DNA of 64,000 nt. Source: Pseudonocardiales bacterium (GTDB lineage: Bacteria; Actinomycetota; Actinomycetes; Mycobacteriales; Pseudonocardiaceae). The position numbers were made by a program, and so were the translations under genes. How positions within the stretch are numbered: position 1 is the stretch's first letter; every line of letters starts with the position of its first letter. Positions 1 through 64,000 of this stretch are shown in pieces. The notes beneath the pieces were generated by a model. That model worked only from the letters and a program-made list of their open reading frames with translations, ran no database searches and had not been told where the DNA came from. The stretch covers positions 1 through 64,000 of the forward strand of contig JAFAWY010000034.1 in the NCBI GenBank assembly GCA_019241525.1, given 5' to 3'.

Positions 1-1
1 C

Positions 2-340
2 TCGGTGACCGAACGAACCCGCGAGATCGGCATCCGCAAAGCCATCGGTGCCACCAGCCGCGCGATCCTGGAACAGTTCCTTCTGGAATCCACCGTGCTG
101 GCCGGCCTCGGCGGGCTGCTCGGCGTCGGGTTCGGAATCGGACTGTCGCTTCTCATCCGCGCCGTTGCACCGAATATCGCCCCTGCCTCCGGCGCGCTGG
201 CCGGTTTCAGCCCTGTCTTGTCTGCCCCGCCTGTGCTGGTGGCTTTTGCGGTGAGCCTCGTGATTGGACTCATTGCCGGCGGTTACCCGGCCTACCGCGC
301 CGCCCGGCTACGCCCGATCCAAGCTCTCCGGTACCAGTAA
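2..340 (+). CDS. ABC transporter permease, C-terminal part (FtsX/MacB type)
   Basis: The reading frame is open to the left edge, so only the last 112 residues are seen. It begins with the cytoplasmic loop TERTREIGIRKAIGA, which is highly conserved in MacB/FtsX-type permeases just before a membrane segment. Two hydrophobic stretches follow, near residues 25-50 and 75-95, and the chain ends with the typical YPAYRAARLRPIQALRY tail. Family knowledge: such permeases pair with a LolD-like ATPase and act in export or in extracytoplasmic mechanical signalling, not import. The substrate cannot be told. The partner ATPase would lie to the left, outside the window. Confidence 0.9.
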   Translation, partial: SVTERTREIGIRKAIGATSRAILEQFLLESTVLAGLGGLLGVGFGIGLSLLIRAVAPNIAPASGALAGFSPVLSAPPVLVAFAVSLVIGLIAGGYPAYRAARLRPIQALRYQ

Positions 341-344
341 CGGG

Positions 345-518
345 GTGACCACAGTGCCGACTCTCGTCTTCACGTTAGGTCTGACCAGCGCTCTGCTGCT
401 CATCGGAATCGTCGGCACGATCGTGGGAATCACCCGTCTTGCCTACCCGTCGAACGATCGTCACCGGCAACCGAAAAGGGCGGGAAGAGGCCTCAGGAGG
501 CGTAACCGGGCGGATTGA
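345..518 (+). CDS. Possible small single-pass membrane protein
   Basis: A 57-codon frame starting at GTG 345 (or GTG 354) lies 4 bases after the permease stop. Residues 8-30 form one clear transmembrane segment (VFTLGLTSALLLIGIVG), followed by a short, strongly basic tail. I do not recognise a family. The close spacing suggests co-transcription with the permease, but no good ribosome-binding site is visible, so it may be a chance frame. Confidence 0.3.
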   Translation: MTTVPTLVFTLGLTSALLLIGIVGTIVGITRLAYPSNDRHRQPKRAGRGLRRRNRAD

Positions 519-540
519 CGGTCAGTTGCTGGTGCGCTGC

Positions 541-1368
<828 letters not shown>

Positions 1369-2112
1369 ATGAGGGGACATTCTTCGCGCGATCCATATCA
1401 CACTGCCCGCACAGTAGCCGAACCTTACCGACCGGTTGCCGTTAGTCGATTGCGACGCCGACGGCTCACACGCGCCGCAATCACAGCCGCCCTGGCCCTC
1501 ATGCCAACGGCGTGTGCTTACAAGGGCCTCTCCCTGGACTCGGTGACGGCGATGACCCTCCATGCCGACGGGACGCTGGCCCAGCCGACCGCAGACACGG
1601 CCGCACGACCCAATACCGGCACCCTGGCAATTACCTACAACCCGGCATTGGCGCCGCCGGGAGCGCATGTGAGCGTTCTCATGAGACCTCATGAGGAGTC
1701 CACCACTGCGGAGATGACCGTCTCCGGCTTGCTGCCCAACCGGGGTTATGCAGCTCACGGCAACGTCAACGCCTGCAGTCCCAACCCCGCTGCCGAAGGA
1801 CCGACCTACCAGAACCGGATCGATCCTGCCGTCAACCCGACAGCTATCGGCCAGCAGAAGTCGACGAATCCCGAATACGCCAATCCGAGCAACGAGGTTT
1901 GGTTAGACGTGCGCACTGACGCGAGTGGCTCGGGTACCTCGCGTACCACCCTGCCCTTTGTCTTCACCGATCGAGGGCCAGGAGCAGTCGTGCTGTACGA
2001 CGCAGAGGTGACCAATACAGCTCCGGGTCAAGCGGGTCAGGCGGGTAATCCCGTCGCCTGTGTTTCCCTCTCGGCCGTGCAGCCCAGGGATAATCCGCGC
2101 GGTTCCATGTAA
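1369..2112 (+). CDS. Secreted SodC-like (Cu-Zn superoxide dismutase fold) protein, ligands degenerate
   Basis: 247 residues. After a basic leader, residues 32-49 form a hydrophobic export signal ending ALMPTACA, possibly a lipobox although Leu is not at -3. The body follows the layout of actinobacterial SodC-like proteins: a GxHxS-like strand at GAHVSVLMRP, then GYAAHGNVNACSPNP where active enzymes have a His-x-His and the disulphide Cys, then NPSNEVWLDVRTDASGSG and a C-terminal Cys (PVACVSL). The usual His-x-His copper pair is reduced to one His, and the late ligand His is absent. The fold assignment is from memory of the family; loss of dismutase activity is inference. ATG 1369 is the upstream-most start; a later start is possible. 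Confidence 0.6.
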   Translation: MRGHSSRDPYHTARTVAEPYRPVAVSRLRRRRLTRAAITAALALMPTACAYKGLSLDSVTAMTLHADGTLAQPTADTAARPNTGTLAITYNPALAPPGAHVSVLMRPHEESTTAEMTVSGLLPNRGYAAHGNVNACSPNPAAEGPTYQNRIDPAVNPTAIGQQKSTNPEYANPSNEVWLDVRTDASGSGTSRTTLPFVFTDRGPGAVVLYDAEVTNTAPGQAGQAGNPVACVSLSAVQPRDNPRGSM

Positions 2113-2136
2113 TCGGTTGTGCATACCGGTGGCGCG

Positions 2137-2226
2137 ATGCCGGCCCGTCGCATCGAGGACGCAGCCGCGATCGCGCCACTACTGCATCAGGCATTTGTGG
2201 CACGCTTAACCGGTGAGCGGTGGTGA
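2137..2226 (+). pseudogene. Possible N-terminal remnant of a GNAT acetyltransferase
   Basis: A 29-codon frame (also open from GTG 2119) reads MPARRIEDAAAIAPLLHQAF. This resembles the first strand and helix of GNAT acetyltransferases (IRRAxxEDAxAIAxLLxxAF). It stops in TGA at 2224, inside the start of the next gene, and nothing acetyltransferase-like follows in any frame. It could be debris of a deleted gene or chance. Confidence 0.25.
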
Positions 2227-3109
2227 GGCGCTGATCACAGAGGTGTGGGACCGGCAATCGATCTGGTCTCAGACCGCTAACCGGATGAAAGCTTCGGTCG
2301 ATCGGGCTCGATCTGCCAGCCTCATGCTGACCGTTGGCGGTGCAATTCTGGCCACGCTGGCCGCCCAACTGCCGGAGGGAAAGCATGCTCTGACAGCAGT
2401 GCTGGCGGTGACGGCGGCCATCTTCGTTGGCTTGGTGCCCGTGTTGCGACCGCGGTACAGCGGTCGAGCGCTCCGTGATTGGACCCGCGCCCGCTCGGTG
2501 TCCGAGGCCCTCAAAAGCGAGACCTACCTGTACCTGGCCGGAGCGGGAGACTACCGGAGCGCCGATCGTGACTGCCGGCTCAAAGCCCGCACTGACAAAG
2601 CCCAGCAGGACGCCTCGGACCTGCTGCAACATACGGTCGATCTGCAACCGGTACAACGCTCGTTACCCGACGTCTGTGACTACAGCTCGTACTTGAAGGT
2701 GCGCGTCGGTGGCCAGGTTGACGGTTATTACCGGCCGCGGGCGCGACGGTTGCGGGCACGCCTGAGACAGTTCCGCCGCGTAGAGGTGGGATTGGCGGTG
2801 ATCGGAGTGGTGCTCGGCGCGCTGGCTGCCAGCTTCGCTCAGTGGAATGTGAGCGCGTGGATCGCCGTAGTGACCACCATCAGTGGCACGGTCGCGGCGC
2901 ACGTCGGCGCCGCGCGTTATGAATACCAGCTCATCGAGTACCTGCGTACTGCAGATGAACTAAATAGATTGCGGCGCGACGCTGCCGCAACCACATCGTC
3001 AACTGAAGTTGACCAACTCATTCTGCAGTGTGAGCGAATCATTTCCATTCAGAATGAGGGTTGGATGGCGAAGCTGTCCTCGGCTCCCGAGGAGCAATCA
3101 AAGACCTAG
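2213..3109 (+). CDS. DUF4231/SLATT-type tandem membrane protein
   Basis: 298 residues built as two halves, each with a pair of transmembrane helices: about 33-52 and 58-76, then about 192-212 and 217-236. Helical, charged stretches follow each pair. The closing motif QNEGWMAKL is typical of DUF4231/SLATT proteins (SMODS and SLOG-associating two-TM effector). Family knowledge: SLATT domains are predicted pore-forming effectors in nucleotide-signal-dependent defence systems, usually beside a SMODS nucleotidyltransferase or SLOG sensor. No such partner is visible here, so this is an orphan copy. GTG at 2213 overlaps the upstream GNAT-like fragment. Confidence 0.7.
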   Translation: MSGGEALITEVWDRQSIWSQTANRMKASVDRARSASLMLTVGGAILATLAAQLPEGKHALTAVLAVTAAIFVGLVPVLRPRYSGRALRDWTRARSVSEALKSETYLYLAGAGDYRSADRDCRLKARTDKAQQDASDLLQHTVDLQPVQRSLPDVCDYSSYLKVRVGGQVDGYYRPRARRLRARLRQFRRVEVGLAVIGVVLGALAASFAQWNVSAWIAVVTTISGTVAAHVGAARYEYQLIEYLRTADELNRLRRDAAATTSSTEVDQLILQCERIISIQNEGWMAKLSSAPEEQSKT

Positions 3110-3130
3110 CTTGGTGACGATGGCGAGCGT

Positions 3131-3370
3131 TTACCAGACTCCGACTGCCCAGGCCACTGCGAACAAGACGCAGGTCAGCAAGGCCATACCGACCGCCAGT
3201 AGCGCCCAGGCGGCGGCTCCACCGTGAGGATCGTCGGTCCGGCACAGCTCTGGAAAGCGGGGCTGAGGTACTGCGGCGGTGTAGTCATCGCGTTTGTTGA
3301 CCAGGCTCGGCGCAATGGGAATATGGTCATGGCGAGCCGGTGGAAAATCAGACCTGGATGTGGTGCTCAC
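3131..3370 (-). CDS. Small membrane protein with C-terminal transmembrane helix
   Basis: 79 residues from GTG 3370. The first 50 residues are polar (PARHDHIPIAPSLVNKRDDY) and the last 27 form one transmembrane helix (AAAWALLAVGMALLTCVLFA) ending at the stop. It is convergent with the SLATT gene, with a 21-base gap. I do not recognise a family. The clean amphitopic layout makes it more likely real than a chance frame, but the start is weakly supported. Confidence 0.45.
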   Translation of the reverse strand: MSTTSRSDFPPARHDHIPIAPSLVNKRDDYTAAVPQPRFPELCRTDDPHGGAAAWALLAVGMALLTCVLFAVAWAVGVW

Positions 3371-3873
3371 GGTGATCGCTTTCTTGTGGTCGCGCCGATG
3401 CGGCCAGCACTCGATTCTGCGGCTCGGCGCGAGACACGGTGATCGGCGGCAGATGTGGTGACGGTGGTTGCGTCACGGGGTGAGTGCTGCGCCGGCTGGA
3501 TCGGCGCAGCATGATGATTGTGGCGCTCATCGAGCAACCCGTCGGCAAATGTCGAGCGTCAGCGCTACGGGTGAGATCGTCGGTGGCTGCTGTCGCATCG
3601 GCGAACCGTATGAACGAGCCGACGTGCAGCCCATGCACCTAAGAGCGTTACGAGGTCGTCGTCGTCCACGTGACCGTCTCGCGCGACGAGCGTCTCCGCA
3701 TTAGTCCGACGGACTGCACTCATTACGCCAATTACCACACCGCACGCCCATCATTGCTCGTGTCCGGCCGGCTTTAACGGGCGCCCTACCGTTGCCCGAG
3801 CGCCCAGCGCCATACGGCGCAAAATTCTTGCCACTGCGTCCCCTGTGGTTACCGATGCGCAGGGCTGGGCCGC
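3371..3873. other. 503-base stretch with no convincing gene
   Basis: Frames on both strands here are short, have poor composition and no recognisable domain. The only structure seen is the hairpin at 3486-3510. The promoter of the small membrane gene at 3370 should lie at the left end. Confidence 0.6.
3486..3510. repeat. Perfect 9-bp inverted repeat (hairpin)
   Basis: GCTGCGCCG at 3486-3494 and its exact complement CGGCGCAGC at 3502-3510 are separated by 7 bases. No T-run follows on either strand. It lies between minus-strand genes and may be a transcription end signal or an unrelated palindrome. Confidence 0.45.
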
Positions 3874-4617
3874 TCAAAGCGGGTCGCGGGACAGTATGCA
3901 GTCGCCGCACACAGCGGCGGTGGCCCTTGGTGCCGCTCGGTAGATCAGGCAACAGCTCCGGCGACGGAAGGCTCCGGTGGTCGTCGTGATGCTGGTGTCC
4001 TGCAGGGGTGGTTGGTCCAGCAAGCGTGACAACAGCGCCCGTGCCTGTTCGGCCCATCGTGGTTGACGGGTTGCGATCACCGACAGCGCCCCATTGACTG
4101 CCGAAGCGACATTGCCCCACAGAATTCGTCGAGACACCGACAATGGGACAGTGGCCTGAACAAGGTCCCGAATCGGGCCATCCAGAATCTGGCGAGCCAG
4201 CAGGCAGGCAAGCAGTCCCCTGTCGTAGCCGCCGGTACCGGTGCCGGCGGGCCGCGGTACCGATAAGGGAAACGCACCGCCCAGCGTCGGCTGCCACCGC
4301 ACGCTTCCTAGGTCAAGCGTCAATAGCTCACCTGTCGTGACAGCGACGGCCAGTGCCGGCGAGACCAGGCGAGCGACGAGACCCAGGTGGGTCACGGACG
4401 CAGCCACCCGCAACTCCACGGCCGGGGCTGATTGCCCGCTGGTGGTGGCCAGCCGCGCGCCAACGGCGGCCACCCGATCTCGGAGGATTCGCGGGTCGCC
4501 GACCAATTCGCTCATCGGATGCCACGGCTGATCTGGTAGGGAGCGTGGGGAATGCGTCTGCACTGCGAAGAACGGGCCGAAGGCAGCGAGATCGCGCAGC
4601 ACGCTATCCGTTAGCAC
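3874..4617 (-). CDS. FhuF-like siderophore-iron reductase family protein
   Basis: 247 residues ending in the FhuF C-terminal iron-sulphur signature: Cys222-Cys223 and, after 13 residues, Cys237-Gly-Asp-Cys240. In E. coli FhuF the four cysteines (CC-x10-C-x2-C) bind a [2Fe-2S] cluster that reduces ferric siderophores in the cytoplasm; the longer spacer here is a small deviation. The N-terminal 200 residues are weakly conserved, as usual in this family. The gene lies 18 bases downstream of the PEP-utilising enzyme gene on the same strand, so the two are probably co-transcribed. No siderophore transporter is nearby. Confidence 0.75.
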   Translation of the reverse strand: MLTDSVLRDLAAFGPFFAVQTHSPRSLPDQPWHPMSELVGDPRILRDRVAAVGARLATTSGQSAPAVELRVAASVTHLGLVARLVSPALAVAVTTGELLTLDLGSVRWQPTLGGAFPLSVPRPAGTGTGGYDRGLLACLLARQILDGPIRDLVQATVPLSVSRRILWGNVASAVNGALSVIATRQPRWAEQARALLSRLLDQPPLQDTSITTTTGAFRRRSCCLIYRAAPRATAAVCGDCILSRDPL

Positions 4618-4635
4618 CGCACCCCCCAGGGCACG

Positions 4636-7233
4636 CTATACCGGCGTCACGGTGCCGGCGTCACCATCGACGGTGATGAGCTGGCCGCTGCTCAGCCGTT
4701 GGGTGGCCACACCGGTACCTAGCACGGCAGGGATGCCGTACTCGCGGGCCACGATCGAGCTGTGGCTTAGCGGTCCGCCGACGTCGGTGACCACACCGGA
4801 GGCCATCGCGAACAGCGTCGTCCACGCCGGGGTGGTCATCCGGGCGACCAGAACGTCACCGGGTTGCATCTGGCCGAACTGCTCGGGGCCGGCGAGAACC
4901 CGGGCCGGGGCGGTGACCTGCCCGGAGCTGGCGCCGATTCCAGTGATGGTGGCCTCGGTCTGCTTCTGATCACCCGCAGGCATGGCCCAGCCGAACGCGC
5001 GAGTCATCCAGTCGATCTCGGGCAGCAGCTGCGGGGCGGTGACCATCCGCTGACCGCGCCAGAGCATCTTGCGCTGCTGCACCTCCGCGGTGAGCGAGAT
5101 CGGCGCGGAGTCTCCGGCAGCGGGCACCAGCTCGGCGCGGCGCAGCCAGAACACGTCTACTGGGGTGGTGATGACCCCGGCCGTAACCAGCCGCTGCCCC
5201 AGTTCGAGCAGCATGCGCCGCATCACCGGCCAAGCCAGGCCGATATCTGCCAGGGCGTCCTCGCGCACCGGGGCGGTGGCCTGGGCCCAGCGCAGCAGCC
5301 GGGTGAACCCGGCGCGGCGAACCGGGTCGAGCCGTCCCTGGACCACTCGGGTCTGCTTTTCGCGACGCGCGGCTGAGTCGGCCTGGCGCCGGTACGGATC
5401 ATTACCGTGCCCGCGCAGGTAATACCGCAGGGTGTCCAGCACCGGGGCCGGGTCGTCGGCCGGCACCGGGCTGGCGAAGTCGAGGTTGTAGACCACGTGC
5501 CCGTACCGCTGCAGGTGCTCACGCAGCCGGGTGTGCCAGGTCTGCCACAGCTCGCCGGGCACGCCGGACGGAGCAGTACCGGTACGGACTGCGTTGACCA
5601 GCGCATCCGGCTCGGTCTGGGTCAGCGCGCCGGCCAGCTCCGGGTGTTGCCGTGTCCACATCGCCAGGTCGTAGAGAGACTTCTCAACCCGGATGGGTGC
5701 GCTGTCGTAGCCCAGCAGGAATGTCACCGCAGGGGGGTCGCCGGCACGGCGGACCAGCCGCTCGTAATAGGTCCGGAAAGCCATCTCGCTGGTCGCCGCG
5801 ATCGGCACGACGGACTGCACGGCGGTGTAGTAGAGGGTGCCAGCATCCAGCAGCGCGGACACCGCGTCGAGCAGCTCGGAGTCGGACAGCGCGGCGACGG
5901 GCTTGGCGGCCCAGCCCGCGACCGTCTGCTGGTAGCGCGGGTGGGCGTGGTCTCGCCACCCTGCCACTCCCAGGTTCCCGTCGCCGGTGAAAAGTTTGAT
6001 CAGCTTGGTCGGGGAGCGGCGCAGCAATCGCCAGAGCGCGGTGGTGCGGTAGTAGTAATAGGCGTAGCCGTTGATCGCGGGAAACGCGATGTCGCGGTCG
6101 TGCAGCATCCCGGTGCCGAAGACCTGCTCCATCAGCGCGCCCAGCGACCGGGTGACCGACCCGTCGATCAGGTCAGCGAACAGGGGCGTCAGCGGGTCGG
6201 GCAGCTGCTCGACGATGCTGGCCCGAAAATACATCCCCTTCGGGTAAGGAACCGGCCAGTCGGTGGGGATATCACCGGTGGGCTCAGGCAAGGCGGTGAT
6301 CGGCCGGGACTGCACGACGAAGAACTCCCCGTTGGCGTACACCCATTCGATGTCCTGCGGGCAGCCGTAGTGCGCCGCGATCCGCGCGCCGATGCCGCCC
6401 AGCTGGGCCACCTCCCGATCACCGATCACCGGGCGGTTGCGACGCTCGAACGGCACCGCGATCTCCTCGGTGCCGCCTTCGGCAGCGACGGTCATCACCG
6501 TCTTGCCGGCGATGTGCCGGGACAGGATCTTTCCCGCCGCACTGTCGAGCACGAAGTTGTCGGTGCTGACCGATCCGGACACGACTGACTCACCCAGCCC
6601 CCATGCGCCGCTGATCACCAGCTGATCCCGGCGCCCGTTGCCGGGATTGGCGGTGAACATCACCCCCGCGGCGTCGGCGTCGACCATCGTCTGCACGACG
6701 ACGGCCAGGCGCACCGTGGCCGGGTCGATGCCGTGGCGGGCCCGGTAGGCCATCGCCCGCGCGGTCCACAACGATGCCCAGCAGTTCTTGACCGCGACGA
6801 GCAACGCCTGCTCGCCGCGCACGTTGAGGTAGGTGTCCTGCTGGCCGGCGAAGCTGGCCTCGGCCAGGTCCTCGGCGGTGGCCGAGGAACGCACCGCCAC
6901 CGCCGGCTTCTTCCCCAGCCGCCGGTAGGCCGCCACCAGCTCGGCTGCCAGCGCCTCGGGCGGGTCGTGGCTGGCGAGCAGGGCGTGGATCTTCTCCTCG
7001 GCCCGCTTGTAAGCCGACGGCTCGGCATCCGCGGCTAGCGAAGCCAGGGCGACGATGTCGGCACTGACGCCACTGGCCGTGACGAACTCGTCGTAGGCCG
7101 CGGTAGTCAGCACAAATCCGGGCGGGACCGGGAACCCCGCCGCGGTCAGCTCGCCCAGGTTGGCCGCCTTGCCGCCGGCCAGGTCAATGTCGGTCTTGCG
7201 CAGCTGGGAGAACAACGCGGTATGCGTGGGCAT
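4636..7233 (-). CDS. PEP-utilising phosphotransferase with rifampin-phosphotransferase (RPH) architecture
   Basis: 865 residues from ATG 7233, which has AAGGA 8 bases upstream (a GTG at 7275 is also in frame). Domains in order: an ATP-grasp nucleotide-binding domain (about 1-320; DLAGGKAANLGEL, then AVRSSATAEDLAEASFAGQQ), a long helical middle domain (about 335-760), and a C-terminal swivelling phosphohistidine domain (about 775-865) with GGPLSHSSIVAREYG, His824 being the expected phosphoryl carrier. PEP synthase and pyruvate phosphate dikinase keep the His domain in the middle and end in a PEP barrel. The layout, length and His position match rifampin phosphotransferase instead. The middle domain, which sets the acceptor, differs from RPH sequences I recall, so rifamycin inactivation is only one possibility. 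A TetR regulator is encoded just upstream. Confidence 0.75.
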   Translation of the reverse strand: MPTHTALFSQLRKTDIDLAGGKAANLGELTAAGFPVPPGFVLTTAAYDEFVTASGVSADIVALASLAADAEPSAYKRAEEKIHALLASHDPPEALAAELVAAYRRLGKKPAVAVRSSATAEDLAEASFAGQQDTYLNVRGEQALLVAVKNCWASLWTARAMAYRARHGIDPATVRLAVVVQTMVDADAAGVMFTANPGNGRRDQLVISGAWGLGESVVSGSVSTDNFVLDSAAGKILSRHIAGKTVMTVAAEGGTEEIAVPFERRNRPVIGDREVAQLGGIGARIAAHYGCPQDIEWVYANGEFFVVQSRPITALPEPTGDIPTDWPVPYPKGMYFRASIVEQLPDPLTPLFADLIDGSVTRSLGALMEQVFGTGMLHDRDIAFPAINGYAYYYYRTTALWRLLRRSPTKLIKLFTGDGNLGVAGWRDHAHPRYQQTVAGWAAKPVAALSDSELLDAVSALLDAGTLYYTAVQSVVPIAATSEMAFRTYYERLVRRAGDPPAVTFLLGYDSAPIRVEKSLYDLAMWTRQHPELAGALTQTEPDALVNAVRTGTAPSGVPGELWQTWHTRLREHLQRYGHVVYNLDFASPVPADDPAPVLDTLRYYLRGHGNDPYRRQADSAARREKQTRVVQGRLDPVRRAGFTRLLRWAQATAPVREDALADIGLAWPVMRRMLLELGQRLVTAGVITTPVDVFWLRRAELVPAAGDSAPISLTAEVQQRKMLWRGQRMVTAPQLLPEIDWMTRAFGWAMPAGDQKQTEATITGIGASSGQVTAPARVLAGPEQFGQMQPGDVLVARMTTPAWTTLFAMASGVVTDVGGPLSHSSIVAREYGIPAVLGTGVATQRLSSGQLITVDGDAGTVTPV

Positions 7234-7271
7234 GGCGGATGTCCTTGGGTGGGGAACAGGGAGGTCACAGC

Positions 7272-7994
7272 TCACGCCGGCTCTCTTCGGGCCGGCGTGG
7301 CGCCGGACGCCGCGATTGCCATGCTGTGCCGGTACCGCTCGTACATGGCGATCACTCGGGGAGCCAGCGCGGCCAGCGCACCACTATCGGGCGGTCCCGG
7401 CGGCTGCACCGCGTGGCGGATGGTGTGAGCCAGCGCGGTCGCGGCCACCTCCGGCGAAAGGGATGGCATCGCGACCGGGGGGTAGAGGTAGAACCCGGTC
7501 TGGATCGCGTTGAGCACATAGCGCTGTGTCTGCGCGTCCAGATCGGTGCGCATCAGGCCACGTTCGCGCAGCAGCTCGAACAGCGCATCGGCCAGATCAA
7601 TCTTCAGTGCGCGCAGCGGCTGCCCGGCCGCATCCCCGGCCAGCTCGCCCAGCACCTCGACGTCGCGGCCGAACATGGCCCGTAGCAGCGGGCGGGCCAT
7701 CACAGCCAGGTAGGTCAACCGTGCCTGCTCGGCGGGTAGCATTGCCGCCGGGTTGGCATGCATCGCGGCGATCAGCTGATCGACCAGGCCCACTGACTCG
7801 CGCATCAGTACGCGCATAAACAGTGCCGCCCTGGTGGAAAAATGCAGGTAGACCGTGCCCTTGCCAATTCCGGCGTGGCGGGCGATCTCCTCGATGCTCA
7901 CCCGCTTGTAACCCCAGCGCAGCAGCAACTCAGCAGCCGCGTCCAAGATCCGCCCGGCTCGCTCCTCGGGCTTGACCACCACTGCTACCGCCAT
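7272..7994 (-). CDS. TetR/AcrR-family transcriptional regulator
   Basis: 240 residues from ATG 7994; GTG 8003 is in frame, but the AGGA stands only 2 bases before it and 11 before the ATG. The N-terminal helix-turn-helix (about residues 10-55) shows RILDAAAELLLRWGYKRVSI and IARHAGIGKGTVYLHFSTRA, the classic TetR signature. The remaining 180 helical residues are the ligand-binding and dimer domain; ligand unknown. The gene lies 38 bases before the PEP-utilising enzyme on the same strand and probably controls that operon and itself through the palindrome at 8016-8040. Confidence 0.9.
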   Translation of the reverse strand: MAVAVVVKPEERAGRILDAAAELLLRWGYKRVSIEEIARHAGIGKGTVYLHFSTRAALFMRVLMRESVGLVDQLIAAMHANPAAMLPAEQARLTYLAVMARPLLRAMFGRDVEVLGELAGDAAGQPLRALKIDLADALFELLRERGLMRTDLDAQTQRYVLNAIQTGFYLYPPVAMPSLSPEVAATALAHTIRHAVQPPGPPDSGALAALAPRVIAMYERYRHSMAIAASGATPARREPA

Positions 7995-8015
7995 CCGCCA
8001 CACGTTCCTGACGGA

Positions 8016-8040
8016 ATGACCATATTTCGCAAACGGTCAT
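8016..8040. promoter_or_regulatory. Candidate TetR operator
   Basis: ATGACC (8016-8021) and GGTCAT (8035-8040) form an inverted repeat with a 13-base spacer. It lies 22 bases upstream of the TetR start codon, where a TetR autorepressor site is expected. The spacer ATATTTCGCAAAC is AT-rich and may overlap the promoter. Confidence 0.45.
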
Positions 8041-8193
8041 AAGTCAACTGTGGCCGCCGCGGCGACCGATCACTGAGCACCGGCGTGCAGGTGGACGCAT
8101 TAGACGGCACCAAAGGCGGACAAAGGTGAATGAAAGGCAAACAACCGACCACGCGCGGGTTACGGAAGCGGCGGTCGATGGAGTATCTCTAGA

Positions 8194-9738
8194 ATGATGG
8201 GGAAGCGAGGCAGCGTGACGATGATGCGAGAGACCGAGCGCAAGTATGAGGCAGTCGACGACTGGGAGCTGGTCGATCCGGCAGGGTTGCTCGGCTTCGC
8301 CACCGGGACCGGACCGGATGAACAGGAGCTGGCGGCGGTGTACTTCGACACCGCTGACCTGCGCCTGATCCGGGAGGGCATCACGCTGCGGCGTCGCGAA
8401 GGCGGGTCGGACGCGGGCTGGCACCTCAAGCTGCCGGCAGGCACGGACAGCCGCCAGGAGGTGCAGGTTCCGCTGGGACGCGGCACTCGTCGCCCGCCGG
8501 CTGAGCTGGTGGCGCTGACCCGGGTCTACACCCGCGGTGCCGCGCTGGCCCCGGTAGCTGAGCTGACGACTCGCCGGCGTCGCTGGGTGCTCGCCGACGA
8601 CGGCGGGCAGGCAATCGCGGAACTCGTCGATGACCACGTCACCGCTCGAAGCATGGGTGAGCAGACCACCACCCTGTCCTGGCGCGAGGTGGAAGTCGAA
8701 CTCACCGAGCACACCCAGGCCAAACTGCTGGACCGCATCGAACGCCGGCTGCTCCAGCTGGGCGCCCAGCGTGCGGGCTCGTCGTCCAAGCTGGGTCGGT
8801 TGCTGGCCGACCGAACACCTGCCGCTGGCACTACTGTCAAAGCCAAGCGGGCTCGGTCGGCTGGCGATGTGGTGCTTGCCTACCTGGCGTCGCAAGTTCA
8901 GCAGTTGCGGCGGTATGACCCGCTGGTGCGCCAGGACGCGCCCGACGCGGTTCACCAGATGCGGGTGGCCGCTCGCCGCATGCGCAGCGCGCTGCAAGCT
9001 TTTGGTCGCATCCTCGACCGGGACCGAACCCGGGACGTCACCACGGAGCTGAAGTGGGTGGCCGGCGAGCTGGGCGGGGCCCGGGACGCCGAGGTGATGG
9101 CTGAGAGTTTCGCGGCGATGCTCGCGGAACTGCCCGACGAGCTCAAGCTCGGACCTGTCGAGGCTGCGTTCACCCGCTCCTTTGAGCGCCGGCAGGCCGA
9201 CGCCCGCGCCGTCGCTCTCGCGGCCCTGGACAGTGAGCGCTACCTGGCCTTGCATGACCTGCTTGACGCATTGCTCGCCGATCCGCCGCTCACCACCCGC
9301 GCCGGCCGCAAAGCCAAGCGGGAACTGCCGAAAAGCGTCCGGCGCGCCTACCGTCGCGTCGAATCCCGGATGGCCGACGCCGACCGCCAATCCTCCGGGC
9401 CCGAACGGGACGTGGCCCTGCACGAAACCCGCAAGGCCGCCAAGCGTCTGCGCTATGCCACCGAGGCCGTCGAGCCCACGCTCGGCAAACCGGCGACCCG
9501 GTTGCGCAAACGTCTCAAGGCTGTCCAGCAGCTCCTTGGTGACCACCAAGACACCGCTGTGTCGCGACCGGTGCTACGCGAGCTTGCCGCACAAGCTCAC
9601 CTCGAGGGCGGCAACGGCTTCACCTACGGCCTCATGTACGCATCCGAAGCTGCCCGCGCCGAACAGGCCGAAAAAGACCTTCCCGCTGCGTGGAAGCAGA
9701 TGCGCAAGCGCAAAAACATTGCCTGGCTTAACGCGTGA
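8194..9738 (+). CDS. CYTH and CHAD domain protein
   Basis: 514 residues. The N-terminal CYTH (triphosphate tunnel) domain spans about 1-205 and carries the ExExK signature ETERKYE near residues 12-18, with further Lys/Arg/Glu strands typical of inorganic triphosphatases. The C-terminal CHAD domain (about 225-505) is helical with conserved histidines in HQMRVAARRMRSAL and HETRKAAKRLRYATE. CHAD domains bind inorganic polyphosphate; with CYTH the protein is expected to bind or hydrolyse short polyphosphate. ATG 8194 has GGAG 10 bases upstream; ATG 8221 or 8224 would also keep the ExExK motif. It stands alone between unrelated genes. Confidence 0.9.
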   Translation: MMGKRGSVTMMRETERKYEAVDDWELVDPAGLLGFATGTGPDEQELAAVYFDTADLRLIREGITLRRREGGSDAGWHLKLPAGTDSRQEVQVPLGRGTRRPPAELVALTRVYTRGAALAPVAELTTRRRRWVLADDGGQAIAELVDDHVTARSMGEQTTTLSWREVEVELTEHTQAKLLDRIERRLLQLGAQRAGSSSKLGRLLADRTPAAGTTVKAKRARSAGDVVLAYLASQVQQLRRYDPLVRQDAPDAVHQMRVAARRMRSALQAFGRILDRDRTRDVTTELKWVAGELGGARDAEVMAESFAAMLAELPDELKLGPVEAAFTRSFERRQADARAVALAALDSERYLALHDLLDALLADPPLTTRAGRKAKRELPKSVRRAYRRVESRMADADRQSSGPERDVALHETRKAAKRLRYATEAVEPTLGKPATRLRKRLKAVQQLLGDHQDTAVSRPVLRELAAQAHLEGGNGFTYGLMYASEAARAEQAEKDLPAAWKQMRKRKNIAWLNA

Positions 9739-9800
9739 TTTCATACGCGCGAGGTCAACATGCTCTCGCGCAAGCGCTGATGTTTCTGGACGATGGAAGC

Positions 9801-10103
9801 ATGCGGGTTGCAAGGTCGGGGTTCGTCATGACGGTGGTGGTCGCGGTTGCTGCGGTAGTGCCGGCGGTGTCGGCCTCCGCCACCGTGCGGGCTGCGGGTC
9901 AGGACGTGGTGGGTGACCGGGTGTTGGGTGAGCGTGCCAACGACCTGCGCGACCCGATGGTGACCCGGCAGGGCAAGGCGCGTGATCCGTCGATGAGCAC
10001 CGTCACTGGCGCGGACGGTGTCGGTTGCTGGGCGGAGCGCGGAGACGATGGCTCGACGGTGAGGACGTGCAGCGAACTCATGCTGCACACGGTGAAGGCA
10101 TGA
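9801..10103 (+). CDS. Small secreted protein of unknown function
   Basis: 100 residues from ATG 9801, preceded by GGAAG. Residues 1-27 are a standard signal peptide (MRVARSGFVMTVVVAVAAVV then PAVSASA). The mature part is about 73 residues, polar, with two cysteines (GVGCWAERGDDG and VRTCSELM) that could form a disulphide. The same frame stays open upstream to 9735, overlapping the end of the CHAD gene, but the signal peptide fixes the likelier start. I do not recognise a family. Confidence 0.5.
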   Translation: MRVARSGFVMTVVVAVAAVVPAVSASATVRAAGQDVVGDRVLGERANDLRDPMVTRQGKARDPSMSTVTGADGVGCWAERGDDGSTVRTCSELMLHTVKA

Positions 10104-10141
10104 CCGGGTGGATTAACCGCGGCCACATCGTCGTCGCAACG

Positions 10142-10432
10142 CTAGTCGGTTCGCGCGCTGGCGGGTGCCATTGCTTGCGTCCCGATGGTGGCTAGCAGGG
10201 CCAGTTTGGTGGCCGCTTCACTGTCGGGCTGCGCCGTGTACACCACGATGCGCAGATCACCGTGCCGGGTGGTGAGCACGTCGCAGTCCAACTCGAGCTT
10301 GCCTACCTCGGGATGGTGGATGGTCTTGGCGGCGTGGGCGTAGTCGGCCACCACGTGGGCGTTCCAATGGCTGCGGAAGGTCTCGCTGCCCTTTGATGCC
10401 TGCCGCATGGTGGAGGTATGACCGTCATGCAA
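10142..10432 (-). pseudogene. 3' remnant of an XRE/MmyB-type transcriptional regulator
   Basis: The 96-residue frame matches only the end of the MmyB ligand-binding domain that closes many actinobacterial XRE regulators: TFRSHWNAHVV, then HHPEVGKLELDCDVL, then LRIVVYTAQPDSEAATKLAL. The helix-turn-helix and the first two thirds of the sensor domain (normally about 270-290 residues in all) are missing. They would lie where the aldo/keto reductase gene now sits on the opposite strand. The likely history is a rearrangement that replaced the 5' part of the regulator. The only ATG overlaps the neighbouring gene's start and has no clear ribosome-binding site. Confidence 0.6.
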
Positions 10433-11308
10433 CGCTTTTCGCTAGGTAAGTTATCTGTGGCACGAATTGGCTTCGGCGCCATGCAACTGCCCGGACCGGG
10501 GGTTTTCGGGCCTCCCCGGGACCATGACGAAGCCCTGGCGGTGCTGCGGCGCGCGGTGGAACTGGGCGTCAACCACATCGACACCGCTCAGTACTACGGT
10601 CCCAATGTCGCCAACGAACTGATTCGCGAGGCGCTGTACCCCTATCCCGACGACCTGGTGATAGTCAGCAAGGTGGGCGGCCGCCGCGACGACACCGGCG
10701 CCTGGCTACCCGCTGGCGAGCCCGACGAACTGCGCCGCGGTATCGAAGGCAACCTCCACACCCTAGGCCTCGACCAACTCGCCGCGGTCAATCTGCGAGT
10801 GATGGACAGCGACGCAGCCGATCACCGCCAGCCGGGGCAGCTGCGGCGCGAGCAACTCGACAAGCAGTTGACCGCCATGATCAAAGCCCGCGACGAGGGT
10901 CTCATCGCCGGTATCGGGTTAAGCAACATCACCCGTGAGCACCTGCTGTTCGCGCTGGAGCGTACCGAGATCGTCTGCGTGCAAAACGCTTACAACCTCA
11001 TCGACCGGTCCTCGCAGCCGGTGCTTGACGAATGCACCGCGCGTGGCATCGCCTTCGTCCCGTTCTTCCCGCTCGGCTCCGGCTTCGCTCGCGACAACCC
11101 GGTCCTGGGCAACGACGTGGTCAGCCGCACTGCGCAACGGCTGGGTCGAACCCCGGCCCAGGTCGTCTTGGCCTGGACCCTGACCGTGGCGCCCAACGTG
11201 CTACTCATCCCGGGCACCTCGTCGCGACGCCACGTGGAAGAAAACATGGCCGTCGCCGACATCGAACTCGATGGCGACACTCACCATCAGCTCAACGCCG
11301 TGGCCTGA
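10427..11308 (+). CDS. Aldo/keto reductase family oxidoreductase
   Basis: About 293 residues with the (beta/alpha)8 aldo/keto reductase pattern: GFGAMQLPGPGVFG at the first strand, HIDTAQYYGPNVANELI with the catalytic Asp and Tyr, VIVSKVGG with the catalytic Lys, and the NADPH-binding end PGTSSRRHVEENM. The fourth tetrad position, normally His, reads Asn in LAAVNLRVMD, as in a subset of the family. Substrate unknown. GGAGG at 10412-10416 is 10 bases before this ATG but only 1 before an in-frame ATG at 10418, which decides the start. XRE/MmyB regulators often stand divergent to such reductases, which fits the broken regulator beside it. Confidence 0.88.
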   Translation: MQRFSLGKLSVARIGFGAMQLPGPGVFGPPRDHDEALAVLRRAVELGVNHIDTAQYYGPNVANELIREALYPYPDDLVIVSKVGGRRDDTGAWLPAGEPDELRRGIEGNLHTLGLDQLAAVNLRVMDSDAADHRQPGQLRREQLDKQLTAMIKARDEGLIAGIGLSNITREHLLFALERTEIVCVQNAYNLIDRSSQPVLDECTARGIAFVPFFPLGSGFARDNPVLGNDVVSRTAQRLGRTPAQVVLAWTLTVAPNVLLIPGTSSRRHVEENMAVADIELDGDTHHQLNAVA

Positions 11309-11480
11309 ACACCTCCGCAGTTGGATGCTTTGCTCGGCTGCCAGGCAGATCCTGTTGCCAGCACGCTCGCCGGGCCGGGACCCGTGAGGTGGACTTGGGC
11401 GGTCCTGCGAGGACTGCTACCAGGCGATTGTTGTCCGCTGCCGCGGATCGCCGGCACGACCCTCGTAGTTTGTGGTGCAG

Positions 11481-11828
11481 CTACGTGGTGGACTCCAGGG
11501 TGTAGCGGACCGTCTGGACACGAATGCCGTCCTCGCCGAAGACGAACGTGTCAATTCCGTCCATGGCCTGGGTAGCCTCCGACACCGCGTTCCACTCAAT
11601 GAACAAGACGTCACCCTCGAAGATTTGCGTCGGAATTTCCCACTTCGCATTGGGGAGGTCCTCGAGCAGGAGAGTGAAGGCCTCTCGGACGCCCTCTTTG
11701 CCCCGTAGCACCCCGCGCGGCGTGATGAACACGGCGTCGTCGGTGTAGTCGGCCACGATTTCATCGATATCTCCGGCGACCAGCGCAGCGCCATGGTGCT
11801 GGAAGATTTCCTGCGGAGTACGCGCCAT
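11481..11828 (-). CDS. NTF2/SnoaL-like protein
   Basis: 115 residues from ATG 11828, which has GGGAGG 5 bases upstream; an in-frame upstream extension lacks this. The sequence has the cone-shaped NTF2/SnoaL layout: HHGAALVAGDIDEIVADYTDDAVFITPRG, then GKEGVREAFTLLLEDLP, then strands ending in DTFVFGEDGIRVQTVRYTLE. Such proteins serve as isomerases, hydrolases or carriers of small ligands; no catalytic residues can be assigned. It is probably monocistronic. Confidence 0.75.
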   Translation of the reverse strand: MARTPQEIFQHHGAALVAGDIDEIVADYTDDAVFITPRGVLRGKEGVREAFTLLLEDLPNAKWEIPTQIFEGDVLFIEWNAVSEATQAMDGIDTFVFGEDGIRVQTVRYTLESTT

Positions 11829-11930
11829 GGTTACCTCCCAAGTGACCCTATTTCTTAGTCGGTAATCCTCCCAGCTTGGATGGCACTGTCGCGAGATCAA
11901 GCGTCGACTTCCCCCGATCCAAGTACTTGT

Positions 11931-12818
11931 TTACCGGTGGTGCGCTTCGGCGCGGTCGGCGAGTCGGCTGATGGCCGCTACCAGCGTCGGCCAGACGGCA
12001 CGGGGCAGGTTGTGCCCCATACCGGGTATCACCAGCAGCTCGGCGTCGGGCAGGGCTGCGGCGGTGGCTTGGCCACCGGGGAGCTGGATGAGTGGGTCGG
12101 CGTCGCCGTGGATGACCAGGGCGGGTGCTGTGACGTGGGCCAATGCTTCGGTGCGGTCACCAGAGGCCCAGATGGCCAGCTGCTGGCGGGCCACGCCGAG
12201 CGGGTCGAAGCCGCGGTCGTAGGCCTGCCCGGCTACCTCGCGGATCCAAGCCTCGTCCATCGGGTAACCGGGCGAGCCGAGAACTCTCTGATTCCGCACG
12301 GCACGCTCGATTGCCTCCGCGCGGTTTCTCGGTGCCGGGGCCAACAAAGCAGCTCGGGCTTCGGGGGTGGGCGAACCGATGCCGACCCAGGGCGTGGACA
12401 TGATGGAGGTGAGGCTGCGAACACGCTCGGGGTGAGTGATGGCCATCGTTTGGGCAATCATTCCGCCGAGCGAGGCACCGACCACATGGGCCCGGTCGAC
12501 GCCGAGTGCGTCCAGAAGCCCCACCGCGTCTTCGGTCATGTCCTCGAGGCGGTAGGACGCCGAGGAGAAATCGCCGGCCCACGCCGCGACAAAGTCCGGC
12601 GGGGGCGCGTCGTGAAGGTGGGTGGAAAGCCCCACGTCGCGGTTGTCGTAGCGGACGACGAAAAAATCGTTGGCGGCCAGTTCTGCGCACCATTCGGGAT
12701 GCCAGGCCAGCATTTGGGCACCCAGACCCATCACCAGCAACAGCGGGCGGGCATCCGGTGCACCGAAGGTTTCGTAAGCGATCTCAATGCCGTTGCTGGC
12801 AACGGTGGCAGGCTGCAC
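11931..12818 (-). CDS. Alpha/beta hydrolase
   Basis: 295 residues from GTG 12818, with GGGAGAA about 9 bases upstream. The frame extends further 5' but would run into the preceding gene. Motifs: LLLVMGLGAQMLAWHPEW (oxyanion region), VVGASLGGMIAQT with the Ser nucleophile, HGDADPLIQLPGG with the acidic residue, and IPGMGHNLPRAVW with the catalytic His. This is the complete triad of an esterase/lactonase-type enzyme, and it resembles actinobacterial hydrolases of the PnbA/TesD-like group. It lies 31 bases downstream of the MhqD-like gene and is probably part of that operon. Confidence 0.85.
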   Translation of the reverse strand: MQPATVASNGIEIAYETFGAPDARPLLLVMGLGAQMLAWHPEWCAELAANDFFVVRYDNRDVGLSTHLHDAPPPDFVAAWAGDFSSASYRLEDMTEDAVGLLDALGVDRAHVVGASLGGMIAQTMAITHPERVRSLTSIMSTPWVGIGSPTPEARAALLAPAPRNRAEAIERAVRNQRVLGSPGYPMDEAWIREVAGQAYDRGFDPLGVARQQLAIWASGDRTEALAHVTAPALVIHGDADPLIQLPGGQATAAALPDAELLVIPGMGHNLPRAVWPTLVAAISRLADRAEAHHR

Positions 12819-12849
12819 TGCGCCGATTCTCCCAGGAACTCCCCGGGTT

Positions 12850-13506
12850 TCAGGGCAGTGGGGCGGAGCCGGTGGCTGCCCGCAGCTTGCCCAGCCAGGC
12901 GGTGGCCTGGGCGAGGATGTGGGCGTCGATCCCGTGCCCACCGGGGTGCCACCGTAGTTCGACGGCCGCGCCGCGCTCGATGAGTTGTTCGGCGAGGCGT
13001 TCGGCCTGTTCGGGTCGCGCGATGGGATCGTCGCGCCCGGCGGCCAGGAACACCCCTATCCCGGACAGGTCAGCCATCGGCGGGTCGTTGAGGGTGACCA
13101 TCGGAGCGAACAGCACGGCTCCCCGCAGTAGGCGGGGATGGCGCAACAGCAGCGTGGCGGCGATGTTGGCGCCGTTGGAAAACCCCACCGCGACCAGTCG
13201 GGAAGCACCCAGCCGGTAGTGCTCGACAGCGCCGGTGATGAAGGCGGCGAGCTGATCGGTGCGGGCGAGCAGGTCGTCGGTGTCGAAGACGCCTTCGGCC
13301 AAGCGGCGAAACCACCGGTTCGCGCCTCGCTCGCTGACTTGGCCGCGCGGTGACAGCAGTGCCGCCTGCGGATCCAAAGCATGGCCGAGCTGGAGCAGAT
13401 CGTTCTCGTCACCGCCGGTGCCGTGCAGCAGCAGCAAGGTCAGCGCACCAGGGGTGCGCGGCGGGATGAACCGGTGGGTGAACGCCTCTACTCCACTGGT
13501 GCTCAT
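12850..13506 (-). CDS. MhqD/YodD-like carboxylesterase (phospholipase/carboxylesterase family)
   Basis: 218 residues, a minimal alpha/beta hydrolase. LLLLHGTGGDENDLL is the family's oxyanion motif, AVGFSNGANIAATLL holds the Ser nucleophile, GRDDPIARPEQAERLAEQL the Asp region, and WHPGGHGIDAHILAQA the His. Its ATG overlaps the stop of the upstream ring-cleaving dioxygenase-like gene by 4 bases (ATGA). In Bacillus subtilis, mhqD and mhqO form the same pair and respond to quinones and hydroquinones through MhqR. No MhqR-type regulator is adjacent here. Confidence 0.85.
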   Translation of the reverse strand: MSTSGVEAFTHRFIPPRTPGALTLLLLHGTGGDENDLLQLGHALDPQAALLSPRGQVSERGANRWFRRLAEGVFDTDDLLARTDQLAAFITGAVEHYRLGASRLVAVGFSNGANIAATLLLRHPRLLRGAVLFAPMVTLNDPPMADLSGIGVFLAAGRDDPIARPEQAERLAEQLIERGAAVELRWHPGGHGIDAHILAQATAWLGKLRAATGSAPLP

Positions 13507-14492
13507 GTCCCGCCTGCCCGGCCGGCGCTGCCGAGGACCAGTTCCTCGTCAGGCCCGGGGACTTTCAGGGTCGGTAAGGCGTGTTCGATCTCGGCTCGGG
13601 ACGGTTCCAGCCACGGTGGCAGCTTCAACGCCCGGCCCAACTGCATCAGCGGTTCGTCGATCGTGAACCCGGGCGGGTCGGTGGCGATTTCAAACAGCAC
13701 CCCGCCGGGCTCACGGAAGTAAATCGAGTGGAAGTACTGCCGATCGATGATCGGGGTCACGTTCAGTCCCTGCCCGAGCAGGGTGGTGCGCCACTCGACC
13801 TGCTCAGCCTCGCCGGGAGTTCGCCAGGCGATGTGGTGCACCGTACCCGCGGCCACCAGCCCCTGGGGCGCCTCGGGCCGGCACAGCACGTCGACCAGGG
13901 ACCCGGCCCCGCCCTCGGCGGTGGCAAACCGGAAGCGGTCGCCTTGCTCGGCTGCGAGCCGGAAACCGAGCGTGCCGGTGAGTAGCTCGGCGGTGCGTTC
14001 GTAGCCGGCCTCGGTCAGCGTGACCGAATGCAGGCCCCGGATGGCGTGTTCGGGCGGGACAGGGCCACCTTCCCAGGCCGGCGCCAGCTCACGCTGGGTG
14101 TGGGCGATCAACTCCAGTGCCAACCCGTCCGGGTCACGCACCGAAAACGCCTCTTCCTCCGCTCGGCTTGCCACCGCCCCGACCTCGATCGTGTGGGCCT
14201 GTAAGTGGCCTCGCCACCAGCCCAGCGAACCCTCCGGCACCGAAAACGACACCGTGGTGGCTTGTCCCGCCCCGTGCCGCCCGCGCGGAGCCCCGGGCCA
14301 CGGGAAGAACGTGATCAGCGTGCCGGGCCGGCCCGACCCGCCACCGAAATAGAGGTGATAGGTATCCGGCGCATCAAAGTTCACCGTCACCTTGACCAGC
14401 CGCAACCCCAACATTCGATAGAAATCCACGTTGCGTTGCGGATCGGTGGCGATCGCGGTCACATGATGCAATCCGGCCGGTGCGCTCGGCAT
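13503..14492 (-). CDS. MhqO-like ring-cleaving dioxygenase (VOC family)
   Basis: 329 residues from ATG 14492, with GAGGGGAA about 7 bases upstream. Two vicinal-oxygen-chelate modules: residues about 5-135 (LHHVTAIATDPQRNVDFYRM) and about 148-280 (IRGLHSVTLTEAGYERTAEL), followed by the hallmark of the MhqO/PcpA-like group, HHIAWRTPGEAEQVEW then YFHSIYFREPGGVLFEIATD. The His in LHHV, the His in HHIAW and the Glu in LFEIATD are the expected metal ligands. Family role: extradiol cleavage of hydroquinone-type rings in quinone detoxification. It heads an operon with the MhqD-like esterase. Confidence 0.88.
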   Translation of the reverse strand: MPSAPAGLHHVTAIATDPQRNVDFYRMLGLRLVKVTVNFDAPDTYHLYFGGGSGRPGTLITFFPWPGAPRGRHGAGQATTVSFSVPEGSLGWWRGHLQAHTIEVGAVASRAEEEAFSVRDPDGLALELIAHTQRELAPAWEGGPVPPEHAIRGLHSVTLTEAGYERTAELLTGTLGFRLAAEQGDRFRFATAEGGAGSLVDVLCRPEAPQGLVAAGTVHHIAWRTPGEAEQVEWRTTLLGQGLNVTPIIDRQYFHSIYFREPGGVLFEIATDPPGFTIDEPLMQLGRALKLPPWLEPSRAEIEHALPTLKVPGPDEELVLGSAGRAGGT

Positions 14493-14548
14493 GCTCGGTT
14501 CCCCTCTCGTCCGCCAGCCCGATCACCATTGCAGGACGCGATCTGGCG

Positions 14549-14612
14549 GCCGTGAACTCGACGCTAGCGACATTTTAAGTGCCTTGGATGTCGGTCTCGT
14601 CGAGTTCACGGC
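14549..14612. repeat. 64-bp nested palindrome
   Basis: A 15-base arm GCCGTGAACTCGACG (14549-14563) and its perfect complement (14598-14612) enclose 4-base mismatched bulges and then an inner perfect pair CGACAT (14568-14573) / ATGTCG (14588-14593) around a 14-base loop. It lies between two minus-strand genes, 57 bases upstream of the dioxygenase start and 48 bases after the AceE-like stop. It could end transcription of the latter, be an operator, or be one copy of a dispersed palindromic element. Confidence 0.7.
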
Positions 14613-14659
14613 GCTTCGCTGATTGGGCAACCCTGCGGTGAGCGCAACATCGCGGCACG

Positions 14660-16981
14660 TTAGCCGGTGGCGACGTCGAGCCCGGCGCGGACGATGCTGT
14701 CGGCGTCGATGCCGTGGTAGCGGTAGACGTCCTCAAGCGACCCTGACTGGCCGAACCGGGTCACGCCGAGGCAGGTGCTGGGCACGCGGTTGATGGTGGC
14801 CAGGAATGCCAGCGTGTGCGGGTGGCCGTCGAGGACGGTGACCAGAGGGGTGGCGCGGGAAGTCGGGAACACCTGGTCCAGGATCCAGGTCGGCGCCTCG
14901 GTGTGGCCCTGACGGGCGAGCAGGCTCTTGAACAGCAGGCCGGGGCTGGTCACGCAGATGACGTCCGCGGGGGTGCCGGCAGCGTCGAGGCGCTCGGCGG
15001 CGGTGAGCGCCTCGGGGACGATCGCCCCCATCGCGGCGATGGTGACCTGCGGTTTGGGCGTGCGGCGCAGGCAGTACGCGCCCGCCACCACCTGCCGCCG
15101 CCGGCGCTCGCGGCCGGCCGGGTCGGGCGGCACGTTGGCGAGGGTCTGGTCGACCGGGCGGGTGGATAGCCGCAGGTAGGCCGAGGTGCCGCCGGGCTTG
15201 CCCAGCTGGGCCAGGCAGGCCAGCAGCGCCCACTCCACGTCGATGGCGAAGGCGGGTTCGTAGCTGGTGCAGCCTGGCTGCTCGATCCCGATCGACGGTG
15301 TGGTGATCGACTGGTGTGCGCCGCCTTCCGGGGCGAGCGTCACGCCGGAGGGGGTGCCCACGAGGATGGACTGGCCGCCTGCGTAGATGCCGAACGACCA
15401 GGGTTCCAGAGCCCGTTCGACGAACGGGTCGTACAGGACACCGATCGGCAGCAGGGGCTGCCCCCAGCGGCTCCAGGTCGCCCCCAGCTCGCCGAGCAGG
15501 CCCGCGAGGTTGGTTTCGGCGATGCCGAGCTCGATGTGCTGGCCGGTCGGCTTCTCCCGCCAGTGCAGGACGGTTTCGGTGTCGTCAGCGAACCAGTCGA
15601 CCCGGTCGCCGGCGGACCACACGCCGACCTTGTTGATCCAGCCGCCGAGGTTGGTCGACGAGCTGACATCCGGGCTGACCGTCACCACCCGCCGGGCAGC
15701 CTCCGGAGCCTCCCTGGTCAGGTCGAGGAGGGCGCGGCCGAGCGCGGCTTGCGTGGACGCGGTGCCCGACGGCGTGCGGCCGATGTCCGCCGGTAGTGCC
15801 GGCACCGGGCGGAGGTGGTAAGCGGGTCGCCGCAGCCGGCGCGCGGTGGCGGCGCAGAGCCGGCCCGCGTCGCTGCCGGGGGCGAACCGGCTCCATGGGT
15901 GGTCGGGATCGGTTCCGAGCTGGCTGGCCAGCTGTTGCATCTGCTCGGTGGTCAGCAGCGCGGAGTGGTTCTGCGGGTGCCCTTGGGTGGGCAGCCCGTA
16001 TCCCTTGATCGTGTACGCGACGATCACAGTGGGCCGGGTGTCGTCGATGGAGGTGTATGCCTGGTCAAGGGCGGCCAGATCGTGTCCGCCCAGGTTGCGG
16101 ATCGCCGCGGCCAGCGTCTGATCGTCGAGCTCGCTGATCAGTGCGGCGACCGGCGCGCTGCCGGCTGGCAGCCGTTCTCGCAGCTGGATGGGGGTGCAGC
16201 GGAGCAGGCGCTGGTATTCGGGGTTGGGCATCTGGTCGATGCGCGTGCGCAGCTCGTTGCCGCCCGGCCGGGTAAACAGCTCTTCCAGCAGGTGCCCGTA
16301 CTTGACGGTGAGTACCTGCCAGCCGGCGCTGGCGAACATCCCCTGCAGCCGGCCGGCCGCGATATTGGGCACGACGCGGTCCAGCGACTGCCGGTTGAGG
16401 TCGACGACCCAGACGATCTCGCCCAGCTCTGCGACACTGGGCTCGAGGATCGCCTCCCATACCGCGCCCTCGTCCAGTTCGGCGTCGCCGAGCAGCGAGT
16501 ACTGCCGCCCGGTGCCGGCGCCACCGACCGTTGCCTCGATGTACCTGCGGGCCAGCGCGCCCCAGATCGGCGCGGTCGCGCCGATGCCCACCGATCCGGT
16601 CGAATAGTCGACCGGATCGGGGTCCTTGGACCGGCTGGGGTAACTCTGCAGCCCGCCGAAGGCGCGCAGCGTCGCCAGGTACTCCTCGCTGAGTTCGCCG
16701 AGCAGGTAGTTGATCGCGTGCAGCACCGGAGAGGCGTGCGGTTTCACCGACACCCGGTCCTGCGGGCGCAGGTGCCTGAACCACAGCGACGTCATCATCG
16801 ACACCATGGACGCGCTGGAGGTCTGATGACCGCCAACCTTCAGTCCGGACTGGTTGGGCCGCACCCGGTTCGCCTCGTGCACGATCGCCGTCGACAGCCA
16901 CAGCACCTGGCGCTCGACCTCCCGGAGAGCGCCCCAAGGGTCGGTCTGTGGCCGCGGTTGAACAGCAGCGATGCTGGTCAT
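14660..16981 (-). CDS. AceE/transketolase-like thiamine pyrophosphate enzyme
   Basis: 773 residues resembling homodimeric pyruvate dehydrogenase E1. The N-terminal part carries LKVGGHQTSSASMVSMM, KPHASPVLHAINYL, GGLQSYPSR and VDYSTGSVGIGATAPIWGAL. The thiamine diphosphate motif is LLGDAELDEGAVWEA followed about 25 residues on by VVDLNRQSLD. A pyrimidine-binding domain starts about residue 400 (RTPSGTASTQAALGRALLDL), and a transketolase C-terminal domain closes the protein (about 620-773). It is roughly 110-150 residues shorter than AceE, so the substrate may be pyruvate or another 2-oxoacid. No E2 or E3 gene is nearby. A Lrp/AsnC regulator gene lies divergently, 141 bases away. Confidence 0.82.
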   Translation of the reverse strand: MTSIAAVQPRPQTDPWGALREVERQVLWLSTAIVHEANRVRPNQSGLKVGGHQTSSASMVSMMTSLWFRHLRPQDRVSVKPHASPVLHAINYLLGELSEEYLATLRAFGGLQSYPSRSKDPDPVDYSTGSVGIGATAPIWGALARRYIEATVGGAGTGRQYSLLGDAELDEGAVWEAILEPSVAELGEIVWVVDLNRQSLDRVVPNIAAGRLQGMFASAGWQVLTVKYGHLLEELFTRPGGNELRTRIDQMPNPEYQRLLRCTPIQLRERLPAGSAPVAALISELDDQTLAAAIRNLGGHDLAALDQAYTSIDDTRPTVIVAYTIKGYGLPTQGHPQNHSALLTTEQMQQLASQLGTDPDHPWSRFAPGSDAGRLCAATARRLRRPAYHLRPVPALPADIGRTPSGTASTQAALGRALLDLTREAPEAARRVVTVSPDVSSSTNLGGWINKVGVWSAGDRVDWFADDTETVLHWREKPTGQHIELGIAETNLAGLLGELGATWSRWGQPLLPIGVLYDPFVERALEPWSFGIYAGGQSILVGTPSGVTLAPEGGAHQSITTPSIGIEQPGCTSYEPAFAIDVEWALLACLAQLGKPGGTSAYLRLSTRPVDQTLANVPPDPAGRERRRRQVVAGAYCLRRTPKPQVTIAAMGAIVPEALTAAERLDAAGTPADVICVTSPGLLFKSLLARQGHTEAPTWILDQVFPTSRATPLVTVLDGHPHTLAFLATINRVPSTCLGVTRFGQSGSLEDVYRYHGIDADSIVRAGLDVATG

Positions 16982-17047
16982 GGCCCACCAGCCTCAGCAG
17001 GGTAAGTGTGTGCAGAACAGCCTCATATCCCAGCATCTTGGGACGTG

Positions 17048-17078
17048 CTGCACAACTTGGTGCGATAATATTGAGCAG
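17048..17078. promoter_or_regulatory. Candidate AsnC/Lrp operator in divergent promoter
   Basis: CTGCACAA (17048-17055) and TTGAGCAG (17071-17078) are inverted repeats with one mismatch and a 15-base spacer. The AT-rich spacer contains GATAATA, a fair -10 sequence. Position and form suit a Lrp/AsnC site controlling both divergent genes. I infer this from layout only. Confidence 0.35.
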
Positions 17079-17122
17079 AACGCACATTCCACCCGGAACT
17101 TGGTCTGCTGAAGGTGAGCATT

Positions 17123-17608
17123 GTGCTTAACGAGAAGTGCATTGACCCGACCGATGCTCGACTGCTGCTCGCCCTGGTCGAGCAGCCCCGCGCCACGGCT
17201 GTCGCGCTCACCGGCCAGACGGGGCTGTCCCGCAACACCGTTGCCGCCCGGCTGGCCAAGCTCGAGCACCAGGGGGTGCTCGATTCGGTCGAGCGCCAGA
17301 TCCCGCCCGCGATGCTCGGTTACCCGCTCACCGCCTTCATCACCACCCAGGTCACTCAACGCCGGCTGGACGAGGTGGCCGATGCGCTGTCCGGTATCCC
17401 TGAGGTGCTGCAGGTCCACGGGATCAGCGGGCAGATCGACCTGCTCGTGCACGTGGTCGCAACCGATGCCGACGACCTGTACCGCATCGCCGGGCAGATC
17501 CTGGCCATCCCCGGCGTCGAGCGCACCAACACCGCGCTGGTCATGCGTGAACTCGTGAGCTACCGCATCACACCACTGCTGCGCCGGTGCGCAGAACGGT
17601 CGCGATAA
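17123..17608 (+). CDS. Lrp/AsnC-family transcriptional regulator
   Basis: About 161 residues. The N-terminal winged helix (about 5-55) reads DPTDARLLLALVEQPRATAV and GLSRNTVAARLAKLEHQGVL. The C-terminal RAM (AsnC ligand-binding) domain (about 65-140) has the beta-alpha-beta form, with IPEVLQVHGISGQIDLLVHV as its core. GTG 17123 has AAGG 8 bases upstream; an in-frame GTG at 17114 directly abuts that AAGG and is less likely. Divergence from the AceE-like gene suggests an amino- or 2-oxo-acid sensor controlling it, as is usual for this family. Confidence 0.88.
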   Translation: MLNEKCIDPTDARLLLALVEQPRATAVALTGQTGLSRNTVAARLAKLEHQGVLDSVERQIPPAMLGYPLTAFITTQVTQRRLDEVADALSGIPEVLQVHGISGQIDLLVHVVATDADDLYRIAGQILAIPGVERTNTALVMRELVSYRITPLLRRCAERSR

Positions 17609-17756
17609 CCCAGGTCCGGGTCGCCGCCGAGGTCGATGCTCGCGATCATGTTGAGGCGGGCTGAGAGACGGTGGTTGGCTTCGCACTGCGCCTGCTGCGA
17701 ATCCTCCAGCAGTGGCCTGACGGCGACCGGACCGCGTAATACCGCGAGGAGCGACC

Positions 17757-19589
17757 ATGCCGAGCACCCCGATTGCGGACTATGCGTTGCTGTCTGACCG
17801 GCACACAGCAGCGTTGGTGAGCCGGGCGGGTTCGATCGACTGGTTCTGCGTGCCCCGCTTTGACTCGCCGTCGGTGTTTGCCCGGCTGCTCGACGACGAC
17901 GCCGGGCACTTCTCGGTCCGCCCAGCTGAGGGGCCGGCCGGCAGCAGCCGCCGCTACCTGGACGACACGATGGTGCTCGAGACCACCTGGGAGACCAGCA
18001 CAGGCACGCTGGTCGTGCGTGACGCGCTGGCCACTGGCAGTTCCGACGATCCGCACGGGCTGGGCGCGCGGGCGCCTCGGCTACTGGTTCGGTCGCTGGA
18101 ATGCCGCTCAGGTTCGGTCGCCGTGGCCGTCGAGTTCTCCCCGCGCTCGGAGTACGGGCTGGTGGAGCCCCTGTTGCGGGCGGTGCCGGGTGGGGTCATG
18201 GCGCGCGGCGGAGCGGATGTGCTGGCGCTGAGCTGCCCGGTGGCCCTGGATATCGGCCCGTGTTCGGCTACCGGCACGCTGACCGTGCGCACCGGCCAGC
18301 GGGTCACCCTCGGGCTGCAGCACCGCACCACGTCCGAGCCGTACCTCGAGCCCTCCGGTGCCGGGGAGCTGGACGAGGCGTTGGCGACGACCGTGCAAGC
18401 GTGGCGGGCGTGGTCCCGGCAGCACCAGAGCTATCGAGGCCCGTGGCGCGACCTGGTGCACCACAGCGGCCGGGTGTTGCAGGCGCTGTCCTACCAGCCG
18501 ACCGGTGCGGTGGTGGCCGCCGTGACGACGTCGCTGCCCGAGGAGGTTGGCGGGGGGCGCAACTGGGACTACCGCTACTCGTGGGTGCGCGACACGTCTT
18601 TCACCCTTGAGGCACTGTGGGTCGCCGCCTGCCCAGATGAGGCATACCAATTCTTCGACTACCTGGCGGCCAGCTCGGCCGGGCAAGTCCGCGGCGGCCA
18701 CAACCTCCAGATCATGTTCGGTATCGGTGGCGAGCATGACATGACCGAGCGCGAGCTCGGGCACCTGTCCGGCTGGCGGGACAGCCGCCCGGTCCGGGTG
18801 GGCAACGGGGCGTGGCAGCAACGTCAGATCGACGTCTACGGCGAGTTACTCGGCTCGGCGCACCGCCTTGTCGAGCAGCTCAACCCAGACCACCCCGGCG
18901 CGGGCCCGTGGCGGGAGTTTCTTATCGCCTGCGCAGACGCGGCGGCCCGCCGCTGGCGCGAGGCCGACCAGGGGATCTGGGAGATGAGAGGGCAGCCGCG
19001 GCACTTCCTGTACTCCAAGCTGATGTGCTGGGTTGCCCTCGACCGTGCGATTGCGATGGCTGACACGCTGCGCGCCGACGACTGTGTGGCGAGGTGGCGG
19101 GCGGCCGCCGATGAGATCCGCGACGCAATCCTCACCCACGGCTGGAGTGACTCTGCCAACTCCTTCACCCAGTCGTTCGGATCCAGCGACCTCGACGCAT
19201 CGAACCTGATGATCCCGATCGTCGGATTCCTCCCGCCCAGTGATTTCAGGGTGCTGGCCACCATCGACGCCGTCGCCGAGCGGCTCACCGACTCCCGCGG
19301 CTTGATCCACCGCTACCGCACTGAGACCGGAGACAACACCGACGGCCTGGCCGGGCCGGAGGGCCCGTTCCTGCTCTGCACGTTCTGGCTAGCCCAGGCG
19401 CTGGCGGTGTCCGGCCAGGTCGGGCGGGCCCGCACGGTGTTCGAGCGGGCCGTGGGTTACGCCAACGACGTGGGACTGCTGTCCGAGCAGGTGGACCCGG
19501 CGTCCGGCGACCTGCTCGGCAACTTCCCGCAGGCGTTCAGCCACATCGGTCTGGTCAACGCGGCCTGGGCGATCGCGCAGGCGCAATGA
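17757..19589 (+). CDS. Glycoside hydrolase family 15 protein (trehalase/glucoamylase-like)
   Basis: 610 residues, full length for actinobacterial GH15. The N-terminal beta-sandwich (about 1-230) opens IADYALLSDRHTAALVSRAG and has SIDWFCVPRFDSPSVFARLL. The (alpha/alpha)6 catalytic barrel follows, with GGGRNWDYRYSWVRDTSFTL (substrate-binding region), PRHFLYSKLMCWVALDRAI and GPEGPFLLCTFWLAQAL (second catalytic acid region), ending LLSEQVDPASGDLLGNFPQA. Mycobacterial members of this group are trehalases. GAGGAG lies just before the ATG. No signal peptide, so it acts in the cytoplasm. The GH65 fusion at 23-26 kb fits a shared trehalose/glucose-1-phosphate theme. Confidence 0.9.
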   Translation: MPSTPIADYALLSDRHTAALVSRAGSIDWFCVPRFDSPSVFARLLDDDAGHFSVRPAEGPAGSSRRYLDDTMVLETTWETSTGTLVVRDALATGSSDDPHGLGARAPRLLVRSLECRSGSVAVAVEFSPRSEYGLVEPLLRAVPGGVMARGGADVLALSCPVALDIGPCSATGTLTVRTGQRVTLGLQHRTTSEPYLEPSGAGELDEALATTVQAWRAWSRQHQSYRGPWRDLVHHSGRVLQALSYQPTGAVVAAVTTSLPEEVGGGRNWDYRYSWVRDTSFTLEALWVAACPDEAYQFFDYLAASSAGQVRGGHNLQIMFGIGGEHDMTERELGHLSGWRDSRPVRVGNGAWQQRQIDVYGELLGSAHRLVEQLNPDHPGAGPWREFLIACADAAARRWREADQGIWEMRGQPRHFLYSKLMCWVALDRAIAMADTLRADDCVARWRAAADEIRDAILTHGWSDSANSFTQSFGSSDLDASNLMIPIVGFLPPSDFRVLATIDAVAERLTDSRGLIHRYRTETGDNTDGLAGPEGPFLLCTFWLAQALAVSGQVGRARTVFERAVGYANDVGLLSEQVDPASGDLLGNFPQAFSHIGLVNAAWAIAQAQ

Positions 19590-19656
19590 CGGCCGGGCAC
19601 GCCGCTGCGCGCGCCGGCAGCCCGTCACCCGAGCCTGAGTTGAGGGTCGATCGGCC

Positions 19657-20199
19657 TTACCCGTTCGCCGCGGGAATGGCCCGGCTGCGCAGGACGACCT
19701 CGGTACCCGCTCGGTTGTCGGCGGATGGTCCGATGGTGACGCTGTCCATGCAGGCCCGCATCAGCGGGATCCCGCGACGGTGGCCGTCGTCCTCGCGGGG
19801 TGGCGGGCGCCAATGCCCATGATCGCGGATGGTCAGCGAGACCCCGCGTTGCCCGCCTGGGGTGATCTCGACTCTCCCGGAAAGCTCGATCATCCCCGGC
19901 GCGCGGTCCCGGTAGGCGTGTTCTGCGGCGTTGCTGACCGCTTCGCTGACGGCCAGCAGGATGACATCCAGCTGACTCGCTGGCCAGGACAGAGCGGTCA
20001 GCCAGCGGCGCACCTGGGTCCGGGCCACCGAGGGCGCCACCGGGTCGGCCGGCAGCTGCAACCGCATCAGTGGACGCAGCTGTTTCGGCGCTGTCTCTGC
20101 TGCAGGCTGAGGAAAGGACTCGGTACTCAAGGTGCCGTCCGGGTGGCCTGTCGCTGGCATATGCCAGTCAGTGTGGCTGGCCGCCGGGTTACCCGCCAA
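19657..20199 (-). CDS. Anti-sigma factor-type ATP-binding protein (RsbW-like HATPase)
   Basis: 180 residues from TTG 20199, whose first base directly follows the upstream gene's stop codon; an ATG at 20160 is the alternative. After about 50 variable residues the HATPase_c_2 domain shows the N-box AVSEAVSNAAEHAYRDR, the G1-like IRDHGHWRPPP and the G2-like HRRGIPLMRACMDSVTI. This is the pattern of RsbW/SpoIIAB-like kinases that hold a sigma factor or phosphorylate an anti-anti-sigma protein. The oxygenase gene is just upstream, and a sigma factor gene lies beyond it on the same strand. Its target is not shown. Confidence 0.82.
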   Translation of the reverse strand: MAGNPAASHTDWHMPATGHPDGTLSTESFPQPAAETAPKQLRPLMRLQLPADPVAPSVARTQVRRWLTALSWPASQLDVILLAVSEAVSNAAEHAYRDRAPGMIELSGRVEITPGGQRGVSLTIRDHGHWRPPPREDDGHRRGIPLMRACMDSVTIGPSADNRAGTEVVLRSRAIPAANG

Positions 20200-21492
20200 T
20201 CAGGTCACACGATCGCGCTGGATAGGACGTCTCGGACAAGCCCCGGGGTGCAGGTTCGGGAGCGCGCCGATCTCTGCGGCCGCTTTGCCGAATCTGAGCT
20301 TGAGCAGGCGTTGTGAGCTTCGATCGGCTGCGCGGTCCAGGTAGCGGCGCCCGAGGTCGGTGCGGGCGATCAATCCCGATTCGAGCAGGTTCGCCACGAT
20401 GATGGGTGGGACGGCCCAGGCAGGGGTGACGGGCAGGTTCAGGTCGCCGAGGCCTTCTTTGCCGAGGAAGTAGCGCAGCATGCTCAGCAAGCGCAACCGC
20501 GCGTAGTGGCCGCGGACCCTGCTCAGGTGCTCGTAGTGCTGGGTGAGTTGTCCATCGACCAGTGCCGCAGCCAGGTCGGCACCAGCTGGTGTGGCGCCGG
20601 CTTGGGCGAGCAGCACGTGGTAGTTGAAGAAGTTCTGCTCTCGCTCGGTGTCGAACAGCCAGTTCTCATCGACTCCCATCAGCCAGCCCACGTATTTCCA
20701 CAGGTGCATGACCGCCAGGGACTCGGCTTTGGCCACGATGCGCCCGAGCATGCGCATCCCGATCAGGACCGTGCTGTTGAACAGTCCTAGTGTGCCGGCC
20801 TGGTCACTCTGGTTGATCGGCAGCCCGTGCTGGTGGATGTCCCAGCGACCATTGGTTTCGAACTGGTGATTGACCAGAGCGTGCATGACCCGCACGTGCA
20901 CGGTGAGCCTGAAACCCTCGCCGTCTCGGCGCATCCCTCCAGGTGCGCTGACCGCGTCGGCCCAGAGCTGGGTCTGGCCAAGCCGGCGCATGGCGCCGGA
21001 GCCGGTGAGGCCGCCGGTTTGCACCAGCAGATCGGCCGGTCCAGCGAATCGGTATCCACCGATCAGCGACAGTTGCAGCAGCACGTCGTCACGGCTGCGC
21101 CCGAATCGCCGAAACGCCCGCGCCCCTTGCTCAAGGAGATCAAAGTCCACCCAGTCCGGCACGTCATCGATCACCGCAAAGAACTGGCGCAGCGCCGAGG
21201 GCGCGTCCGGCACGGCCTCGATCCCCTCCGCAAGGGCAGCTTTGAACTGCGTCATGGCGACCCGCTGCGGGTCATCCGGCGCCCGGCGCATCGGCGCGAC
21301 CAGTTGGGCGCCCAGCTCGTCGCGAGCGAACATCCCCCGCCCCAACCGGTCGAGTAACCCCTCATCCACCGTTTCGACCCGCGCAACCAGGCGCAGTAGC
21401 CGGGCCAACCGCTCGTTGCGCTGCCGCGCACTGTGAAACCGGCGGGGATAGCGCAAACTTGCAGCGTCGCCGCTCACGGCCGCCGCGACCAT
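20200..21492 (-). CDS. MpaB/latex-clearing-protein family oxygenase (DUF2236)
   Basis: 430 residues. Conserved features of the DUF2236/MpaB group are FDLLEQGARAFRRFGR, then GYRFAGPADLLVQTGG, then RLTVHVRVMHALVNHQFE, whose His residues are heme-ligand candidates, then WDIHQHGLPINQSDQAGTLG and a late segment ending PAWAVPPIIVANLL. Family members include rubber oxygenase Lcp and fungal MpaB and use a b-type heme with O2; many actinobacteria carry several paralogues of unknown substrate. No Tat signal is obvious. The gene is translationally coupled to the anti-sigma-like gene. Confidence 0.8.
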   Translation of the reverse strand: MVAAAVSGDAASLRYPRRFHSARQRNERLARLLRLVARVETVDEGLLDRLGRGMFARDELGAQLVAPMRRAPDDPQRVAMTQFKAALAEGIEAVPDAPSALRQFFAVIDDVPDWVDFDLLEQGARAFRRFGRSRDDVLLQLSLIGGYRFAGPADLLVQTGGLTGSGAMRRLGQTQLWADAVSAPGGMRRDGEGFRLTVHVRVMHALVNHQFETNGRWDIHQHGLPINQSDQAGTLGLFNSTVLIGMRMLGRIVAKAESLAVMHLWKYVGWLMGVDENWLFDTEREQNFFNYHVLLAQAGATPAGADLAAALVDGQLTQHYEHLSRVRGHYARLRLLSMLRYFLGKEGLGDLNLPVTPAWAVPPIIVANLLESGLIARTDLGRRYLDRAADRSSQRLLKLRFGKAAAEIGALPNLHPGACPRRPIQRDRVT

Positions 21493-21582
21493 GTCCTCAT
21501 GCTCCCACGATATTCACCGGGGAACGTCCCGGCGATCACTGTCCATAAAGCGAAGGAGGTATCGGAGTTAGTTGCGGAGCCG

Positions 21583-22695
<1,113 letters not shown>

Positions 22696-23048
22696 GTCGA
22701 CCTCGGCTCGACCTGTAGTCAGCTACGGTGCTCGACACTCGCTCACCTAGCGGGTGAGTCGAACGCCGAATGTTGAGATGCCCACTACTCACTGGTTCTA
22801 ATCCGGCCAGCAGCACCACCGATGGGACACCCGATCGGGCGGCGGCGCGACGACACGGATGACGCTGCATGCACTGCCCTCGGCCCGGTGGCCGACGAAC
22901 CCCAATCTCCCCGAGTCAAGCGGCAGGCACACTCCCACAGGAATTGCCGAGTTATATCAGAGGCGGCATGCCAGCTTTGCACTGCGAGCCAGGAACCGGC
23001 CGAGAAATATAACGCAGTGGGGCGGTAAATCGGAGAACCGAAGGATCG
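22696..23048. promoter_or_regulatory. 353-base divergent promoter region
   Basis: No gene seen. It must hold the promoters of the sigma factor (leftward) and of the sugar-phosphate fusion gene (rightward). A hairpin CTCACC-TAGCG-GGTGAG lies near 22743-22759. Plus-strand bases 22791-22818 resemble the 3' end of a tRNA (T-arm-like GGTTCTAATCC, then CAGCAGCACCA), but no cloverleaf can be built upstream. Confidence 0.5.
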
Positions 23049-26000
23049 GTGAGGTTCATGGCGTACCGCGGTGCGATCTTCGACGTGGACGGGGTGCTGG
23101 TGGACTCGCCGCACGAGCTCGCTTGGCGCGAGGCCTTCAAGGAGCTGATGGAGGGTGACTGGTGCGCCATCCGCGATCAGACCAGCTGGACCGCCGAACG
23201 CTTCACCCCAGCGGTGTACCAGCAGGTGATGGCCGGAAAGCCGCGTATGGCCGGGGCCCGGGCCGCGCTGGAGTATTTCGGGGTACCCGACGTGGATCAC
23301 CGGGCTGAGCAGTACGCAGCGGCCAAGCAGCAGCACATCGTCGCGCTCATCGAGCAGGGCCGGTTCATGGCTTTCCCCGACGCGCTGCGGTTCATCCTGG
23401 CAGTCAAGGACAGCGGCCTCCGGGTCGCGGCCGCGTCCTCGTCGAAGAACGCCAAGCTGTTTCTCGAACGGATCCGGCTTGACACCTTCGCCGCCGAACA
23501 GCGCCTCCGCTATGACTTCGTTCACGAGGGAATGACTCTGGAGGAGCTGTTTGACGCCGATATCTCTGGCCGGGACTTCCCGCGCGGCAAACCAGACCCG
23601 ATGATTTTCCTCACTGCCGCCGAGGAACTCGGTCTGCCACCCGGCGACTGCTTCGTGATCGAGGACGCCACGAGCGGAGTCCAGGCCGCCAAAGCGGGGG
23701 GCATGGCCGCAATCGGCGTGGCCCGCCTCGGCGACCAGGAGTTGCTCGCCCGAGCCGGCGCCGACCTGGTGGTGACCACCCTCGATGACGTCTCCCTGCG
23801 AGCGCTCGCCGAGGGCCGGTTGCAGGAGCGGCGGGCCGCCGGGGAGATCAGGCGTCGGCACGCGGAACGACCACCGAGCGTCTGGACGCTGGTCTACGAC
23901 AGTTTCGACCCCGCGCGCCAGGGACTGCGCGAGGCGCTGTGCGCGCTGGGCAACGGGTATTTCGTCACTCGTGGCGCCCTGCCCGAGGTCGACGCTGACC
24001 GGATCCACTACCCGGGGACCTACGTCGCCGGCCTCTACAACCGGCTGGTCAGCGACATCGCCGGGCGGCAGGTTGAAAACGAGGATCTGGTCAACGTGCC
24101 CAACTGGCTCCCGCTGCGGTTCCGCATCACCGGCGGGCCCTGGTTCGACGTCGGGCAGGCCGACGTTGAGGAGCACCGCTTCGAGCTGGACATGCGGCAC
24201 GGAACGCTCACCCGCCAGTTGACCTGGACAGACGCCGACGGCCGGCGAACCAGCGTGGTCCAGCGCCGGTTCGTCAGCCGTAAGGATGAGCACCTTGCCG
24301 GCCTGACCACGGAGTTCACCGCCGAAAACTGGTCGGGCACCTTCGAGGTCCGCTCGGGCCTCGACGGCAGGATCGTCAACGCGGGCGTCAAGCGTTACCG
24401 CGACCTCAACGGTCACCACCTGACGACGTTGGGCCAAGCCGAGGTCGATAACGAAACGGTCGACCTCTACGTCGAGACAACCCAGTCACGTGTGCGTATC
24501 GCCCTTGCGGCCCGTACCAGGCTGCTGCGTGACGGCGAGGTCACCGAGGTCGATCGCAGCCTGCTTGAGGAGCCTGGCTTCGTGGCTCACCAGCTCACCA
24601 TCCCGCTGGAGCAGGGACACCCGGCGACCGTGGAGAAAATCGTCGCCCTGTACACCTCCCGGGACTGCGCGATCGCTGAAAGCCGGCACGACGCACGCCT
24701 GGCGGTTGCGCGTGCCGACGACTTCGCCGGGTTACTCGCCCGCCATGAGGGCGCGTGGCGCACCGCCTGGAACCGGTTCGACATCGAGATGGACAGCGCC
24801 AACGAGTGGACCGAGACGGTCCTGCACCTGCACATCTTTCACCTGCTGCAGACCGTCTCGCCGCACACGGCTCACTTGGATGTCGGGGTGCCGGCTCGGG
24901 GCTGGCACGGAGAGGCCTATCGGGGTCATATCTTCTGGGATGAGTTGTTCATCTTCCCGTTCTTCAACTTCCAGCGGCCGTCGCTGGCCGGCACGTTGCT
25001 CGAGTACCGGCACGCTCGCATCGCCGCGGCGCGGGCGGCGGCTCGGGAGGCGGGTTTCGCTGGTGCGATGTTCCCGTGGCAAAGCGGCTCCAACGGGCGC
25101 GAGGAGACCCAGCAGCTGCACCTCAACCCGAAGTCCGGGCGCTGGCTGCCCGACCGCACGCATCTGCAACGTCACGTCAACATCGCGATCGCGTACAACG
25201 TCTGGCAGCACTACATGGTCACCGGCAGTATCGGCTTCCTGCGCTTCTCCGGCGCCGAGCTGCTGATCGAGATCGCCCGGTTCTGGTCCAGCATCACCAC
25301 ATACCGCCCCGAGCCTGACCGCTACGAGATCCACGGTGTGATGGGCCCGGACGAGTATCACGAGGGCTACCCGGGCTCCGACGAGCAGGGTCTGCGCAAC
25401 AACACCTACACGAACGTGATGGTGGTCTGGGTGCTACTGCGGGCGTTGCAGGCGCTGGAGGAGCTGCCGCCGCACTACTGCCAAGAGCTGATCGAGGAGC
25501 TGACGATCCGCGATGAGGAGCTGGCCCGGTGGCGCGACATCACCCGCAAGATGAAAGTCGTCTTCCACGCCGACGGTGTGCTGACCCAGTTCGAGGGCTA
25601 CGAGCAGCTGCCCGAGTTCGACTGGGAGGGCTACCGGGCGAAGTACGGCAACATCCAGCGGCTGGATCGCGTGCTCGAGGCCGAAGGCGACAGTACCGAC
25701 CGCTACAAGGTGTCCAAGCAGGCCGACGTGCTGATGTTGCTGTTCCTGCTGTCGCGGCACGAACTACGCCAGTTGCTGGCCGACCTCGGCTACGAGGTCA
25801 GTGACGAGCAGCTGGCCCGCACCGTTGGCTACTACTTGGAGCGAACCTCGCACGGCTCGACCCTCAGCGCGGTGGTCAGCGCCTGGGTCCTGGCGCGGTA
25901 CCACCCGAACGAGGCGTGGCGATTCCTGCTGCAGGCATTGGACAGCGACGTCGCCGACGTTCAGGGCGGAACCACCGCCGAGGGCATTCACCTGGGGGCG

Positions 26001-26291
26001 ATGGCCGGCACGGTCGATCTCGTGCTGCGGTGCCTGACCGGGCTGCGGGCCCGCGGGCAGGTGCTGCGGTTCGAGCCGGCGCTGCCGCCTCAGGTCAAAC
26101 GGTTGCGGTTCAGCGTCCATTACCGGGGCCACCGCGTGGAGGCCGCGTTCACCGAGGACCGCCTGGAGGTCAGCTCCCGCTCCGGCCCGGCGGCGCCCAT
26201 CACCATCCTGGTCCGCAACCAGACCGTCGAGCTTCACCCTGGCACCCGGCACACGTTCTCGCTGGACCACGGCGGTAACCGACGCGGGTGA
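23049..26291 (+). CDS. Fused beta-phosphoglucomutase / GH65 glycoside phosphorylase
   Basis: 1080 residues, two enzymes in one chain. Residues about 5-245 are a HAD-family beta-phosphoglucomutase: FDVDGVLVDSPHELAWREAF with Asp12 and Asp14, AAASSSKNAKLFLERI and DCFVIEDATSGVQAAKAGGM. Residues about 275-1070 are a family 65 disaccharide phosphorylase: SFDPARQGLREALCALGNGY, then GVMGPDEYHEGYPG with the general acid Glu near 769, then SKQADVLMLLFLL and GGTTAEGIHLGAMAGT. Such phosphorylases split trehalose or kojibiose-type sugars to beta-glucose 1-phosphate, which the mutase turns into glucose 6-phosphate. In Mycobacterium tuberculosis the homologues Rv3400 and Rv3401 are separate adjacent genes; here they are joined. 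GTG 23049 or ATG 23058. Confidence 0.92.
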   Translation: MRFMAYRGAIFDVDGVLVDSPHELAWREAFKELMEGDWCAIRDQTSWTAERFTPAVYQQVMAGKPRMAGARAALEYFGVPDVDHRAEQYAAAKQQHIVALIEQGRFMAFPDALRFILAVKDSGLRVAAASSSKNAKLFLERIRLDTFAAEQRLRYDFVHEGMTLEELFDADISGRDFPRGKPDPMIFLTAAEELGLPPGDCFVIEDATSGVQAAKAGGMAAIGVARLGDQELLARAGADLVVTTLDDVSLRALAEGRLQERRAAGEIRRRHAERPPSVWTLVYDSFDPARQGLREALCALGNGYFVTRGALPEVDADRIHYPGTYVAGLYNRLVSDIAGRQVENEDLVNVPNWLPLRFRITGGPWFDVGQADVEEHRFELDMRHGTLTRQLTWTDADGRRTSVVQRRFVSRKDEHLAGLTTEFTAENWSGTFEVRSGLDGRIVNAGVKRYRDLNGHHLTTLGQAEVDNETVDLYVETTQSRVRIALAARTRLLRDGEVTEVDRSLLEEPGFVAHQLTIPLEQGHPATVEKIVALYTSRDCAIAESRHDARLAVARADDFAGLLARHEGAWRTAWNRFDIEMDSANEWTETVLHLHIFHLLQTVSPHTAHLDVGVPARGWHGEAYRGHIFWDELFIFPFFNFQRPSLAGTLLEYRHARIAAARAAAREAGFAGAMFPWQSGSNGREETQQLHLNPKSGRWLPDRTHLQRHVNIAIAYNVWQHYMVTGSIGFLRFSGAELLIEIARFWSSITTYRPEPDRYEIHGVMGPDEYHEGYPGSDEQGLRNNTYTNVMVVWVLLRALQALEELPPHYCQELIEELTIRDEELARWRDITRKMKVVFHADGVLTQFEGYEQLPEFDWEGYRAKYGNIQRLDRVLEAEGDSTDRYKVSKQADVLMLLFLLSRHELRQLLADLGYEVSDEQLARTVGYYLERTSHGSTLSAVVSAWVLARYHPNEAWRFLLQALDSDVADVQGGTTAEGIHLGAMAGTVDLVLRCLTGLRARGQVLRFEPALPPQVKRLRFSVHYRGHRVEAAFTEDRLEVSSRSGPAAPITILVRNQTVELHPGTRHTFSLDHGGNRRG

Positions 26292-26698
26292 TGCCGGTTA
26301 GCGCCAGGACCCTGATGCAGCACGGCCCGGTGACTGTGGTCGGTGACGACCTCGGTGGCCTCCCCGCGTTTGCTGCGGCGGCCCACCCGATTCAGGCCAC
26401 CCTCGGCGCACCGCCACATTACGGAACTGGCAAATTCAACGCATGGTTAATTCGGGTACTGTCGCAGGCTGCGGATCTGGCGTACCGCTTCGGGCCGGGG
26501 CCACGCCCGTCGGACACTCCCGATCATCGGTGGGATCCCTGGACACCCACCCGGCCCTCCGAGGTGTCGTTGATCAATTCAGGCTGGGGAGTGTCGGATT
26601 ACGGCCGGTCATCGGTTGGCAGCCGGCGGCCCGCCGCTGTTGTCGCGCAGCTCGAGCTCTCGGAGCCTGGGGGAGTTGTCATCGTCGACCAGTTCTGA
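26288..26698 (+). CDS. Small ORF with CBS-like start, coupled to the GH65 fusion
   Basis: A 136-codon frame whose GTG overlaps the stop of the preceding gene by 4 bases (GTGA). The first 25 residues (VSARTLMQHGPVTVVGDDL) resemble the opening of a CBS domain, but the rest is rich in Pro, Gly and Arg and matches nothing I know. It could be a degenerate CBS protein or an untranslated 425-base spacer upstream of the next regulator. Confidence 0.3.
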   Translation: MMPVSARTLMQHGPVTVVGDDLGGLPAFAAAAHPIQATLGAPPHYGTGKFNAWLIRVLSQAADLAYRFGPGPRPSDTPDHRWDPWTPTRPSEVSLINSGWGVSDYGRSSVGSRRPAAVVAQLELSEPGGVVIVDQF

Positions 26699-26716
26699 GC
26701 ACCGATACTGGGACAC

Positions 26717-27352
26717 ATGAAGCGCGGCCGGCGGCGCGAGCAAGCTGGTAGCCCCCGGGCGCCGGCGGTGGCAGCAAGGGCGGCGGAGACCCGTGCAGCA
26801 TTGGTTTCCGCAGCTCGGCGATTGTTCATCGAGAAGGGGTATTTCGCCACAGGCACTGAGGAGATCGTGGTAGCTGCAGGGGTCGGTACCCGTGGCGCTC
26901 TGTATCACCATTTCGAGGACAAGCGTGCGCTGTTCCTGGCGGTCTTTGAGCAGGTGGAACAGGACCTGATAGCTGCCGCCGGCGACATCCCACCGGTAGG
27001 CGGCGCGTTCGACGTGCTCCGGGGTGGCCTGTTGGGCTTTTTGGACGCCTCCCTGACACCCGAGGTACAACGCGTTCTTCTCATCGACGGACCAGCCGTA
27101 CTGGGCTGGCAGGAGTGGCGCGAACTCGAAGAGCGCTACGGACTCGGCGTCATCCGCTCCCTCCTCGAGCTCGCCGTGTCCGACGGAACTTTGCCCCCGC
27201 AGCCCATCGACGCGTTGGCCCACGTCTTGCTGGCAGCCGTCGACGAGGCGGCCCTGTTCATCGCCAACGCCGACGACAAGCAAGCGGCCAAAGAACAAGC
27301 CGTGGGCACGGTCGACCGGCTCCTGCGTGGACTGGCCACGCCGGCCGAATGA
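26717..27352 (+). CDS. TetR/AcrR-family transcriptional regulator
   Basis: 211 residues. A basic leader of 20 residues precedes the TetR helix-turn-helix: ALVSAARRLFIEKGYFATGT and VAAGVGTRGALYHHFEDKRA (about residues 28-75). The C-terminal domain has the short helical pattern common to actinobacterial TetRs (LLIDGPAVLGWQEWRELEER). The ligand is unknown. It lies 137 bases upstream of an alpha/beta hydrolase gene on the same strand, with a long perfect palindrome between them that is its likely operator. Confidence 0.9.
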   Translation: MKRGRRREQAGSPRAPAVAARAAETRAALVSAARRLFIEKGYFATGTEEIVVAAGVGTRGALYHHFEDKRALFLAVFEQVEQDLIAAAGDIPPVGGAFDVLRGGLLGFLDASLTPEVQRVLLIDGPAVLGWQEWRELEERYGLGVIRSLLELAVSDGTLPPQPIDALAHVLLAAVDEAALFIANADDKQAAKEQAVGTVDRLLRGLATPAE

Positions 27353-27418
27353 CCGCCTTCCCGGGAACGCGGCTCGTCCCGGCGCGGTTTGACGGTCTCC
27401 TGGTGCCTTCCTTAGGGT

Positions 27419-27445
27419 CGAGGACATACAGGCTGTATGTCCTCG
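27419..27445. promoter_or_regulatory. 27-bp near-continuous palindrome, likely TetR operator
   Basis: CGAGGACATACAG (27419-27431) and its perfect complement CTGTATGTCCTCG (27433-27445) flank one central base. The symmetry and length fit a TetR-family dimer site. It is 45 bases upstream of the hydrolase start, and the AT-rich centre could overlap the -10 element. I infer that the neighbouring TetR binds it. Confidence 0.7.
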
Positions 27446-27469
27446 GCTCGGTCGGGTTTCGACCGAGCC
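27445..27469 (+). promoter_or_regulatory. Leader hairpin before the hydrolase ribosome-binding site
   Basis: GGCTCGGTCG (27445-27454) and CGACCGAGCC (27460-27469) are perfect complements around a 5-base loop, directly after the operator palindrome and 7 bases before the GGAGGG ribosome-binding site. In RNA this gives a stable 10-bp stem in the 5' leader. It may stabilise the message or serve as a second protein site. Confidence 0.5.
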
Positions 27470-27489
27470 TGACACCGGAGGGAACGCCC

Positions 27490-28326
27490 ATGAAGACCTG
27501 CACAGTCGACGGTGCTCCGGTCGCCTACACCGACATCGGCCAGGGCCCCGTGCTGATGTTCGTGCACGGTGTCTACGTCACTGGAGCGTTGTGGGATGAC
27601 CTCACTGCGCGGTTGAGCGATCGGTTCCGGTGCATTGCCCCGACCTGGCCGTTGGGCGCGCAGGACCAGCTGGCCGGCGATGCCGACGTGGGCGCCGCCG
27701 CGTCCGCCCGCCGGATTGCCCACTTCGTCGAGCAACTCGACCTGGACGACGTGACGATCGTTGCCAACGACACCGGCGGCGGCCTCGTCCTCACCATGCT
27801 CGGCGACCACACACTCGATCTGTCCCGCATCGGACGGCTGGTCCTGACCAACTGCGACAGCTACGAACACTTCCCACCCGGCTCATTCCGCCCCATCGTG
27901 AACATCTGCCGCGCCAGCGCCGGCATCGGTGGCGTCATCCTCGCCGGATTTGCGGGCAAGCGAGGCCGGCAGGTGTTCCTCAAAGCCGTCTGCAAAAAGC
28001 CCATCAGTGCCGACCGACAGGCTGAAGTCTTCGGCGCCTTCGCCACCAGCAAAGCAAGCCGGAAGGAAGCTGTGCGGACCACCGCAACCCTCGACCCCAA
28101 GCTGACCCTCGCCGCATCCGAGGCCATCGAGAACTTCGACAAGCCGGTTCTCCTGGCATGGGCGACCGACGACGACCTGTTCTTCCCGCTGTCCCACGCC
28201 GAACGACTTCGCGACGCCTTCCCGAACTCGATCCTGGTCACGATCCCCGACAGCGCCACCTACGTCATGCTCGACGCCCCCGACCAACTCGCCGCCGCCA
28301 TCACCGAGTTCATCAAGCCAGGCTGA
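27490..28326 (+). CDS. Alpha/beta hydrolase with Asp nucleophile (dehalogenase-like fold group)
   Basis: 278 residues from ATG 27490, with GGAGGG 7 bases upstream. Motifs: GPVLMFVHGVYVTGALWDDL, then DVTIVANDTGGGLVLTM in which Asp replaces Ser at the nucleophile elbow, as in haloalkane dehalogenases and epoxide hydrolases, then PVLLAWATDDDLFFPLSHAE. The expected catalytic His region reads IPDSATYVMLDAPDQL with no His; this replacement occurs in a known non-canonical subgroup, so the true reaction is uncertain. The TetR gene and palindrome immediately upstream suggest a substrate-inducible unit. Confidence 0.82.
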   Translation: MKTCTVDGAPVAYTDIGQGPVLMFVHGVYVTGALWDDLTARLSDRFRCIAPTWPLGAQDQLAGDADVGAAASARRIAHFVEQLDLDDVTIVANDTGGGLVLTMLGDHTLDLSRIGRLVLTNCDSYEHFPPGSFRPIVNICRASAGIGGVILAGFAGKRGRQVFLKAVCKKPISADRQAEVFGAFATSKASRKEAVRTTATLDPKLTLAASEAIENFDKPVLLAWATDDDLFFPLSHAERLRDAFPNSILVTIPDSATYVMLDAPDQLAAAITEFIKPG

Positions 28327-28485
28327 AGGCGCGACTGAGCGGAGCGGCTGTACCGGGGCCATCGTTGACCATGACGAAGCCACGGTCTGTAGCGAAGAGC
28401 AGTTTCGTTTCGTGGTGGTGCAGGCCATCACCTTCGGCTTTCCTTCGTCCGAGCCGGGTACGTGCCGACGCGTCAAGGAGCTGTT

Positions 28486-28995
28486 GTGACGGTCCCGACC
28501 GCCGGCCACCCCGCGCCGGTCACGCCGGGTGGACGACCGTTTCGGCTGCTGTGGTTGTCGATCGCCGCGGCGCTGGTCACCATCAGTCTCAAAACTGCGG
28601 CCTGGCTGCTGACCGGCTCGGTCGGGCTGCTGTCCGACGCTGCCGAGTCACTGGTGAACCTGGTGGCAGCTGTCATTGCCTTGGCCGCGCTGACCTGGGC
28701 GAGCAAACCAGCCGACGAAGAACACGCCTTCGGCCATACCAAGGCCGAGTACCTGTCGGCCGGCGCCGAAGGCATGATGATCTTCGTGGCTGCGGTCGGC
28801 ATCGCGGGAACCGCAGTCGACCGGCTCCGTCACCCGCAACCCGTTGACGCCATTGGTATCGGGCTGGTCGTCTCTACGGCCGCATCACTGGTCAACCTGT
28901 CGGTGGGCGTGTTGCTGGTGCGCGCGGGTCGCCGGTACTTCCGGCATCGGTTGCGTGCACTGCTGCGGGGATCAGGCCATCGCCGGGCCGTCTAG
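28486..28995 (+). pseudogene. Truncated cation diffusion facilitator (CDF) gene
   Basis: From GTG 28486 (AAGGAG 5 bases upstream) the frame encodes four transmembrane helices of a CDF metal exporter: TGSVGLLSDAAESLVNLVAA, then ADEEHAFGHTKAEYLSAGAE, and helices near residues 97-112 and 124-147. The gene then stops after 169 residues in RRYFRHRLRALLRGSGHRRA, replacing the expected arginine-rich loop. CDF proteins are about 300 residues; helices 5-6 and the cytoplasmic metal-binding domain are absent, and I find no continuation in other frames downstream. Function is probably lost. The zinc-site Asp of helix 2 is still present. Confidence 0.75.
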
Positions 28996-29342
28996 GTTTC
29001 GGGCTGATCTGTACCGGGAAAGCGCGGCACCGAACTTCTCGTAGCCGAGGTCCTTTACCGCCGGCGTCCACCGCAGGCACGGATTCATGCCCGAGATGCT
29101 GTGCCCCTCCCGCCAACCCGGAATGGCGACACGACGGCCAACCGTTTGCAAGGCGTGACAAGCAGCCCGGAGGTAATGGCCGCGTTTGGTAAGGCACCCG
29201 AGTGCCAGAGGCTAGTCACCACCGCTACGTATTGATAAACCTGACGCGTCGTGCCGAGCTAAAGACTCCGACATCATGCCAACGGCGCCACAGCCTCCGT
29301 ACCAGGACACCGGCCTGGGATGGCCATGACGCCGAGAGCGAA
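28996..29342. other. 347-base stretch after the broken CDF gene
   Basis: No gene is supported. On the minus strand an open stretch without a usable start runs from about 29208 to 28972 and reads, among others, RRVAIPGWREGHSISGM and PAVKDLGYEKFGAALSRY. It looks protein-like but I cannot place it. It may be the remnant of another gene at a deletion junction. Confidence 0.4.
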
Positions 29343-29666
29343 TTACGGCTCCAGAGTGCCTTTGTAGAGCGTGACATCCCGGCGATCGAGCAGTGGACGG
29401 ATGCGGTCTCGTGCGATCGACAAGTAATGCGGCGACGTGCAGTGCTGATCGAACGCAGTCCGGTCGCGGTACCGCTCGCACAAGACGAACTCGCGCGGGT
29501 CCTCGTAGGCTTGGTGCGCGGAGAAGGCCGCACAGCCCGGTTCCGCCCGGACCAACCCGCTGTACTCGGCGAGAAGCGCAGCGACGGTGTCTTCGGCGCC
29601 TTCCTGCGCGCGGTAGTGGGCTATCACAACAACGGCCTGATCGACAACTTCATGGTCATTTGTCAC
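29343..29666 (-). CDS. Antibiotic biosynthesis monooxygenase (ABM) domain protein
   Basis: 107 residues, one ABM ferredoxin-like domain: AVVVIAHYRAQEGAEDTVAA, then YSGLVRAEPGCAAFSAHQAY, then EFVLCERYRDRTAFDQHCTS followed by HYLSIARDRIRPLLD. Proteins of this size act as cofactor-free quinone-forming monooxygenases, heme-degrading enzymes or simple ligand binders; the heme-type Asn/Trp residues are not evident. GGAGG lies 11 bases before the ATG. It sits 112 bases after the monooxygenase operon and might be read from it. Confidence 0.82.
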   Translation of the reverse strand: MTNDHEVVDQAVVVIAHYRAQEGAEDTVAALLAEYSGLVRAEPGCAAFSAHQAYEDPREFVLCERYRDRTAFDQHCTSPHYLSIARDRIRPLLDRRDVTLYKGTLEP

Positions 29667-29778
29667 ACGAGCCTCCCAAGTACCTCGACAATAGGTTGCC
29701 GGCTGGACGCGGAAGGCGCCCGCGGCGTAGCGGTCGATCGAGAGAATCCGGACGTCGGCAGGAGTATCGGCTCGTCGC

Positions 29779-30192
29779 TCATCGCGCGTGCGCCTGGCGG
29801 CCCCGCACCACGCGCAGCTTGACCCTGATGTCGGTGGTCTCGGTCGTGATCCAGCCAGCTGTTCCGTGCGCCTGGCGGCGTACCCGGACGATGGTCTCGC
29901 CGTCGCCGACTTCGCTGGCGGTGATCACCAGCGAGTCTGGGCCGACGCCGAAAGTGCGCTCAGCCTGCACGACGGCCTGCGCGACGATTCGGGCCACCGG
30001 CGCGCAGACCGTCCCGGCGGCGAACCGCAATGCCCACAGCGCCTCGGTTGCGGTCATACCCTGCACGCGGGCGAGGACGTGGCGGGCCTCGGCCTTGCTC
30101 AACCGGGCTTGGCTGTTATGCCCGATCACCGTCGTCTCGGGCAACCTGCTGGCCTCGATGGGCACATCACCGCCGGTGCGCAGTGTCCTCAC
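29779..30192 (-). CDS. Divergent paralogue of ribosomal protein uL22 at the end of the monooxygenase operon
   Basis: 137 residues from GTG 30192, which overlaps the TGA of the reductase gene (GTGA). Residues about 25-125 line up without gaps to bacterial L22: ARLSKAEARHVLARVQGM, EALWALRFAAGTVCAPVARI, VAQAVVQAERTFGVGPDSLV, then GETIVRVRRQAHGTAGWI and TTETTDIRVKL. True L22 has at these places a basic beta-hairpin and RIRRRTSHI-type rRNA-contacting residues; here they are largely neutral or acidic. The C-terminal Lys/Ala tail of mycobacterial L22 is missing. It is therefore unlikely to be the ribosomal copy, which belongs in the S10 operon. Tight coupling to the monooxygenase genes suggests a role with that enzyme, perhaps assembly or RNA-level control. 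Function unknown. Confidence 0.8.
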   Translation of the reverse strand: MRTLRTGGDVPIEASRLPETTVIGHNSQARLSKAEARHVLARVQGMTATEALWALRFAAGTVCAPVARIVAQAVVQAERTFGVGPDSLVITASEVGDGETIVRVRRQAHGTAGWITTETTDIRVKLRVVRGRQAHAR

Positions 30193-31424
30193 CTCACGAC
30201 AGCTCGGGCCAGGCGCCGCAGGTCGACGGACTCGTCGCGCAGGGCCGCGGCGCTGACCCGCAGCCCGGACGCGATCAGCTTGCGAGCCGCGATGACGTCG
30301 CGACCGCGGTTGAGCGCGACCACGGCACGGACTTGGCCATCCGCAAGGCAGAACCGGGCGAACGATCGCTCGGCGATCGATCCGCGCACCACCACCTCGT
30401 CGCACCCCTCGTTGAACCCCACCGACTGCAGGTTGTGTTCGTACTGGTCAGACCAGAACCAGTGCGGATCGTCATGGGCGATGTCCTCGCCGAGCATGTT
30501 CCGGGCCGCCACCGCGCCATGCTTGATCGCGTTGTCATGGTGCTCGACGCGCAGGTGACGCCCGTACAGCGGGTGGTAGTGCGCCGCGACATCGCCCGCG
30601 GCGTAGATGCCGGGAACGGCTGTGCGGCAATGCTCGTCGACGACGATGCCGTTGTGGCACTTCACCGAGGTACCGGTGACGATCTCGGTATTCGGGAGCA
30701 TCCCGACCGCGGCGAGGAGCAACCCGCACTCCAGCCGGCTGCGATCGGTGGTCACCACCAGGCCGTCCGCCGTCTCGGACACCGACTGCACCTGCTCTCC
30801 GGTGCGGAAGTCGACGCCGGCATCCCGGTGGATCTCGGCCAGCTGGCTGCCGACCTGCGCACCGAGTGCCCGCTCGAGCGGAACCTGTGCCATCTCCAGC
30901 ACGGTCACCACAACACCGAGCCGGCGGGCCGAGGCAGCGACCTCACACCCGATGAACCCGCCGCCGAGCACCACCAGCGGCTCGCCCTGCCGCAAGCGTT
31001 CGGCCAGCCGATCGGCGTCACCGCGGGTGCGCAGGTAGGCCACCCGCTCGCCACCCACCGATCCCTGGAGGCCCTCGAACGGCCGCGGCCGTCCCCCGGT
31101 GGCCAGCAGCAGCGCGTCGTAACCCAGCCGCTCGCCTCCCGCCAGCTGGACCACCCGCTCGCGATCGTCGATCCCCTCAGCGCGCTCACCGAGTCGCAGC
31201 TCGACCCCCTGCTCGGCATACCAGCTCGCGGGCCGCACCGGTAGCTCAGCGCCGTCGAGGTGGCCGGTCAGGTAATCCTTGGACAGTGGTGGCCGCTCAT
31301 ACGGCACCACAGGCTCGCCCGCGACGACGACCAGCCGGCCGTCGAAGCCGGCTGAGCGCAGGGTCGCCGCCGCGGAGGCGGCGCACGGGCCTCCACCGAC
31401 GATGACGAACACCGGTGTGGTCAC
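30189..31424 (-). CDS. FAD-dependent ferredoxin reductase of the diiron monooxygenase
   Basis: 411 residues from GTG 31424, overlapping the Rieske stop codon as GTGA. N-terminal FAD-binding motif VFVIVGGGPCAASAAATL, then VPYERPPLSKDYLTG typical of rhodocoxin/putidaredoxin-reductase-like enzymes. NAD-binding motif PLVVLGGGFIGCEVAASARR near the middle, then IYAAGDVAAHYHPLYG (second FAD motif) and a C-terminal dimer domain. It passes electrons from NAD(P)H to the Rieske protein. Classical T4MO-type systems use a flavin/[2Fe-2S] reductase of another fold (TmoF), so this glutathione-reductase-like type is a swapped module. Confidence 0.9.
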   Translation of the reverse strand: MTTPVFVIVGGGPCAASAAATLRSAGFDGRLVVVAGEPVVPYERPPLSKDYLTGHLDGAELPVRPASWYAEQGVELRLGERAEGIDDRERVVQLAGGERLGYDALLLATGGRPRPFEGLQGSVGGERVAYLRTRGDADRLAERLRQGEPLVVLGGGFIGCEVAASARRLGVVVTVLEMAQVPLERALGAQVGSQLAEIHRDAGVDFRTGEQVQSVSETADGLVVTTDRSRLECGLLLAAVGMLPNTEIVTGTSVKCHNGIVVDEHCRTAVPGIYAAGDVAAHYHPLYGRHLRVEHHDNAIKHGAVAARNMLGEDIAHDDPHWFWSDQYEHNLQSVGFNEGCDEVVVRGSIAERSFARFCLADGQVRAVVALNRGRDVIAARKLIASGLRVSAAALRDESVDLRRLARAVVR

Positions 31425-31747
31425 GGCACCGCCACACAGATCATCCCGTCGTCGTCCACCTTCACGGGGAAGGAACGCAGCGCGCAATCGTCCGGGTTGA
31501 CGCCCTTGCCCGTGAGGGCATCGAACACCCAGTGATGGTTCGCGCAGGTCAGTTCCCGGCCGTCGAGATCACCTTGGTCGAGCGGCCATGCCTGGTGCGG
31601 GCAACGATTCTCGTAGGCGCGGATCTGGCCGTCGACGTTGACCAGCAAGATCTTCGCCGTACCGACCTGGACCCCGGTCAGGTCGCCCTCCCACAGCTCG
31701 TCGAGCTCCATGACCGGGGTCCACACCCATTGCTGGGCTTCGGTCAT
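31421..31747 (-). CDS. Rieske ferredoxin of the diiron monooxygenase (TmoC-like)
   Basis: 108 residues from ATG 31747, 2 bases after the beta-subunit stop. The Rieske [2Fe-2S] ligands are clear: Cys49-Pro-His51 and Cys68-Ala-Asn-His71 (ENRCPHQAWPLDQG and LTCANHHWVFD). Length and WVWTPVMELDELWEGDLTGV at the N-terminus match the T4moC/TmoC family, soluble electron carriers between reductase and hydroxylase. Its presence shows that the system is of the four-component toluene/alkene monooxygenase type, not the three-component propane or methane type. Confidence 0.93.
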   Translation of the reverse strand: MTEAQQWVWTPVMELDELWEGDLTGVQVGTAKILLVNVDGQIRAYENRCPHQAWPLDQGDLDGRELTCANHHWVFDALTGKGVNPDDCALRSFPVKVDDDGMICVAVP

Positions 31748-31749
31748 GA

Positions 31750-32805
31750 TCAGCTCGCTGCGGCGGGATCGGCCGATGCGAGGCCGGGGCTGGCTCCGGC
31801 GAGCAACCGTTCGCGGGCAGCAGCGGCCGCTGCGGCTACCTCCGAGGCTGCCCGGCCCCGCAGGGAATAGTTCTCGAGCACCGAGCCCAGCCCCGCTGCC
31901 GACTCGTCTGCCAGCGGCGACCACTTGTCGATCCACTTCCGCAGCACGCCGGCGTTTCCAGGTCGTTGCGCGACCACGAAGCGGGCGAGTTCCCCGCTCC
32001 ACCTTTCCCGCCGTTGCGCGTCGCGCTGCAGGAACGAGGTCAGCAGCCAGGTGAGGTCATCGCCACTGTCCCTGGCGACCTCCCCGAGCTGGCGGAGCAG
32101 CACGTCGTCCAGCGACGGCAGCAGCACGAGGTTCATCGCGGTGAACGCTTCGCCCCAGTCGTAAGCGGTCAGTGCCAGCTCGATGGCACGCCTGGTCGGT
32201 TGCCAGGCCTCGTCCAACTCCCAGATGGCTCGCTCGCCGGTGGCGAAGCCGTCGTCCGGCCAGGCCAGCTGCAGTTCCCGGGTGCGGTAGGACACCAGCG
32301 TCACCCGGCGCAGCATGTCGGCGGCGGACAACGCTGCGGGGTTGGTGATGTAGGGCGACGGTGCCATCAAGCCGATGTAGGCCTGCACCTGCTGGGCACC
32401 GTGCAGCGGGTACCGCGTCGTGGTGAACAGCCGGGCCAACGTTGCCCGCCACTCGGGCGGGAGCTGGGCGTCGGCGTTCGCCGCGGCGTACTGCTCGAGT
32501 ACCCCGCCGACCTTTGTCTCCTGCTCGTGCTGCTGGGTCACGTAGGCCCGGTAGCTGAGCATGTCCGGGTCACGGAAGCTTTCCCAGTCGTCGACCTGCA
32601 GCGGGGAGTCATCCCGGTAAGTCTGCATCCACAGGTTGGCCGGCGACGACGGGTTCTGCTCGAACGGGGCTTTCCGGCCCTCGCGCAGGGTGTAGTTCAT
32701 GCCCTGCGTGCCGATCTCGTAATCGGACGGGCGGCGCTTGATGTCGCCGAAGGCACTCCACGTGCGCAAGCGGCGCTTGGCTGGCTGATCGGTTGTCGCT
32801 GACAT
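31750..32805 (-). CDS. Diiron monooxygenase beta subunit (TmoE-like)
   Basis: 351 residues from ATG 32805, with GGGAGA upstream. The family pattern is RRLRTWSAFGDIKRRPSDYE, then NYTLREGRKAPFEQNPSSPA, NLWMQTYRDDSPLQVDDWES, FRDPDMLSYRAYVTQQHEQE and RYPLHGAQQVQAYIGLMAPS. The subunit is a ferritin-like helical bundle without an iron site and pairs with the alpha subunit in the (alpha-beta-gamma)2 hydroxylase. The long Ala-rich C-terminus is usual. The gene follows the effector gene by 11 bases. Confidence 0.92.
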   Translation of the reverse strand: MSATTDQPAKRRLRTWSAFGDIKRRPSDYEIGTQGMNYTLREGRKAPFEQNPSSPANLWMQTYRDDSPLQVDDWESFRDPDMLSYRAYVTQQHEQETKVGGVLEQYAAANADAQLPPEWRATLARLFTTTRYPLHGAQQVQAYIGLMAPSPYITNPAALSAADMLRRVTLVSYRTRELQLAWPDDGFATGERAIWELDEAWQPTRRAIELALTAYDWGEAFTAMNLVLLPSLDDVLLRQLGEVARDSGDDLTWLLTSFLQRDAQRRERWSGELARFVVAQRPGNAGVLRKWIDKWSPLADESAAGLGSVLENYSLRGRAASEVAAAAAAARERLLAGASPGLASADPAAAS

Positions 32806-32816
32806 GTCGTTCTCCC

Positions 32817-33113
32817 TCAACCAACTGGTGCCTTGGCCGGGCCGAGCGACCACTCGACGGCGTCCGATGTCGTGTTGATCCGCCCCGCAAAGGCGGACAT
32901 CATCGCCTCCAACGAGCGGATCTCGAAGTCCGGTCCCAGGTGGCGTTTGAGCGATTCCGCGGTCACCCGCAGGTGGTCGGACGCGTGGATCCGCACGTAA
33001 GCTCCACGGTCCGTTACTTCAATCTCGGTGCCTGGGTTGTCGTCGTAGATGGCGGCGACGACCTGATCGACCTCATCGCTTGACCGCAGGATGGGTCCCA
33101 CCGCGTTGTCCAT
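32817..33113 (-). CDS. Diiron monooxygenase effector/coupling protein (TmoD/MmoB family)
   Basis: 98 residues. The start NAVGPILRSSDEVDQVVAAI and the core IEVTDRGAYVRIHASDHLRV are typical of TmoD/DmpM/MmoB regulatory proteins, as is the late MMSAFAGRINTTSDAVEW. These cofactor-free proteins dock on the hydroxylase over the diiron site and raise coupling of NADH use to oxygenation. It lies between the gamma and beta genes, unlike the tmoABCDEF order, where the Rieske gene comes before the effector. Confidence 0.92.
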   Translation of the reverse strand: MDNAVGPILRSSDEVDQVVAAIYDDNPGTEIEVTDRGAYVRIHASDHLRVTAESLKRHLGPDFEIRSLEAMMSAFAGRINTTSDAVEWSLGPAKAPVG

Positions 33114-33124
33114 CGCGCTCCCTC

Positions 33125-33415
33125 CTAGGCGTCGGCGTAATCGACTCGGATGTGATCGAACGGTGCAATGCCGGCCTCGGCCACGGTCAGGTCGGGCGTC
33201 AGCGCCCGGTCGTTGTGGTAGACGACCTTCTCGGCGTCGCGGGCGCGGACCCGCTTGCCCTCGACGTGATAGGCGACCTTGCCGGCCACTTCTGCGATGG
33301 TGTCCGCGGTGGTGATCGCCACCAGGATCTCGACGAAGTCATCGGCGAAGATGGCGTTGACCGGCACGAGCTGCGGCTCGGCAGCTGTCTCGGTCGCTTC
33401 AGCCGTCTCGGTCAT
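33125..33415 (-). CDS. Diiron monooxygenase gamma subunit (TmoB-like)
   Basis: 96 residues from ATG 33415, which starts 1 base after the alpha-subunit stop (TGA-C-ATG). After a 15-residue Ala/Glu-rich leader the sequence has the ubiquitin-like fold pattern of TmoB/IsoB: LVPVNAIFADDFVEILVAIT, VAGKVAYHVEGKRVRARDAE and PDLTVAEAGIAPFDHIRVDY. It completes the hydroxylase with alpha and beta. No metal ligands are expected. Confidence 0.9.
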   Translation of the reverse strand: MTETAEATETAAEPQLVPVNAIFADDFVEILVAITTADTIAEVAGKVAYHVEGKRVRARDAEKVVYHNDRALTPDLTVAEAGIAPFDHIRVDYADA

Positions 33416-33416
33416 G

Positions 33417-34931
33417 TCAGCGCCCTCCCGCCGTACCGGCCGGCTCGGATTGGCTGAACGAGCTGGCCCAGTGGTAGTTGTGCGCGTCGTCACCCATCAC
33501 ATCCGGGGTGAGGCCCATGTAACCCAGAACCCCCGGGACGTCCATCGGCTGGATCTCGCCGAGCAGGAACCGTTCGACCACCGTCGTGTGGTTGAGGTTG
33601 TCGCGGTCCTCCCACCAGATCTGCCGGCAACCCTTGGTGCAGAAGTGGTAGGTCATCCCGTTGTGCTTGAGCGAGTAGTTGCGTACCCGCCACTTGCCGT
33701 CCCGGCCGTAGTTGGCGTTGCAGGTCGGCAGGTGACACATGCTGCACAGCCACGGCAGCGTTTCCGGGAGCGTCGCTTCCATATTGCCGGAGTTGATGTT
33801 CTCGGCGATCACCCGCCACTTGTCGCCGTAGACGGTCTCCCAGTTCGGGTATTTCTCGTTGAGCCATTGCCGGGAGGCCTCGTCCACCCCTGCCACCGGT
33901 TTCCACCACAGGGTCGGCCGCCAGAACCACAGGCCCATGTTCAGCGAGTGGTGCCAGATGTCGAGGCCTTCCATGAACTCGTCCCAGTACCAGGGTTTCT
34001 TCAGGCCGTAATCGGAGAGCGTCCGCATGAACTGGTCGATGATCCACTCTTCCATGAACTCGCGGTAGGACTGCTTGCGGTGCTCGACCGGCGTGTAGTA
34101 GTCCATCGACGGCCCGGTCAGCGCCGCGAAGGCGCGTGCGGAGAGCCAGAAGAATTTGTCGACCGTCCACTGTGCCCGGACTGGGTCGTGCTCGACCAGG
34201 ATCTCGAGGGTTGGACCGCCCTGCTGGGAGTGCCTCGCCTCGTCGGTCTGGATCGACGAGATCATGTTGGCGAAGTTGATGTCACCCGCCTCGAGGGCGT
34301 CCGCGGACAGCGCGACGAACTGCAGGTTGGTGAAGCCAGTTTCGAAGGTCAGCGGCAGCTGGATGGCCATGTCGACCGCGTTCGCCCCGGTCATCATCGC
34401 GTCGAACAAGCTGCGCAGGGAAACGGTCACCCAGTCGTTGGTGTGGAACGCCTTGTGCGACCAGTCGTACTGGGGGTCCTTGCTGACGAATTCGTGGCCG
34501 AACAGCAGCGTGATCTGGGTGTGCCGCATCTCGTCCAGCGCGCCGAAGATGGACATGTTGCGCCAGGCGGGGCTCAGCCCGAACCGGGCCATCTTCAGCT
34601 CGGCAAGGGTCGCCATTCCCTCCACCAGGGCGACGCCGCCGAAGTGCATCTTCGTCGCGGACTTCCAGCCCTCGTCGAGCGTCTCGAACGCCTTCGATCG
34701 CTTCAGCGCGGACTGCACCGCGTAAGCCGAATTCTCCTTCTCTCGCTGGGTGGCGACGTAGTCGGGGTAGCTGACCTTGTAGCTTTCCTCCCATTTCTGC
34801 CAGGCGTCGCGGGGCACCTTTCCGGTGCCGCTATGCCACTCGGGGTACACCGCCTCGTCATCGACGTACTTCAAGGTCCAGTCGACGTCCCGGACGATGC
34901 CCTGCCACTCCTCCCGCTTCAATAGCGCCAT
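33417..34931 (-). CDS. Soluble diiron monooxygenase hydroxylase alpha subunit (TmoA-like)
   Basis: 504 residues, close in sequence and numbering to toluene 4-monooxygenase TmoA. The six diiron ligands fall at Glu104, Glu134, His137 (ALDEMRHTQ), Glu197 (FETGFTN), Glu231 and His234 (QTDEARHSQQGG), and the gating Thr is Thr201. The C-terminal third contains a YHS-type segment with Cys396, Cys399, Cys404, Cys431 and Cys435 (CSMCHLPTC and YHFCTKGC) that could bind a metal; TmoA itself has lost these cysteines. Role: O2 activation and hydroxylation or epoxidation of an alkene or aromatic. The sequence places it in the four-component (group 2) class; the exact substrate cannot be read from it. Confidence 0.95.
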   Translation of the reverse strand: MALLKREEWQGIVRDVDWTLKYVDDEAVYPEWHSGTGKVPRDAWQKWEESYKVSYPDYVATQREKENSAYAVQSALKRSKAFETLDEGWKSATKMHFGGVALVEGMATLAELKMARFGLSPAWRNMSIFGALDEMRHTQITLLFGHEFVSKDPQYDWSHKAFHTNDWVTVSLRSLFDAMMTGANAVDMAIQLPLTFETGFTNLQFVALSADALEAGDINFANMISSIQTDEARHSQQGGPTLEILVEHDPVRAQWTVDKFFWLSARAFAALTGPSMDYYTPVEHRKQSYREFMEEWIIDQFMRTLSDYGLKKPWYWDEFMEGLDIWHHSLNMGLWFWRPTLWWKPVAGVDEASRQWLNEKYPNWETVYGDKWRVIAENINSGNMEATLPETLPWLCSMCHLPTCNANYGRDGKWRVRNYSLKHNGMTYHFCTKGCRQIWWEDRDNLNHTTVVERFLLGEIQPMDVPGVLGYMGLTPDVMGDDAHNYHWASSFSQSEPAGTAGGR

Positions 34932-34945
34932 CAGACCCGCTCCTC

Positions 34946-35425
34946 TTAGTCGACTTCGAGGTGGCCGAGTTGCCGGCAGATACTGGCGTTGTCCCAGTAG
35001 CCGGTTATGCTGTCGATCTTGTTTTCTTCGTTGACGTGGAATACGAACAGATGGGGCTCGGAGAAGGCCTGTCCGCGCGGGGCGATCGGTCCCCAGGGCC
35101 CTGCCTGGGTGCCGCCGATCACGACCTCAGCCGCGACGTTGCCATTGTCGTCCGCGGTGATCGAGCGAACCTCGTTGGTGAGATCCGGGAACGCGTGGAT
35201 CAGTCCGGCCCAGATCGGTTTCCCCACCGTGCTCACCTTGCCGTCACCGCGCAGCACGATCTGCTTGCGCCACATCTCGAACGGCAGGTAGCTGAAGTCG
35301 GCGTTGGGGGCGCACAGATCCACCATCGTGTGAACGTCCTGGCGCCGGTAGGTGTCGAAGAACTCCTGCACGACCCCTGCTGCACTGGCGGCAGAGCGGG
35401 CGCGCCTTTCACCGGCGAGCGTCAT
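34946..35425 (-). CDS. NTF2/SnoaL-like protein of the monooxygenase operon (copy 2)
   Basis: 159 residues from ATG 35425, with GGAG and GAGG upstream. The fold pattern is VQEFFDTYRRQDVHTMVDLC, ADFSYLPFEMWRKQIVLRGD, GLIHAFPDLTNEVRSITADD and the end KIDSITGYWDNASICRQLGH. It resembles the neighbouring copy, mainly in the FPDL and ITGYWD segments, so the two probably arose by duplication. NTF2-fold proteins include limonene-epoxide hydrolase and ketosteroid isomerase, so a role in handling the epoxide product is possible but not shown. It lies 14 bases before the alpha-subunit gene. Confidence 0.8.
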   Translation of the reverse strand: MTLAGERRARSAASAAGVVQEFFDTYRRQDVHTMVDLCAPNADFSYLPFEMWRKQIVLRGDGKVSTVGKPIWAGLIHAFPDLTNEVRSITADDNGNVAAEVVIGGTQAGPWGPIAPRGQAFSEPHLFVFHVNEENKIDSITGYWDNASICRQLGHLEVD

Positions 35426-35451
35426 GTCCTCATCTCCCTTCGGCGCCGGTG

Positions 35452-35913
35452 TCAGACGAGCGCGACCTGATCGAGCCGCTTGACGGCCAACCGGCGGTAG
35501 AGCATGTTCTGGTCCCAGTAGCCGGTGATCGAGCGAATTGCGCCGTTGTCGGTGCGCAGCATCCACACCTGGTCGATGTCCAGATGCTTTTCCTGGTTGA
35601 TCGCTCCGAGGTAGTCCGCGGCCTGGGTGCCCTCCAACTTCAGCTCCGTGATGGTCGCGCCATCGGAGCCGGTAAAGGATTTCTTGATGGTCAGCAGCAG
35701 GTCGGGAAACGCGGTCACGGTGGCCGCGAAGAATTCACGTCCCTCTTTCGCAGTACCGAGGATCCCCGCGGGCGGGATTTCTACCTTCGCATCGTCGGCT
35801 ACCCGGGCGAATGCCGTGTCGACGTCGCCGTCCGCGATGGCTCGCCAGAACTGCGCTACCGGGTCGACTTGCTGTGATCCAGTCTGTGATCCAGTCATTG
35901 GTGACGCTGTCAT
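35452..35913 (-). CDS. NTF2/SnoaL-like protein of the monooxygenase operon (copy 1)
   Basis: 153 residues from ATG 35913, preceded by AGGAGG 11 bases away; GTG 35925 directly abuts that site and is less likely. Pattern: QFWRAIADGDVDTAFARVAD, VEIPPAGILGTAKEGREFFA, AFPDLLLTIKKSFTGSDGAT and AIRSITGYWDQNMLYRRLAV. This is a SnoaL-like polyketide-cyclase/isomerase fold. It shares the FPDL and ITGYWD segments with the next gene, 26 bases away. Reaction unknown. Confidence 0.8.
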   Translation of the reverse strand: MTASPMTGSQTGSQQVDPVAQFWRAIADGDVDTAFARVADDAKVEIPPAGILGTAKEGREFFAATVTAFPDLLLTIKKSFTGSDGATITELKLEGTQAADYLGAINQEKHLDIDQVWMLRTDNGAIRSITGYWDQNMLYRRLAVKRLDQVALV

Positions 35914-35928
35914 GGACCTCGACACCTC

Positions 35929-36948
35929 CTAGAGCCGGTCGAGTGACTTGAGGACTGCGTCGGCGACCGCGTCAGCCGAGTTGGGGTTCTGCGCGGTGAT
36001 CAGGTTGCGGTCGACTACCACGTGCGAGGTCCACGCGGCGCGGGCGTCATCAAAGACAGCGCCGGCGTTGCGCAGCTCGGTCTCCAGGTACCACTGCATT
36101 CCGTGCTTGCCGCTTGGTGTCTGGCTTTCCTCCTCGTCGGTGAACGAGGTCATCCGGTACCCGTCGAACAGCCACTGGCCATCGGTGTTTGCCGGGGCGG
36201 CGAGCAGGAACGCAGGACCATGGCACAGTGAGGCGATCGGCGCCCGCTTGGCGTGCAACAGGCCGAGCAGCCGGGTGATCTGCGGGTTGTTCGCCATGTC
36301 GACCATCGGGCCGTGCCCGCCCGGCGCGAAGACGGCGTCGAACTCGCTCATCTCTGCGTCGGTCATCGTGGAAAGGTTCGCCGGCCGCTGGAAGCCGGGA
36401 ATTTCCGCGAGCTTGCGGGCCACCTCGTCGGACTCTTTCTTGCTGTCGGCGATCACCTCCGCGATGGCAGCCTCGACCTCGGCGCGGCTCAGCGGACCGG
36501 ACAGGTTCTCTTCCACCAGCACGTCGGCGAACGGCCGGTCCTGCTGCCAGGTGATCTTCGCAGCCTGGTTGACCAGCCTGCGCGCTTCTTTGGCCGGGAC
36601 ACCGTGTTCCTGCATCGCGAGGAAGACCCGGCGGGCGCCGACCATGCCCAGTTCGGTCAGGTGGCGCAGGGTCAGTCTGATGTCGTCCACGTCGTGGGCG
36701 AAGGACCGGACCACGGAACCGAGGAAATCCTTGTCGTCGTCCGGGTAGTGGAAGATCTCTTCGAGTCCGTAAGGGTCGGCGAAGGGCGGCTGGCCGTCTG
36801 GGGTTGCCACGACGACATCGACGCCGGCTTCGACAAACCGTTCATAGGGCGTCAACGCCTCATCGGCGAAGAAACCGGTGACATGGGGTGAGCCGTCAGC
36901 GAGAGGCATTTCCCTGGCGCTCGACACGAGGAACAGCAAGCGAGGCAT
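35929..36948 (-). CDS. DJ-1/PfpI-family protein with inserted helical domain
   Basis: 339 residues from ATG 36948 (GGAGC 7 bases upstream). Residues 1-70 and 170-339 form a DJ-1/Hsp31-like class I amidotransferase fold: PRLLFLVSSAREMPLADGS, then FDAVFAPGGHGPMVDM, then IASLCHGPAFLLA with Cys242 as the nucleophile. Between them, about residues 90-165 read GARRVFLAMQEHGVPAKEA, RRLVNQAAKITWQQDRPF and SGPLSRAEVEAAI, which resembles the helical C-terminal domain of adenylosuccinate lyase. Hsp31-like enzymes are glyoxalase III, chaperones or deglycase-like; ordinary members have about 230 residues. As first gene of the monooxygenase operon it might protect against reactive aldehydes or epoxides. That role is inferred. 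Confidence 0.82.
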   Translation of the reverse strand: MPRLLFLVSSAREMPLADGSPHVTGFFADEALTPYERFVEAGVDVVVATPDGQPPFADPYGLEEIFHYPDDDKDFLGSVVRSFAHDVDDIRLTLRHLTELGMVGARRVFLAMQEHGVPAKEARRLVNQAAKITWQQDRPFADVLVEENLSGPLSRAEVEAAIAEVIADSKKESDEVARKLAEIPGFQRPANLSTMTDAEMSEFDAVFAPGGHGPMVDMANNPQITRLLGLLHAKRAPIASLCHGPAFLLAAPANTDGQWLFDGYRMTSFTDEEESQTPSGKHGMQWYLETELRNAGAVFDDARAAWTSHVVVDRNLITAQNPNSADAVADAVLKSLDRL

Positions 36949-37072
36949 GGGCAGCTCCAACCAGATGCTTGTGCAAACTCCAGCGGGCACCGACGGTAGG
37001 GAATCGAGTGGAGATCGACTAGGTGAGATCCTGCTGAACACTTGCGCATTCCGCTGGTAATGGCTGTGCCGA
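36949..37072. promoter_or_regulatory. Promoter region of the monooxygenase operon
   Basis: 124 bases between the AraC-type gene and the first gene of the diiron monooxygenase operon, all on the minus strand. No clear palindrome or textbook promoter hexamers stand out. AraC-type activators bind direct repeats, which I could not define here. Confidence 0.35.
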
Positions 37073-38062
37073 TTACCGGGATCCCCGCACGGCCGATCCC
37101 TCCGCTGCAGAGGTCGCGCGCTCTATCCGGAACCGCACTCCATTGCGTTGTAAGGCCAGAGTCCCGGGTGTCACCCCGAAGTAGCGTTTGAACTCGTTGA
37201 TGAAGTGCGACAGGCTCGGGTACCCCACGGCCCGGGCAGCCTCCCCCACGGCGAGTCCTTCCTCGAGGATCAGCACCCGGGCACGGTCAAGCCGCATCGT
37301 CTTGACGAATTGGTACGGCGCCATCCCGGTCACCTCGCGGAACAGGTGCGCGAACGCCGACGGGCTCATGAACACGTGCTCGGCCAGCTCGGCGACCGTG
37401 ACCGGCTCGGCCATCCGGTCTCGCACGTACCGGATCACTGCGGTGACGGGATTGTTCTCGTGCTCGGTCATCGCCGCTGCGAGCAACCGGGAGCGCTGCT
37501 CAGCCTGCATCAGGCGGTAAGAGATCTCGCGCAGGTATCCGGGTGCGAGCACCCTGCGATCGGCGCCGGCGCTGATTGACCGAAGAAAGCGCAGGACCGC
37601 GCCCATGAGATTCTGCTCGACCGCCGAGACATAGGCCTGCGCCGTGCTGTGCCCAGGAGGTCGGTGGAAAGTAGTTGTCGTCCGGTCTGCCATATCGGCG
37701 CAGACCTGCCTGACCACGGCAGGGTCGATCTGCAGCACGAGCGACAGGAAAGGCAACTGGGGGCTGGCTTCCAGAACCTCTACCTGGAAGCGCATGCCGC
37801 GGGTGAGCACGAGGTAGCGGAACGGGTCGTAGAAGTAGTCAACCCCGTCGACCACGACACGCTTACGGCCCTGCACCACACAGCACAGTGCCAGCGACTG
37901 CACCTCTTCCCACTGCAGGGGCTGCGGGCTGGTGAACCGGTAGGTGGTCAATCCGGGCCAGGCGCACTCGTTGGGTCCGACCCTGGCTGCCATCCGAGAG
38001 AGCTCGGCGATGAGGTCGCCGGCGGTGAGACGTTCTTCCATGGACAGTTCCAGAGCGGACAT
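37073..38062 (-). CDS. AraC-family transcriptional regulator
   Basis: 329 residues from ATG 38062 (GGAGG 8 bases upstream; the open frame extends further but without such a site). The N-terminal AraC_N-type sensor (about 25-185) includes LCCVVQGRKRVVVDGVDYFY and PFLSLVLQIDPAVVRQVCAD. The C-terminal double helix-turn-helix (about 220-315) has VTVAELAEHVFMSPSAFAHL, FREVTGMAPYQFVKTMRLDR and YPSLSHFINEFKRYFGVTPG. It is placed to activate the monooxygenase operon downstream and perhaps the divergent acyl-CoA operon. AraC-type activators of actinobacterial alkane/alkene monooxygenases are known (MimR group). Confidence 0.88.
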   Translation of the reverse strand: MSALELSMEERLTAGDLIAELSRMAARVGPNECAWPGLTTYRFTSPQPLQWEEVQSLALCCVVQGRKRVVVDGVDYFYDPFRYLVLTRGMRFQVEVLEASPQLPFLSLVLQIDPAVVRQVCADMADRTTTTFHRPPGHSTAQAYVSAVEQNLMGAVLRFLRSISAGADRRVLAPGYLREISYRLMQAEQRSRLLAAAMTEHENNPVTAVIRYVRDRMAEPVTVAELAEHVFMSPSAFAHLFREVTGMAPYQFVKTMRLDRARVLILEEGLAVGEAARAVGYPSLSHFINEFKRYFGVTPGTLALQRNGVRFRIERATSAAEGSAVRGSR

Positions 38063-38447
38063 CGCCCATACCTCCACGCGCCGCATCCCGAGCGCGCCAT
38101 TGCGCACGGGTGAGCGGTCTTCGGAGTGTCGCACCAAGAGGTAACAGCCAGCTACGCCCTTTCAGGTCGAGTGGCTGCCTGCGGAAAGACCGCCACCCGG
38201 ATGGATGGTCGGGTCAGCATACTGATCACAGAGTGGAGATGTGACGGCCCGACCACTGGCCGCAGCGAGCGGGCACCGGCGCTGGGCTCCCGGCGGCCAG
38301 CCGGCTCACTGGGTTGTCTGCGCTATCTGGTTCCTGCTGCGATTCGCTTCGTTCCTGTGCACCCGGCCACCGACGGCGGCGGAATGCCCATTGCCCCCGA
38401 CATACTGCCAGCGTCGTGGTGTCACTAAGCGAGCAAGCCTCGGAGCG
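38063..38447. promoter_or_regulatory. 385-base divergent region, AraC gene / acyl-CoA operon
   Basis: No gene is supported, although the ligase frame stays open to 38241. The promoters of the AraC gene (leftward) and of the seven-gene plus-strand operon must lie here. I see no strong palindrome; AraC half-sites would need alignment with related clusters. Confidence 0.4.
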
Positions 38448-40013
38448 ATGGTGGGAGAGCTGTCGTACCAACCGTTGAGCCCGCTCAGTTTCCTGGACCG
38501 AGCGGCCCACTCGCATGGCGACCGGTTGGCGGTCATCGACGGCGATCTACGGTTGACCTACGCGCAGTTGCAGGATCGGTGTCAACGGCTGGCTGGTGCG
38601 CTCGCCTCGCTAGGGCAGCAGCCGGTGGCGGTCCTCGCCCCGAATAGCCATGTGCTGCTGGAGGCGCATTTCGGGGTGCCGTGGGCCGGTGTGCCGCTGG
38701 TGACGATCAATACCCGGTTGTCTGCCGATGAGGTGGCCTACATCGTCGCCCACTGCGAAGCCGGGGTGCTGATCTATGACGCTGAGCTCGAGCCGACGGC
38801 GCGGTCTGTGGCCCGCCGGCTGTCCGGCGTGCTCATGGTGCGCAGCGGCGGAGCGCGCGACGAATACGAGGCTGCGCTCACCACGGCGCAACGGCTCGCT
38901 CGCCACCCTGCAGACGAACGGTCCCTGTTGTCGATCAACTACACCAGCGGCACGACGGGCCGCCCCAAAGGCGTGATGTATCACCACCGTGGCGCCTACC
39001 TGCAGGCCCTGGCGATGGTCGTGCACGCTGGGCTCACCTTGTCATCGGTACACCTGTGGACCTTGCCGATGTTCCACTGCAACGGGTGGTGCTTCCCCTG
39101 GGCGGTCACCGCGGCCTCTGCCCGGCATGTCTGTTTGCGGAAGTTCGAGCCTGATCGTGTCTGGCGGCTCATCGAGCAGGAAGGGGTCACGCATCTCGAA
39201 GCGGCACCCACCGTGCTGACCATGCTGGCCGCGGCACCCAAGGCACCTCGCCGCCGAACCGGGCCTCCGGTGCGGGTCTGCACCGGAGGCGCACCGCCGT
39301 CGCCGACTCTCCTGGAACGGATGTCCGCGCTCGGGGCGAACGTCACTCACCTGTACGGGCTGACCGAAACCTTCGGTCCCGTGGTGGTCTGCGAGTGGCG
39401 ACCGGAATGGGACGAGCTTCCGGTCAGTGAGCAGGCCAGGCTGAAGGCTCGCCAGGGCATTGGCAACATCGTGTCCCAGCAGGTGCGGGTGGTCGATCCG
39501 GACGGTGCGGATGTCCCGGCCGATGGGCAGTCGGTCGGTGAGATCGCGTTGCGCGGCAACAACGTCATGCTCGGCTACTTCAAGGACCCCGAGGCGACGG
39601 CGGCAGCTGCGCCGGACGGATGGTTTCGCACCGGAGATCAGGGCGTGGTGCACCCGGACGGCTATGTCGAACTGCGCGATCGGATCAAGGACGTCATCAT
39701 CTCCGGCGGCGAGAACATCGCATCCGTGGAAGTCGAGCAAGCAATTGCGGCACACGCAGCGGTGCTGGAGGCTGCGGTTGTGGCTGCGCCGGACGACAAA
39801 TGGGGAGAGGTTCCGGTTGCCTACGTCACTCTGCAGGACGGCAAGACCGCCACCGAACGAGACATCATCGATCACGTACGGACTCGCCTGGCACGTTTCA
39901 AAGCACCGCGACGTGTCGTGTTCAGCGAACTGCCCAGGACATCCACCGGAAAGATCCAGAAATTCGTCCTCCGTGAACGATCACGCCGAGACCACAATGG
40001 CACGGATGCCTGA
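38448..40013 (+). CDS. Acyl-CoA synthetase / AMP-dependent ligase
   Basis: 521 residues from ATG 38448 (GTG 38451 fits the GGAG spacing slightly better). Adenylation-enzyme motifs in order: INYTSGTTGRPKGVMYHHRG (P-loop), LYGLTETFGPVVVCEW, GEIALRGNNVMLGYFKDPEA, GWFRTGDQGVVHPDGYVEL, RIKDVIISGGENIASVEVEQ and the C-terminal Lys motif ELPRTSTGKIQKFVLR. It belongs to the medium-chain or aromatic-acid CoA ligase group. As first gene of the divergent operon it probably activates the carboxylic acid produced from the monooxygenase substrate. Confidence 0.92.
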   Translation: MVGELSYQPLSPLSFLDRAAHSHGDRLAVIDGDLRLTYAQLQDRCQRLAGALASLGQQPVAVLAPNSHVLLEAHFGVPWAGVPLVTINTRLSADEVAYIVAHCEAGVLIYDAELEPTARSVARRLSGVLMVRSGGARDEYEAALTTAQRLARHPADERSLLSINYTSGTTGRPKGVMYHHRGAYLQALAMVVHAGLTLSSVHLWTLPMFHCNGWCFPWAVTAASARHVCLRKFEPDRVWRLIEQEGVTHLEAAPTVLTMLAAAPKAPRRRTGPPVRVCTGGAPPSPTLLERMSALGANVTHLYGLTETFGPVVVCEWRPEWDELPVSEQARLKARQGIGNIVSQQVRVVDPDGADVPADGQSVGEIALRGNNVMLGYFKDPEATAAAAPDGWFRTGDQGVVHPDGYVELRDRIKDVIISGGENIASVEVEQAIAAHAAVLEAAVVAAPDDKWGEVPVAYVTLQDGKTATERDIIDHVRTRLARFKAPRRVVFSELPRTSTGKIQKFVLRERSRRDHNGTDA

Positions 40014-40026
40014 GGAGGGACCTGCC

Positions 40027-40365
40027 GTGAGCCAACCCACCACGAGCGCGAGCACGACCACCGACGACGTGCTGGCGGCCCTCGGCGAGGTCATCGATCC
40101 CGACCTCGGTATCAACGTCGTCGACCTTGGTTTCGTTTACCACGTCGAACTGGATGACCAGCACATCGCCACCCTGACCATGACCCTCACCTCGCCGGCC
40201 TGCCCGTTGACCACGGTCATCGAGGATCAGATCCGCACCGCGCTGGTTACTGCCGGGCTGGTCCGCGATTACCGCGTGAACTGGGTATTCAGCCCTTCCT
40301 GGACCCCTGCCCGGATCACCGAGGACGGGCGAGAACAGCTGCGCGCCATCGGATTCTCCCTGTGA
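40027..40365 (+). CDS. MIP18/PaaD-type Fe-S cluster assembly factor (DUF59)
   Basis: 112 residues from GTG 40027, with GGAGGG 7 bases upstream. The DUF59 core is ALGEVIDPDLGINVVDLGFV, then TMTLTSPACPLTTVIEDQIR with the conserved Cys, and the PaaD-like end NWVFSPSWTPARITEDGREQ. Such proteins assist in loading Fe-S or diiron clusters (PaaD with the phenylacetyl-CoA epoxidase; SufT). Next to a diiron-Rieske monooxygenase it is a natural candidate for its maturation, though it is transcribed divergently from it. Its stop overlaps the next start (GTGA). Confidence 0.88.
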   Translation: MSQPTTSASTTTDDVLAALGEVIDPDLGINVVDLGFVYHVELDDQHIATLTMTLTSPACPLTTVIEDQIRTALVTAGLVRDYRVNWVFSPSWTPARITEDGREQLRAIGFSL

Positions 40366-41585
40366 GGCCAACCTCCGGGCTCCCGCTGTCGGACCTGCGC
40401 ATCATCTCGGTCGAGCAGTACGGCGCAGGACCGTTCGCCACCCTGCACCTCGCCGACCTGGGGGCTGAGGTGATCAAGGTGGAGAATCCGGACGGCGGCG
40501 GTGACGTCGGCCGCTACGTGCCGCCCTACCAGCAAGGCGAATCCAGCTTGTTCTTCGAGACCTTCAACCGGAACAAGCTGTCGATCAGCCTGGACATTTC
40601 CATGCCAGGCGGCCGTGCGGTGTTCGAGGACCTGGTCCGGGTCTCCGACGTGGTGTTCTGCAACCTACGCGGTGATCTGCCCGCCCGGCTGCGGCTGCGG
40701 TACCAGGACCTTGCCCCGGTCAACCCGCGCATCGTGTGTTGCGCCCTGACCGGGTTCGGGCAGAACGGACCACGGCGCGACGACGCCGGCTACGACTACA
40801 TCGTGCAGGGCCTGGCGGGCTGGATGAGCGCTGCCGGAGAACCCGACGGGCCACCGCAGAAGACCGCGTTTTCCACGGTGGACTATTCAGCCGGTCTGGT
40901 CGCGGCCCTCTCGATCCTGGTGGGCGTGCACGCGGCACGCCGGGACGGTGTTGGTGGTGACTGCGACGTCAGCCTGTTCGACACCGCTCTGGGGATGATC
41001 GGTTATCCCGCGACGTGGTACCTGCACGCCGGCGAGGAGATGCGTCGCACCCGCCACTCGGCGCACCCGTCGCTGGTTCCGTTCCAGAATTTCGCCACCG
41101 CAGATGGCTGGATAGTGGTGGCCTGCCCGAAGGAGAAGTTCTTCCATCGCCTGTGCCGCGCGCTGAACCGCATGGACCTGCTCGAAGAAGAACGGTTCAT
41201 CGGGTTCGAGAACCGCCTGCGGCACCGCGAGGAGCTCATTGCTCTGCTGGCCGAAGAACTGGCCTCCCGCAGCTGCGCGGATTGCTTGACACTGCTGGGG
41301 GAGCACGGCGTGCCTTGTGGACCGGTCAACAACATCGGCCAAGCCTTGGCCGAGCCCCAGACGCACGCGCGACGGATGATCGTCGAGACGCAGTCGCCGG
41401 TGTGGGGCACTGTCCGCTCGCCGGCCAGTCCGGCGCGCGCCGGAACGCAGCGCGCTGAGCACTGTGCCGCACCGGCCCGAGGACAGCACACCGTGGAGTT
41501 GTGCGAGCGGCTACTCGATTACGACCCCGAGATGATTCGCGAACTGGCCAAAGCCGGAGCCTTCGGGCCCGATCCCGGTCTGTAG
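40362..41585 (+). CDS. CaiB/BaiF family III CoA transferase
   Basis: 407 residues. Family III motifs: LPLSDLRIISVEQYGAGPFA, LADLGAEVIKVENPDGGGDV, FETFNRNKLSISLDISMPGG and TGFGQNGPRRDDAGYDYIVQ. The catalytic Asp of this class is expected in the last segment or just after it. The C-terminal part includes VPFQNFATADGWIVVACPKE and GVPCGPVNNIGQALAEPQTH. It moves CoA between acids and acyl-CoAs. The isoprene degradation cluster also carries such a transferase (IsoG), an interesting parallel. Confidence 0.9.
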   Translation: MRPTSGLPLSDLRIISVEQYGAGPFATLHLADLGAEVIKVENPDGGGDVGRYVPPYQQGESSLFFETFNRNKLSISLDISMPGGRAVFEDLVRVSDVVFCNLRGDLPARLRLRYQDLAPVNPRIVCCALTGFGQNGPRRDDAGYDYIVQGLAGWMSAAGEPDGPPQKTAFSTVDYSAGLVAALSILVGVHAARRDGVGGDCDVSLFDTALGMIGYPATWYLHAGEEMRRTRHSAHPSLVPFQNFATADGWIVVACPKEKFFHRLCRALNRMDLLEEERFIGFENRLRHREELIALLAEELASRSCADCLTLLGEHGVPCGPVNNIGQALAEPQTHARRMIVETQSPVWGTVRSPASPARAGTQRAEHCAAPARGQHTVELCERLLDYDPEMIRELAKAGAFGPDPGL

Positions 41586-41603
41586 CAAGTGGAGGAGGCG
41601 GCA

Positions 41604-43115
41604 GTGACATCCACGACATCCCCCAGCACGACCGCAACGCGTGAGCACCTCGCGAAATACCGGCTGTACATCGACGGGGAACGGCAGCCCGCCTGCTCCG
41701 GCCGCACCTACCAGACCATCGACCCGTTCACCGGGCAGCCGTGGGCGGTGGTGCCCGATGGTGATCGGCGCGATGTGGATCGGGCGGTGTCGGCCGCTCG
41801 CCGGGCGCTGTCCGGACCCTGGGCTGCGATGACTGCGACCCAGCGGGGGAAGTTGCTACACCGGCTCGGTGATCTGATCACGCGTGATGCCCAGCGGCTG
41901 GCCGAGATGGAGACTCGTGACTCGGGCAAGCTGCTTCGCGAGATGGCCGGCCAGCTCGCTGCCGTGCCGGAATGGTGCTACTACTACGCAGGGCTGGCCG
42001 ACAAGGTCGAGGGAAGTGTCATTCCCAGCGACAAGCCCAATTACCTTGTCTACACCCGGCACGAACCGGTCGGCGTGGTCGCCACGATTACCCCGTGGAA
42101 TTCGCCGCTGTTGTTGTTGATGTGGAAGCTGGCGCCGGCGCTGGCCGCGGGATGCACCCTGGTGGTCAAGCCCAGTGAGCACACCCCGGTCAGCGCGCTG
42201 GAATTGGCGTCCCTTGTCGGGGAGGCCGGTTTCCCTCCGGGGGTGGTCAACGTCATCACGGGCTGGGGCCCGGCAACCGGTAGCGCGCTGTCGGCTCACC
42301 CCGATGTCGACAAGGTCGCCTTCACCGGCTCCACGGCGACCGGTATCGCGGTGGCGCACGCCGCCGCGGACAACCTCACCCGGATAACCCTGGAGCTGGG
42401 CGGTAAATCGGCGCAGGTGGTGTTCCCGGACGCTGATCTGGATGCCGCCGCCAACGGGGTGATCGCCGGGGTCTTCGCCGCCACCGGTCAGACCTGTATG
42501 GCGGGGTCGCGGCTGGTCGTGCACGACAGCGTCGCAGACACACTGGTCGACAAGATCGTCTCCCGCGCGAAGACGATCAAGATCGGTGACCCGAAAGCCG
42601 CCGAGACCGAGATGGGTCCGCTGGCCAACGGGGCACAGTTCGACAAGGTGTTGAGCCATTTCGACTCTGCTCGCGAGCAGGGTGCCACCATCGCGTGTGG
42701 TGGGCAGCGGGTCGAGGACCTGGGTGGCTTCTTCGTGACCCCGACTGTGCTGACCGACGTCACCCCCTCGATGCGGGCGGTCCAGGAGGAGGTCTTCGGG
42801 CCGGTGCTCGCGGTGATCCGGTTCCGCGACGAGAGCGAGGCCGTCGAGATCGCCAACAGCACCCGGTACGGGCTGGCCGCTGCGGTATGGACCACGGATG
42901 TGCACCGGGCTCATCGGGTGGCCGCGAAAATCCGAGCAGGAACCGTCTGGATCAACGCCTACCGCGTCGTGGGCCCGCACGTTCCTTTCGGGGGCTTCGG
43001 TGCCAGTGGCATCGGCCGGGAGAACGGCGCCGATGCCATCCGGGAGTTCACCGAGACCAAGGCCGTGTGGGTCGAGCTGTCCGGGCAGACCCGCGACCCG
43101 TTCACCCTGGGTTGA
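41604..43115 (+). CDS. Aldehyde dehydrogenase
   Basis: 503 residues from GTG 41604 (GGAGGAGG shortly upstream). Typical ALDH motifs: ATITPWNSPLLLLMWKLAPA, VVKPSEHTPVSALELA, VAFTGSTATGIAV for NAD(P)+ binding, ELGGKSAQVVFPDADL with the general base Glu, and GQTCMAGSRLVVHDSVAD with the catalytic Cys. The end PFGGFGASGIGRENGADAIR is the usual substrate-channel region. It should oxidise the aldehyde formed from the hydroxylated or epoxidised substrate to the acid used by the neighbouring ligase. Confidence 0.93.
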   Translation: MTSTTSPSTTATREHLAKYRLYIDGERQPACSGRTYQTIDPFTGQPWAVVPDGDRRDVDRAVSAARRALSGPWAAMTATQRGKLLHRLGDLITRDAQRLAEMETRDSGKLLREMAGQLAAVPEWCYYYAGLADKVEGSVIPSDKPNYLVYTRHEPVGVVATITPWNSPLLLLMWKLAPALAAGCTLVVKPSEHTPVSALELASLVGEAGFPPGVVNVITGWGPATGSALSAHPDVDKVAFTGSTATGIAVAHAAADNLTRITLELGGKSAQVVFPDADLDAAANGVIAGVFAATGQTCMAGSRLVVHDSVADTLVDKIVSRAKTIKIGDPKAAETEMGPLANGAQFDKVLSHFDSAREQGATIACGGQRVEDLGGFFVTPTVLTDVTPSMRAVQEEVFGPVLAVIRFRDESEAVEIANSTRYGLAAAVWTTDVHRAHRVAAKIRAGTVWINAYRVVGPHVPFGGFGASGIGRENGADAIREFTETKAVWVELSGQTRDPFTLG

Positions 43116-43127
43116 CCGGGAGGCGTC

Positions 43128-44318
43128 GTGGCCGTCGAGTTCGCCCCCGATCGTGACGTGGCCGATCTCGCACTCCGCACTGCGGCGTTTGTCCGCGACG
43201 TGGTGATCCCGGTGGAACAAGCCCATCAGGGCATCACCGGCTGTGACACCGTCCGGGTTGAGCTACAGCGTGCAGCACGAGATGCCGGCCTGTTCGCCCC
43301 GCATGTCAGCGTCGAGTACGGCGGCCGGGGACTGGACATGCGCGGGCGCGCTGCCGTCTTTGAGGAAGCCGGCTACTCGCTGCTCGGCCCGCTGGCGCTG
43401 AACATCGCCGCACCCGACGAGGGCAACATGCACCTGCTGGAGGCGATTGCCACGCCGCAGCAGAAGCAGCGCTACCTGCGGCCGCTGATCTCCGGGGAGG
43501 TGCGGTCCTGCTTCGCGATGACCGAGCCCTCCCCTGGTGCCGGTTCGGATCCGGCAGCGCTGACCACGCGGGCGACACGGATCCGGGACGGGTGGCAGAT
43601 CGACGGGCGTAAGTGGTTCATCACGGGAGCCGAGGGTGCGGCTTACGCGATCTGCATGGCTCGCACGTCCGGTGACGCCGGTGACCGGGGCGGTGCGACG
43701 ATGTTCCTGGTCGATGCCGCCAACCCTGGCTTGAAGATCGTCCGGCACATCGACTCACTGGACGAAAGCCTGTTCGCGGGGCACGCGGAGATCCTGTTCG
43801 AGGGCTGCGTGGTGCCTGACGAGGCGGTGCTCGGTGAGGTGGACCGGGGGTTCGACTACGCCCAAGTGCGGCTCGGGCCAGCGCGAACGACGCACTGCAT
43901 GCGCTGGCTGGGGATCGCGCGGCGGGCCCAGGACATTGCGGTGGCCCATGCCGCGGACCGGCAGCTGTTCGGCTCCCGGCTGGCCGAACTCGGCATGGTG
44001 CAGCAGATGATTGCCGACAACGAGATCGATATTGCCGCTACCCGCGGGCTCATTCTGCGGGCCTGCTGGGAGCTCGACCAGGGCAGCTCCGGCACGCAGT
44101 CGACCGCGATCGCGAAGACCTTCAGCGCTGAGGCCATCTGGCGGGTGGTCGACCGGGCGGTGCAGATCTGTGGAGCGCTGGGGATATCGGCGGACGTGCC
44201 GCTAGGCCGGTTCCTGCGCGAGGTGCGACCGTTCCGGATCTACGACGGCCCTTCGGAGACCCATCGCTGGGCCATCGCTCGCCGCGTGGTGCGCCGCTAC
44301 CTGGACAGCTCCCGATGA
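43128..44318 (+). CDS. Acyl-CoA dehydrogenase
   Basis: 396 residues from GTG 43128 (GGGAGG 4 bases upstream). Motifs: GLFAPHVSVEYGGRGLDMRG, RSCFAMTEPSPGAGSDPAAL (FAD and substrate binding), GRKWFITGAEGAAYAICMAR, VQQMIADNEIDIAATRGLIL, and the C-terminal FRIYDGPSETHRWAIARRVV, where Glu is the likely catalytic base. It introduces a 2,3-double bond in an acyl-CoA. Its stop overlaps the next gene's ATG by 4 bases. Confidence 0.92.
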   Translation: MAVEFAPDRDVADLALRTAAFVRDVVIPVEQAHQGITGCDTVRVELQRAARDAGLFAPHVSVEYGGRGLDMRGRAAVFEEAGYSLLGPLALNIAAPDEGNMHLLEAIATPQQKQRYLRPLISGEVRSCFAMTEPSPGAGSDPAALTTRATRIRDGWQIDGRKWFITGAEGAAYAICMARTSGDAGDRGGATMFLVDAANPGLKIVRHIDSLDESLFAGHAEILFEGCVVPDEAVLGEVDRGFDYAQVRLGPARTTHCMRWLGIARRAQDIAVAHAADRQLFGSRLAELGMVQQMIADNEIDIAATRGLILRACWELDQGSSGTQSTAIAKTFSAEAIWRVVDRAVQICGALGISADVPLGRFLREVRPFRIYDGPSETHRWAIARRVVRRYLDSSR

Positions 44319-45334
44319 TCGTTGACGGGTTGGACCTGGCGGCGGTGGAGAAGTTCTTCGACGCCACGGTGCCTGGTGTCTGCGGGCCGCTGCGCGCTGA
44401 GCTGCTGCACGGCGGCCGATCGAATCTGACCTACCGGCTGACGGATGGGAACTCCAGCTGGGTGCTGCGCCGGCCGCCGCTGGGCACGCTCACCCCCTCG
44501 GCACATGACATGGCTCGCGAGTACCAGGTCGTCGCGGGGCTTGGGGGCACCGGCGTGCCAGTCCCGCGCGCGGTCGCGCTGGGGCAGGATCTGTCGATAC
44601 TGGGCGTGCCATTCTCCGTGGTCGAGTACGTGCCAGGGCGGGTGATCCGGACCAAGGACGACCTGCACGCGCTGCCCAACGCGGAGATCGCACGGTGCGG
44701 ATACGCCTTGATGGATGTGCTGGCCGAGTTGCACGCCGTCGACCCGGAATCGGTCGGGCTCGGCGGGTTCGGCCGGCCGGCGGGTTACCTGGCGCGCCAG
44801 ATCCGCCGCTGGCACGATCAGTGGAACCGGGTGCGCACCCGGGCTCTGCCTGACATCGAAACCCTGCACAGGCGGCTCGCCGAGATCTGCCCGGGGGAAA
44901 GCGGAGCCTCGATCGTGCATGGCGACTACCGCATCGACAACGCCATCCTCGACCCGGCTGATGCCGCCACGGTGCGCGCGCTGGTCGACTGGGAAATGGC
45001 CACCCTCGGGGACCCACTCGCCGATGTCGGGCTGTACCTGGTCTATTCAGATCCGGCGATCGACCACGTCCTGGGTGGTTCGGCAGCTTCCACCAGTGAG
45101 CGCCTGCCCGCCGCTGACGATCTGGTCCAACGCTATGCCGTTACTTCCGGCCGTGACCTGGGCAGCTTGGCCTTTTACCAGGGGCTGGGCTATTTCAAGA
45201 TCGCGGTCATCGCCGAAGGCATCCACGCCCGTTACACCAGCGGGCACACGCTGGGCCCAGGCTTTGAGAACGTCGGTCAGGCGGTGCCGCTGCTTGCCTG
45301 CGCCGGGCTGAACGTCATCGCCCGGCACTTCTGA
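44315..45334 (+). CDS. Phosphotransferase family protein (APH/ACAD10-like)
   Basis: 339 residues, kinase-like fold. LLHGGRSNLTYRLTDGNSSW is the nucleotide loop, WVLRRPPLGTLTPSAHDMAR follows, then SIVHGDYRIDNAILDPADAA with the catalytic Asp and LVDWEMATLGDPLADVGLYL with the metal-binding Asp. This subgroup is regularly encoded beside acyl-CoA dehydrogenases, and the mammalian ACAD10/11 proteins fuse the two; those phosphorylate 4-hydroxyacyl-CoAs. A hydroxyacyl-CoA intermediate here would be chemically sensible after monooxygenation. Confidence 0.9.
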   Translation: MIVDGLDLAAVEKFFDATVPGVCGPLRAELLHGGRSNLTYRLTDGNSSWVLRRPPLGTLTPSAHDMAREYQVVAGLGGTGVPVPRAVALGQDLSILGVPFSVVEYVPGRVIRTKDDLHALPNAEIARCGYALMDVLAELHAVDPESVGLGGFGRPAGYLARQIRRWHDQWNRVRTRALPDIETLHRRLAEICPGESGASIVHGDYRIDNAILDPADAATVRALVDWEMATLGDPLADVGLYLVYSDPAIDHVLGGSAASTSERLPAADDLVQRYAVTSGRDLGSLAFYQGLGYFKIAVIAEGIHARYTSGHTLGPGFENVGQAVPLLACAGLNVIARHF

Positions 45335-45380
45335 GCCGCCGGGTTCCCCGCGGCCGAGGTGCCGGGAGAGGAGAAACTCG

Positions 45381-46145
45381 ATGGCTGGAGTGCTGGATCT
45401 GTTCCGGCTTGATGGAAAGGTCGCCGTGGTCACTGGTGCCAGCTCCGGACTCGGCGCCGGCTTTGCCGTCGCGCTGGCCGAGGCCGGAGCAGACGTCGTG
45501 CTCGGCGCCCGCCGCGCGGACCGGCTCGACAAGGTCAGCGCCGATGTCGTCGGCACCGGGCAGCGGGCCCTTCCCGTCGTCACCGACGTCAGCGACCCGG
45601 CGCAATGCACAGCGCTGGTCGACAAGGCCATGACCCATTTCGGCAAGGTCGATGTTCTGATCAACAACGCCGGAGTGGGCTACGCGCTGCCGGCGCTCAA
45701 GGAACACCCCGACGTGTTCCGCCACATCATGGATGTCAATCTCCATGGCGCCTACTGGATGGCCCAAGCCTGCGCCAGGGTTATGCAGCCCGGCTCGAGC
45801 ATCGTCAACGTCTCGAGCGTGCTCGGACTGGTCAAGACATTCGCGCCCCAGGCTGCCTATGCCGCCAGCAAGGCCGGTCTCATCGGCCTTACCCGCGACC
45901 TTTCGCAGCAATGGGCCGGGCGGCGGGGAATCCGGGTCAATGCCGTGGCCCCCGGCTACTTCGCCACCGAGATGACGGCTGACATTCCCGAGAACATGTT
46001 GACGAATATCCTCCGGTCCAGCCCGTTGGGCAGAGTTGGAGAGCAGCGTGAGCTGGACGCCGCGATCATCTTTCTCGCAAGCCCGGCGTCGAGTTACATC
46101 ACCGGCAGCACACTGGCCGTAGACGGCGGCATGTCCGGGCACTGA
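45381..46145 (+). CDS. Short-chain dehydrogenase/reductase
   Basis: 254 residues. The Rossmann motif is VAVVTGASSGLGAGFAVALA, followed by DVLINNAGVGYALPALKEHP, IVNVSSVLGLVKTFAPQAAY with catalytic Ser and Tyr, AASKAGLIGLTRDLSQQWAG with the Lys, and the end SSYITGSTLAVDGGMSG. This is a classical NAD(P)-dependent dehydrogenase, perhaps for a hydroxyacyl or alcohol intermediate. It is the last gene of the divergent operon, with GGAGAGGAG before the ATG. Confidence 0.92.
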   Translation: MAGVLDLFRLDGKVAVVTGASSGLGAGFAVALAEAGADVVLGARRADRLDKVSADVVGTGQRALPVVTDVSDPAQCTALVDKAMTHFGKVDVLINNAGVGYALPALKEHPDVFRHIMDVNLHGAYWMAQACARVMQPGSSIVNVSSVLGLVKTFAPQAAYAASKAGLIGLTRDLSQQWAGRRGIRVNAVAPGYFATEMTADIPENMLTNILRSSPLGRVGEQRELDAAIIFLASPASSYITGSTLAVDGGMSGH

Positions 46146-46200
46146 TCCGATCCGTCCCGGCGACGCGTCCCGCGGTCGCTGTACGGAGGGCGGTACCGGT

Positions 46201-46545
46201 CTAGCCGTGCGTAACTGGTGGTAACACGTCGTCTACCGACGACGCACCGGCGACCTGGTGCACCGCGACGACGGCGCTGAGCGGCAAAGGCGCATACACG
46301 TGGGGGTAAAGGCCACCGTGTGAGGCTTGTTCCCAGCGCACGGACTTCCCGAGTATTTGTGTGTCGAGGGCGATGACCACCAGCGCCGGCTCCTGCTCGA
46401 ACACCCGCATGGCCGTACCGCCCACCTGTTCACGGGAGGAGCAGTGGATAAAACCGCTGCTGCGGTCGAATGGCGAACCGTCGAAGCGTCCGGTGGCCTC
46501 GAACTCGGCCCACTGGGTGGGCAAGAGGATCTTGTAGATCAGCAC
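46201..46545 (-). CDS. DUF952 family protein
   Basis: 114 residues. The start MLIYKILLPTQWAEFEATGR, GSPFDRSSGFIHCSSREQVG, LVVIALDTQILGKSVRWEQA and HGGLYPHVYAPLPLSAVVAV match the small DUF952 family, an ADP-ribosyltransferase-like fold of unknown biochemical role. The conserved FIHCS motif is intact. It is convergent with the SDR gene and appears monocistronic. Confidence 0.88.
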   Translation of the reverse strand: MLIYKILLPTQWAEFEATGRFDGSPFDRSSGFIHCSSREQVGGTAMRVFEQEPALVVIALDTQILGKSVRWEQASHGGLYPHVYAPLPLSAVVAVHQVAGASSVDDVLPPVTHG

Positions 46546-46689
46546 CGCACTACGGTTGCAGGCGCGCCACTGAGCCGTCCAGGCAGCGGGGAGCTCGTCA
46601 GCGACGCCATCGGAAGGTTACCTGCCGGACTATGCTGAAAGATCACCGGAAGCGTGCGCCCGCTGGTGTGATCCCGGCGGCGAGGGACG

Positions 46690-47421
46690 GTGCAGGTGCT
46701 GGTGCTGCTGTTGGCCGTTGAGCTGTGGCTGTTTGTGACGCCGCGCCGGCGGCGTGAGCACGTCGAGGTGCCTTACGACGGCCGGGCATCGCTGGGGCAC
46801 GTGATCCAGGCGCTGGGTGTTCCGTTGCCTGAGGTCGGTGCCCTGCTGGTTAACCGCAGTCTGGTGGATACGGCCTGTCGCCCGCGGTCTGGAGCCACGG
46901 TCGAGGTCCATCCAGTGTCGCGGCCACAACGGGTGCAGGGCGCGACTGGCTTCTTGCTCGATGTTGGCTTGGGGACGCTGGCCCGGCGGTTGCGCGTGCT
47001 CGGTATCGACACTGCCTACTCCAACGACGCCGATGACGATGCACTGGTTGACCAAGCCGCGCAGCAGCAGCGGGTCTTGCTCACCCAAGATCGCGGATTG
47101 CTCATGCGCCGCGCGTTGTGGGCCGGGGCGTACGTCCGCGGCAGGCAACCAGACGATCAGCTGGCCGACGTTCTGGACCGGTTCGCCCTCGCGCTGAACC
47201 CGTGGACGCGATGCACCAGCTGCAATGGAGAGTTGGCGCGCGTGCCCAAGAATCAGGTCGCCGACCAGCTCGAACCGGGCACCCGGCAGTGCTACGACGA
47301 CTTCGCCCGGTGCCAGGCGTGCGCTCGGGTCTACTGGCACGGCGCACACAGCCGCCGTCTCGATGCGATCGTCAAGGCCGCCACTGTTGCGCGTCAGTCG
47401 TCAAGCCCCGTCATCGGCTAG
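46690..47421 (+). CDS. Mut7-C RNase domain protein with ubiquitin-like N-terminus
   Basis: 243 residues from GTG 46690 (GAGGG upstream). The N-terminal about 75 residues have the Mut7-C-associated ubiquitin/ThiS-like pattern. The PIN-like Mut7-C domain then starts FLLDVGLGTLARRLRVLGID, with acidic residues in SNDADDDALVDQAAQQQRVL and TQDRGLLMRRALWAGAYVRG. A zinc ribbon follows: Cys-x2-Cys at TRCTSCNGELARVPK and Cys-x2-Cys at FARCQACARVYWHG. Predicted ribonuclease. The 3' end overlaps the convergent trpS gene by 21 bases. Confidence 0.88.
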   Translation: MQVLVLLLAVELWLFVTPRRRREHVEVPYDGRASLGHVIQALGVPLPEVGALLVNRSLVDTACRPRSGATVEVHPVSRPQRVQGATGFLLDVGLGTLARRLRVLGIDTAYSNDADDDALVDQAAQQQRVLLTQDRGLLMRRALWAGAYVRGRQPDDQLADVLDRFALALNPWTRCTSCNGELARVPKNQVADQLEPGTRQCYDDFARCQACARVYWHGAHSRRLDAIVKAATVARQSSSPVIG

Positions 47422-48483
47422 GTTGGCGTAGGTCATGCCGAGGGTGTTGTGGACCTCGGCCAGGGTGTGTTCGGCGATGCACCGTGCTCTTTGGTTTCCG
47501 GTGGTCAGTACCTGGTTGAGGTAGGCAGGATCGTCGGTGATGTCGGTGCGCCGGTTGCGCAGTGGTCGTAGTAGCTCATTGATCGCTTCGGTCAGCGTTC
47601 GTTTGAGATGGCCCGCGCCCCGGGACCCGATATCGTCGGCAAGGCGCTGGGGGTCGTCACCGGTTGCGGCGGCGAGTAGCTCGAGCAGGTTCGCGATCGC
47701 AGGTCGGCCGGTGGGGTCGTAGGTGATGTGCCGGTCGCTGTCGGTGGGCGCGCGCCGGATCACAGCCGCGGTCTGGTCCTCGGACGCTCGAAGCGGGATC
47801 CCGTTGCCTCGGGTCTTGCTCATCTTGTGACCATCAAGGCCCATGAGCAGCGGAGTCTTGGTGAGCAGGGCCTCCGGCTCGGGAAACAAAGGTTGGTCGG
47901 CGTAGCGGTCGTTGAACCGGCGGGCGATCAGCCGGGTGATCTCCAAGTGCGGGAGCTGGTCGAGGCCAACGGGCACCAGGTTGGCCCGGCAGAACAGGAT
48001 GTCGGCAGCCTGGTGGACGGGGTAGATCAGCATGAGGCCGGTCGGCGGTTTGCCGGTGGCGTCGGTCTCGGCTTTGACAGTGGGATTGCGGTGTAGCTCG
48101 GCGTCACTGACGAGGCTGAGAAACGGCACAACGAGCTCGTTGAGAGCCGCGACGGCGCTGTGTGTGAAGATCGTCGACCGAGCGGGATCGATGCCGGCGG
48201 CGAGGTAATCGGCGACGATGCCGCGGACGGTGGCCGGTAGCTGGTGGCCTGCCACTTGGTCGGTCATGACCTGGTAGTCGGCGATCAGCACAATGACTTC
48301 GACGCCGAGGTTTTGCAGCCGGATGCGATTGGTGAGGCTGCCGAAGTAGTGCCCGATGTGCAATGGCCCGGTAGGTCGGTCGCCGGTGAGGACGCGGAAC
48401 TTCTGCGGGTCTTCCTGAACCTGCTGCTCGAGTTCGGCGCTGCGGGCCAATGCCGCTTGCTGAGATGCCGTGTGCTCAGACAT
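47401..48483 (-). CDS. trpS: Tryptophanyl-tRNA synthetase
   Basis: 360 residues from ATG 48483 (GAGGAG about 11 bases upstream). Class I motifs: TGDRPTGPLHIGHYFGSLTN with the HIGH signature and GLDGHKMSKTRGNGIPL with KMSKT. VLIADYQVMTDQ and NPTVKAETDATGKPPTGLML are as in bacterial TrpRS. The first motif reads DRPTGPLHIGHYFG rather than the common QPSGxxHLGNY, a form I associate with the auxiliary, indolmycin-tolerant TrpRS of Streptomyces. That link is inference. The 5' leader carries a Trp-rich peptide and alternative hairpins, suggesting control by charged tRNA-Trp supply. Confidence 0.93.
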   Translation of the reverse strand: MSEHTASQQAALARSAELEQQVQEDPQKFRVLTGDRPTGPLHIGHYFGSLTNRIRLQNLGVEVIVLIADYQVMTDQVAGHQLPATVRGIVADYLAAGIDPARSTIFTHSAVAALNELVVPFLSLVSDAELHRNPTVKAETDATGKPPTGLMLIYPVHQAADILFCRANLVPVGLDQLPHLEITRLIARRFNDRYADQPLFPEPEALLTKTPLLMGLDGHKMSKTRGNGIPLRASEDQTAAVIRRAPTDSDRHITYDPTGRPAIANLLELLAAATGDDPQRLADDIGSRGAGHLKRTLTEAINELLRPLRNRRTDITDDPAYLNQVLTTGNQRARCIAEHTLAEVHNTLGMTYANLADDGA

Positions 48484-48521
48484 GGGGATGGTCTCCTCGG
48501 GGTGCGGAGGCCGACCCGTCG

Positions 48522-48569
48522 GGCTGCCGGTCCTGCGTTGTTCTGCGGTGGCTGCCACGACAGGCAGCC
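48522..48569 (-). promoter_or_regulatory. Attenuator-like alternative hairpins in the trpS leader
   Basis: In the trpS transcript GGCUGCC (48569-48563) can pair with GGCAGCC at 48556-48550 (6-base loop) or with a second GGCAGCC at 48528-48522, so the two stems exclude each other. Farther on, CCUC (48510-48507) faces the GAGG (48498-48495) of the ribosome-binding region, so translation could also be masked. No U-run follows. Confidence 0.6.
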
Positions 48570-48584
48570 CAGGGACATGGTCGG

Positions 48585-48635
48585 TCAGGGTCGCCGGTCA
48601 GGCACCCACCACCAGCTCACCAAAGCGCAGGACAT
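48585..48635 (-). CDS. trpS leader peptide with three consecutive Trp codons
   Basis: A 16-codon frame from ATG 48635 reads MSCALVSWWWVPDRRP and stops at 48585, 101 bases before the trpS start. Codons 8-10 are TGG TGG TGG (48614-48606). This matches the form of leader peptides in ribosome-mediated attenuation: stalling at Trp codons when charged tRNA-Trp is scarce would change the pairing of the downstream hairpins. Ribosome-mediated attenuation of a trpS gene is known in Streptomyces. The ribosome-binding site is weak; an in-frame GTG at 48650 is an alternative start. Confidence 0.7.
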   Translation of the reverse strand: MSCALVSWWWVPDRRP

Positions 48636-48757
48636 GCCGCGATCGTGCACGACGTAGGCGTCAGACGCCAAACCAAATATGGACGTCTGGACGCCGCGAA
48701 CCGGCGTGGAGGCGCACTGCGGCGTAGCTATGCCGGTACCAGGTCAACGGGCGGGAT

Positions 48758-49240
48758 CTAGCTTGCGAGGACCTGAGGTGAGAGGACCTTGAGCATCGCG
48801 TTAGCCCATCGCATTTGGCGCAGCGACTGCGGGTGACAGCGCTTGGTCAGCGCAAGCAGCTCAGCGTCCTTGACGGCCTGGGCGCCTTGGGCGAGTAATT
48901 CCCAGTCCAGCGAAACTCCTGCGGCGGCGCGATACAGATGGCGTAGGTCGGCCAGTAACAGCAGACCCGGTTCCGGGCGGTGGCCGACGAGTTCACTGGC
49001 CTTGTTGCGCGCGGTGGCCAGCAGCCCAGAGTTCTGTTCGGAATCATCTTTCAGGTGCAGGCCATAACGCGGACCGATCTCGGCAAGCTCATGCACGTGC
49101 TGCTGGGACCAGCGAGCCAGGTCACGGGCCACGTGATAGATCTCGTGATCGACCTTATGCCAGTCGGCTACCTTCAATAGGTCTGCGGCCAAGGAGTTCT
49201 CTGCGCGATGCAGTTCGCGCAGCGCAAGGTCGAGCTTCAC
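48758..49240 (-). CDS. Helical protein of unknown function, coupled to molybdopterin oxidoreductase
   Basis: 160 residues, almost wholly alpha-helical: LDLALRELHRAENSLAADLL, HKVDHEIYHVARDLARWSQQ, then QAVKDAELLALTKRCHPQSL and QMRWANAMLKVLSPQVL. The ATG overlaps the stop of the oxidoreductase gene by 4 bases. I do not recognise the family with certainty; a four-helix bundle, perhaps ferritin-like or a chaperone for the Mo enzyme, fits what is seen. There is no signal peptide or membrane segment. Confidence 0.7.
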   Translation of the reverse strand: MKLDLALRELHRAENSLAADLLKVADWHKVDHEIYHVARDLARWSQQHVHELAEIGPRYGLHLKDDSEQNSGLLATARNKASELVGHRPEPGLLLLADLRHLYRAAAGVSLDWELLAQGAQAVKDAELLALTKRCHPQSLRQMRWANAMLKVLSPQVLAS

Positions 49241-51690
49241 TGCGCCCCTCCGGTGAAATGTTCATCTGCGTTGGCGGTGGGTCCACCACGTGTGGCTGGG
49301 ACACCGGCGATGACGGGATGTGATGCGGTGTTCGTCGGAGCCGGTGCGGGGTTGCCGTCTCCGGTACTTACCCAGTTGACCGCCGCAGCGGCCGTCTTGT
49401 AGATCGGCTGCTTGGATGCTGGGTCCCAGGAGGTGATGGTGAGCTCGTTGGCGGCGCGGTGGTGATCGGCGCTTTCACCATCAGAAATATCCCAGTAGCC
49501 ATAGTGAAACGGCACGAACACAACCCCGTCGCGGATACCGCTGATCCGCACTCGAGCGCGGATCATGCCACGCGGAGTCTTGACGTTGACCACATCACCC
49601 TCGCTGATACTCTGCTCGGCCGCGTCTTTAAGTGACATCTCCACCCACACGTCTGGCGCGGCCGCCTGCAACTGTGGTGCCCGCCCGGTTTTGGTCCTGG
49701 TGTGAAAGTGGAACAGGGTCCGACCGGTAATCAGAGAAAAAGGAAAGTCGGGATTGGGCGACTCGTGCGGCGGTAGGTACTCGGCCGCTTTGATCACCGC
49801 TTTTCCGGAGGGGTTGAGTGCACGGTATTCGGTCGGTTCCAGGGGGGCGCCGGTGATTAAGTCCTTGCCGTAGCTTTCGCAGTAGTCCGGTGTGCTCCAA
49901 AATTGACCGTCGGCATAGAGCCGTTCGGTGCCCTCAGGGCGCTCCGCGGTGCAGGGCCATTGAATACCGCTGCCGCCGCGCAGCTTCGCATACGTTATCC
50001 CGGTGTAGTCGCATGGACGGCCGGCGCTGCACCGTTTCCATGCCTCGAACGCCGATTCGGCGTCATGCCAGGCAGGCAGCGGTGCCCCGGTGGAGTCGCG
50101 GAAGTTCATCCGCCGCGCATAGTCGAGGAAGATGTCGAGATCGGGACGCGCCTGGCCAGGCGGCTCGACGGCTTTGTCCGACAGGTGCACGGTGCGATCG
50201 GCGTTGGTGAAGGTGCCCGTCTTTTCTCCCCACGTGGCCGCGGGCAGCACCACGTCGGCGAACTCGGTGGTTTCGGTGTGGAAGAGATCTTGCACGACCA
50301 GGAACAGCTGTTGCCGGGACAGGATCGAGCGGATTCGGTGTAGCTCGGGTAAGGACACCGCCGGATTGGTGCCACTGATCCACAAAAACCGGATGGTGCC
50401 CTGCTCTGCGTACCGCATCATCTGCATGAGGTGGGTAGGCGGCGCATAGTGCGGGATCTGCGTCTGCTCGATGTTCCAGATGCGGGCCAGTTCGGCGACA
50501 TGGGAGTCGTTCGCCCAGTTCCGGAAGCCAGGCAGGTCACCGTCAGCACCGCACTCCCGGGTGTTCTCCGCGGTGGGTTGGCCGTTCATCTGCAGCACGC
50601 CCGCGCCTGGCCTGCCGAGCATACCGCGAATGATATGAATGTTATTGACCTGCACCGCTGCGGCAGTGGCCTGATGGGATTGGTAAAAGCCCTGCAACAC
50701 CGTGGAGAGCAACCGCTTGGCGGTCCCCAAGATACGGGCCGCGGCACGGATTTGCTCCGGCGGCACCTGGCAGATTTGCGCCACCCGGTCAGGTGGGTAG
50801 TTCTCGACCTGCTGGGCCAGTTCCTCGTAGCCGACTGCATGCGCGGCGACGTAGTCGTGGTCTACCCAATCGTTGCGGATGATCTCGTGCAGCAGCCCAT
50901 TCATCAGGGCGACGTTGGTGCCTGGAACCGGTGCCACATGGATTGTCGCCGCCCGAGCCACCGGTGTCTCCCGAGGATCCACGCAGATCAATTTGGGCGG
51001 GTTCGGTCCGGCCAGCCGGTCCAGCATGCGCATCCACAACACGGTCTGCGTCTCGGCTACGTTGTGGCCGTACAGCGCGATGACATCGGCGTGGTCGACG
51101 TCGCTGTAGCTACCGGGTTGGCCGTCGCAGGCAAACGATTCCTTCAGCGCTTCGGCGGCAGTCGCGGTGCACAGCCGGGTGTTGCCGTCGACATGGTTGG
51201 TCCCGATTGCCCCGTGTGCGATTACTGCCAGCGTGTAGTACTCCTCCAGGAACAGCTGTCCGGTGGTGTAGAAGCCGAGCGCGCTCGGACCCTGCTCTTC
51301 GAGTAATTCATTGCTGCGTTGCACTATCCGACCCATCGCGGTTTGCCAGTCAGTCTCCACCAGCCGATTGCCGTCCCGGATCAGCGGAATGGTGAGCCGG
51401 TCTGCGGCGGTATTGGCCTGCCATCCGAACAGGTCCTTGGTATCGAGACGACCACGGTTGACCCGGTCGATTCCGCGACCACGGACCCCGACGATCCGAT
51501 CGCCGGACACCGCGACGTCCATCGCGTCTCCGTTGGAATGCAGAACAGAAGCAGTTTGGATCCATTGGTCGACTTGATCGGCGCTGACGCCATCGGCGAG
51601 ATATCTATCGATTCGCGTTGGCCAGGTGTCACCGGCACCATAGGGTGTGCGGGTTCCCCATGGCTTGGCAATCCGATCGCACAATGACAT
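49237..51690 (-). CDS. Molybdopterin oxidoreductase lacking the N-terminal Fe-S motif
   Basis: 817 residues from ATG 51690 (GGGGAG 6 bases upstream). The overall plan is that of nitrate reductase/formate dehydrogenase-type enzymes: TADRLTIPLIRDGNRLVETD, GQLFLEEYYTLAVIAHGAIG, then NTRLCTATAAEALKESF with Cys as probable Mo ligand, DVIALYGHNVAETQTVLWMR, FLWISGTNPAVSLPELHRIR, FADVVLPAATWGEKTGTFTN and a C-terminal molydopterin dinucleotide-binding domain. At the place of the usual C-x2-C-x3-C [4Fe-4S] motif it reads ASVLHSNGDAMDVAV, so the cluster ligands are replaced by Ser, His and Asp. No Tat signal; cytoplasmic. The substrate and electron partner are unknown. Confidence 0.85.
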   Translation of the reverse strand: MSLCDRIAKPWGTRTPYGAGDTWPTRIDRYLADGVSADQVDQWIQTASVLHSNGDAMDVAVSGDRIVGVRGRGIDRVNRGRLDTKDLFGWQANTAADRLTIPLIRDGNRLVETDWQTAMGRIVQRSNELLEEQGPSALGFYTTGQLFLEEYYTLAVIAHGAIGTNHVDGNTRLCTATAAEALKESFACDGQPGSYSDVDHADVIALYGHNVAETQTVLWMRMLDRLAGPNPPKLICVDPRETPVARAATIHVAPVPGTNVALMNGLLHEIIRNDWVDHDYVAAHAVGYEELAQQVENYPPDRVAQICQVPPEQIRAAARILGTAKRLLSTVLQGFYQSHQATAAAVQVNNIHIIRGMLGRPGAGVLQMNGQPTAENTRECGADGDLPGFRNWANDSHVAELARIWNIEQTQIPHYAPPTHLMQMMRYAEQGTIRFLWISGTNPAVSLPELHRIRSILSRQQLFLVVQDLFHTETTEFADVVLPAATWGEKTGTFTNADRTVHLSDKAVEPPGQARPDLDIFLDYARRMNFRDSTGAPLPAWHDAESAFEAWKRCSAGRPCDYTGITYAKLRGGSGIQWPCTAERPEGTERLYADGQFWSTPDYCESYGKDLITGAPLEPTEYRALNPSGKAVIKAAEYLPPHESPNPDFPFSLITGRTLFHFHTRTKTGRAPQLQAAAPDVWVEMSLKDAAEQSISEGDVVNVKTPRGMIRARVRISGIRDGVVFVPFHYGYWDISDGESADHHRAANELTITSWDPASKQPIYKTAAAAVNWVSTGDGNPAPAPTNTASHPVIAGVPATRGGPTANADEHFTGGAQ

Positions 51691-51850
51691 TGATATCTCC
51701 CCATGTACGCTACGGTGGCGGCATACCCCGATGAACGTCGGGTAAACGAGGTTCACGGGAAAATGAGAGCGGCAAGGACTCTCCGTGTCGCGGTCGATCG
51801 GTGGTAGGCCGACGTCGTAGATGAGAAATGTGCCTACCCGGGCACCGTGT

Positions 51851-53629
51851 TCATGAAAGGACCTCCGGTGCCGTGGCGAGCCGGGCGGAGGTTTCCAACA
51901 TCAGGGCGTGCACGAAGGCCTGGGGCAGGTTGCCGCGCAGCTGGCGTTGCCTGACGTCGTATTCCTCGGAGAACAATCCTGGGGGGCCGCAGGCGGCCCG
52001 GTTGCGTTCGTACCAGCGGGCCGCCGCTATGGCATCTCGCTGCTGGTGTGCGGCCAGCGCCATCAGGAAGCCGCATAGCAGGAAGGCTCCTTCGGCCTCC
52101 CGGAGTGATCGGGGATCTTGGCGGAACCGGTAGACGTAGCCCTCGTCGCTGAGCTGTTCGTGCACGGCGTGATAGGTGGCCACGGTGCGCGGATCGCTGC
52201 CGGGCAGCGCGCCGCGCAGAGCCGGAAGCAGCAGTGCCGCGTCGATTCGGGGATCGCCTGGGGCCCGCTGCCAGCGGCCCGTCGGGTGCAGGCAGTCGGC
52301 GGCGGTGTCGGCGATGATGGAGTCGGCTAGTGCGTTCCAGGTAGCCGCGTCGGCGATGGAGGCGCCGCTGGCGCCCATGGCGCGCAGGCCGGCGGCGCAG
52401 ATCAGTCGGGAATGCGCCCAGCGTTGGTTGTCAAGTTCCCAGATCCCGGCGTCGGGTTGTTGCCAGCGGGTCTGGATCGCGGCGACGGCGGCCCGGACGG
52501 CTGGGTAGTGCTCGGAGCCGAGGTGATCGTGGCGGGCGGCGGTGGCGAACAGCAGGAGGGCTTCGCCGAACGTGTCGAGCTGGAATTGGGCGTTGACGTG
52601 GTTGCCGATGATGTCGGTGCCGCCGGGATAGCCGGGCAGCATCAGTGGTCGCTGGTCGGGGACGGCTTGCCCGGTGGTGGTGTAGGCCGGCATGAGCTGA
52701 CAGCCGTCCTCAAGCAGGCGTTCGGCGACGAAGCGCACCGCATTGTCGAGCAGTGGGTGCGGGCCGTCGGCGGCTACTGCCACACCGGCGTAGCACTGGT
52801 CACGGATCCACACGTAGCGGTAGTCGTAGTTGCGGCCCTGTGCGGCCCGTTCCGGCAGGCTCGTCGTGGCAGCTGCGACCATGCCGCCTCCGGCGCTGGT
52901 CAGCCCGCGCAGCACCGCGTAGGCATGCCGGGCGTCGTGCGGTGCGATGGTGTTCCCGAGGCGGGGCACGGCCTCGCGCCACGCGGTCTCGGTGGCCTGC
53001 CAGGCCCAGTCAGGATCGGGTGCGCGGTCGGTGTGTGGCGTCTCGGATAGCTCGAGGATCAGGTCGTGGTGATCACCTTCGGGAACGGTCAGTGTGGTGC
53101 TGAGCTGATGCCTTGCGCCATCCAGCTGTGCTGATCCGGCACCGGTCCAGCGAAGGAGGAGATCACCGACCCGGCCATGCCAAGCCCCGCCGTCGTCGCA
53201 GCGCAGCTCGCGCAGCTGCGCGCGGCCGAAGCCGGCGGAGGGCTCCAGTAGTACATGGACCCGGGCGTCGCCTTGCACGGCGATGATCCGGCGGAGGATG
53301 ACTGCCCGATGCGGGTCACCGGGGAAAGCCAGCGCTTCGCGGCATTCGATGATTGCTGAGGTCGTGGTCCACCGGGAGCGCCAGATCAGGCTGCCATTTT
53401 CGTAGTAGCCACCCCACACATGTCGCTTGGTGGGGGTCACCGCATAGACGCCTTGACCGCCGATCAATGACGAGAACACCGCGTCGGAGTCCCACCGGGG
53501 GACGCACATCCAGGCGAATTCCCCTTGCGGCCCGACGAGGACTCCGCGCTCGCCGTCGGCCAGCAGCGCGTACTCCCGCAGCACATGCGGCACGAATGCG
53601 CAGGCGGACTGCAGGCTTGTGGCGGTCAT
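51851..53629 (-). CDS. Glycoside hydrolase family 15 protein
   Basis: 592 residues, second GH15 of the window but clearly divergent from the first. It opens LREYALLADGERGVLVGPQG and EFAWMCVPRWDSDAVFSSLI. The barrel motifs are AAQGRNYDYRYVWIRDQCYA, then GYPGGTDIIGNHVNAQFQLD, LREAEGAFLLCGFLMALAAH and GPPGLFSEEYDVRQRQLRGN, whose Glu is a candidate catalytic acid. Its ATG overlaps the GMC gene's stop by 4 bases, so it is the last gene of a sugar oxidation operon and could supply free glucose from an alpha-glucoside. Confidence 0.9.
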   Translation of the reverse strand: MTATSLQSACAFVPHVLREYALLADGERGVLVGPQGEFAWMCVPRWDSDAVFSSLIGGQGVYAVTPTKRHVWGGYYENGSLIWRSRWTTTSAIIECREALAFPGDPHRAVILRRIIAVQGDARVHVLLEPSAGFGRAQLRELRCDDGGAWHGRVGDLLLRWTGAGSAQLDGARHQLSTTLTVPEGDHHDLILELSETPHTDRAPDPDWAWQATETAWREAVPRLGNTIAPHDARHAYAVLRGLTSAGGGMVAAATTSLPERAAQGRNYDYRYVWIRDQCYAGVAVAADGPHPLLDNAVRFVAERLLEDGCQLMPAYTTTGQAVPDQRPLMLPGYPGGTDIIGNHVNAQFQLDTFGEALLLFATAARHDHLGSEHYPAVRAAVAAIQTRWQQPDAGIWELDNQRWAHSRLICAAGLRAMGASGASIADAATWNALADSIIADTAADCLHPTGRWQRAPGDPRIDAALLLPALRGALPGSDPRTVATYHAVHEQLSDEGYVYRFRQDPRSLREAEGAFLLCGFLMALAAHQQRDAIAAARWYERNRAACGPPGLFSEEYDVRQRQLRGNLPQAFVHALMLETSARLATAPEVLS

Positions 53630-55344
53630 GGCCGGCTTGCCGTCATCGCGCGGATGCGGCCCACCCGAGCCGCGGGGTCGCTTTCCATGGCGGCGCCGCT
53701 GGCCATCCGTTGGGCGAGTCGGGAGGCCAGCGCCATGATGGTCAGCGCGGGATTGGCGGCGCCCTGGGTGGGGCAGACCGAGCCGTCGGCGATGAACAGG
53801 TTGGGCACCTCCCAGACGCGCTGGTTGGCGTCCACCACCGAGGTCTGCGGGCTGCTGCCCATCCGCGCGCCACCGATCAGGTGGGCGAAACGCTGGATGG
53901 TGAGCACGTCCTGGGCCTCGGCGGCGTGCAGGATGTTGGTGAGCACCTGGGTGGAGTAGGCCATGTTGGCCTTGTCGTTGTCGGAAAGCGTGTAGTCCAT
54001 CCGCGCCACGGGCTGGCCGTACCTGTCGGTCTCATCAGCCAGGCTGACCCGGTTGTCGGGATGCGGAAGTAGCTCGTTGAGCACACCGATGGTGGCCCAG
54101 TGGTTGTAGTCGCGCATGTATTCGCGCAGCGCCCGGCCCCAGTGCCCGTCGGCCAGCACATGCTCGGCCCAGCCGATGGGCAGCGGGGACACGGTCTGGA
54201 TAGAAAATCCCCGGGCGAAACCGCGGCGAGGGTCGGTTTCGTAGAACTGCTCGGAGGAGATCTCCGGGGGCGGCGCCTTGTACATGCGGACTTCTTCGGG
54301 CCAGCGGCCAGCGCTTTGCGCGGCGCCTTGCACCATGATGTAGCGACCGACCTGGTCTTCATTGTTGCCCAGCCCGTGCGGGTGCCGCCGGCTGGTCGAG
54401 GCCAGCAGCAGCCGCGGGGTCTCGATGGAGTAGCCGGCGACGGCGACGAAGGCGGCCCGCTGGAAACGGTTGACCTGTTCGCCTTCGGCGCGATAGGAGA
54501 CCCCGCGGGCCCGTCCGGTGGCGTCATCGATTTCGACGTGCAGGGCCATGCAGTTGGCGCGGATTTCCACGCCGTGCGCGAGCGCGTCCGGTAGGTGGGT
54601 GACGTAGGGGCTGGCCTTGGCGTTGACCTTGCAGCCTTGCAGGCAGTAGCCACGGTAGATGCAGTGCGGCCGGTTGCCGAAGGTGCCGTTGACGATCCCG
54701 ACTGGGCCGATCCGCATCTCGATGCCGCAGCGCAGCGCGCCCTCGCGCAGCTTCGCTGCGGCGCCGGAGACCGGGTGTGGGGAAAAGGGGTACCGGTGCG
54801 GGTATCCCCAGGGCCAGTTCTGCCCCGCCACCGGTAACTCGGCTTCCACACGCTCGTAGTGCGGGCGAAGGTCCTCGTAACTGATCGGCCAGTCCGCGCC
54901 CACCCCGTCGTCGGTGTAGGTCGACAGGTCACTGGGATGAAAACGTGGGGTGTAGCCGGCGTAGTGCACCATCGAGCCGCCCACGCCGCGCCCGGAATTG
55001 TTCTTACCCAGCTCGATGGGGTCGGCGCCGCCGATGATCCGCTTCTGGGTCCAGTACAACGGGTGGCTGCCTGCTTCGTCGGAGACCCAGTCATCATCCG
55101 GATGCCAGAACGGCCCGGCCTCCAGGATCACCACCCGCCAGCCGTGCCGGGCCAGCCGCTGGGCCAGCACTGAGCCACCCGCACCGGCTCCCACGATCAC
55201 CAGGTCGACCTGGTCGGACTCGGCGTAGCGGCGCATGGTCTTTTCCCCGGGCAGATCCCGGGAATGCACGTCGAGCAAGTACCGGGAGTCGTTGTCCCGC
55301 GGACCGACCGCACCCTTGAGCAACCCGCGCCAGAAGGTGCCCAT
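53626..55344 (-). CDS. GMC oxidoreductase (gluconate/sugar dehydrogenase FAD subunit type)
   Basis: 572 residues from ATG 55344, overlapping the previous stop by 1 base (TGATG). FAD motif DLVIVGAGAGGSVLAQRLAR near residue 47, then KNNSGRGVGGSMVHYAGYTP, HCIYRGYCLQGCKVNAKASP, and the C-terminal RFAHLIGGARMGSSPQTSVV followed by GAANPALTIMALASRLAQRM, the GMC active-site region with the conserved His and Asn. The pair with a subunit-3-type partner marks it as a membrane-linked sugar or polyol dehydrogenase passing electrons onward. No signal peptide is seen; export would rely on the partner if at all. Confidence 0.9.
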   Translation of the reverse strand: MGTFWRGLLKGAVGPRDNDSRYLLDVHSRDLPGEKTMRRYAESDQVDLVIVGAGAGGSVLAQRLARHGWRVVILEAGPFWHPDDDWVSDEAGSHPLYWTQKRIIGGADPIELGKNNSGRGVGGSMVHYAGYTPRFHPSDLSTYTDDGVGADWPISYEDLRPHYERVEAELPVAGQNWPWGYPHRYPFSPHPVSGAAAKLREGALRCGIEMRIGPVGIVNGTFGNRPHCIYRGYCLQGCKVNAKASPYVTHLPDALAHGVEIRANCMALHVEIDDATGRARGVSYRAEGEQVNRFQRAAFVAVAGYSIETPRLLLASTSRRHPHGLGNNEDQVGRYIMVQGAAQSAGRWPEEVRMYKAPPPEISSEQFYETDPRRGFARGFSIQTVSPLPIGWAEHVLADGHWGRALREYMRDYNHWATIGVLNELLPHPDNRVSLADETDRYGQPVARMDYTLSDNDKANMAYSTQVLTNILHAAEAQDVLTIQRFAHLIGGARMGSSPQTSVVDANQRVWEVPNLFIADGSVCPTQGAANPALTIMALASRLAQRMASGAAMESDPAARVGRIRAMTASRP

Positions 55345-56090
55345 CAGCTTCGCTCCCAGCGCTTGACGAGTTGCACCGGGTCCTCGTGGGTGGCACCGGG
55401 TTTCTCGAACGGCTCCCGCACCCCGACGGCACCACCGGGTCCACCCAGGCGCATGAACCCGCGCGGGTAGGCCGGCCCCCCGAACCCGATTTCGTTCCAC
55501 GCCCAGGGGTGGGAGTAGAACGCCGCCAGCGCGGCCCGCATCACCACCGTCCAGGCCCGAGAAACGTTCAACTCGTCCCACGCCCCACCCACCAGGCGGC
55601 CCTGCGCGAACTCCGAGACGATCGCCTCTCGCTGGGCCTCGGTGCAGCTGGCGAAGTCGTGTTGGTAGCCCTGCGTGGCGGTGTGGTCGAGCCCGCGCAG
55701 CACCAGCCGCCAGGTGTCCCGGTCATCGGGCATGTCGGCGTACTGGTAGCCATCCAGGCGCCCGTCGGCGAGCTTGGCGTCCACCATCTCGGCGACCGGG
55801 ATCCGCGGCGCACCATCTTGGGCGAGCACCGTGTCGCAGAACGCCCGCAGCGCCGGCTCCTCCTGCGCGGTGAAAAACCGCAGCGGCCCGGGGGCTTTCA
55901 GCCGGGCCAGCACCACCTTCCTGGTTGCCTCGTCCCAGGTGTCAACAGCGTCGAGCACGTCATAGTCGGGGTAGCGCCCGATCATCTGCGGAGTGGTGCC
56001 GCGTCGCTGCCGGGGCAGCCAGGACGGGTGCGGCGGTTGCCTGCCGGCCCGGCGGTTGGGGAGATGGTCGGGGCGAGAAACGTCGGGCAC
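55344..56090 (-). CDS. Gluconate 2-dehydrogenase subunit 3-family protein
   Basis: 248 residues from GTG 56090. Features: RFFTAQEEPALRAFCDTVLA, PVAEMVDAKLADGRLDGYQY, LRGLDHTATQGYQHDFASCT and YSHPWAWNEIGFGGPAYPRG. The family is the small partner of GMC-type dehydrogenases. Usual members carry a Tat signal; this one starts with PDVSRPDHLPNRRAGRQP, without a twin-arginine plus hydrophobic segment, so the complex is probably cytoplasmic. It overlaps the GMC gene by one base. Confidence 0.87.
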   Translation of the reverse strand: MPDVSRPDHLPNRRAGRQPPHPSWLPRQRRGTTPQMIGRYPDYDVLDAVDTWDEATRKVVLARLKAPGPLRFFTAQEEPALRAFCDTVLAQDGAPRIPVAEMVDAKLADGRLDGYQYADMPDDRDTWRLVLRGLDHTATQGYQHDFASCTEAQREAIVSEFAQGRLVGGAWDELNVSRAWTVVMRAALAAFYSHPWAWNEIGFGGPAYPRGFMRLGGPGGAVGVREPFEKPGATHEDPVQLVKRWERS

Positions 56091-56096
56091 GCCTGC

Positions 56097-56567
56097 TCAC
56101 TTCTCCCTGCGCAGGATGGCGGCGAGCAGGCCCATTCCGCCGACCATCGCCATCAATCCGGGTGCGGAGATCGGCGGACCCATCGGCAGGTTGTAGGAAT
56201 ACAACCGCCAACCACCGGGCTTGCGGGCCACGCCACGGGCGTGGAAGTACTCCCCCAGCAACCCGTTCGCCGCGTAGGCCGCCGCGGTTATCGGCAGCAT
56301 CGTCTTTGCCCAGCGCTTGGAGAACACTCCCCCGATTCCCGCCACCACCAGGGGTGGGGTCAGCACAACCGGGCTCCACATCCACTTGTTGCCAAAGCTG
56401 GCCTTGTAATGCTCCAAGTACACCTCCGCGCCCGTGACCAGCGCGGACAGTGCCGTTAATCCGGACAGGGAGCGTTCGAACCGGCCGTGGGAGATGTTGG
56501 AGACCATCCGGTCAAGCAGATGCTCCCCGCCGGTCACCGCGTCATGGACCTTGCCTGCCCCGCTCAC
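56097..56567 (-). CDS. Integral membrane protein of unknown function
   Basis: 156 residues from GTG 56567 (GGAGG 8 bases upstream; the frame is open further 5' without a site). Hydrophobic segments lie near residues 32-50, 65-82, 85-105 and 130-150 (LTALSALVTGAEVYLEHYKA, VVLTPPLVVAGIGGVFSKRW, PGLMAMVGGMGLLAAIL). It may be the membrane anchor or a quinone-side subunit for the GMC/subunit-3 pair directly downstream. I do not recognise the family by sequence. Confidence 0.7.
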   Translation of the reverse strand: MSGAGKVHDAVTGGEHLLDRMVSNISHGRFERSLSGLTALSALVTGAEVYLEHYKASFGNKWMWSPVVLTPPLVVAGIGGVFSKRWAKTMLPITAAAYAANGLLGEYFHARGVARKPGGWRLYSYNLPMGPPISAPGLMAMVGGMGLLAAILRREK

Positions 56568-56580
56568 GCCGGGCACCTCC

Positions 56581-57726
56581 TCACCTCGGGTTGCGTTCAC
56601 GGCACACGGTTGAGCCGACCTGGTATCGGGAGGCGACGTCGCGCCGCAGGCATAGCCCATGGCCGGGTGCCGTGGGATGAGGGCGCAGGACGCCCCCTTG
56701 GGGGTTCAGCGCGCCGTCAAAGAACATGTGCTCGATCCGCACGTGATCGTGGAACCACTCCAGATGCCGTACGTTGGGCGTGGCCATGGCCGGGTGCGCG
56801 TGCAAGTGCGGGGCACAGTGCCCGGAGATCTCCAGGTGATGCGCGGCCGCGAGGGCAGCGACCCGCAGCCATTCGGTGATGCCACCGCAGCGGGAAACAT
56901 CGGCCTGCAGGCAGTCGACCGCACCGGCAGCGCACATCCGGTGGAAGTAGGTCAGGTCACAGCCGTACTCACCGGCCGCGACGTCCGGCGTGACGGTGTT
57001 CCGGATCTCGCGCAGGCCCTCCAGATCGTCCGACGTGACGGGTTCCTCGAACCACTTGATGTCCAGGTCGGCGGCGGCCCGGATGACCCGGATGGCCTGC
57101 TTGCGGTGGTAACCGCCGTTGGCATCGATGAACAACTCGGCTTTTGCCCCGACCGTGTCGCGCGCTTGGGACATCCGCTCCAGGTCCCGACCGACGTCAC
57201 TACCCCAGCATTCGCCAACCTTGATCTTCACTCGGGGGATGTGCTGGCCGTACACCCAGCCCGCGAGCTGCTCGCGCAGCTGGTCCTCGTCGTAGGAGGT
57301 GAACCCACCGCTGCCATACACCGGCACCTCCTGGCGGACTGCGCCGAGCAGCCGGTACAGCGGTAGCCCGAGCAACCGGGCCTTGAGATCCCACAGCGCG
57401 ATGTCCACTGCTGAGATCGCATAGCTCACCGCTCCCGGCCGCCCCGCGTTGCGCACCGCTTTGACCATCCCGTCGAACGCTGCGCCGACGTCGAGAGCAT
57501 CGTGACCCAACACCACATCGGCCAGCTGATCGGTGATCACCCGAGCGCACGCGGGTGGGCCATAGGTCCACCCGGTTCCGCAGACCTCGCCGCTACGGAC
57601 CTCGACGAGCACCATGGTGGTGGAGTCCCACATCAGGGTGCCGTCAGCCTCCGGGGCATCGGTCGGGATGGTGTATGCCGCCACCTCGACCGCGTCGATC
57701 CTCGCCGCCAGCGCCGTGCGCGACAC
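56581..57726 (-). CDS. Mandelate racemase/muconate-lactonizing enzyme family protein (sugar-acid dehydratase-like)
   Basis: 381 residues from GTG 57726, 3 bases after the preceding stop. Enolase-superfamily motifs: IPRVKIKVGECWGSDVGRDL with the KxK base, ELFIDANGGYHRKQAIRVIR (metal Asp), DIKWFEEPVTSDDLEGLREI (Glu), PDVAAGEYGCDLTYFHRMC (Glu), DCLQADVSRCGGITEWLRVA and EISGHCAPHLHAHPAMATPN with the catalytic His. Members dehydrate sugar acids such as gluconate or galactonate or racemise mandelate-like acids. Next to a sugar dehydrogenase, dehydration of an aldonate is the simplest idea. Confidence 0.9.
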   Translation of the reverse strand: MSRTALAARIDAVEVAAYTIPTDAPEADGTLMWDSTTMVLVEVRSGEVCGTGWTYGPPACARVITDQLADVVLGHDALDVGAAFDGMVKAVRNAGRPGAVSYAISAVDIALWDLKARLLGLPLYRLLGAVRQEVPVYGSGGFTSYDEDQLREQLAGWVYGQHIPRVKIKVGECWGSDVGRDLERMSQARDTVGAKAELFIDANGGYHRKQAIRVIRAAADLDIKWFEEPVTSDDLEGLREIRNTVTPDVAAGEYGCDLTYFHRMCAAGAVDCLQADVSRCGGITEWLRVAALAAAHHLEISGHCAPHLHAHPAMATPNVRHLEWFHDHVRIEHMFFDGALNPQGGVLRPHPTAPGHGLCLRRDVASRYQVGSTVCRERNPR

Positions 57727-57729
57727 CGC

Positions 57730-59523
57730 TCAGCTCCGCCGGTGCGGCAGGAATTCCTGGAGTTTGGTCTTGACGCCCTGTTTGATCACTCCCCAGCGGT
57801 CCTCGTCGCCAGCCCACAAAGCCTTCGCAGCATCGGTCATCTGCTCGAAGGTGGCGTGCGGCGGAATCGGCGGCACGTTGGGGTCACAACGCACGTCCAG
57901 CAGCGTCGGCCGATCACCGCTCAGCGCGTTGTCCCAGGCCGACGCGATATCACCAGGCTTGTCGACCGCGATCGCCTGCAACCCGAGGCTGGCGGCGAAT
58001 CCGGCGTAGTCCACATCGGGCAGGCGCTGCGATTCGACGAACTTCGGGGCACCGGCCATCGCGCGCATCTCCCAGGTCACCTGGTTCAGGTCGTCGTTAT
58101 GCAGCACGGCGATGATCAGTCTCGGGTCCGACCACTGCTCCCAGTACCGCTTGACAGTGATCAATTCCGCAAGACCGTTCATCTGCATCGCGCCGTCCCC
58201 GGCAAACACGATCACCGGCCGGTGCGGGCAGCCGAACTTCGCACCGATCCCGTACGGCACTCCGGGACCCATAGTGGCCAGAGTCCCTGACAGCGAACCG
58301 CGCATGGCACCACGGAAACGCAGCTGCCGGGCATACCAGTTCGCCGCAGAGCCCGAGTCGGCGGTGATGATCGCGTCATCGGGCAGCCGCGGACTCAGCT
58401 CGGCGAACAGGCGCATCGGGTTGATCGGGTCCGCGTCGACAGCGGCCTGCATCGCCATGGTGTCCCACCAGCCGGCCACGTCTGCTTCGATGCCCTCCCG
58501 CCAGGACCGGTCCGGCTTGCGGACCAGCAGCGGCAGCAACGCGCGCAAGGTGCTCGCCGCGTCGCCGACCAGGTTCACCTCGTACGGGTACCGCATGCCG
58601 ATCATGACTGGGTCGATGTCGATCTGCACCGCTCGCGCCTGGTCGAGCGGGGGCATGAACTGGGTGTAGGGAAAGTTCGAGCCCACCGTGAGCAAGGTGT
58701 CCGCCGCGCGCATCATCTCGTAGCTCGGCCGCGTCCCCAGCAGTCCGATCGACCCGGTCACGTACGGCAAGTCATCTGACAGGACGTCCTTGCCGAGCAA
58801 CGCCTTGGCCACTCCCGCGCCGAGTACGTCCGCCACCTGCTCCAGCTCGGCGGTGGCGCCGCGAGCCCCGGTACCGGCCAGGATCGCGACCTTGCTGCCC
58901 GCATTGAGGATCTCCGCCGCGGCGCGCAGCGCGTCAGGGTCAGCAGTGAGCTGAGGCCAGCTGATGCCCAGGCTGGAGGGCACCATTTTGAACTCGTGGG
59001 TTGGTGGTGAGTAGTCGAGTTCCTGCACATCGGCCGGCAGGATGATCGTGGTCGGAGCCCGCCGAGCCAGCGCTGTGCGGATCGCCCGGTCCAGTACGTT
59101 GGGCAGTTGCTCGGGCACGGTGACCATCTGCAGGTAATCGCTGGCGACGTCCTTGAACAGGCTGAGCAGGTCAACTTCTTGCTGGTAGGAGCCGCCCATG
59201 GCGCTGCGATTGGTCTGCCCCACAATCGCCAGCACCGGCACGTGATCGAGCTTGGCGTCATACAGACCGTTGAGCAGGTGGATCGCACCAGGTCCCGACG
59301 TTGCGGCACATACGCCCAACCGCCCGGTGAACTTCGCGTATCCCACTGCCTCGAAGGCCGCCATCTCCTCATGGCGGGCCTGCACGAACTGCGGCCGGTT
59401 GTCGGCCCGACCCCACGCCGCGAGCAACCCGTTGATCCCGTCACCGGGATAGCCGAAAACCGTCTCTACTTCCCACTGCCGCAAGCGGTTCAGCAGGTAG
59501 TCACCAACAGACGATGTAGACAT
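57730..59523 (-). CDS. Pyruvate oxidase/acetolactate synthase-like thiamine enzyme
   Basis: About 597 residues from ATG 59523 (AAGGAG 5 bases upstream; ATG 59526 overlaps this site too closely). Motifs: VETVFGYPGDGINGLLAAWG, QFVQARHEEMAAFEAVGYAK with the activating Glu, TSGPGAIHLLNGLYDAKLDH, GQTNRSAMGGSYQQEVDLLS, and the thiamine motif VIVFAGDGAMQMNGLAELIT. It most resembles PoxB-like pyruvate oxidases, which make acetate and CO2 and reduce quinone, rather than IlvB. It is first in the six-gene minus-strand operon. Confidence 0.88.
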   Translation of the reverse strand: MSTSSVGDYLLNRLRQWEVETVFGYPGDGINGLLAAWGRADNRPQFVQARHEEMAAFEAVGYAKFTGRLGVCAATSGPGAIHLLNGLYDAKLDHVPVLAIVGQTNRSAMGGSYQQEVDLLSLFKDVASDYLQMVTVPEQLPNVLDRAIRTALARRAPTTIILPADVQELDYSPPTHEFKMVPSSLGISWPQLTADPDALRAAAEILNAGSKVAILAGTGARGATAELEQVADVLGAGVAKALLGKDVLSDDLPYVTGSIGLLGTRPSYEMMRAADTLLTVGSNFPYTQFMPPLDQARAVQIDIDPVMIGMRYPYEVNLVGDAASTLRALLPLLVRKPDRSWREGIEADVAGWWDTMAMQAAVDADPINPMRLFAELSPRLPDDAIITADSGSAANWYARQLRFRGAMRGSLSGTLATMGPGVPYGIGAKFGCPHRPVIVFAGDGAMQMNGLAELITVKRYWEQWSDPRLIIAVLHNDDLNQVTWEMRAMAGAPKFVESQRLPDVDYAGFAASLGLQAIAVDKPGDIASAWDNALSGDRPTLLDVRCDPNVPPIPPHATFEQMTDAAKALWAGDEDRWGVIKQGVKTKLQEFLPHRRS

Positions 59524-59695
59524 CATCTCTCCTTTGAACCGGCGGTTCGTGGCCCCGCGGGCCGCTGCACTGCGGCGTTCCCCACAACCATCGACTTATG
59601 TGAAGAAGTGGCCGTCATCACAGTCAGCCTCGATGCGGTGTCCAGCGTCGCTGTGACGCTCGTGCCCGACTTGATCCGCGCATAAACAATCATTG

Positions 59696-59720
59696 CGATA
59701 ATGCAATATTTGCGTTATCG
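59696..59720. promoter_or_regulatory. 25-bp palindrome in the pyruvate oxidase / SigF-like divergent promoter
   Basis: CGATAATGCAA (59696-59706) and TTGCGTTATCG (59710-59720) are inverted repeats with one mismatch around the centre TAT. The element ends 8 bases before the sigma factor start and so must overlap its leader or promoter. It is a good repressor-site candidate; no cognate regulator gene is adjacent. Confidence 0.6.
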
Positions 59721-59728
59721 TCACAGAG

Positions 59729-60616
59729 GTGCGCAGTGTTTTGGCCAGCGAGAGGCTCGAGGATTACCCGAACGCCGGGATACCCGGTCGTTGCCCAGTC
59801 TTTCCCGCCGACACCACCAAAGACCCCACCTCCTTGGAGTCTTGTGTTGAGACCGACCAAGATGAATACGGGCATCTGGTGCCGGTACACCGCCGTTATG
59901 CCGAGTTGGCTGTCGACGATCCTCAGCGTCAACGACTCCGTGATCAGCTCATCAACGGCTACCTTCCGGTGGCCGAGCACCTCGCCAACCGGTTTGCAGG
60001 TCGGGGTGAGCCATTGGCGGACCTGATCCAGGTTGCCACGGTAGGACTGATCAACGCGGTGGATCGGTTCGAACCGCGCCGCGGCTCGCACTTCCTGGCC
60101 TTTGCCGTACCTACGATCAGCGGCGAGATCCGTCGGTACTTCCGCGACCATGGTTGGTCTACCCGCGTGCCACGCCGACTCAAAGACGTCAACCTGGCTG
60201 TCCGGAAAGCAATGGCCGAGCTGTCCCAACAGCTGGGCCACTCGCCCCGACCCAGCGAGATCGCCCAGCGGCTGGGCGTATCGACCTCAACGGTGATCGA
60301 TGCATTGCACGCCGGCGAAGCCTATCGAAGCTCGTCGTTGGATGAGCTGCTGGGTAGTGACCAGACCGCAGTGGCTCGTCACACGTTCCTTGGTGAACTG
60401 GATCCGCAGATGTGCCTCATCGACGACCGGGAAACGCTGCGCCCCTTGTTAGCTCAGCTCACGCCCCGGCAGCGCACCATCGTGTCCCTGCGGTTTTTCC
60501 ACGAGCTCACACAAGACCAAATCGCCAAACGGATCGGCCTGTCCCAAATGCAGGTATCACGACTGCTTCGCCAAATACTGGAATTTCTGCACCAGCGCAT
60601 GACCGAGTCAAGGTAA
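59729..60616 (+). CDS. SigF/SigB-family (group 3) RNA polymerase sigma factor
   Basis: 295 residues from GTG 59729. Region 2: LINGYLPVAEHLANRFAGRG, ADLIQVATVGLINAVDRFEP and HFLAFAVPTISGEIRRYFRD, which is diagnostic of the SigF/SigB stress and sporulation group. Region 3: RVPRRLKDVNLAVRKAMAEL and SPRPSEIAQRLGVSTSTVID. Region 4: LTPRQRTIVSLRFFHELTQD and IAKRIGLSQMQVSRLLRQIL. Group members are held by RsbW-like anti-sigma kinases; the RsbW-like gene near 20 kb could be a partner, but it is 40 kb away. The first 40 residues are not conserved. Confidence 0.92.
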   Translation: MRSVLASERLEDYPNAGIPGRCPVFPADTTKDPTSLESCVETDQDEYGHLVPVHRRYAELAVDDPQRQRLRDQLINGYLPVAEHLANRFAGRGEPLADLIQVATVGLINAVDRFEPRRGSHFLAFAVPTISGEIRRYFRDHGWSTRVPRRLKDVNLAVRKAMAELSQQLGHSPRPSEIAQRLGVSTSTVIDALHAGEAYRSSSLDELLGSDQTAVARHTFLGELDPQMCLIDDRETLRPLLAQLTPRQRTIVSLRFFHELTQDQIAKRIGLSQMQVSRLLRQILEFLHQRMTESR

Positions 60617-60852
60617 TCGCTCCGCCTACCCCAGGCCATCAATTGCCACGACACGGCAGCATCAATTCGGCTGGTTCTCGCACCGGGCGTAACCGTGGAT
60701 GTCTTGTCGAGTTGGTGGTTGACGTGCCGTTTGGGGCTGCGTGTGCGCGGGAATGAGGTGTGGGGCGCCAGTGGCGGTTCACCGTTGCTGTCACCATCTT
60801 GACTGCGTGTCGGGAGAAGCTGGGGGGCGAGAGTCCGTGGAGGCAGCGCATC

Positions 60853-61674
60853 ATGGAGGACACCCTCATCCAACGCCGCCGGATGTTGGGTTCTGACCAC
60901 CCGGACACGTTGCATCTGGCATTTAGCTTCGCCGCCGACCTGCGTGCGCTGGGTGAGTATGACCAGGCCCGTCACCTCGATGAGGACACTCTGACGCGAC
61001 GCCGCCGGGTACTCGGTGAGGATCATGTGGACACGCTGCACTCGGCGCACAGCCTCGCCGCCGACCTGCGTGCGCTGGGTGAGTATGACCAGGCCCGTCA
61101 CCTCGATGAGGACACTTTGATGCGCCGGCGACGGGTGCTGGGTGACGATCATGTCGACACGCTGCGCTCGGCGCACAGCCTCGCCGTCGACCTGCGCGCG
61201 TTAGGGGAGCATAAGCGCGCTCGGGATTTACATGAAGACACCCTGACCCGACGCCGCCGGATCCTGGGGCACGACCATCCCGATACCTTGGTGTCGGCCA
61301 ATAACCTTGCGAACAATCTCAGCGCGCTAGGTCAGCATGAACAGGCGCGGGAGTTGCATGCCGACACCCTGATTCAGCGGCGCCGGGTACTGGGTGATGA
61401 CCATCCCTCGACCCTGCGCTCAGCGCATAATCTCGCCGCTGACCTCCATGAGATTGGTCGCTACGCTCAAGCCTGTCAGCTCGATGAGGACACCCTGGCC
61501 CGCTCCCGCAGAGTGTTCGGCGATGATCATCCCTTCACCCGGCTCTCGGCGATGAACCTCACCGAGGACCTACGTGCCTTGGGCGAGCATGACCGGCTGT
61601 CTGAATTGGAGCAGTGGATCCAAGCTCGTCACCCGCAGACCGGACCCATTGCCCGCTCTGATCCTGACGGCTGA
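60853..61674 (+). CDS. Tetratricopeptide-repeat protein (NB-ARC-associated TPR type)
   Basis: 273 residues from ATG 60853 (GGAGG 9 bases upstream). It consists of about six 42-residue repeats of the form DTLxRRRRVLGxDHxDTLxS then AHxLAxDLRALGExxxARxL, the TPR_10/TPR_12 kind. In actinobacteria such repeats usually form the C-terminus of NB-ARC ATPases or of FxsT-like proteins; here the ATPase part is absent. A 60-base segment is repeated exactly at 60931-60990 and 61057-61116, 126 bases apart, showing recent repeat duplication. Likely a protein-protein interaction scaffold. Confidence 0.82.
   Translation: MEDTLIQRRRMLGSDHPDTLHLAFSFAADLRALGEYDQARHLDEDTLTRRRRVLGEDHVDTLHSAHSLAADLRALGEYDQARHLDEDTLMRRRRVLGDDHVDTLRSAHSLAVDLRALGEHKRARDLHEDTLTRRRRILGHDHPDTLVSANNLANNLSALGQHEQARELHADTLIQRRRVLGDDHPSTLRSAHNLAADLHEIGRYAQACQLDEDTLARSRRVFGDDHPFTRLSAMNLTEDLRALGEHDRLSELEQWIQARHPQTGPIARSDPDG
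60931..61116 (+). repeat. Exact 60-base direct repeat inside the TPR gene
   Basis: Bases 60931-60990 and 61057-61116 are identical, with a 126-base period equal to one 42-residue TPR unit. Such perfect identity within diverged repeats indicates a recent duplication or gene conversion, and allows repeat number to change by slippage or recombination. Confidence 0.85.
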
Positions 61675-61682
61675 TCGGCGCT

Positions 61683-62012
61683 ATGGCTGAGCAGCAGCGC
61701 CACGGCCTTTCGACCGATCTGGGCCCGCTGGTCCGCGGCGCTCGAACTCATGCTCAATTGGTGTTGCCCGACGCGGATCATATCACCATGGCGATTCAAG
61801 AATCCGGGACCTATTACGAGCGCGATCTCCTAGACGCCATCCGCGGTCGCCACCTTCAAGGTACATTTGTAGACGTCGGTGCGCATTATGGCAATCACAC
61901 CGTGTACTTCGCCCTTGAGTGTGGAGCCCAGCGCCTCATAGGGCAATACTGCTGGACGCCGACATGGCTGGGGATGCCCGCCGAGGTGACCGGTCAGCAT
62001 GCCCCTTCATGA
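61683..62012 (+). pseudogene. Truncated FkbM-family methyltransferase
   Basis: 109 codons. Residues about 35-75 match the N-terminal SAM-binding start of FkbM methyltransferases: YERDLLDAIRGRHLQGTFVD then VGAHYGNHTVYFALECGAQR. Where the family continues into an AFEPNP motif the frame switches to unrelated sequence and stops; about 130 residues of the methyltransferase are missing and I see no continuation in the next 150 bases. It follows the TPR gene by 8 bases and was probably its operon partner. Confidence 0.65.
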
Positions 62013-62162
62013 ACAGATATGATTAACGACAAATACTGTCCCGATTATCGCGATCCTGGCCCGCTTGGCGATGGGCGCGCGTTCAGCTGTGTTGCCAAGC
62101 CCGGCACAACCTCGCACCGAGGATGCAGCCCGAGGTCACCAGTACCGGTTTGGTTGCTGATC

Positions 62163-62369
62163 TCACTCGCCGGCTAGGCGGCCTGCGAGCTCGGAGACAG
62201 CTGCCTCCACCGCCCGCGCATGCTCCCCGACCGCGGCGATCCACTCAGCAAGCAGATCATCGTTCCTGATGAAGTGACCCACACAACGACCCGTCGCCTC
62301 ATTCAGGGCAGCGGTCGTAGCGCGAAGATCATGCAGGGGGTCGCCGGTCACGCTTGGCTCATCGCTCAC
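62163..62369 (-). CDS. Small helical protein of unknown function
   Basis: 68 residues, acidic and helical (DLRATTAALNEATGRCVGHF then WIAAVGEHARAVEAAVSELA), possibly a coiled-coil dimer. GGTGAG lies just before the ATG. Composition is protein-like and the frame is closed on the end convergent with the FkbM remnant. I do not recognise it. Confidence 0.45.
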   Translation of the reverse strand: MSDEPSVTGDPLHDLRATTAALNEATGRCVGHFIRNDDLLAEWIAAVGEHARAVEAAVSELAGRLAGE

Positions 62370-62613
62370 CGTTGCACCCTAACGACCACGGCGCGAGTCA
62401 AGGATCGTCACCCGCCGCTGATCGACGCGGCCCACCGCCCCGGCGGGCCTGCCGCCGAAGCGCCCAGAGCACCAGCCGTGCCACTGTTGAGGGCGTCATG
62501 TTGTGACACCGGCTGGCCAGGAGTCGATCCCGCGCCCTTCCTGCCCGTTCAACCGGTGCGGGTGAGCCGATCACTTGATGCGACTGTGCCGAGGTCGGTG
62601 CACGGATGGCGGC
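62370..62613. other. 244 bases without a gene
   Basis: Between the small helical gene and the ABC exporter stop I see no supported frame, palindrome or RNA. It should contain the promoter of the small gene and the end of the exporter transcript. Confidence 0.5.
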
Positions 62614-64000
62614 TCAGGTGCGGGCCAGCGAGTTGCCCTCCAGGAAGCCGCCGGACTGGTGGGCCCAGAACGAGGCGTAGACGCCGCCGGGGTTGTCCAG
62701 CAGCTCGCTGTGCGTACCCATCTCCACGATGCGGCCCTCGTCGAGGACGATGATGCGGTCCATCCGCTGGATGGTGCTCAACCGGTGCGCGATGACGATC
62801 GTCGTGCGGCCCTGCATGAGCGTCCAGAGCGCGTCTTGGATGAGCACCTCACTGCCGCTGTCCAGGGCCGAGGTCGCCTCGTCGAGCAGCAGGATCGGCG
62901 CGTCTTTCAGCATTGCCCTGGCGATGGCGATGCGCTGGCGCTGGCCACCGGACAGCTTGATGCCCCGCTCGCCGACCAACGTGTCGAACCCGTGGGGAAG
63001 CGTGCTGACGAACTCGGTCACGTTGGCCCGGGTGGCGGCCAGCTCGATGTCAGCCTGGTCGGCGTCGAGCCGGCCGTAGGCGATGTTGTCGCTGATCGAC
63101 CGGTGGAACAGCAGCGGCTCCTGGGGCACGTAGGCGATGGCGGCGCGCAGGTCGGCCTGGGTGATCCGGGAGATGTCCTGCCCGTCGAGCAGGATCCGCC
63201 CGCCGTCGAGATCGGAGAACCGCAGCAGCAGCCGGGTGAAGCTGGTCTTGCCCGCGCCAGAGTGGCCGACGAGGCCGACCCGCTCGCCTGGCTGGATGCG
63301 CAGGTTCAGCCCGTCGAACAGAGTGTGGGGCGAACCCGCATGTCGGAACGTGACGTCTTCGAACCTGACCTCGCCGGCCCCGATACGTGAGCGTTGCGGC
63401 TCGGCGTGGTCGCGCACGTCGGACTCACGCTCCAGGATCTCGATCATGTCAGCGGCGTCACCACAGGCCCGGTTGTAGTTGCGCATGCCGGAGCTGCTGA
63501 ACTCGAACAGCTGGCGCACCGCCGAGATCGTGTAGTTCACGATCAGAAACATCGTGCCGACCTCGGCAGTGCCGGACACCACACCGTCAGTGGCCACTGC
63601 GAACGCCCCGATCGAGATCACGCTGGTCAGCCCGCCGAACCAAGCCATCTGCCGCATATGCGCGCGAGACAGCCGCAGCAACGAGTCCCGGGTGCGCTCG
63701 GTGCCCTCGGCGAAGCGCTGCTGCTCGTAGCGTTCGCGGGCGAAGCTCTTGACCGCCATCACGTTGGCAATGGCGTCGGCCAGGTTGCCGGTCTGGGTGC
63801 TCTCGGTGGCGGCGTGCTCAGCGCCGATGCGCCGCACCGGGTGCGAGACCAACGCCGCGATGACGATGTAGATCACTGAGAACAGCGCGAGCAGGACCGC
63901 GAACAGCGGGGCCTTGGCGGCCATGATCGCCACGATCGAACCCAGCACGCACACCAGCGGCAGCGACTGGAGCACGGTGGTGTCAGCGATCCGGACGTAG
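62614..64000 (-). CDS. ABC exporter, fused permease and ATPase (5' end outside the window)
   Basis: The frame is open to the right edge; 462 residues are seen. The visible membrane part (about 1-210) includes NVMAVKSFARERYEQQRFAE and FLIVNYTISAVRQLFEFSSS, typical of type I exporters. The ATPase has Walker A GLVGHSGAGKTSFTRLLLRF, Q-loop AYVPQEPLLFHRSISDNIAY, signature KLSGGQRQRIAIARAML, Walker B PILLLDEATSALDSG and H-loop IVIAHRLSTI. The family exports lipids, peptides or drugs, often as a pair with a second half-transporter, which may lie to the right. Substrate unknown. Confidence 0.93.
   Translation of the reverse strand, partial: YVRIADTTVLQSLPLVCVLGSIVAIMAAKAPLFAVLLALFSVIYIVIAALVSHPVRRIGAEHAATESTQTGNLADAIANVMAVKSFARERYEQQRFAEGTERTRDSLLRLSRAHMRQMAWFGGLTSVISIGAFAVATDGVVSGTAEVGTMFLIVNYTISAVRQLFEFSSSGMRNYNRACGDAADMIEILERESDVRDHAEPQRSRIGAGEVRFEDVTFRHAGSPHTLFDGLNLRIQPGERVGLVGHSGAGKTSFTRLLLRFSDLDGGRILLDGQDISRITQADLRAAIAYVPQEPLLFHRSISDNIAYGRLDADQADIELAATRANVTEFVSTLPHGFDTLVGERGIKLSGGQRQRIAIARAMLKDAPILLLDEATSALDSGSEVLIQDALWTLMQGRTTIVIAHRLSTIQRMDRIIVLDEGRIVEMGTHSELLDNPGGVYASFWAHQSGGFLEGNSLART

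Follow-up and report, generated by a model that had tools for sequence, protein, structure and literature searches.

A uL22-like protein encoded in a diiron monooxygenase operon, with a probable role in metal-enzyme assembly

Analysis of a stretch of DNA of 64,000 nucleotides (hereafter, the window) revealed a gene whose product is a genuine homologue of ribosomal protein uL22, yet not the ribosomal protein. The gene lies in the operon of a soluble diiron monooxygenase, and fusion, adjacency and co-occurrence tie its domain to a DUF59 (FeS_assembly_P) protein and to one clade of oxygenases. Given an L22 relative in an oxygenase operon and the DUF59 fusion in related genomes, a ribosomal component has apparently been taken over for the assembly of a metal enzyme. 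On balance, we favour the view that the uL22-like protein is an accessory maturation factor of this monooxygenase with its Rieske ferredoxin, acting together with DUF59; if so, a universal ribosomal-protein fold would have been recruited from translation into metalloenzyme biogenesis.

The Monooxygenase Operon

The relevant features of the window are listed below.

29343-29666, minus strand: protein of the ABM (antibiotic biosynthesis monooxygenase) type; its gene follows the uL22-like gene
29779-30192, minus strand: uL22-like protein of 137 amino acids; GTG start, Ribosomal_L22 domain at residues 27-126
30189-31424, minus strand: reductase (Pyr_redox_2 and Reductase_C); GTG at 31424 is the chosen start, a longer frame extends to 31487
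31421-31747, minus strand: Rieske [2Fe-2S] ferredoxin; start set through alignment with relatives
31750-32805, minus strand: TmoE-like hydroxylase beta subunit (Phenol_Hydrox)
32817-33113, minus strand: TmoD-like effector (MmoB_DmpM)
33125-33415, minus strand: TmoB-like subunit (profile match and relatives)
33417-34931, minus strand: TmoA-like hydroxylase alpha subunit of 504 amino acids (Phenol_Hydrox)
34946-35566, minus strand: SnoaL-like protein; start uncertain
35452-35925, minus strand: second SnoaL-like protein
35929-37041, minus strand: DJ-1/PfpI family protein; start uncertain
37073-38137, minus strand: AraC-family regulator; start uncertain
39997-40365, plus strand: DUF59/FeS_assembly_P protein (PF01883, 62.7 bits), about 10 kb from the uL22-like gene

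Two Phenol_Hydrox matches, together with TmoB, MmoB_DmpM, Rieske and Pyr_redox_2/Reductase_C matches, identify the enzyme as a soluble diiron monooxygenase of the TmoA kind. The genes on the minus strand are read in the order AraC, PfpI, SnoaL, SnoaL, TmoA, TmoB, TmoD, TmoE, Rieske, reductase, uL22-like and ABM, and their spacing suggests that they form one transcript. The GTG start of the uL22-like gene shares GTGA with the stop of the reductase gene; this overlap within a TmoABDE-Rieske-reductase operon bears out the membership in the hydroxylase operon that a preliminary description of this DNA had proposed. A layout with a Pyr_redox/Reductase_C reductase, two SnoaL genes and a PfpI gene was seen in the window (30189-36900) and at L034, L046, L047 and L097-L103.

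A uL22 Homologue Distinct from the Ribosomal Protein

The proposal that the gene is a non-ribosomal uL22 paralogue would have fallen if no significant L22 match had been found; instead, the Pfam Ribosomal_L22 profile matched the protein with E=1e-16 and 61.4 bits (gathering score 28), and the uL22 fold was confirmed as well. A chance open reading frame or wrong frame is ruled out by the profile match, the fold, the dN/dS ratio and the position in the operon. The protein scored 56.1 bits against the NCBI equivalog rplV_bact, below its cut-off of 73.65. Nor does the gene have the setting of an rplV, being located in a monooxygenase operon rather than the S10 operon and accompanied by a second L22 gene in the genome, a better-scoring match on contig C106 which is the normal rplV that had been anticipated. 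The score below the cut-off and this separate rplV rule out that the window copy is the genome's own rplV.

Twelve uL22-like sequences, including that of the window, were compared with 38 rplV sequences, which are the best-matching loci, all passing a motif filter, and thus lean towards query-like uL22s. Twenty columns are invariant in all 12 paralogues. Among them, Cys63 stands where rplV has Ser/Ala, His109 where it mostly has Gln and Trp114 where it mostly has Arg, while Arg106 takes the place of Pro and Arg68 that of Lys. Most of the near-invariant basic residues of uL22 are absent, in agreement with the earlier remark that most rRNA-contacting basic residues are lost: among 13 columns with at least 90% K/R in rplV, only three hold K/R in every paralogue, seven do so in 1 to 9 of the 12 and three (columns 102, 114 and 117) in none. 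The net charge of the core is 0 to +8, compared with +6 to +11 in the 38 rplVs.

All 12 paralogues retain the hairpin arginines 103, 105 and 106, and the hairpin shows a conserved basic pattern, V-R-V-R-R-K/Q-A-H-G-x-A-x-W-I. Hairpin columns 102-115, a range picked after viewing the alignment and evaluated by a 100,000-draw test that ignores adjacency, form the most conserved stretch, with a mean major-residue frequency of 0.91 versus 0.59-0.60 elsewhere (calculated from 10 of the 12 paralogues, two near-identical ones being left out). Because rplV shows the same degree of conservation in the hairpin (0.92), fold or ancestry may account for part of it. Cys63 and His109 were considered as possible metal ligands; around the tip of the hairpin, the structure model is of too low quality to assess this.

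In a tree of the 12 paralogues and 26 of the 38 rplVs, the paralogues form one group (100/100) separated from rplV by 3.3 changes per site, a distance that carries a long-branch warning. Compared with the related locus L003, the uL22-like gene has a dN/dS of 0.33 (18 synonymous and 17 non-synonymous changes), the highest of the seven genes compared (0.04-0.33); the gene is under selection for its protein sequence. Compared with rplV, the uL22-like protein is thus distinguished by a score below the equivalog cut-off, a near-neutral core, a location outside the S10 operon and, in many relatives, fusion to DUF59.

Distribution of the uL22-Like Gene

A reductase of the same operon type lies directly upstream of all 12 uL22-like genes, six of which overlap it by 4 nt, and TmoA-like genes are linked to the uL22-like gene in other genomes too, so that the conserved linkage whose absence would have told against the proposal is present. 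A sample of the window's family contributed seven of 200 genomes with nine loci (window and G730 included, the G730 locus and the L003 record making a single count, as their contigs share a length of 126,053 bases), and a sample of one genus of the same order contributed two of 148 genomes (G279 and G248), the genus being probably Rhodococcus, although this is a guess. In the class sample (394 genomes) and the phylum sample (296 genomes), no further relative was detected but just an rplV. A scan of genome_contigs gave one relative, and the survey therefore rests on the genome samples, where its thresholds (1e-23 to 1e-24) may miss members as divergent as that of G248, which scores near rplV with query A1. 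A single-sequence query found no relative in viral_contigs, and phages gave no match.

In the plasmid collection, tblastn detected one record with a relative, Rhodococcus koreensis R85 NZ_CP070611.1, in the same operon. Its protein (WP_206017194.1), annotated as 'iron-sulfur cluster assembly protein', carries FeS_assembly_P after an L22 domain that is 53% identical over 101 residues. According to the genome paper on this strain, plasmid R85_p2 alone holds toluene degradation (PMC10986565). Genes for serine hydroxymethyltransferase and a (semi)aldehyde dehydrogenase come after the operon in R. koreensis and G279 (L034 13078-15961; L046 11064-13807) and may hint at the pathway.

Several candidates were rejected on inspection. 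The match in G423 (84.8 bits) is an rplV with S19 adjoining, both matches in G128 are rplVs adjoining S19 and S3, and the Tsukamurella match H17 is an rplV of the S10 operon. At the viral_contigs match L094, the opposite strand holds an overlapping long reading frame that is unrelated.

Fusion and Adjacency to DUF59

In eight of the 12 relatives, a single open frame spans both the L22 and the DUF59 part (R. koreensis, G279, G248, the first copy of G814, both copies of G791, G839 and G765), based on Pfam for seven of them and on tblastn alone for the second copy of G791. DUF59 is the next gene in two others (G769 and the second copy of G814) and is encoded elsewhere in the window and G730. In the uL22 tree, the eight fused paralogues group together (93/79) and the four others form no group.

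Profile search found no FeS_assembly_P domain in the uL22-like protein of the window, and three matches to this domain in the genome. One is the gene at 39997-40365, a nearby candidate partner of the PaaD/SufT kind of maturation factor, and the other two are read, from their sequences, as Mrp-like and SufT-like. The gene is flanked by acyl-CoA synthetase and CoA-transferase genes, and its G730 orthologue is 92% identical and has the same flanking genes. Its product is a homologue of what forms the C-terminal half in the fused relatives (54-56% identity to that of R. koreensis); by identity it is closest to the DUF59 protein of G769 (69%), compared with 54% to the SufT-like protein of G730.

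All 10 operon-linked DUF59 sequences compared have the motif DPDLG...GF, whereas three SufT-like proteins have DPELG...GL. Eight of 10 inner branches of the DUF59 tree are open, and the SufT-like proteins form one weak group with the DUF59s of the window, G814 and G769; with most branches open and SufT-like proteins mixed in, the tree lends no support to a single clade of operon-linked DUF59s.

G791 has a decayed copy of the operon (L096 7455-10548), with TmoE in pieces and no match to TmoA, TmoB or TmoD, alongside an intact second copy. In the first copy, the DUF59 part of the fusion runs out of frame and Pfam matches part of the domain only.

Co-occurrence with One Hydroxylase Clade

The uL22-like gene is present at 10/10 loci whose TmoA is at least 71% identical to that of the window (window, G769, both G814 copies, the second copy of G791, G839, G765, G279, G248 and R. 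koreensis), a count that leaves out two loci with no TmoA match, namely L003/G730, where the contig ends, and the decayed first copy of G791. The ABM gene is found at most, not all, loci of this clade. In contrast, none of 40 loci with a TmoA 44-59% identical has the uL22-like gene, suggesting that such enzymes in general do not need the L22/DUF59 pair. These 40 loci comprise 14 from the class sample (three on short stretches) and four from the family sample, which were searched locally; seven genomes of the genus sample with one L22 match each, taken as rplV (two were checked and are rplV); and 15 plasmid records, of which four were opened and the others judged from tblastn of the plasmid collection.

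The nearest outsider, G771 (TmoA 59%), has PfpI, two SnoaL, TmoABDE, Rieske and the same type of reductase in the same order, with no L22 or DUF59 match at the locus. An operon that had this arrangement beforehand thus either gained the pair or lost it. In G375, two TmoA-like genes (56%; L072 and L073) have no TmoD, TmoE or Rieske match nearby, one of them also lacking TmoB, and are apparently lone alpha subunits.

Relationship to Known Systems

The enzyme resembles toluene- and isoprene-type monooxygenases (TmoABCDEF, isoABCDEF) in its TmoA, B, D, E and Rieske homologues. Unlike the four annotated plasmid operons examined (A-B-Rieske-D-E with a 2Fe-2S-type reductase gene), the genes are arranged here as A-B-D-E-Rieske-reductase, with PfpI, two SnoaL, uL22-like, DUF59 and mostly ABM genes as extras over the toluene/isoprene type.

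DUF59 genes beside diiron oxygenases are already known. PaaD is reported to be required by the PaaABCE oxygenase in vivo though not in vitro, and a part in loading iron into PaaE or PaaA has been proposed for it (PMC4498308); an 'iron-sulfur cluster assembly protein' gene also appears in drawn SDIMO clusters (PMC9213486, figure legend). Like PaaD, the DUF59 protein of the present operons is encoded with a multicomponent diiron oxygenase, and the L22/DUF59 pair may work in PaaD's way; PaaD differs in serving another oxygenase, from the phenylacetyl-CoA epoxidase operon, and in that no L22 domain is mentioned for it in the passages concerned. SufT is needed for maturation of Fe-S proteins (PMC9045647; PMC4982691, section 6). 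It was found without bound iron in one study, where its cysteine was viewed as an interaction site (PMC9045647), and hence iron delivery by DUF59 is not claimed here. The operon-linked DUF59 has the CP motif of SufT, and the DUF59 part of the fusions is about 45-50% identical to suf-adjacent DUF59s of Tsukamurella and Microbacterium, but its gene lies outside the suf operon and its motif differs from that of SufT-like proteins as described above.

What is new is the uL22-like domain, which is unexpected in an oxygenase accessory factor. No description of a uL22-DUF59 architecture was found among the literature matches listed. Section 6 of PMC4982691 names no L22 domain among SufT/DUF59 arrangements, though it characterises the S2 N-terminal motif only as lacking known homology, and the portion consulted of a review on extraribosomal functions of bacterial ribosomal proteins (PMC10931766) does not mention a uL22 paralogue. 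The phrase 'ribosomal protein L22' in the part of PMC11985408 concerned refers only to overexpression and is not a related finding.

Possible Function of the uL22-Like Protein

Of the roles suggested in the preliminary description, assisting assembly is favoured, since a DUF59/FeS_assembly_P domain is fused to the uL22-like part or encoded next to it in relatives; RNA binding and sensing of the enzyme gain no positive support. A uL22-fold protein would have left the ribosome and would work with a DUF59/FeS_assembly_P protein on the oxygenase of its operon, the two forming one polypeptide in most relatives, being encoded by neighbouring genes in two and, in the window, probably cooperating as separate proteins whose genes are 10 kb apart. 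The DUF59 unit, like PaaD and SufT, would connect the iron-sulfur assembly machinery of the cell to a client, and the uL22-like domain may recognise this client (apo-hydroxylase or Rieske ferredoxin) through the basic hairpin and Cys63. The DUF59 gene of the window is in the same gene neighbourhood as the operon and its G730 orthologue keeps its flanks, which supports this role, whereas its location outside the operon counts against it, as do the 40 TmoA loci without the pair (G771 and 39 more distant) and the dN/dS of the uL22-like gene, the highest of the seven. In the ribosome, the uL22 hairpin lines the tunnel of the nascent chain. More tentatively, the hairpin of the uL22-like/DUF59 protein might recognise the oxygenase in its unfolded or apo state, perhaps during its emergence from the ribosome, with DUF59 then assisting insertion of the metal centres.

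A position in the same operon, directly after the electron-transfer genes in 12/12 cases and with the 4-nt reductase overlap in half of them, would also suit an accessory structural or regulatory subunit, which, with or without DUF59, would belong stably to the oxygenase complex or modulate electron transfer. This is unlikely, considering the fusion or adjacency to DUF59, a family tied to Fe-S maturation, and the TmoA-like operons at 44-59% that manage without the gene (0/40). Somewhat less probable again is a regulator that adjusts expression by binding RNA, either the operon mRNA or some other, with DUF59 reporting the Fe-S state. The uL22 fold is an RNA-binding one and the three hairpin arginines persist in every paralogue, but the reduced core charge and the retention of only three of 13 basic columns argue against such a role, as does the lack of any Rfam match in window positions 26000-47500.

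It is very improbable that the protein replaces uL22 in some ribosomes and brings DUF59 close to the exit tunnel, where metal would be loaded during translation. Conservation is highest in the tunnel-hairpin part and replacement by a paralogue is known for bL31 (PMC10931766), but most uL22 basic residues are lost (no K/R at columns 102, 114 and 117), and the paralogues are 3.3 changes per site from rplV and confined to one operon type. The idea of a functionless relic of an rplV duplication, already disfavoured, is hardly credible: the gene evolves fast relative to rplV, but its dN/dS of 0.33, the 20 columns invariant in 12/12 paralogues and the operon position in 12/12 speak for constraint, and only the first copy of G791 has decayed, along with its operon.

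Should the maturation role be correct, a universal ribosomal protein would have acquired new function through a dedicated paralogue outside the ribosome that carries a fused cofactor-assembly domain, in contrast with moonlighting of ribosomal copies. The loading of diiron and Rieske centres of multicomponent monooxygenases in vivo would become testable, as the client is encoded together with the factor, which occurs naturally in both fused and split form.

Other Genes in the Window

Two further genes, both on the plus strand, were observed. One (23049-26291) encodes a 1080-aa fusion of a HAD hydrolase domain and a family-65 glycosyl hydrolase/phosphorylase. The other (28462-28995) encodes a cation-efflux protein that matches only the first 131 of 198 profile positions and is apparently shortened.
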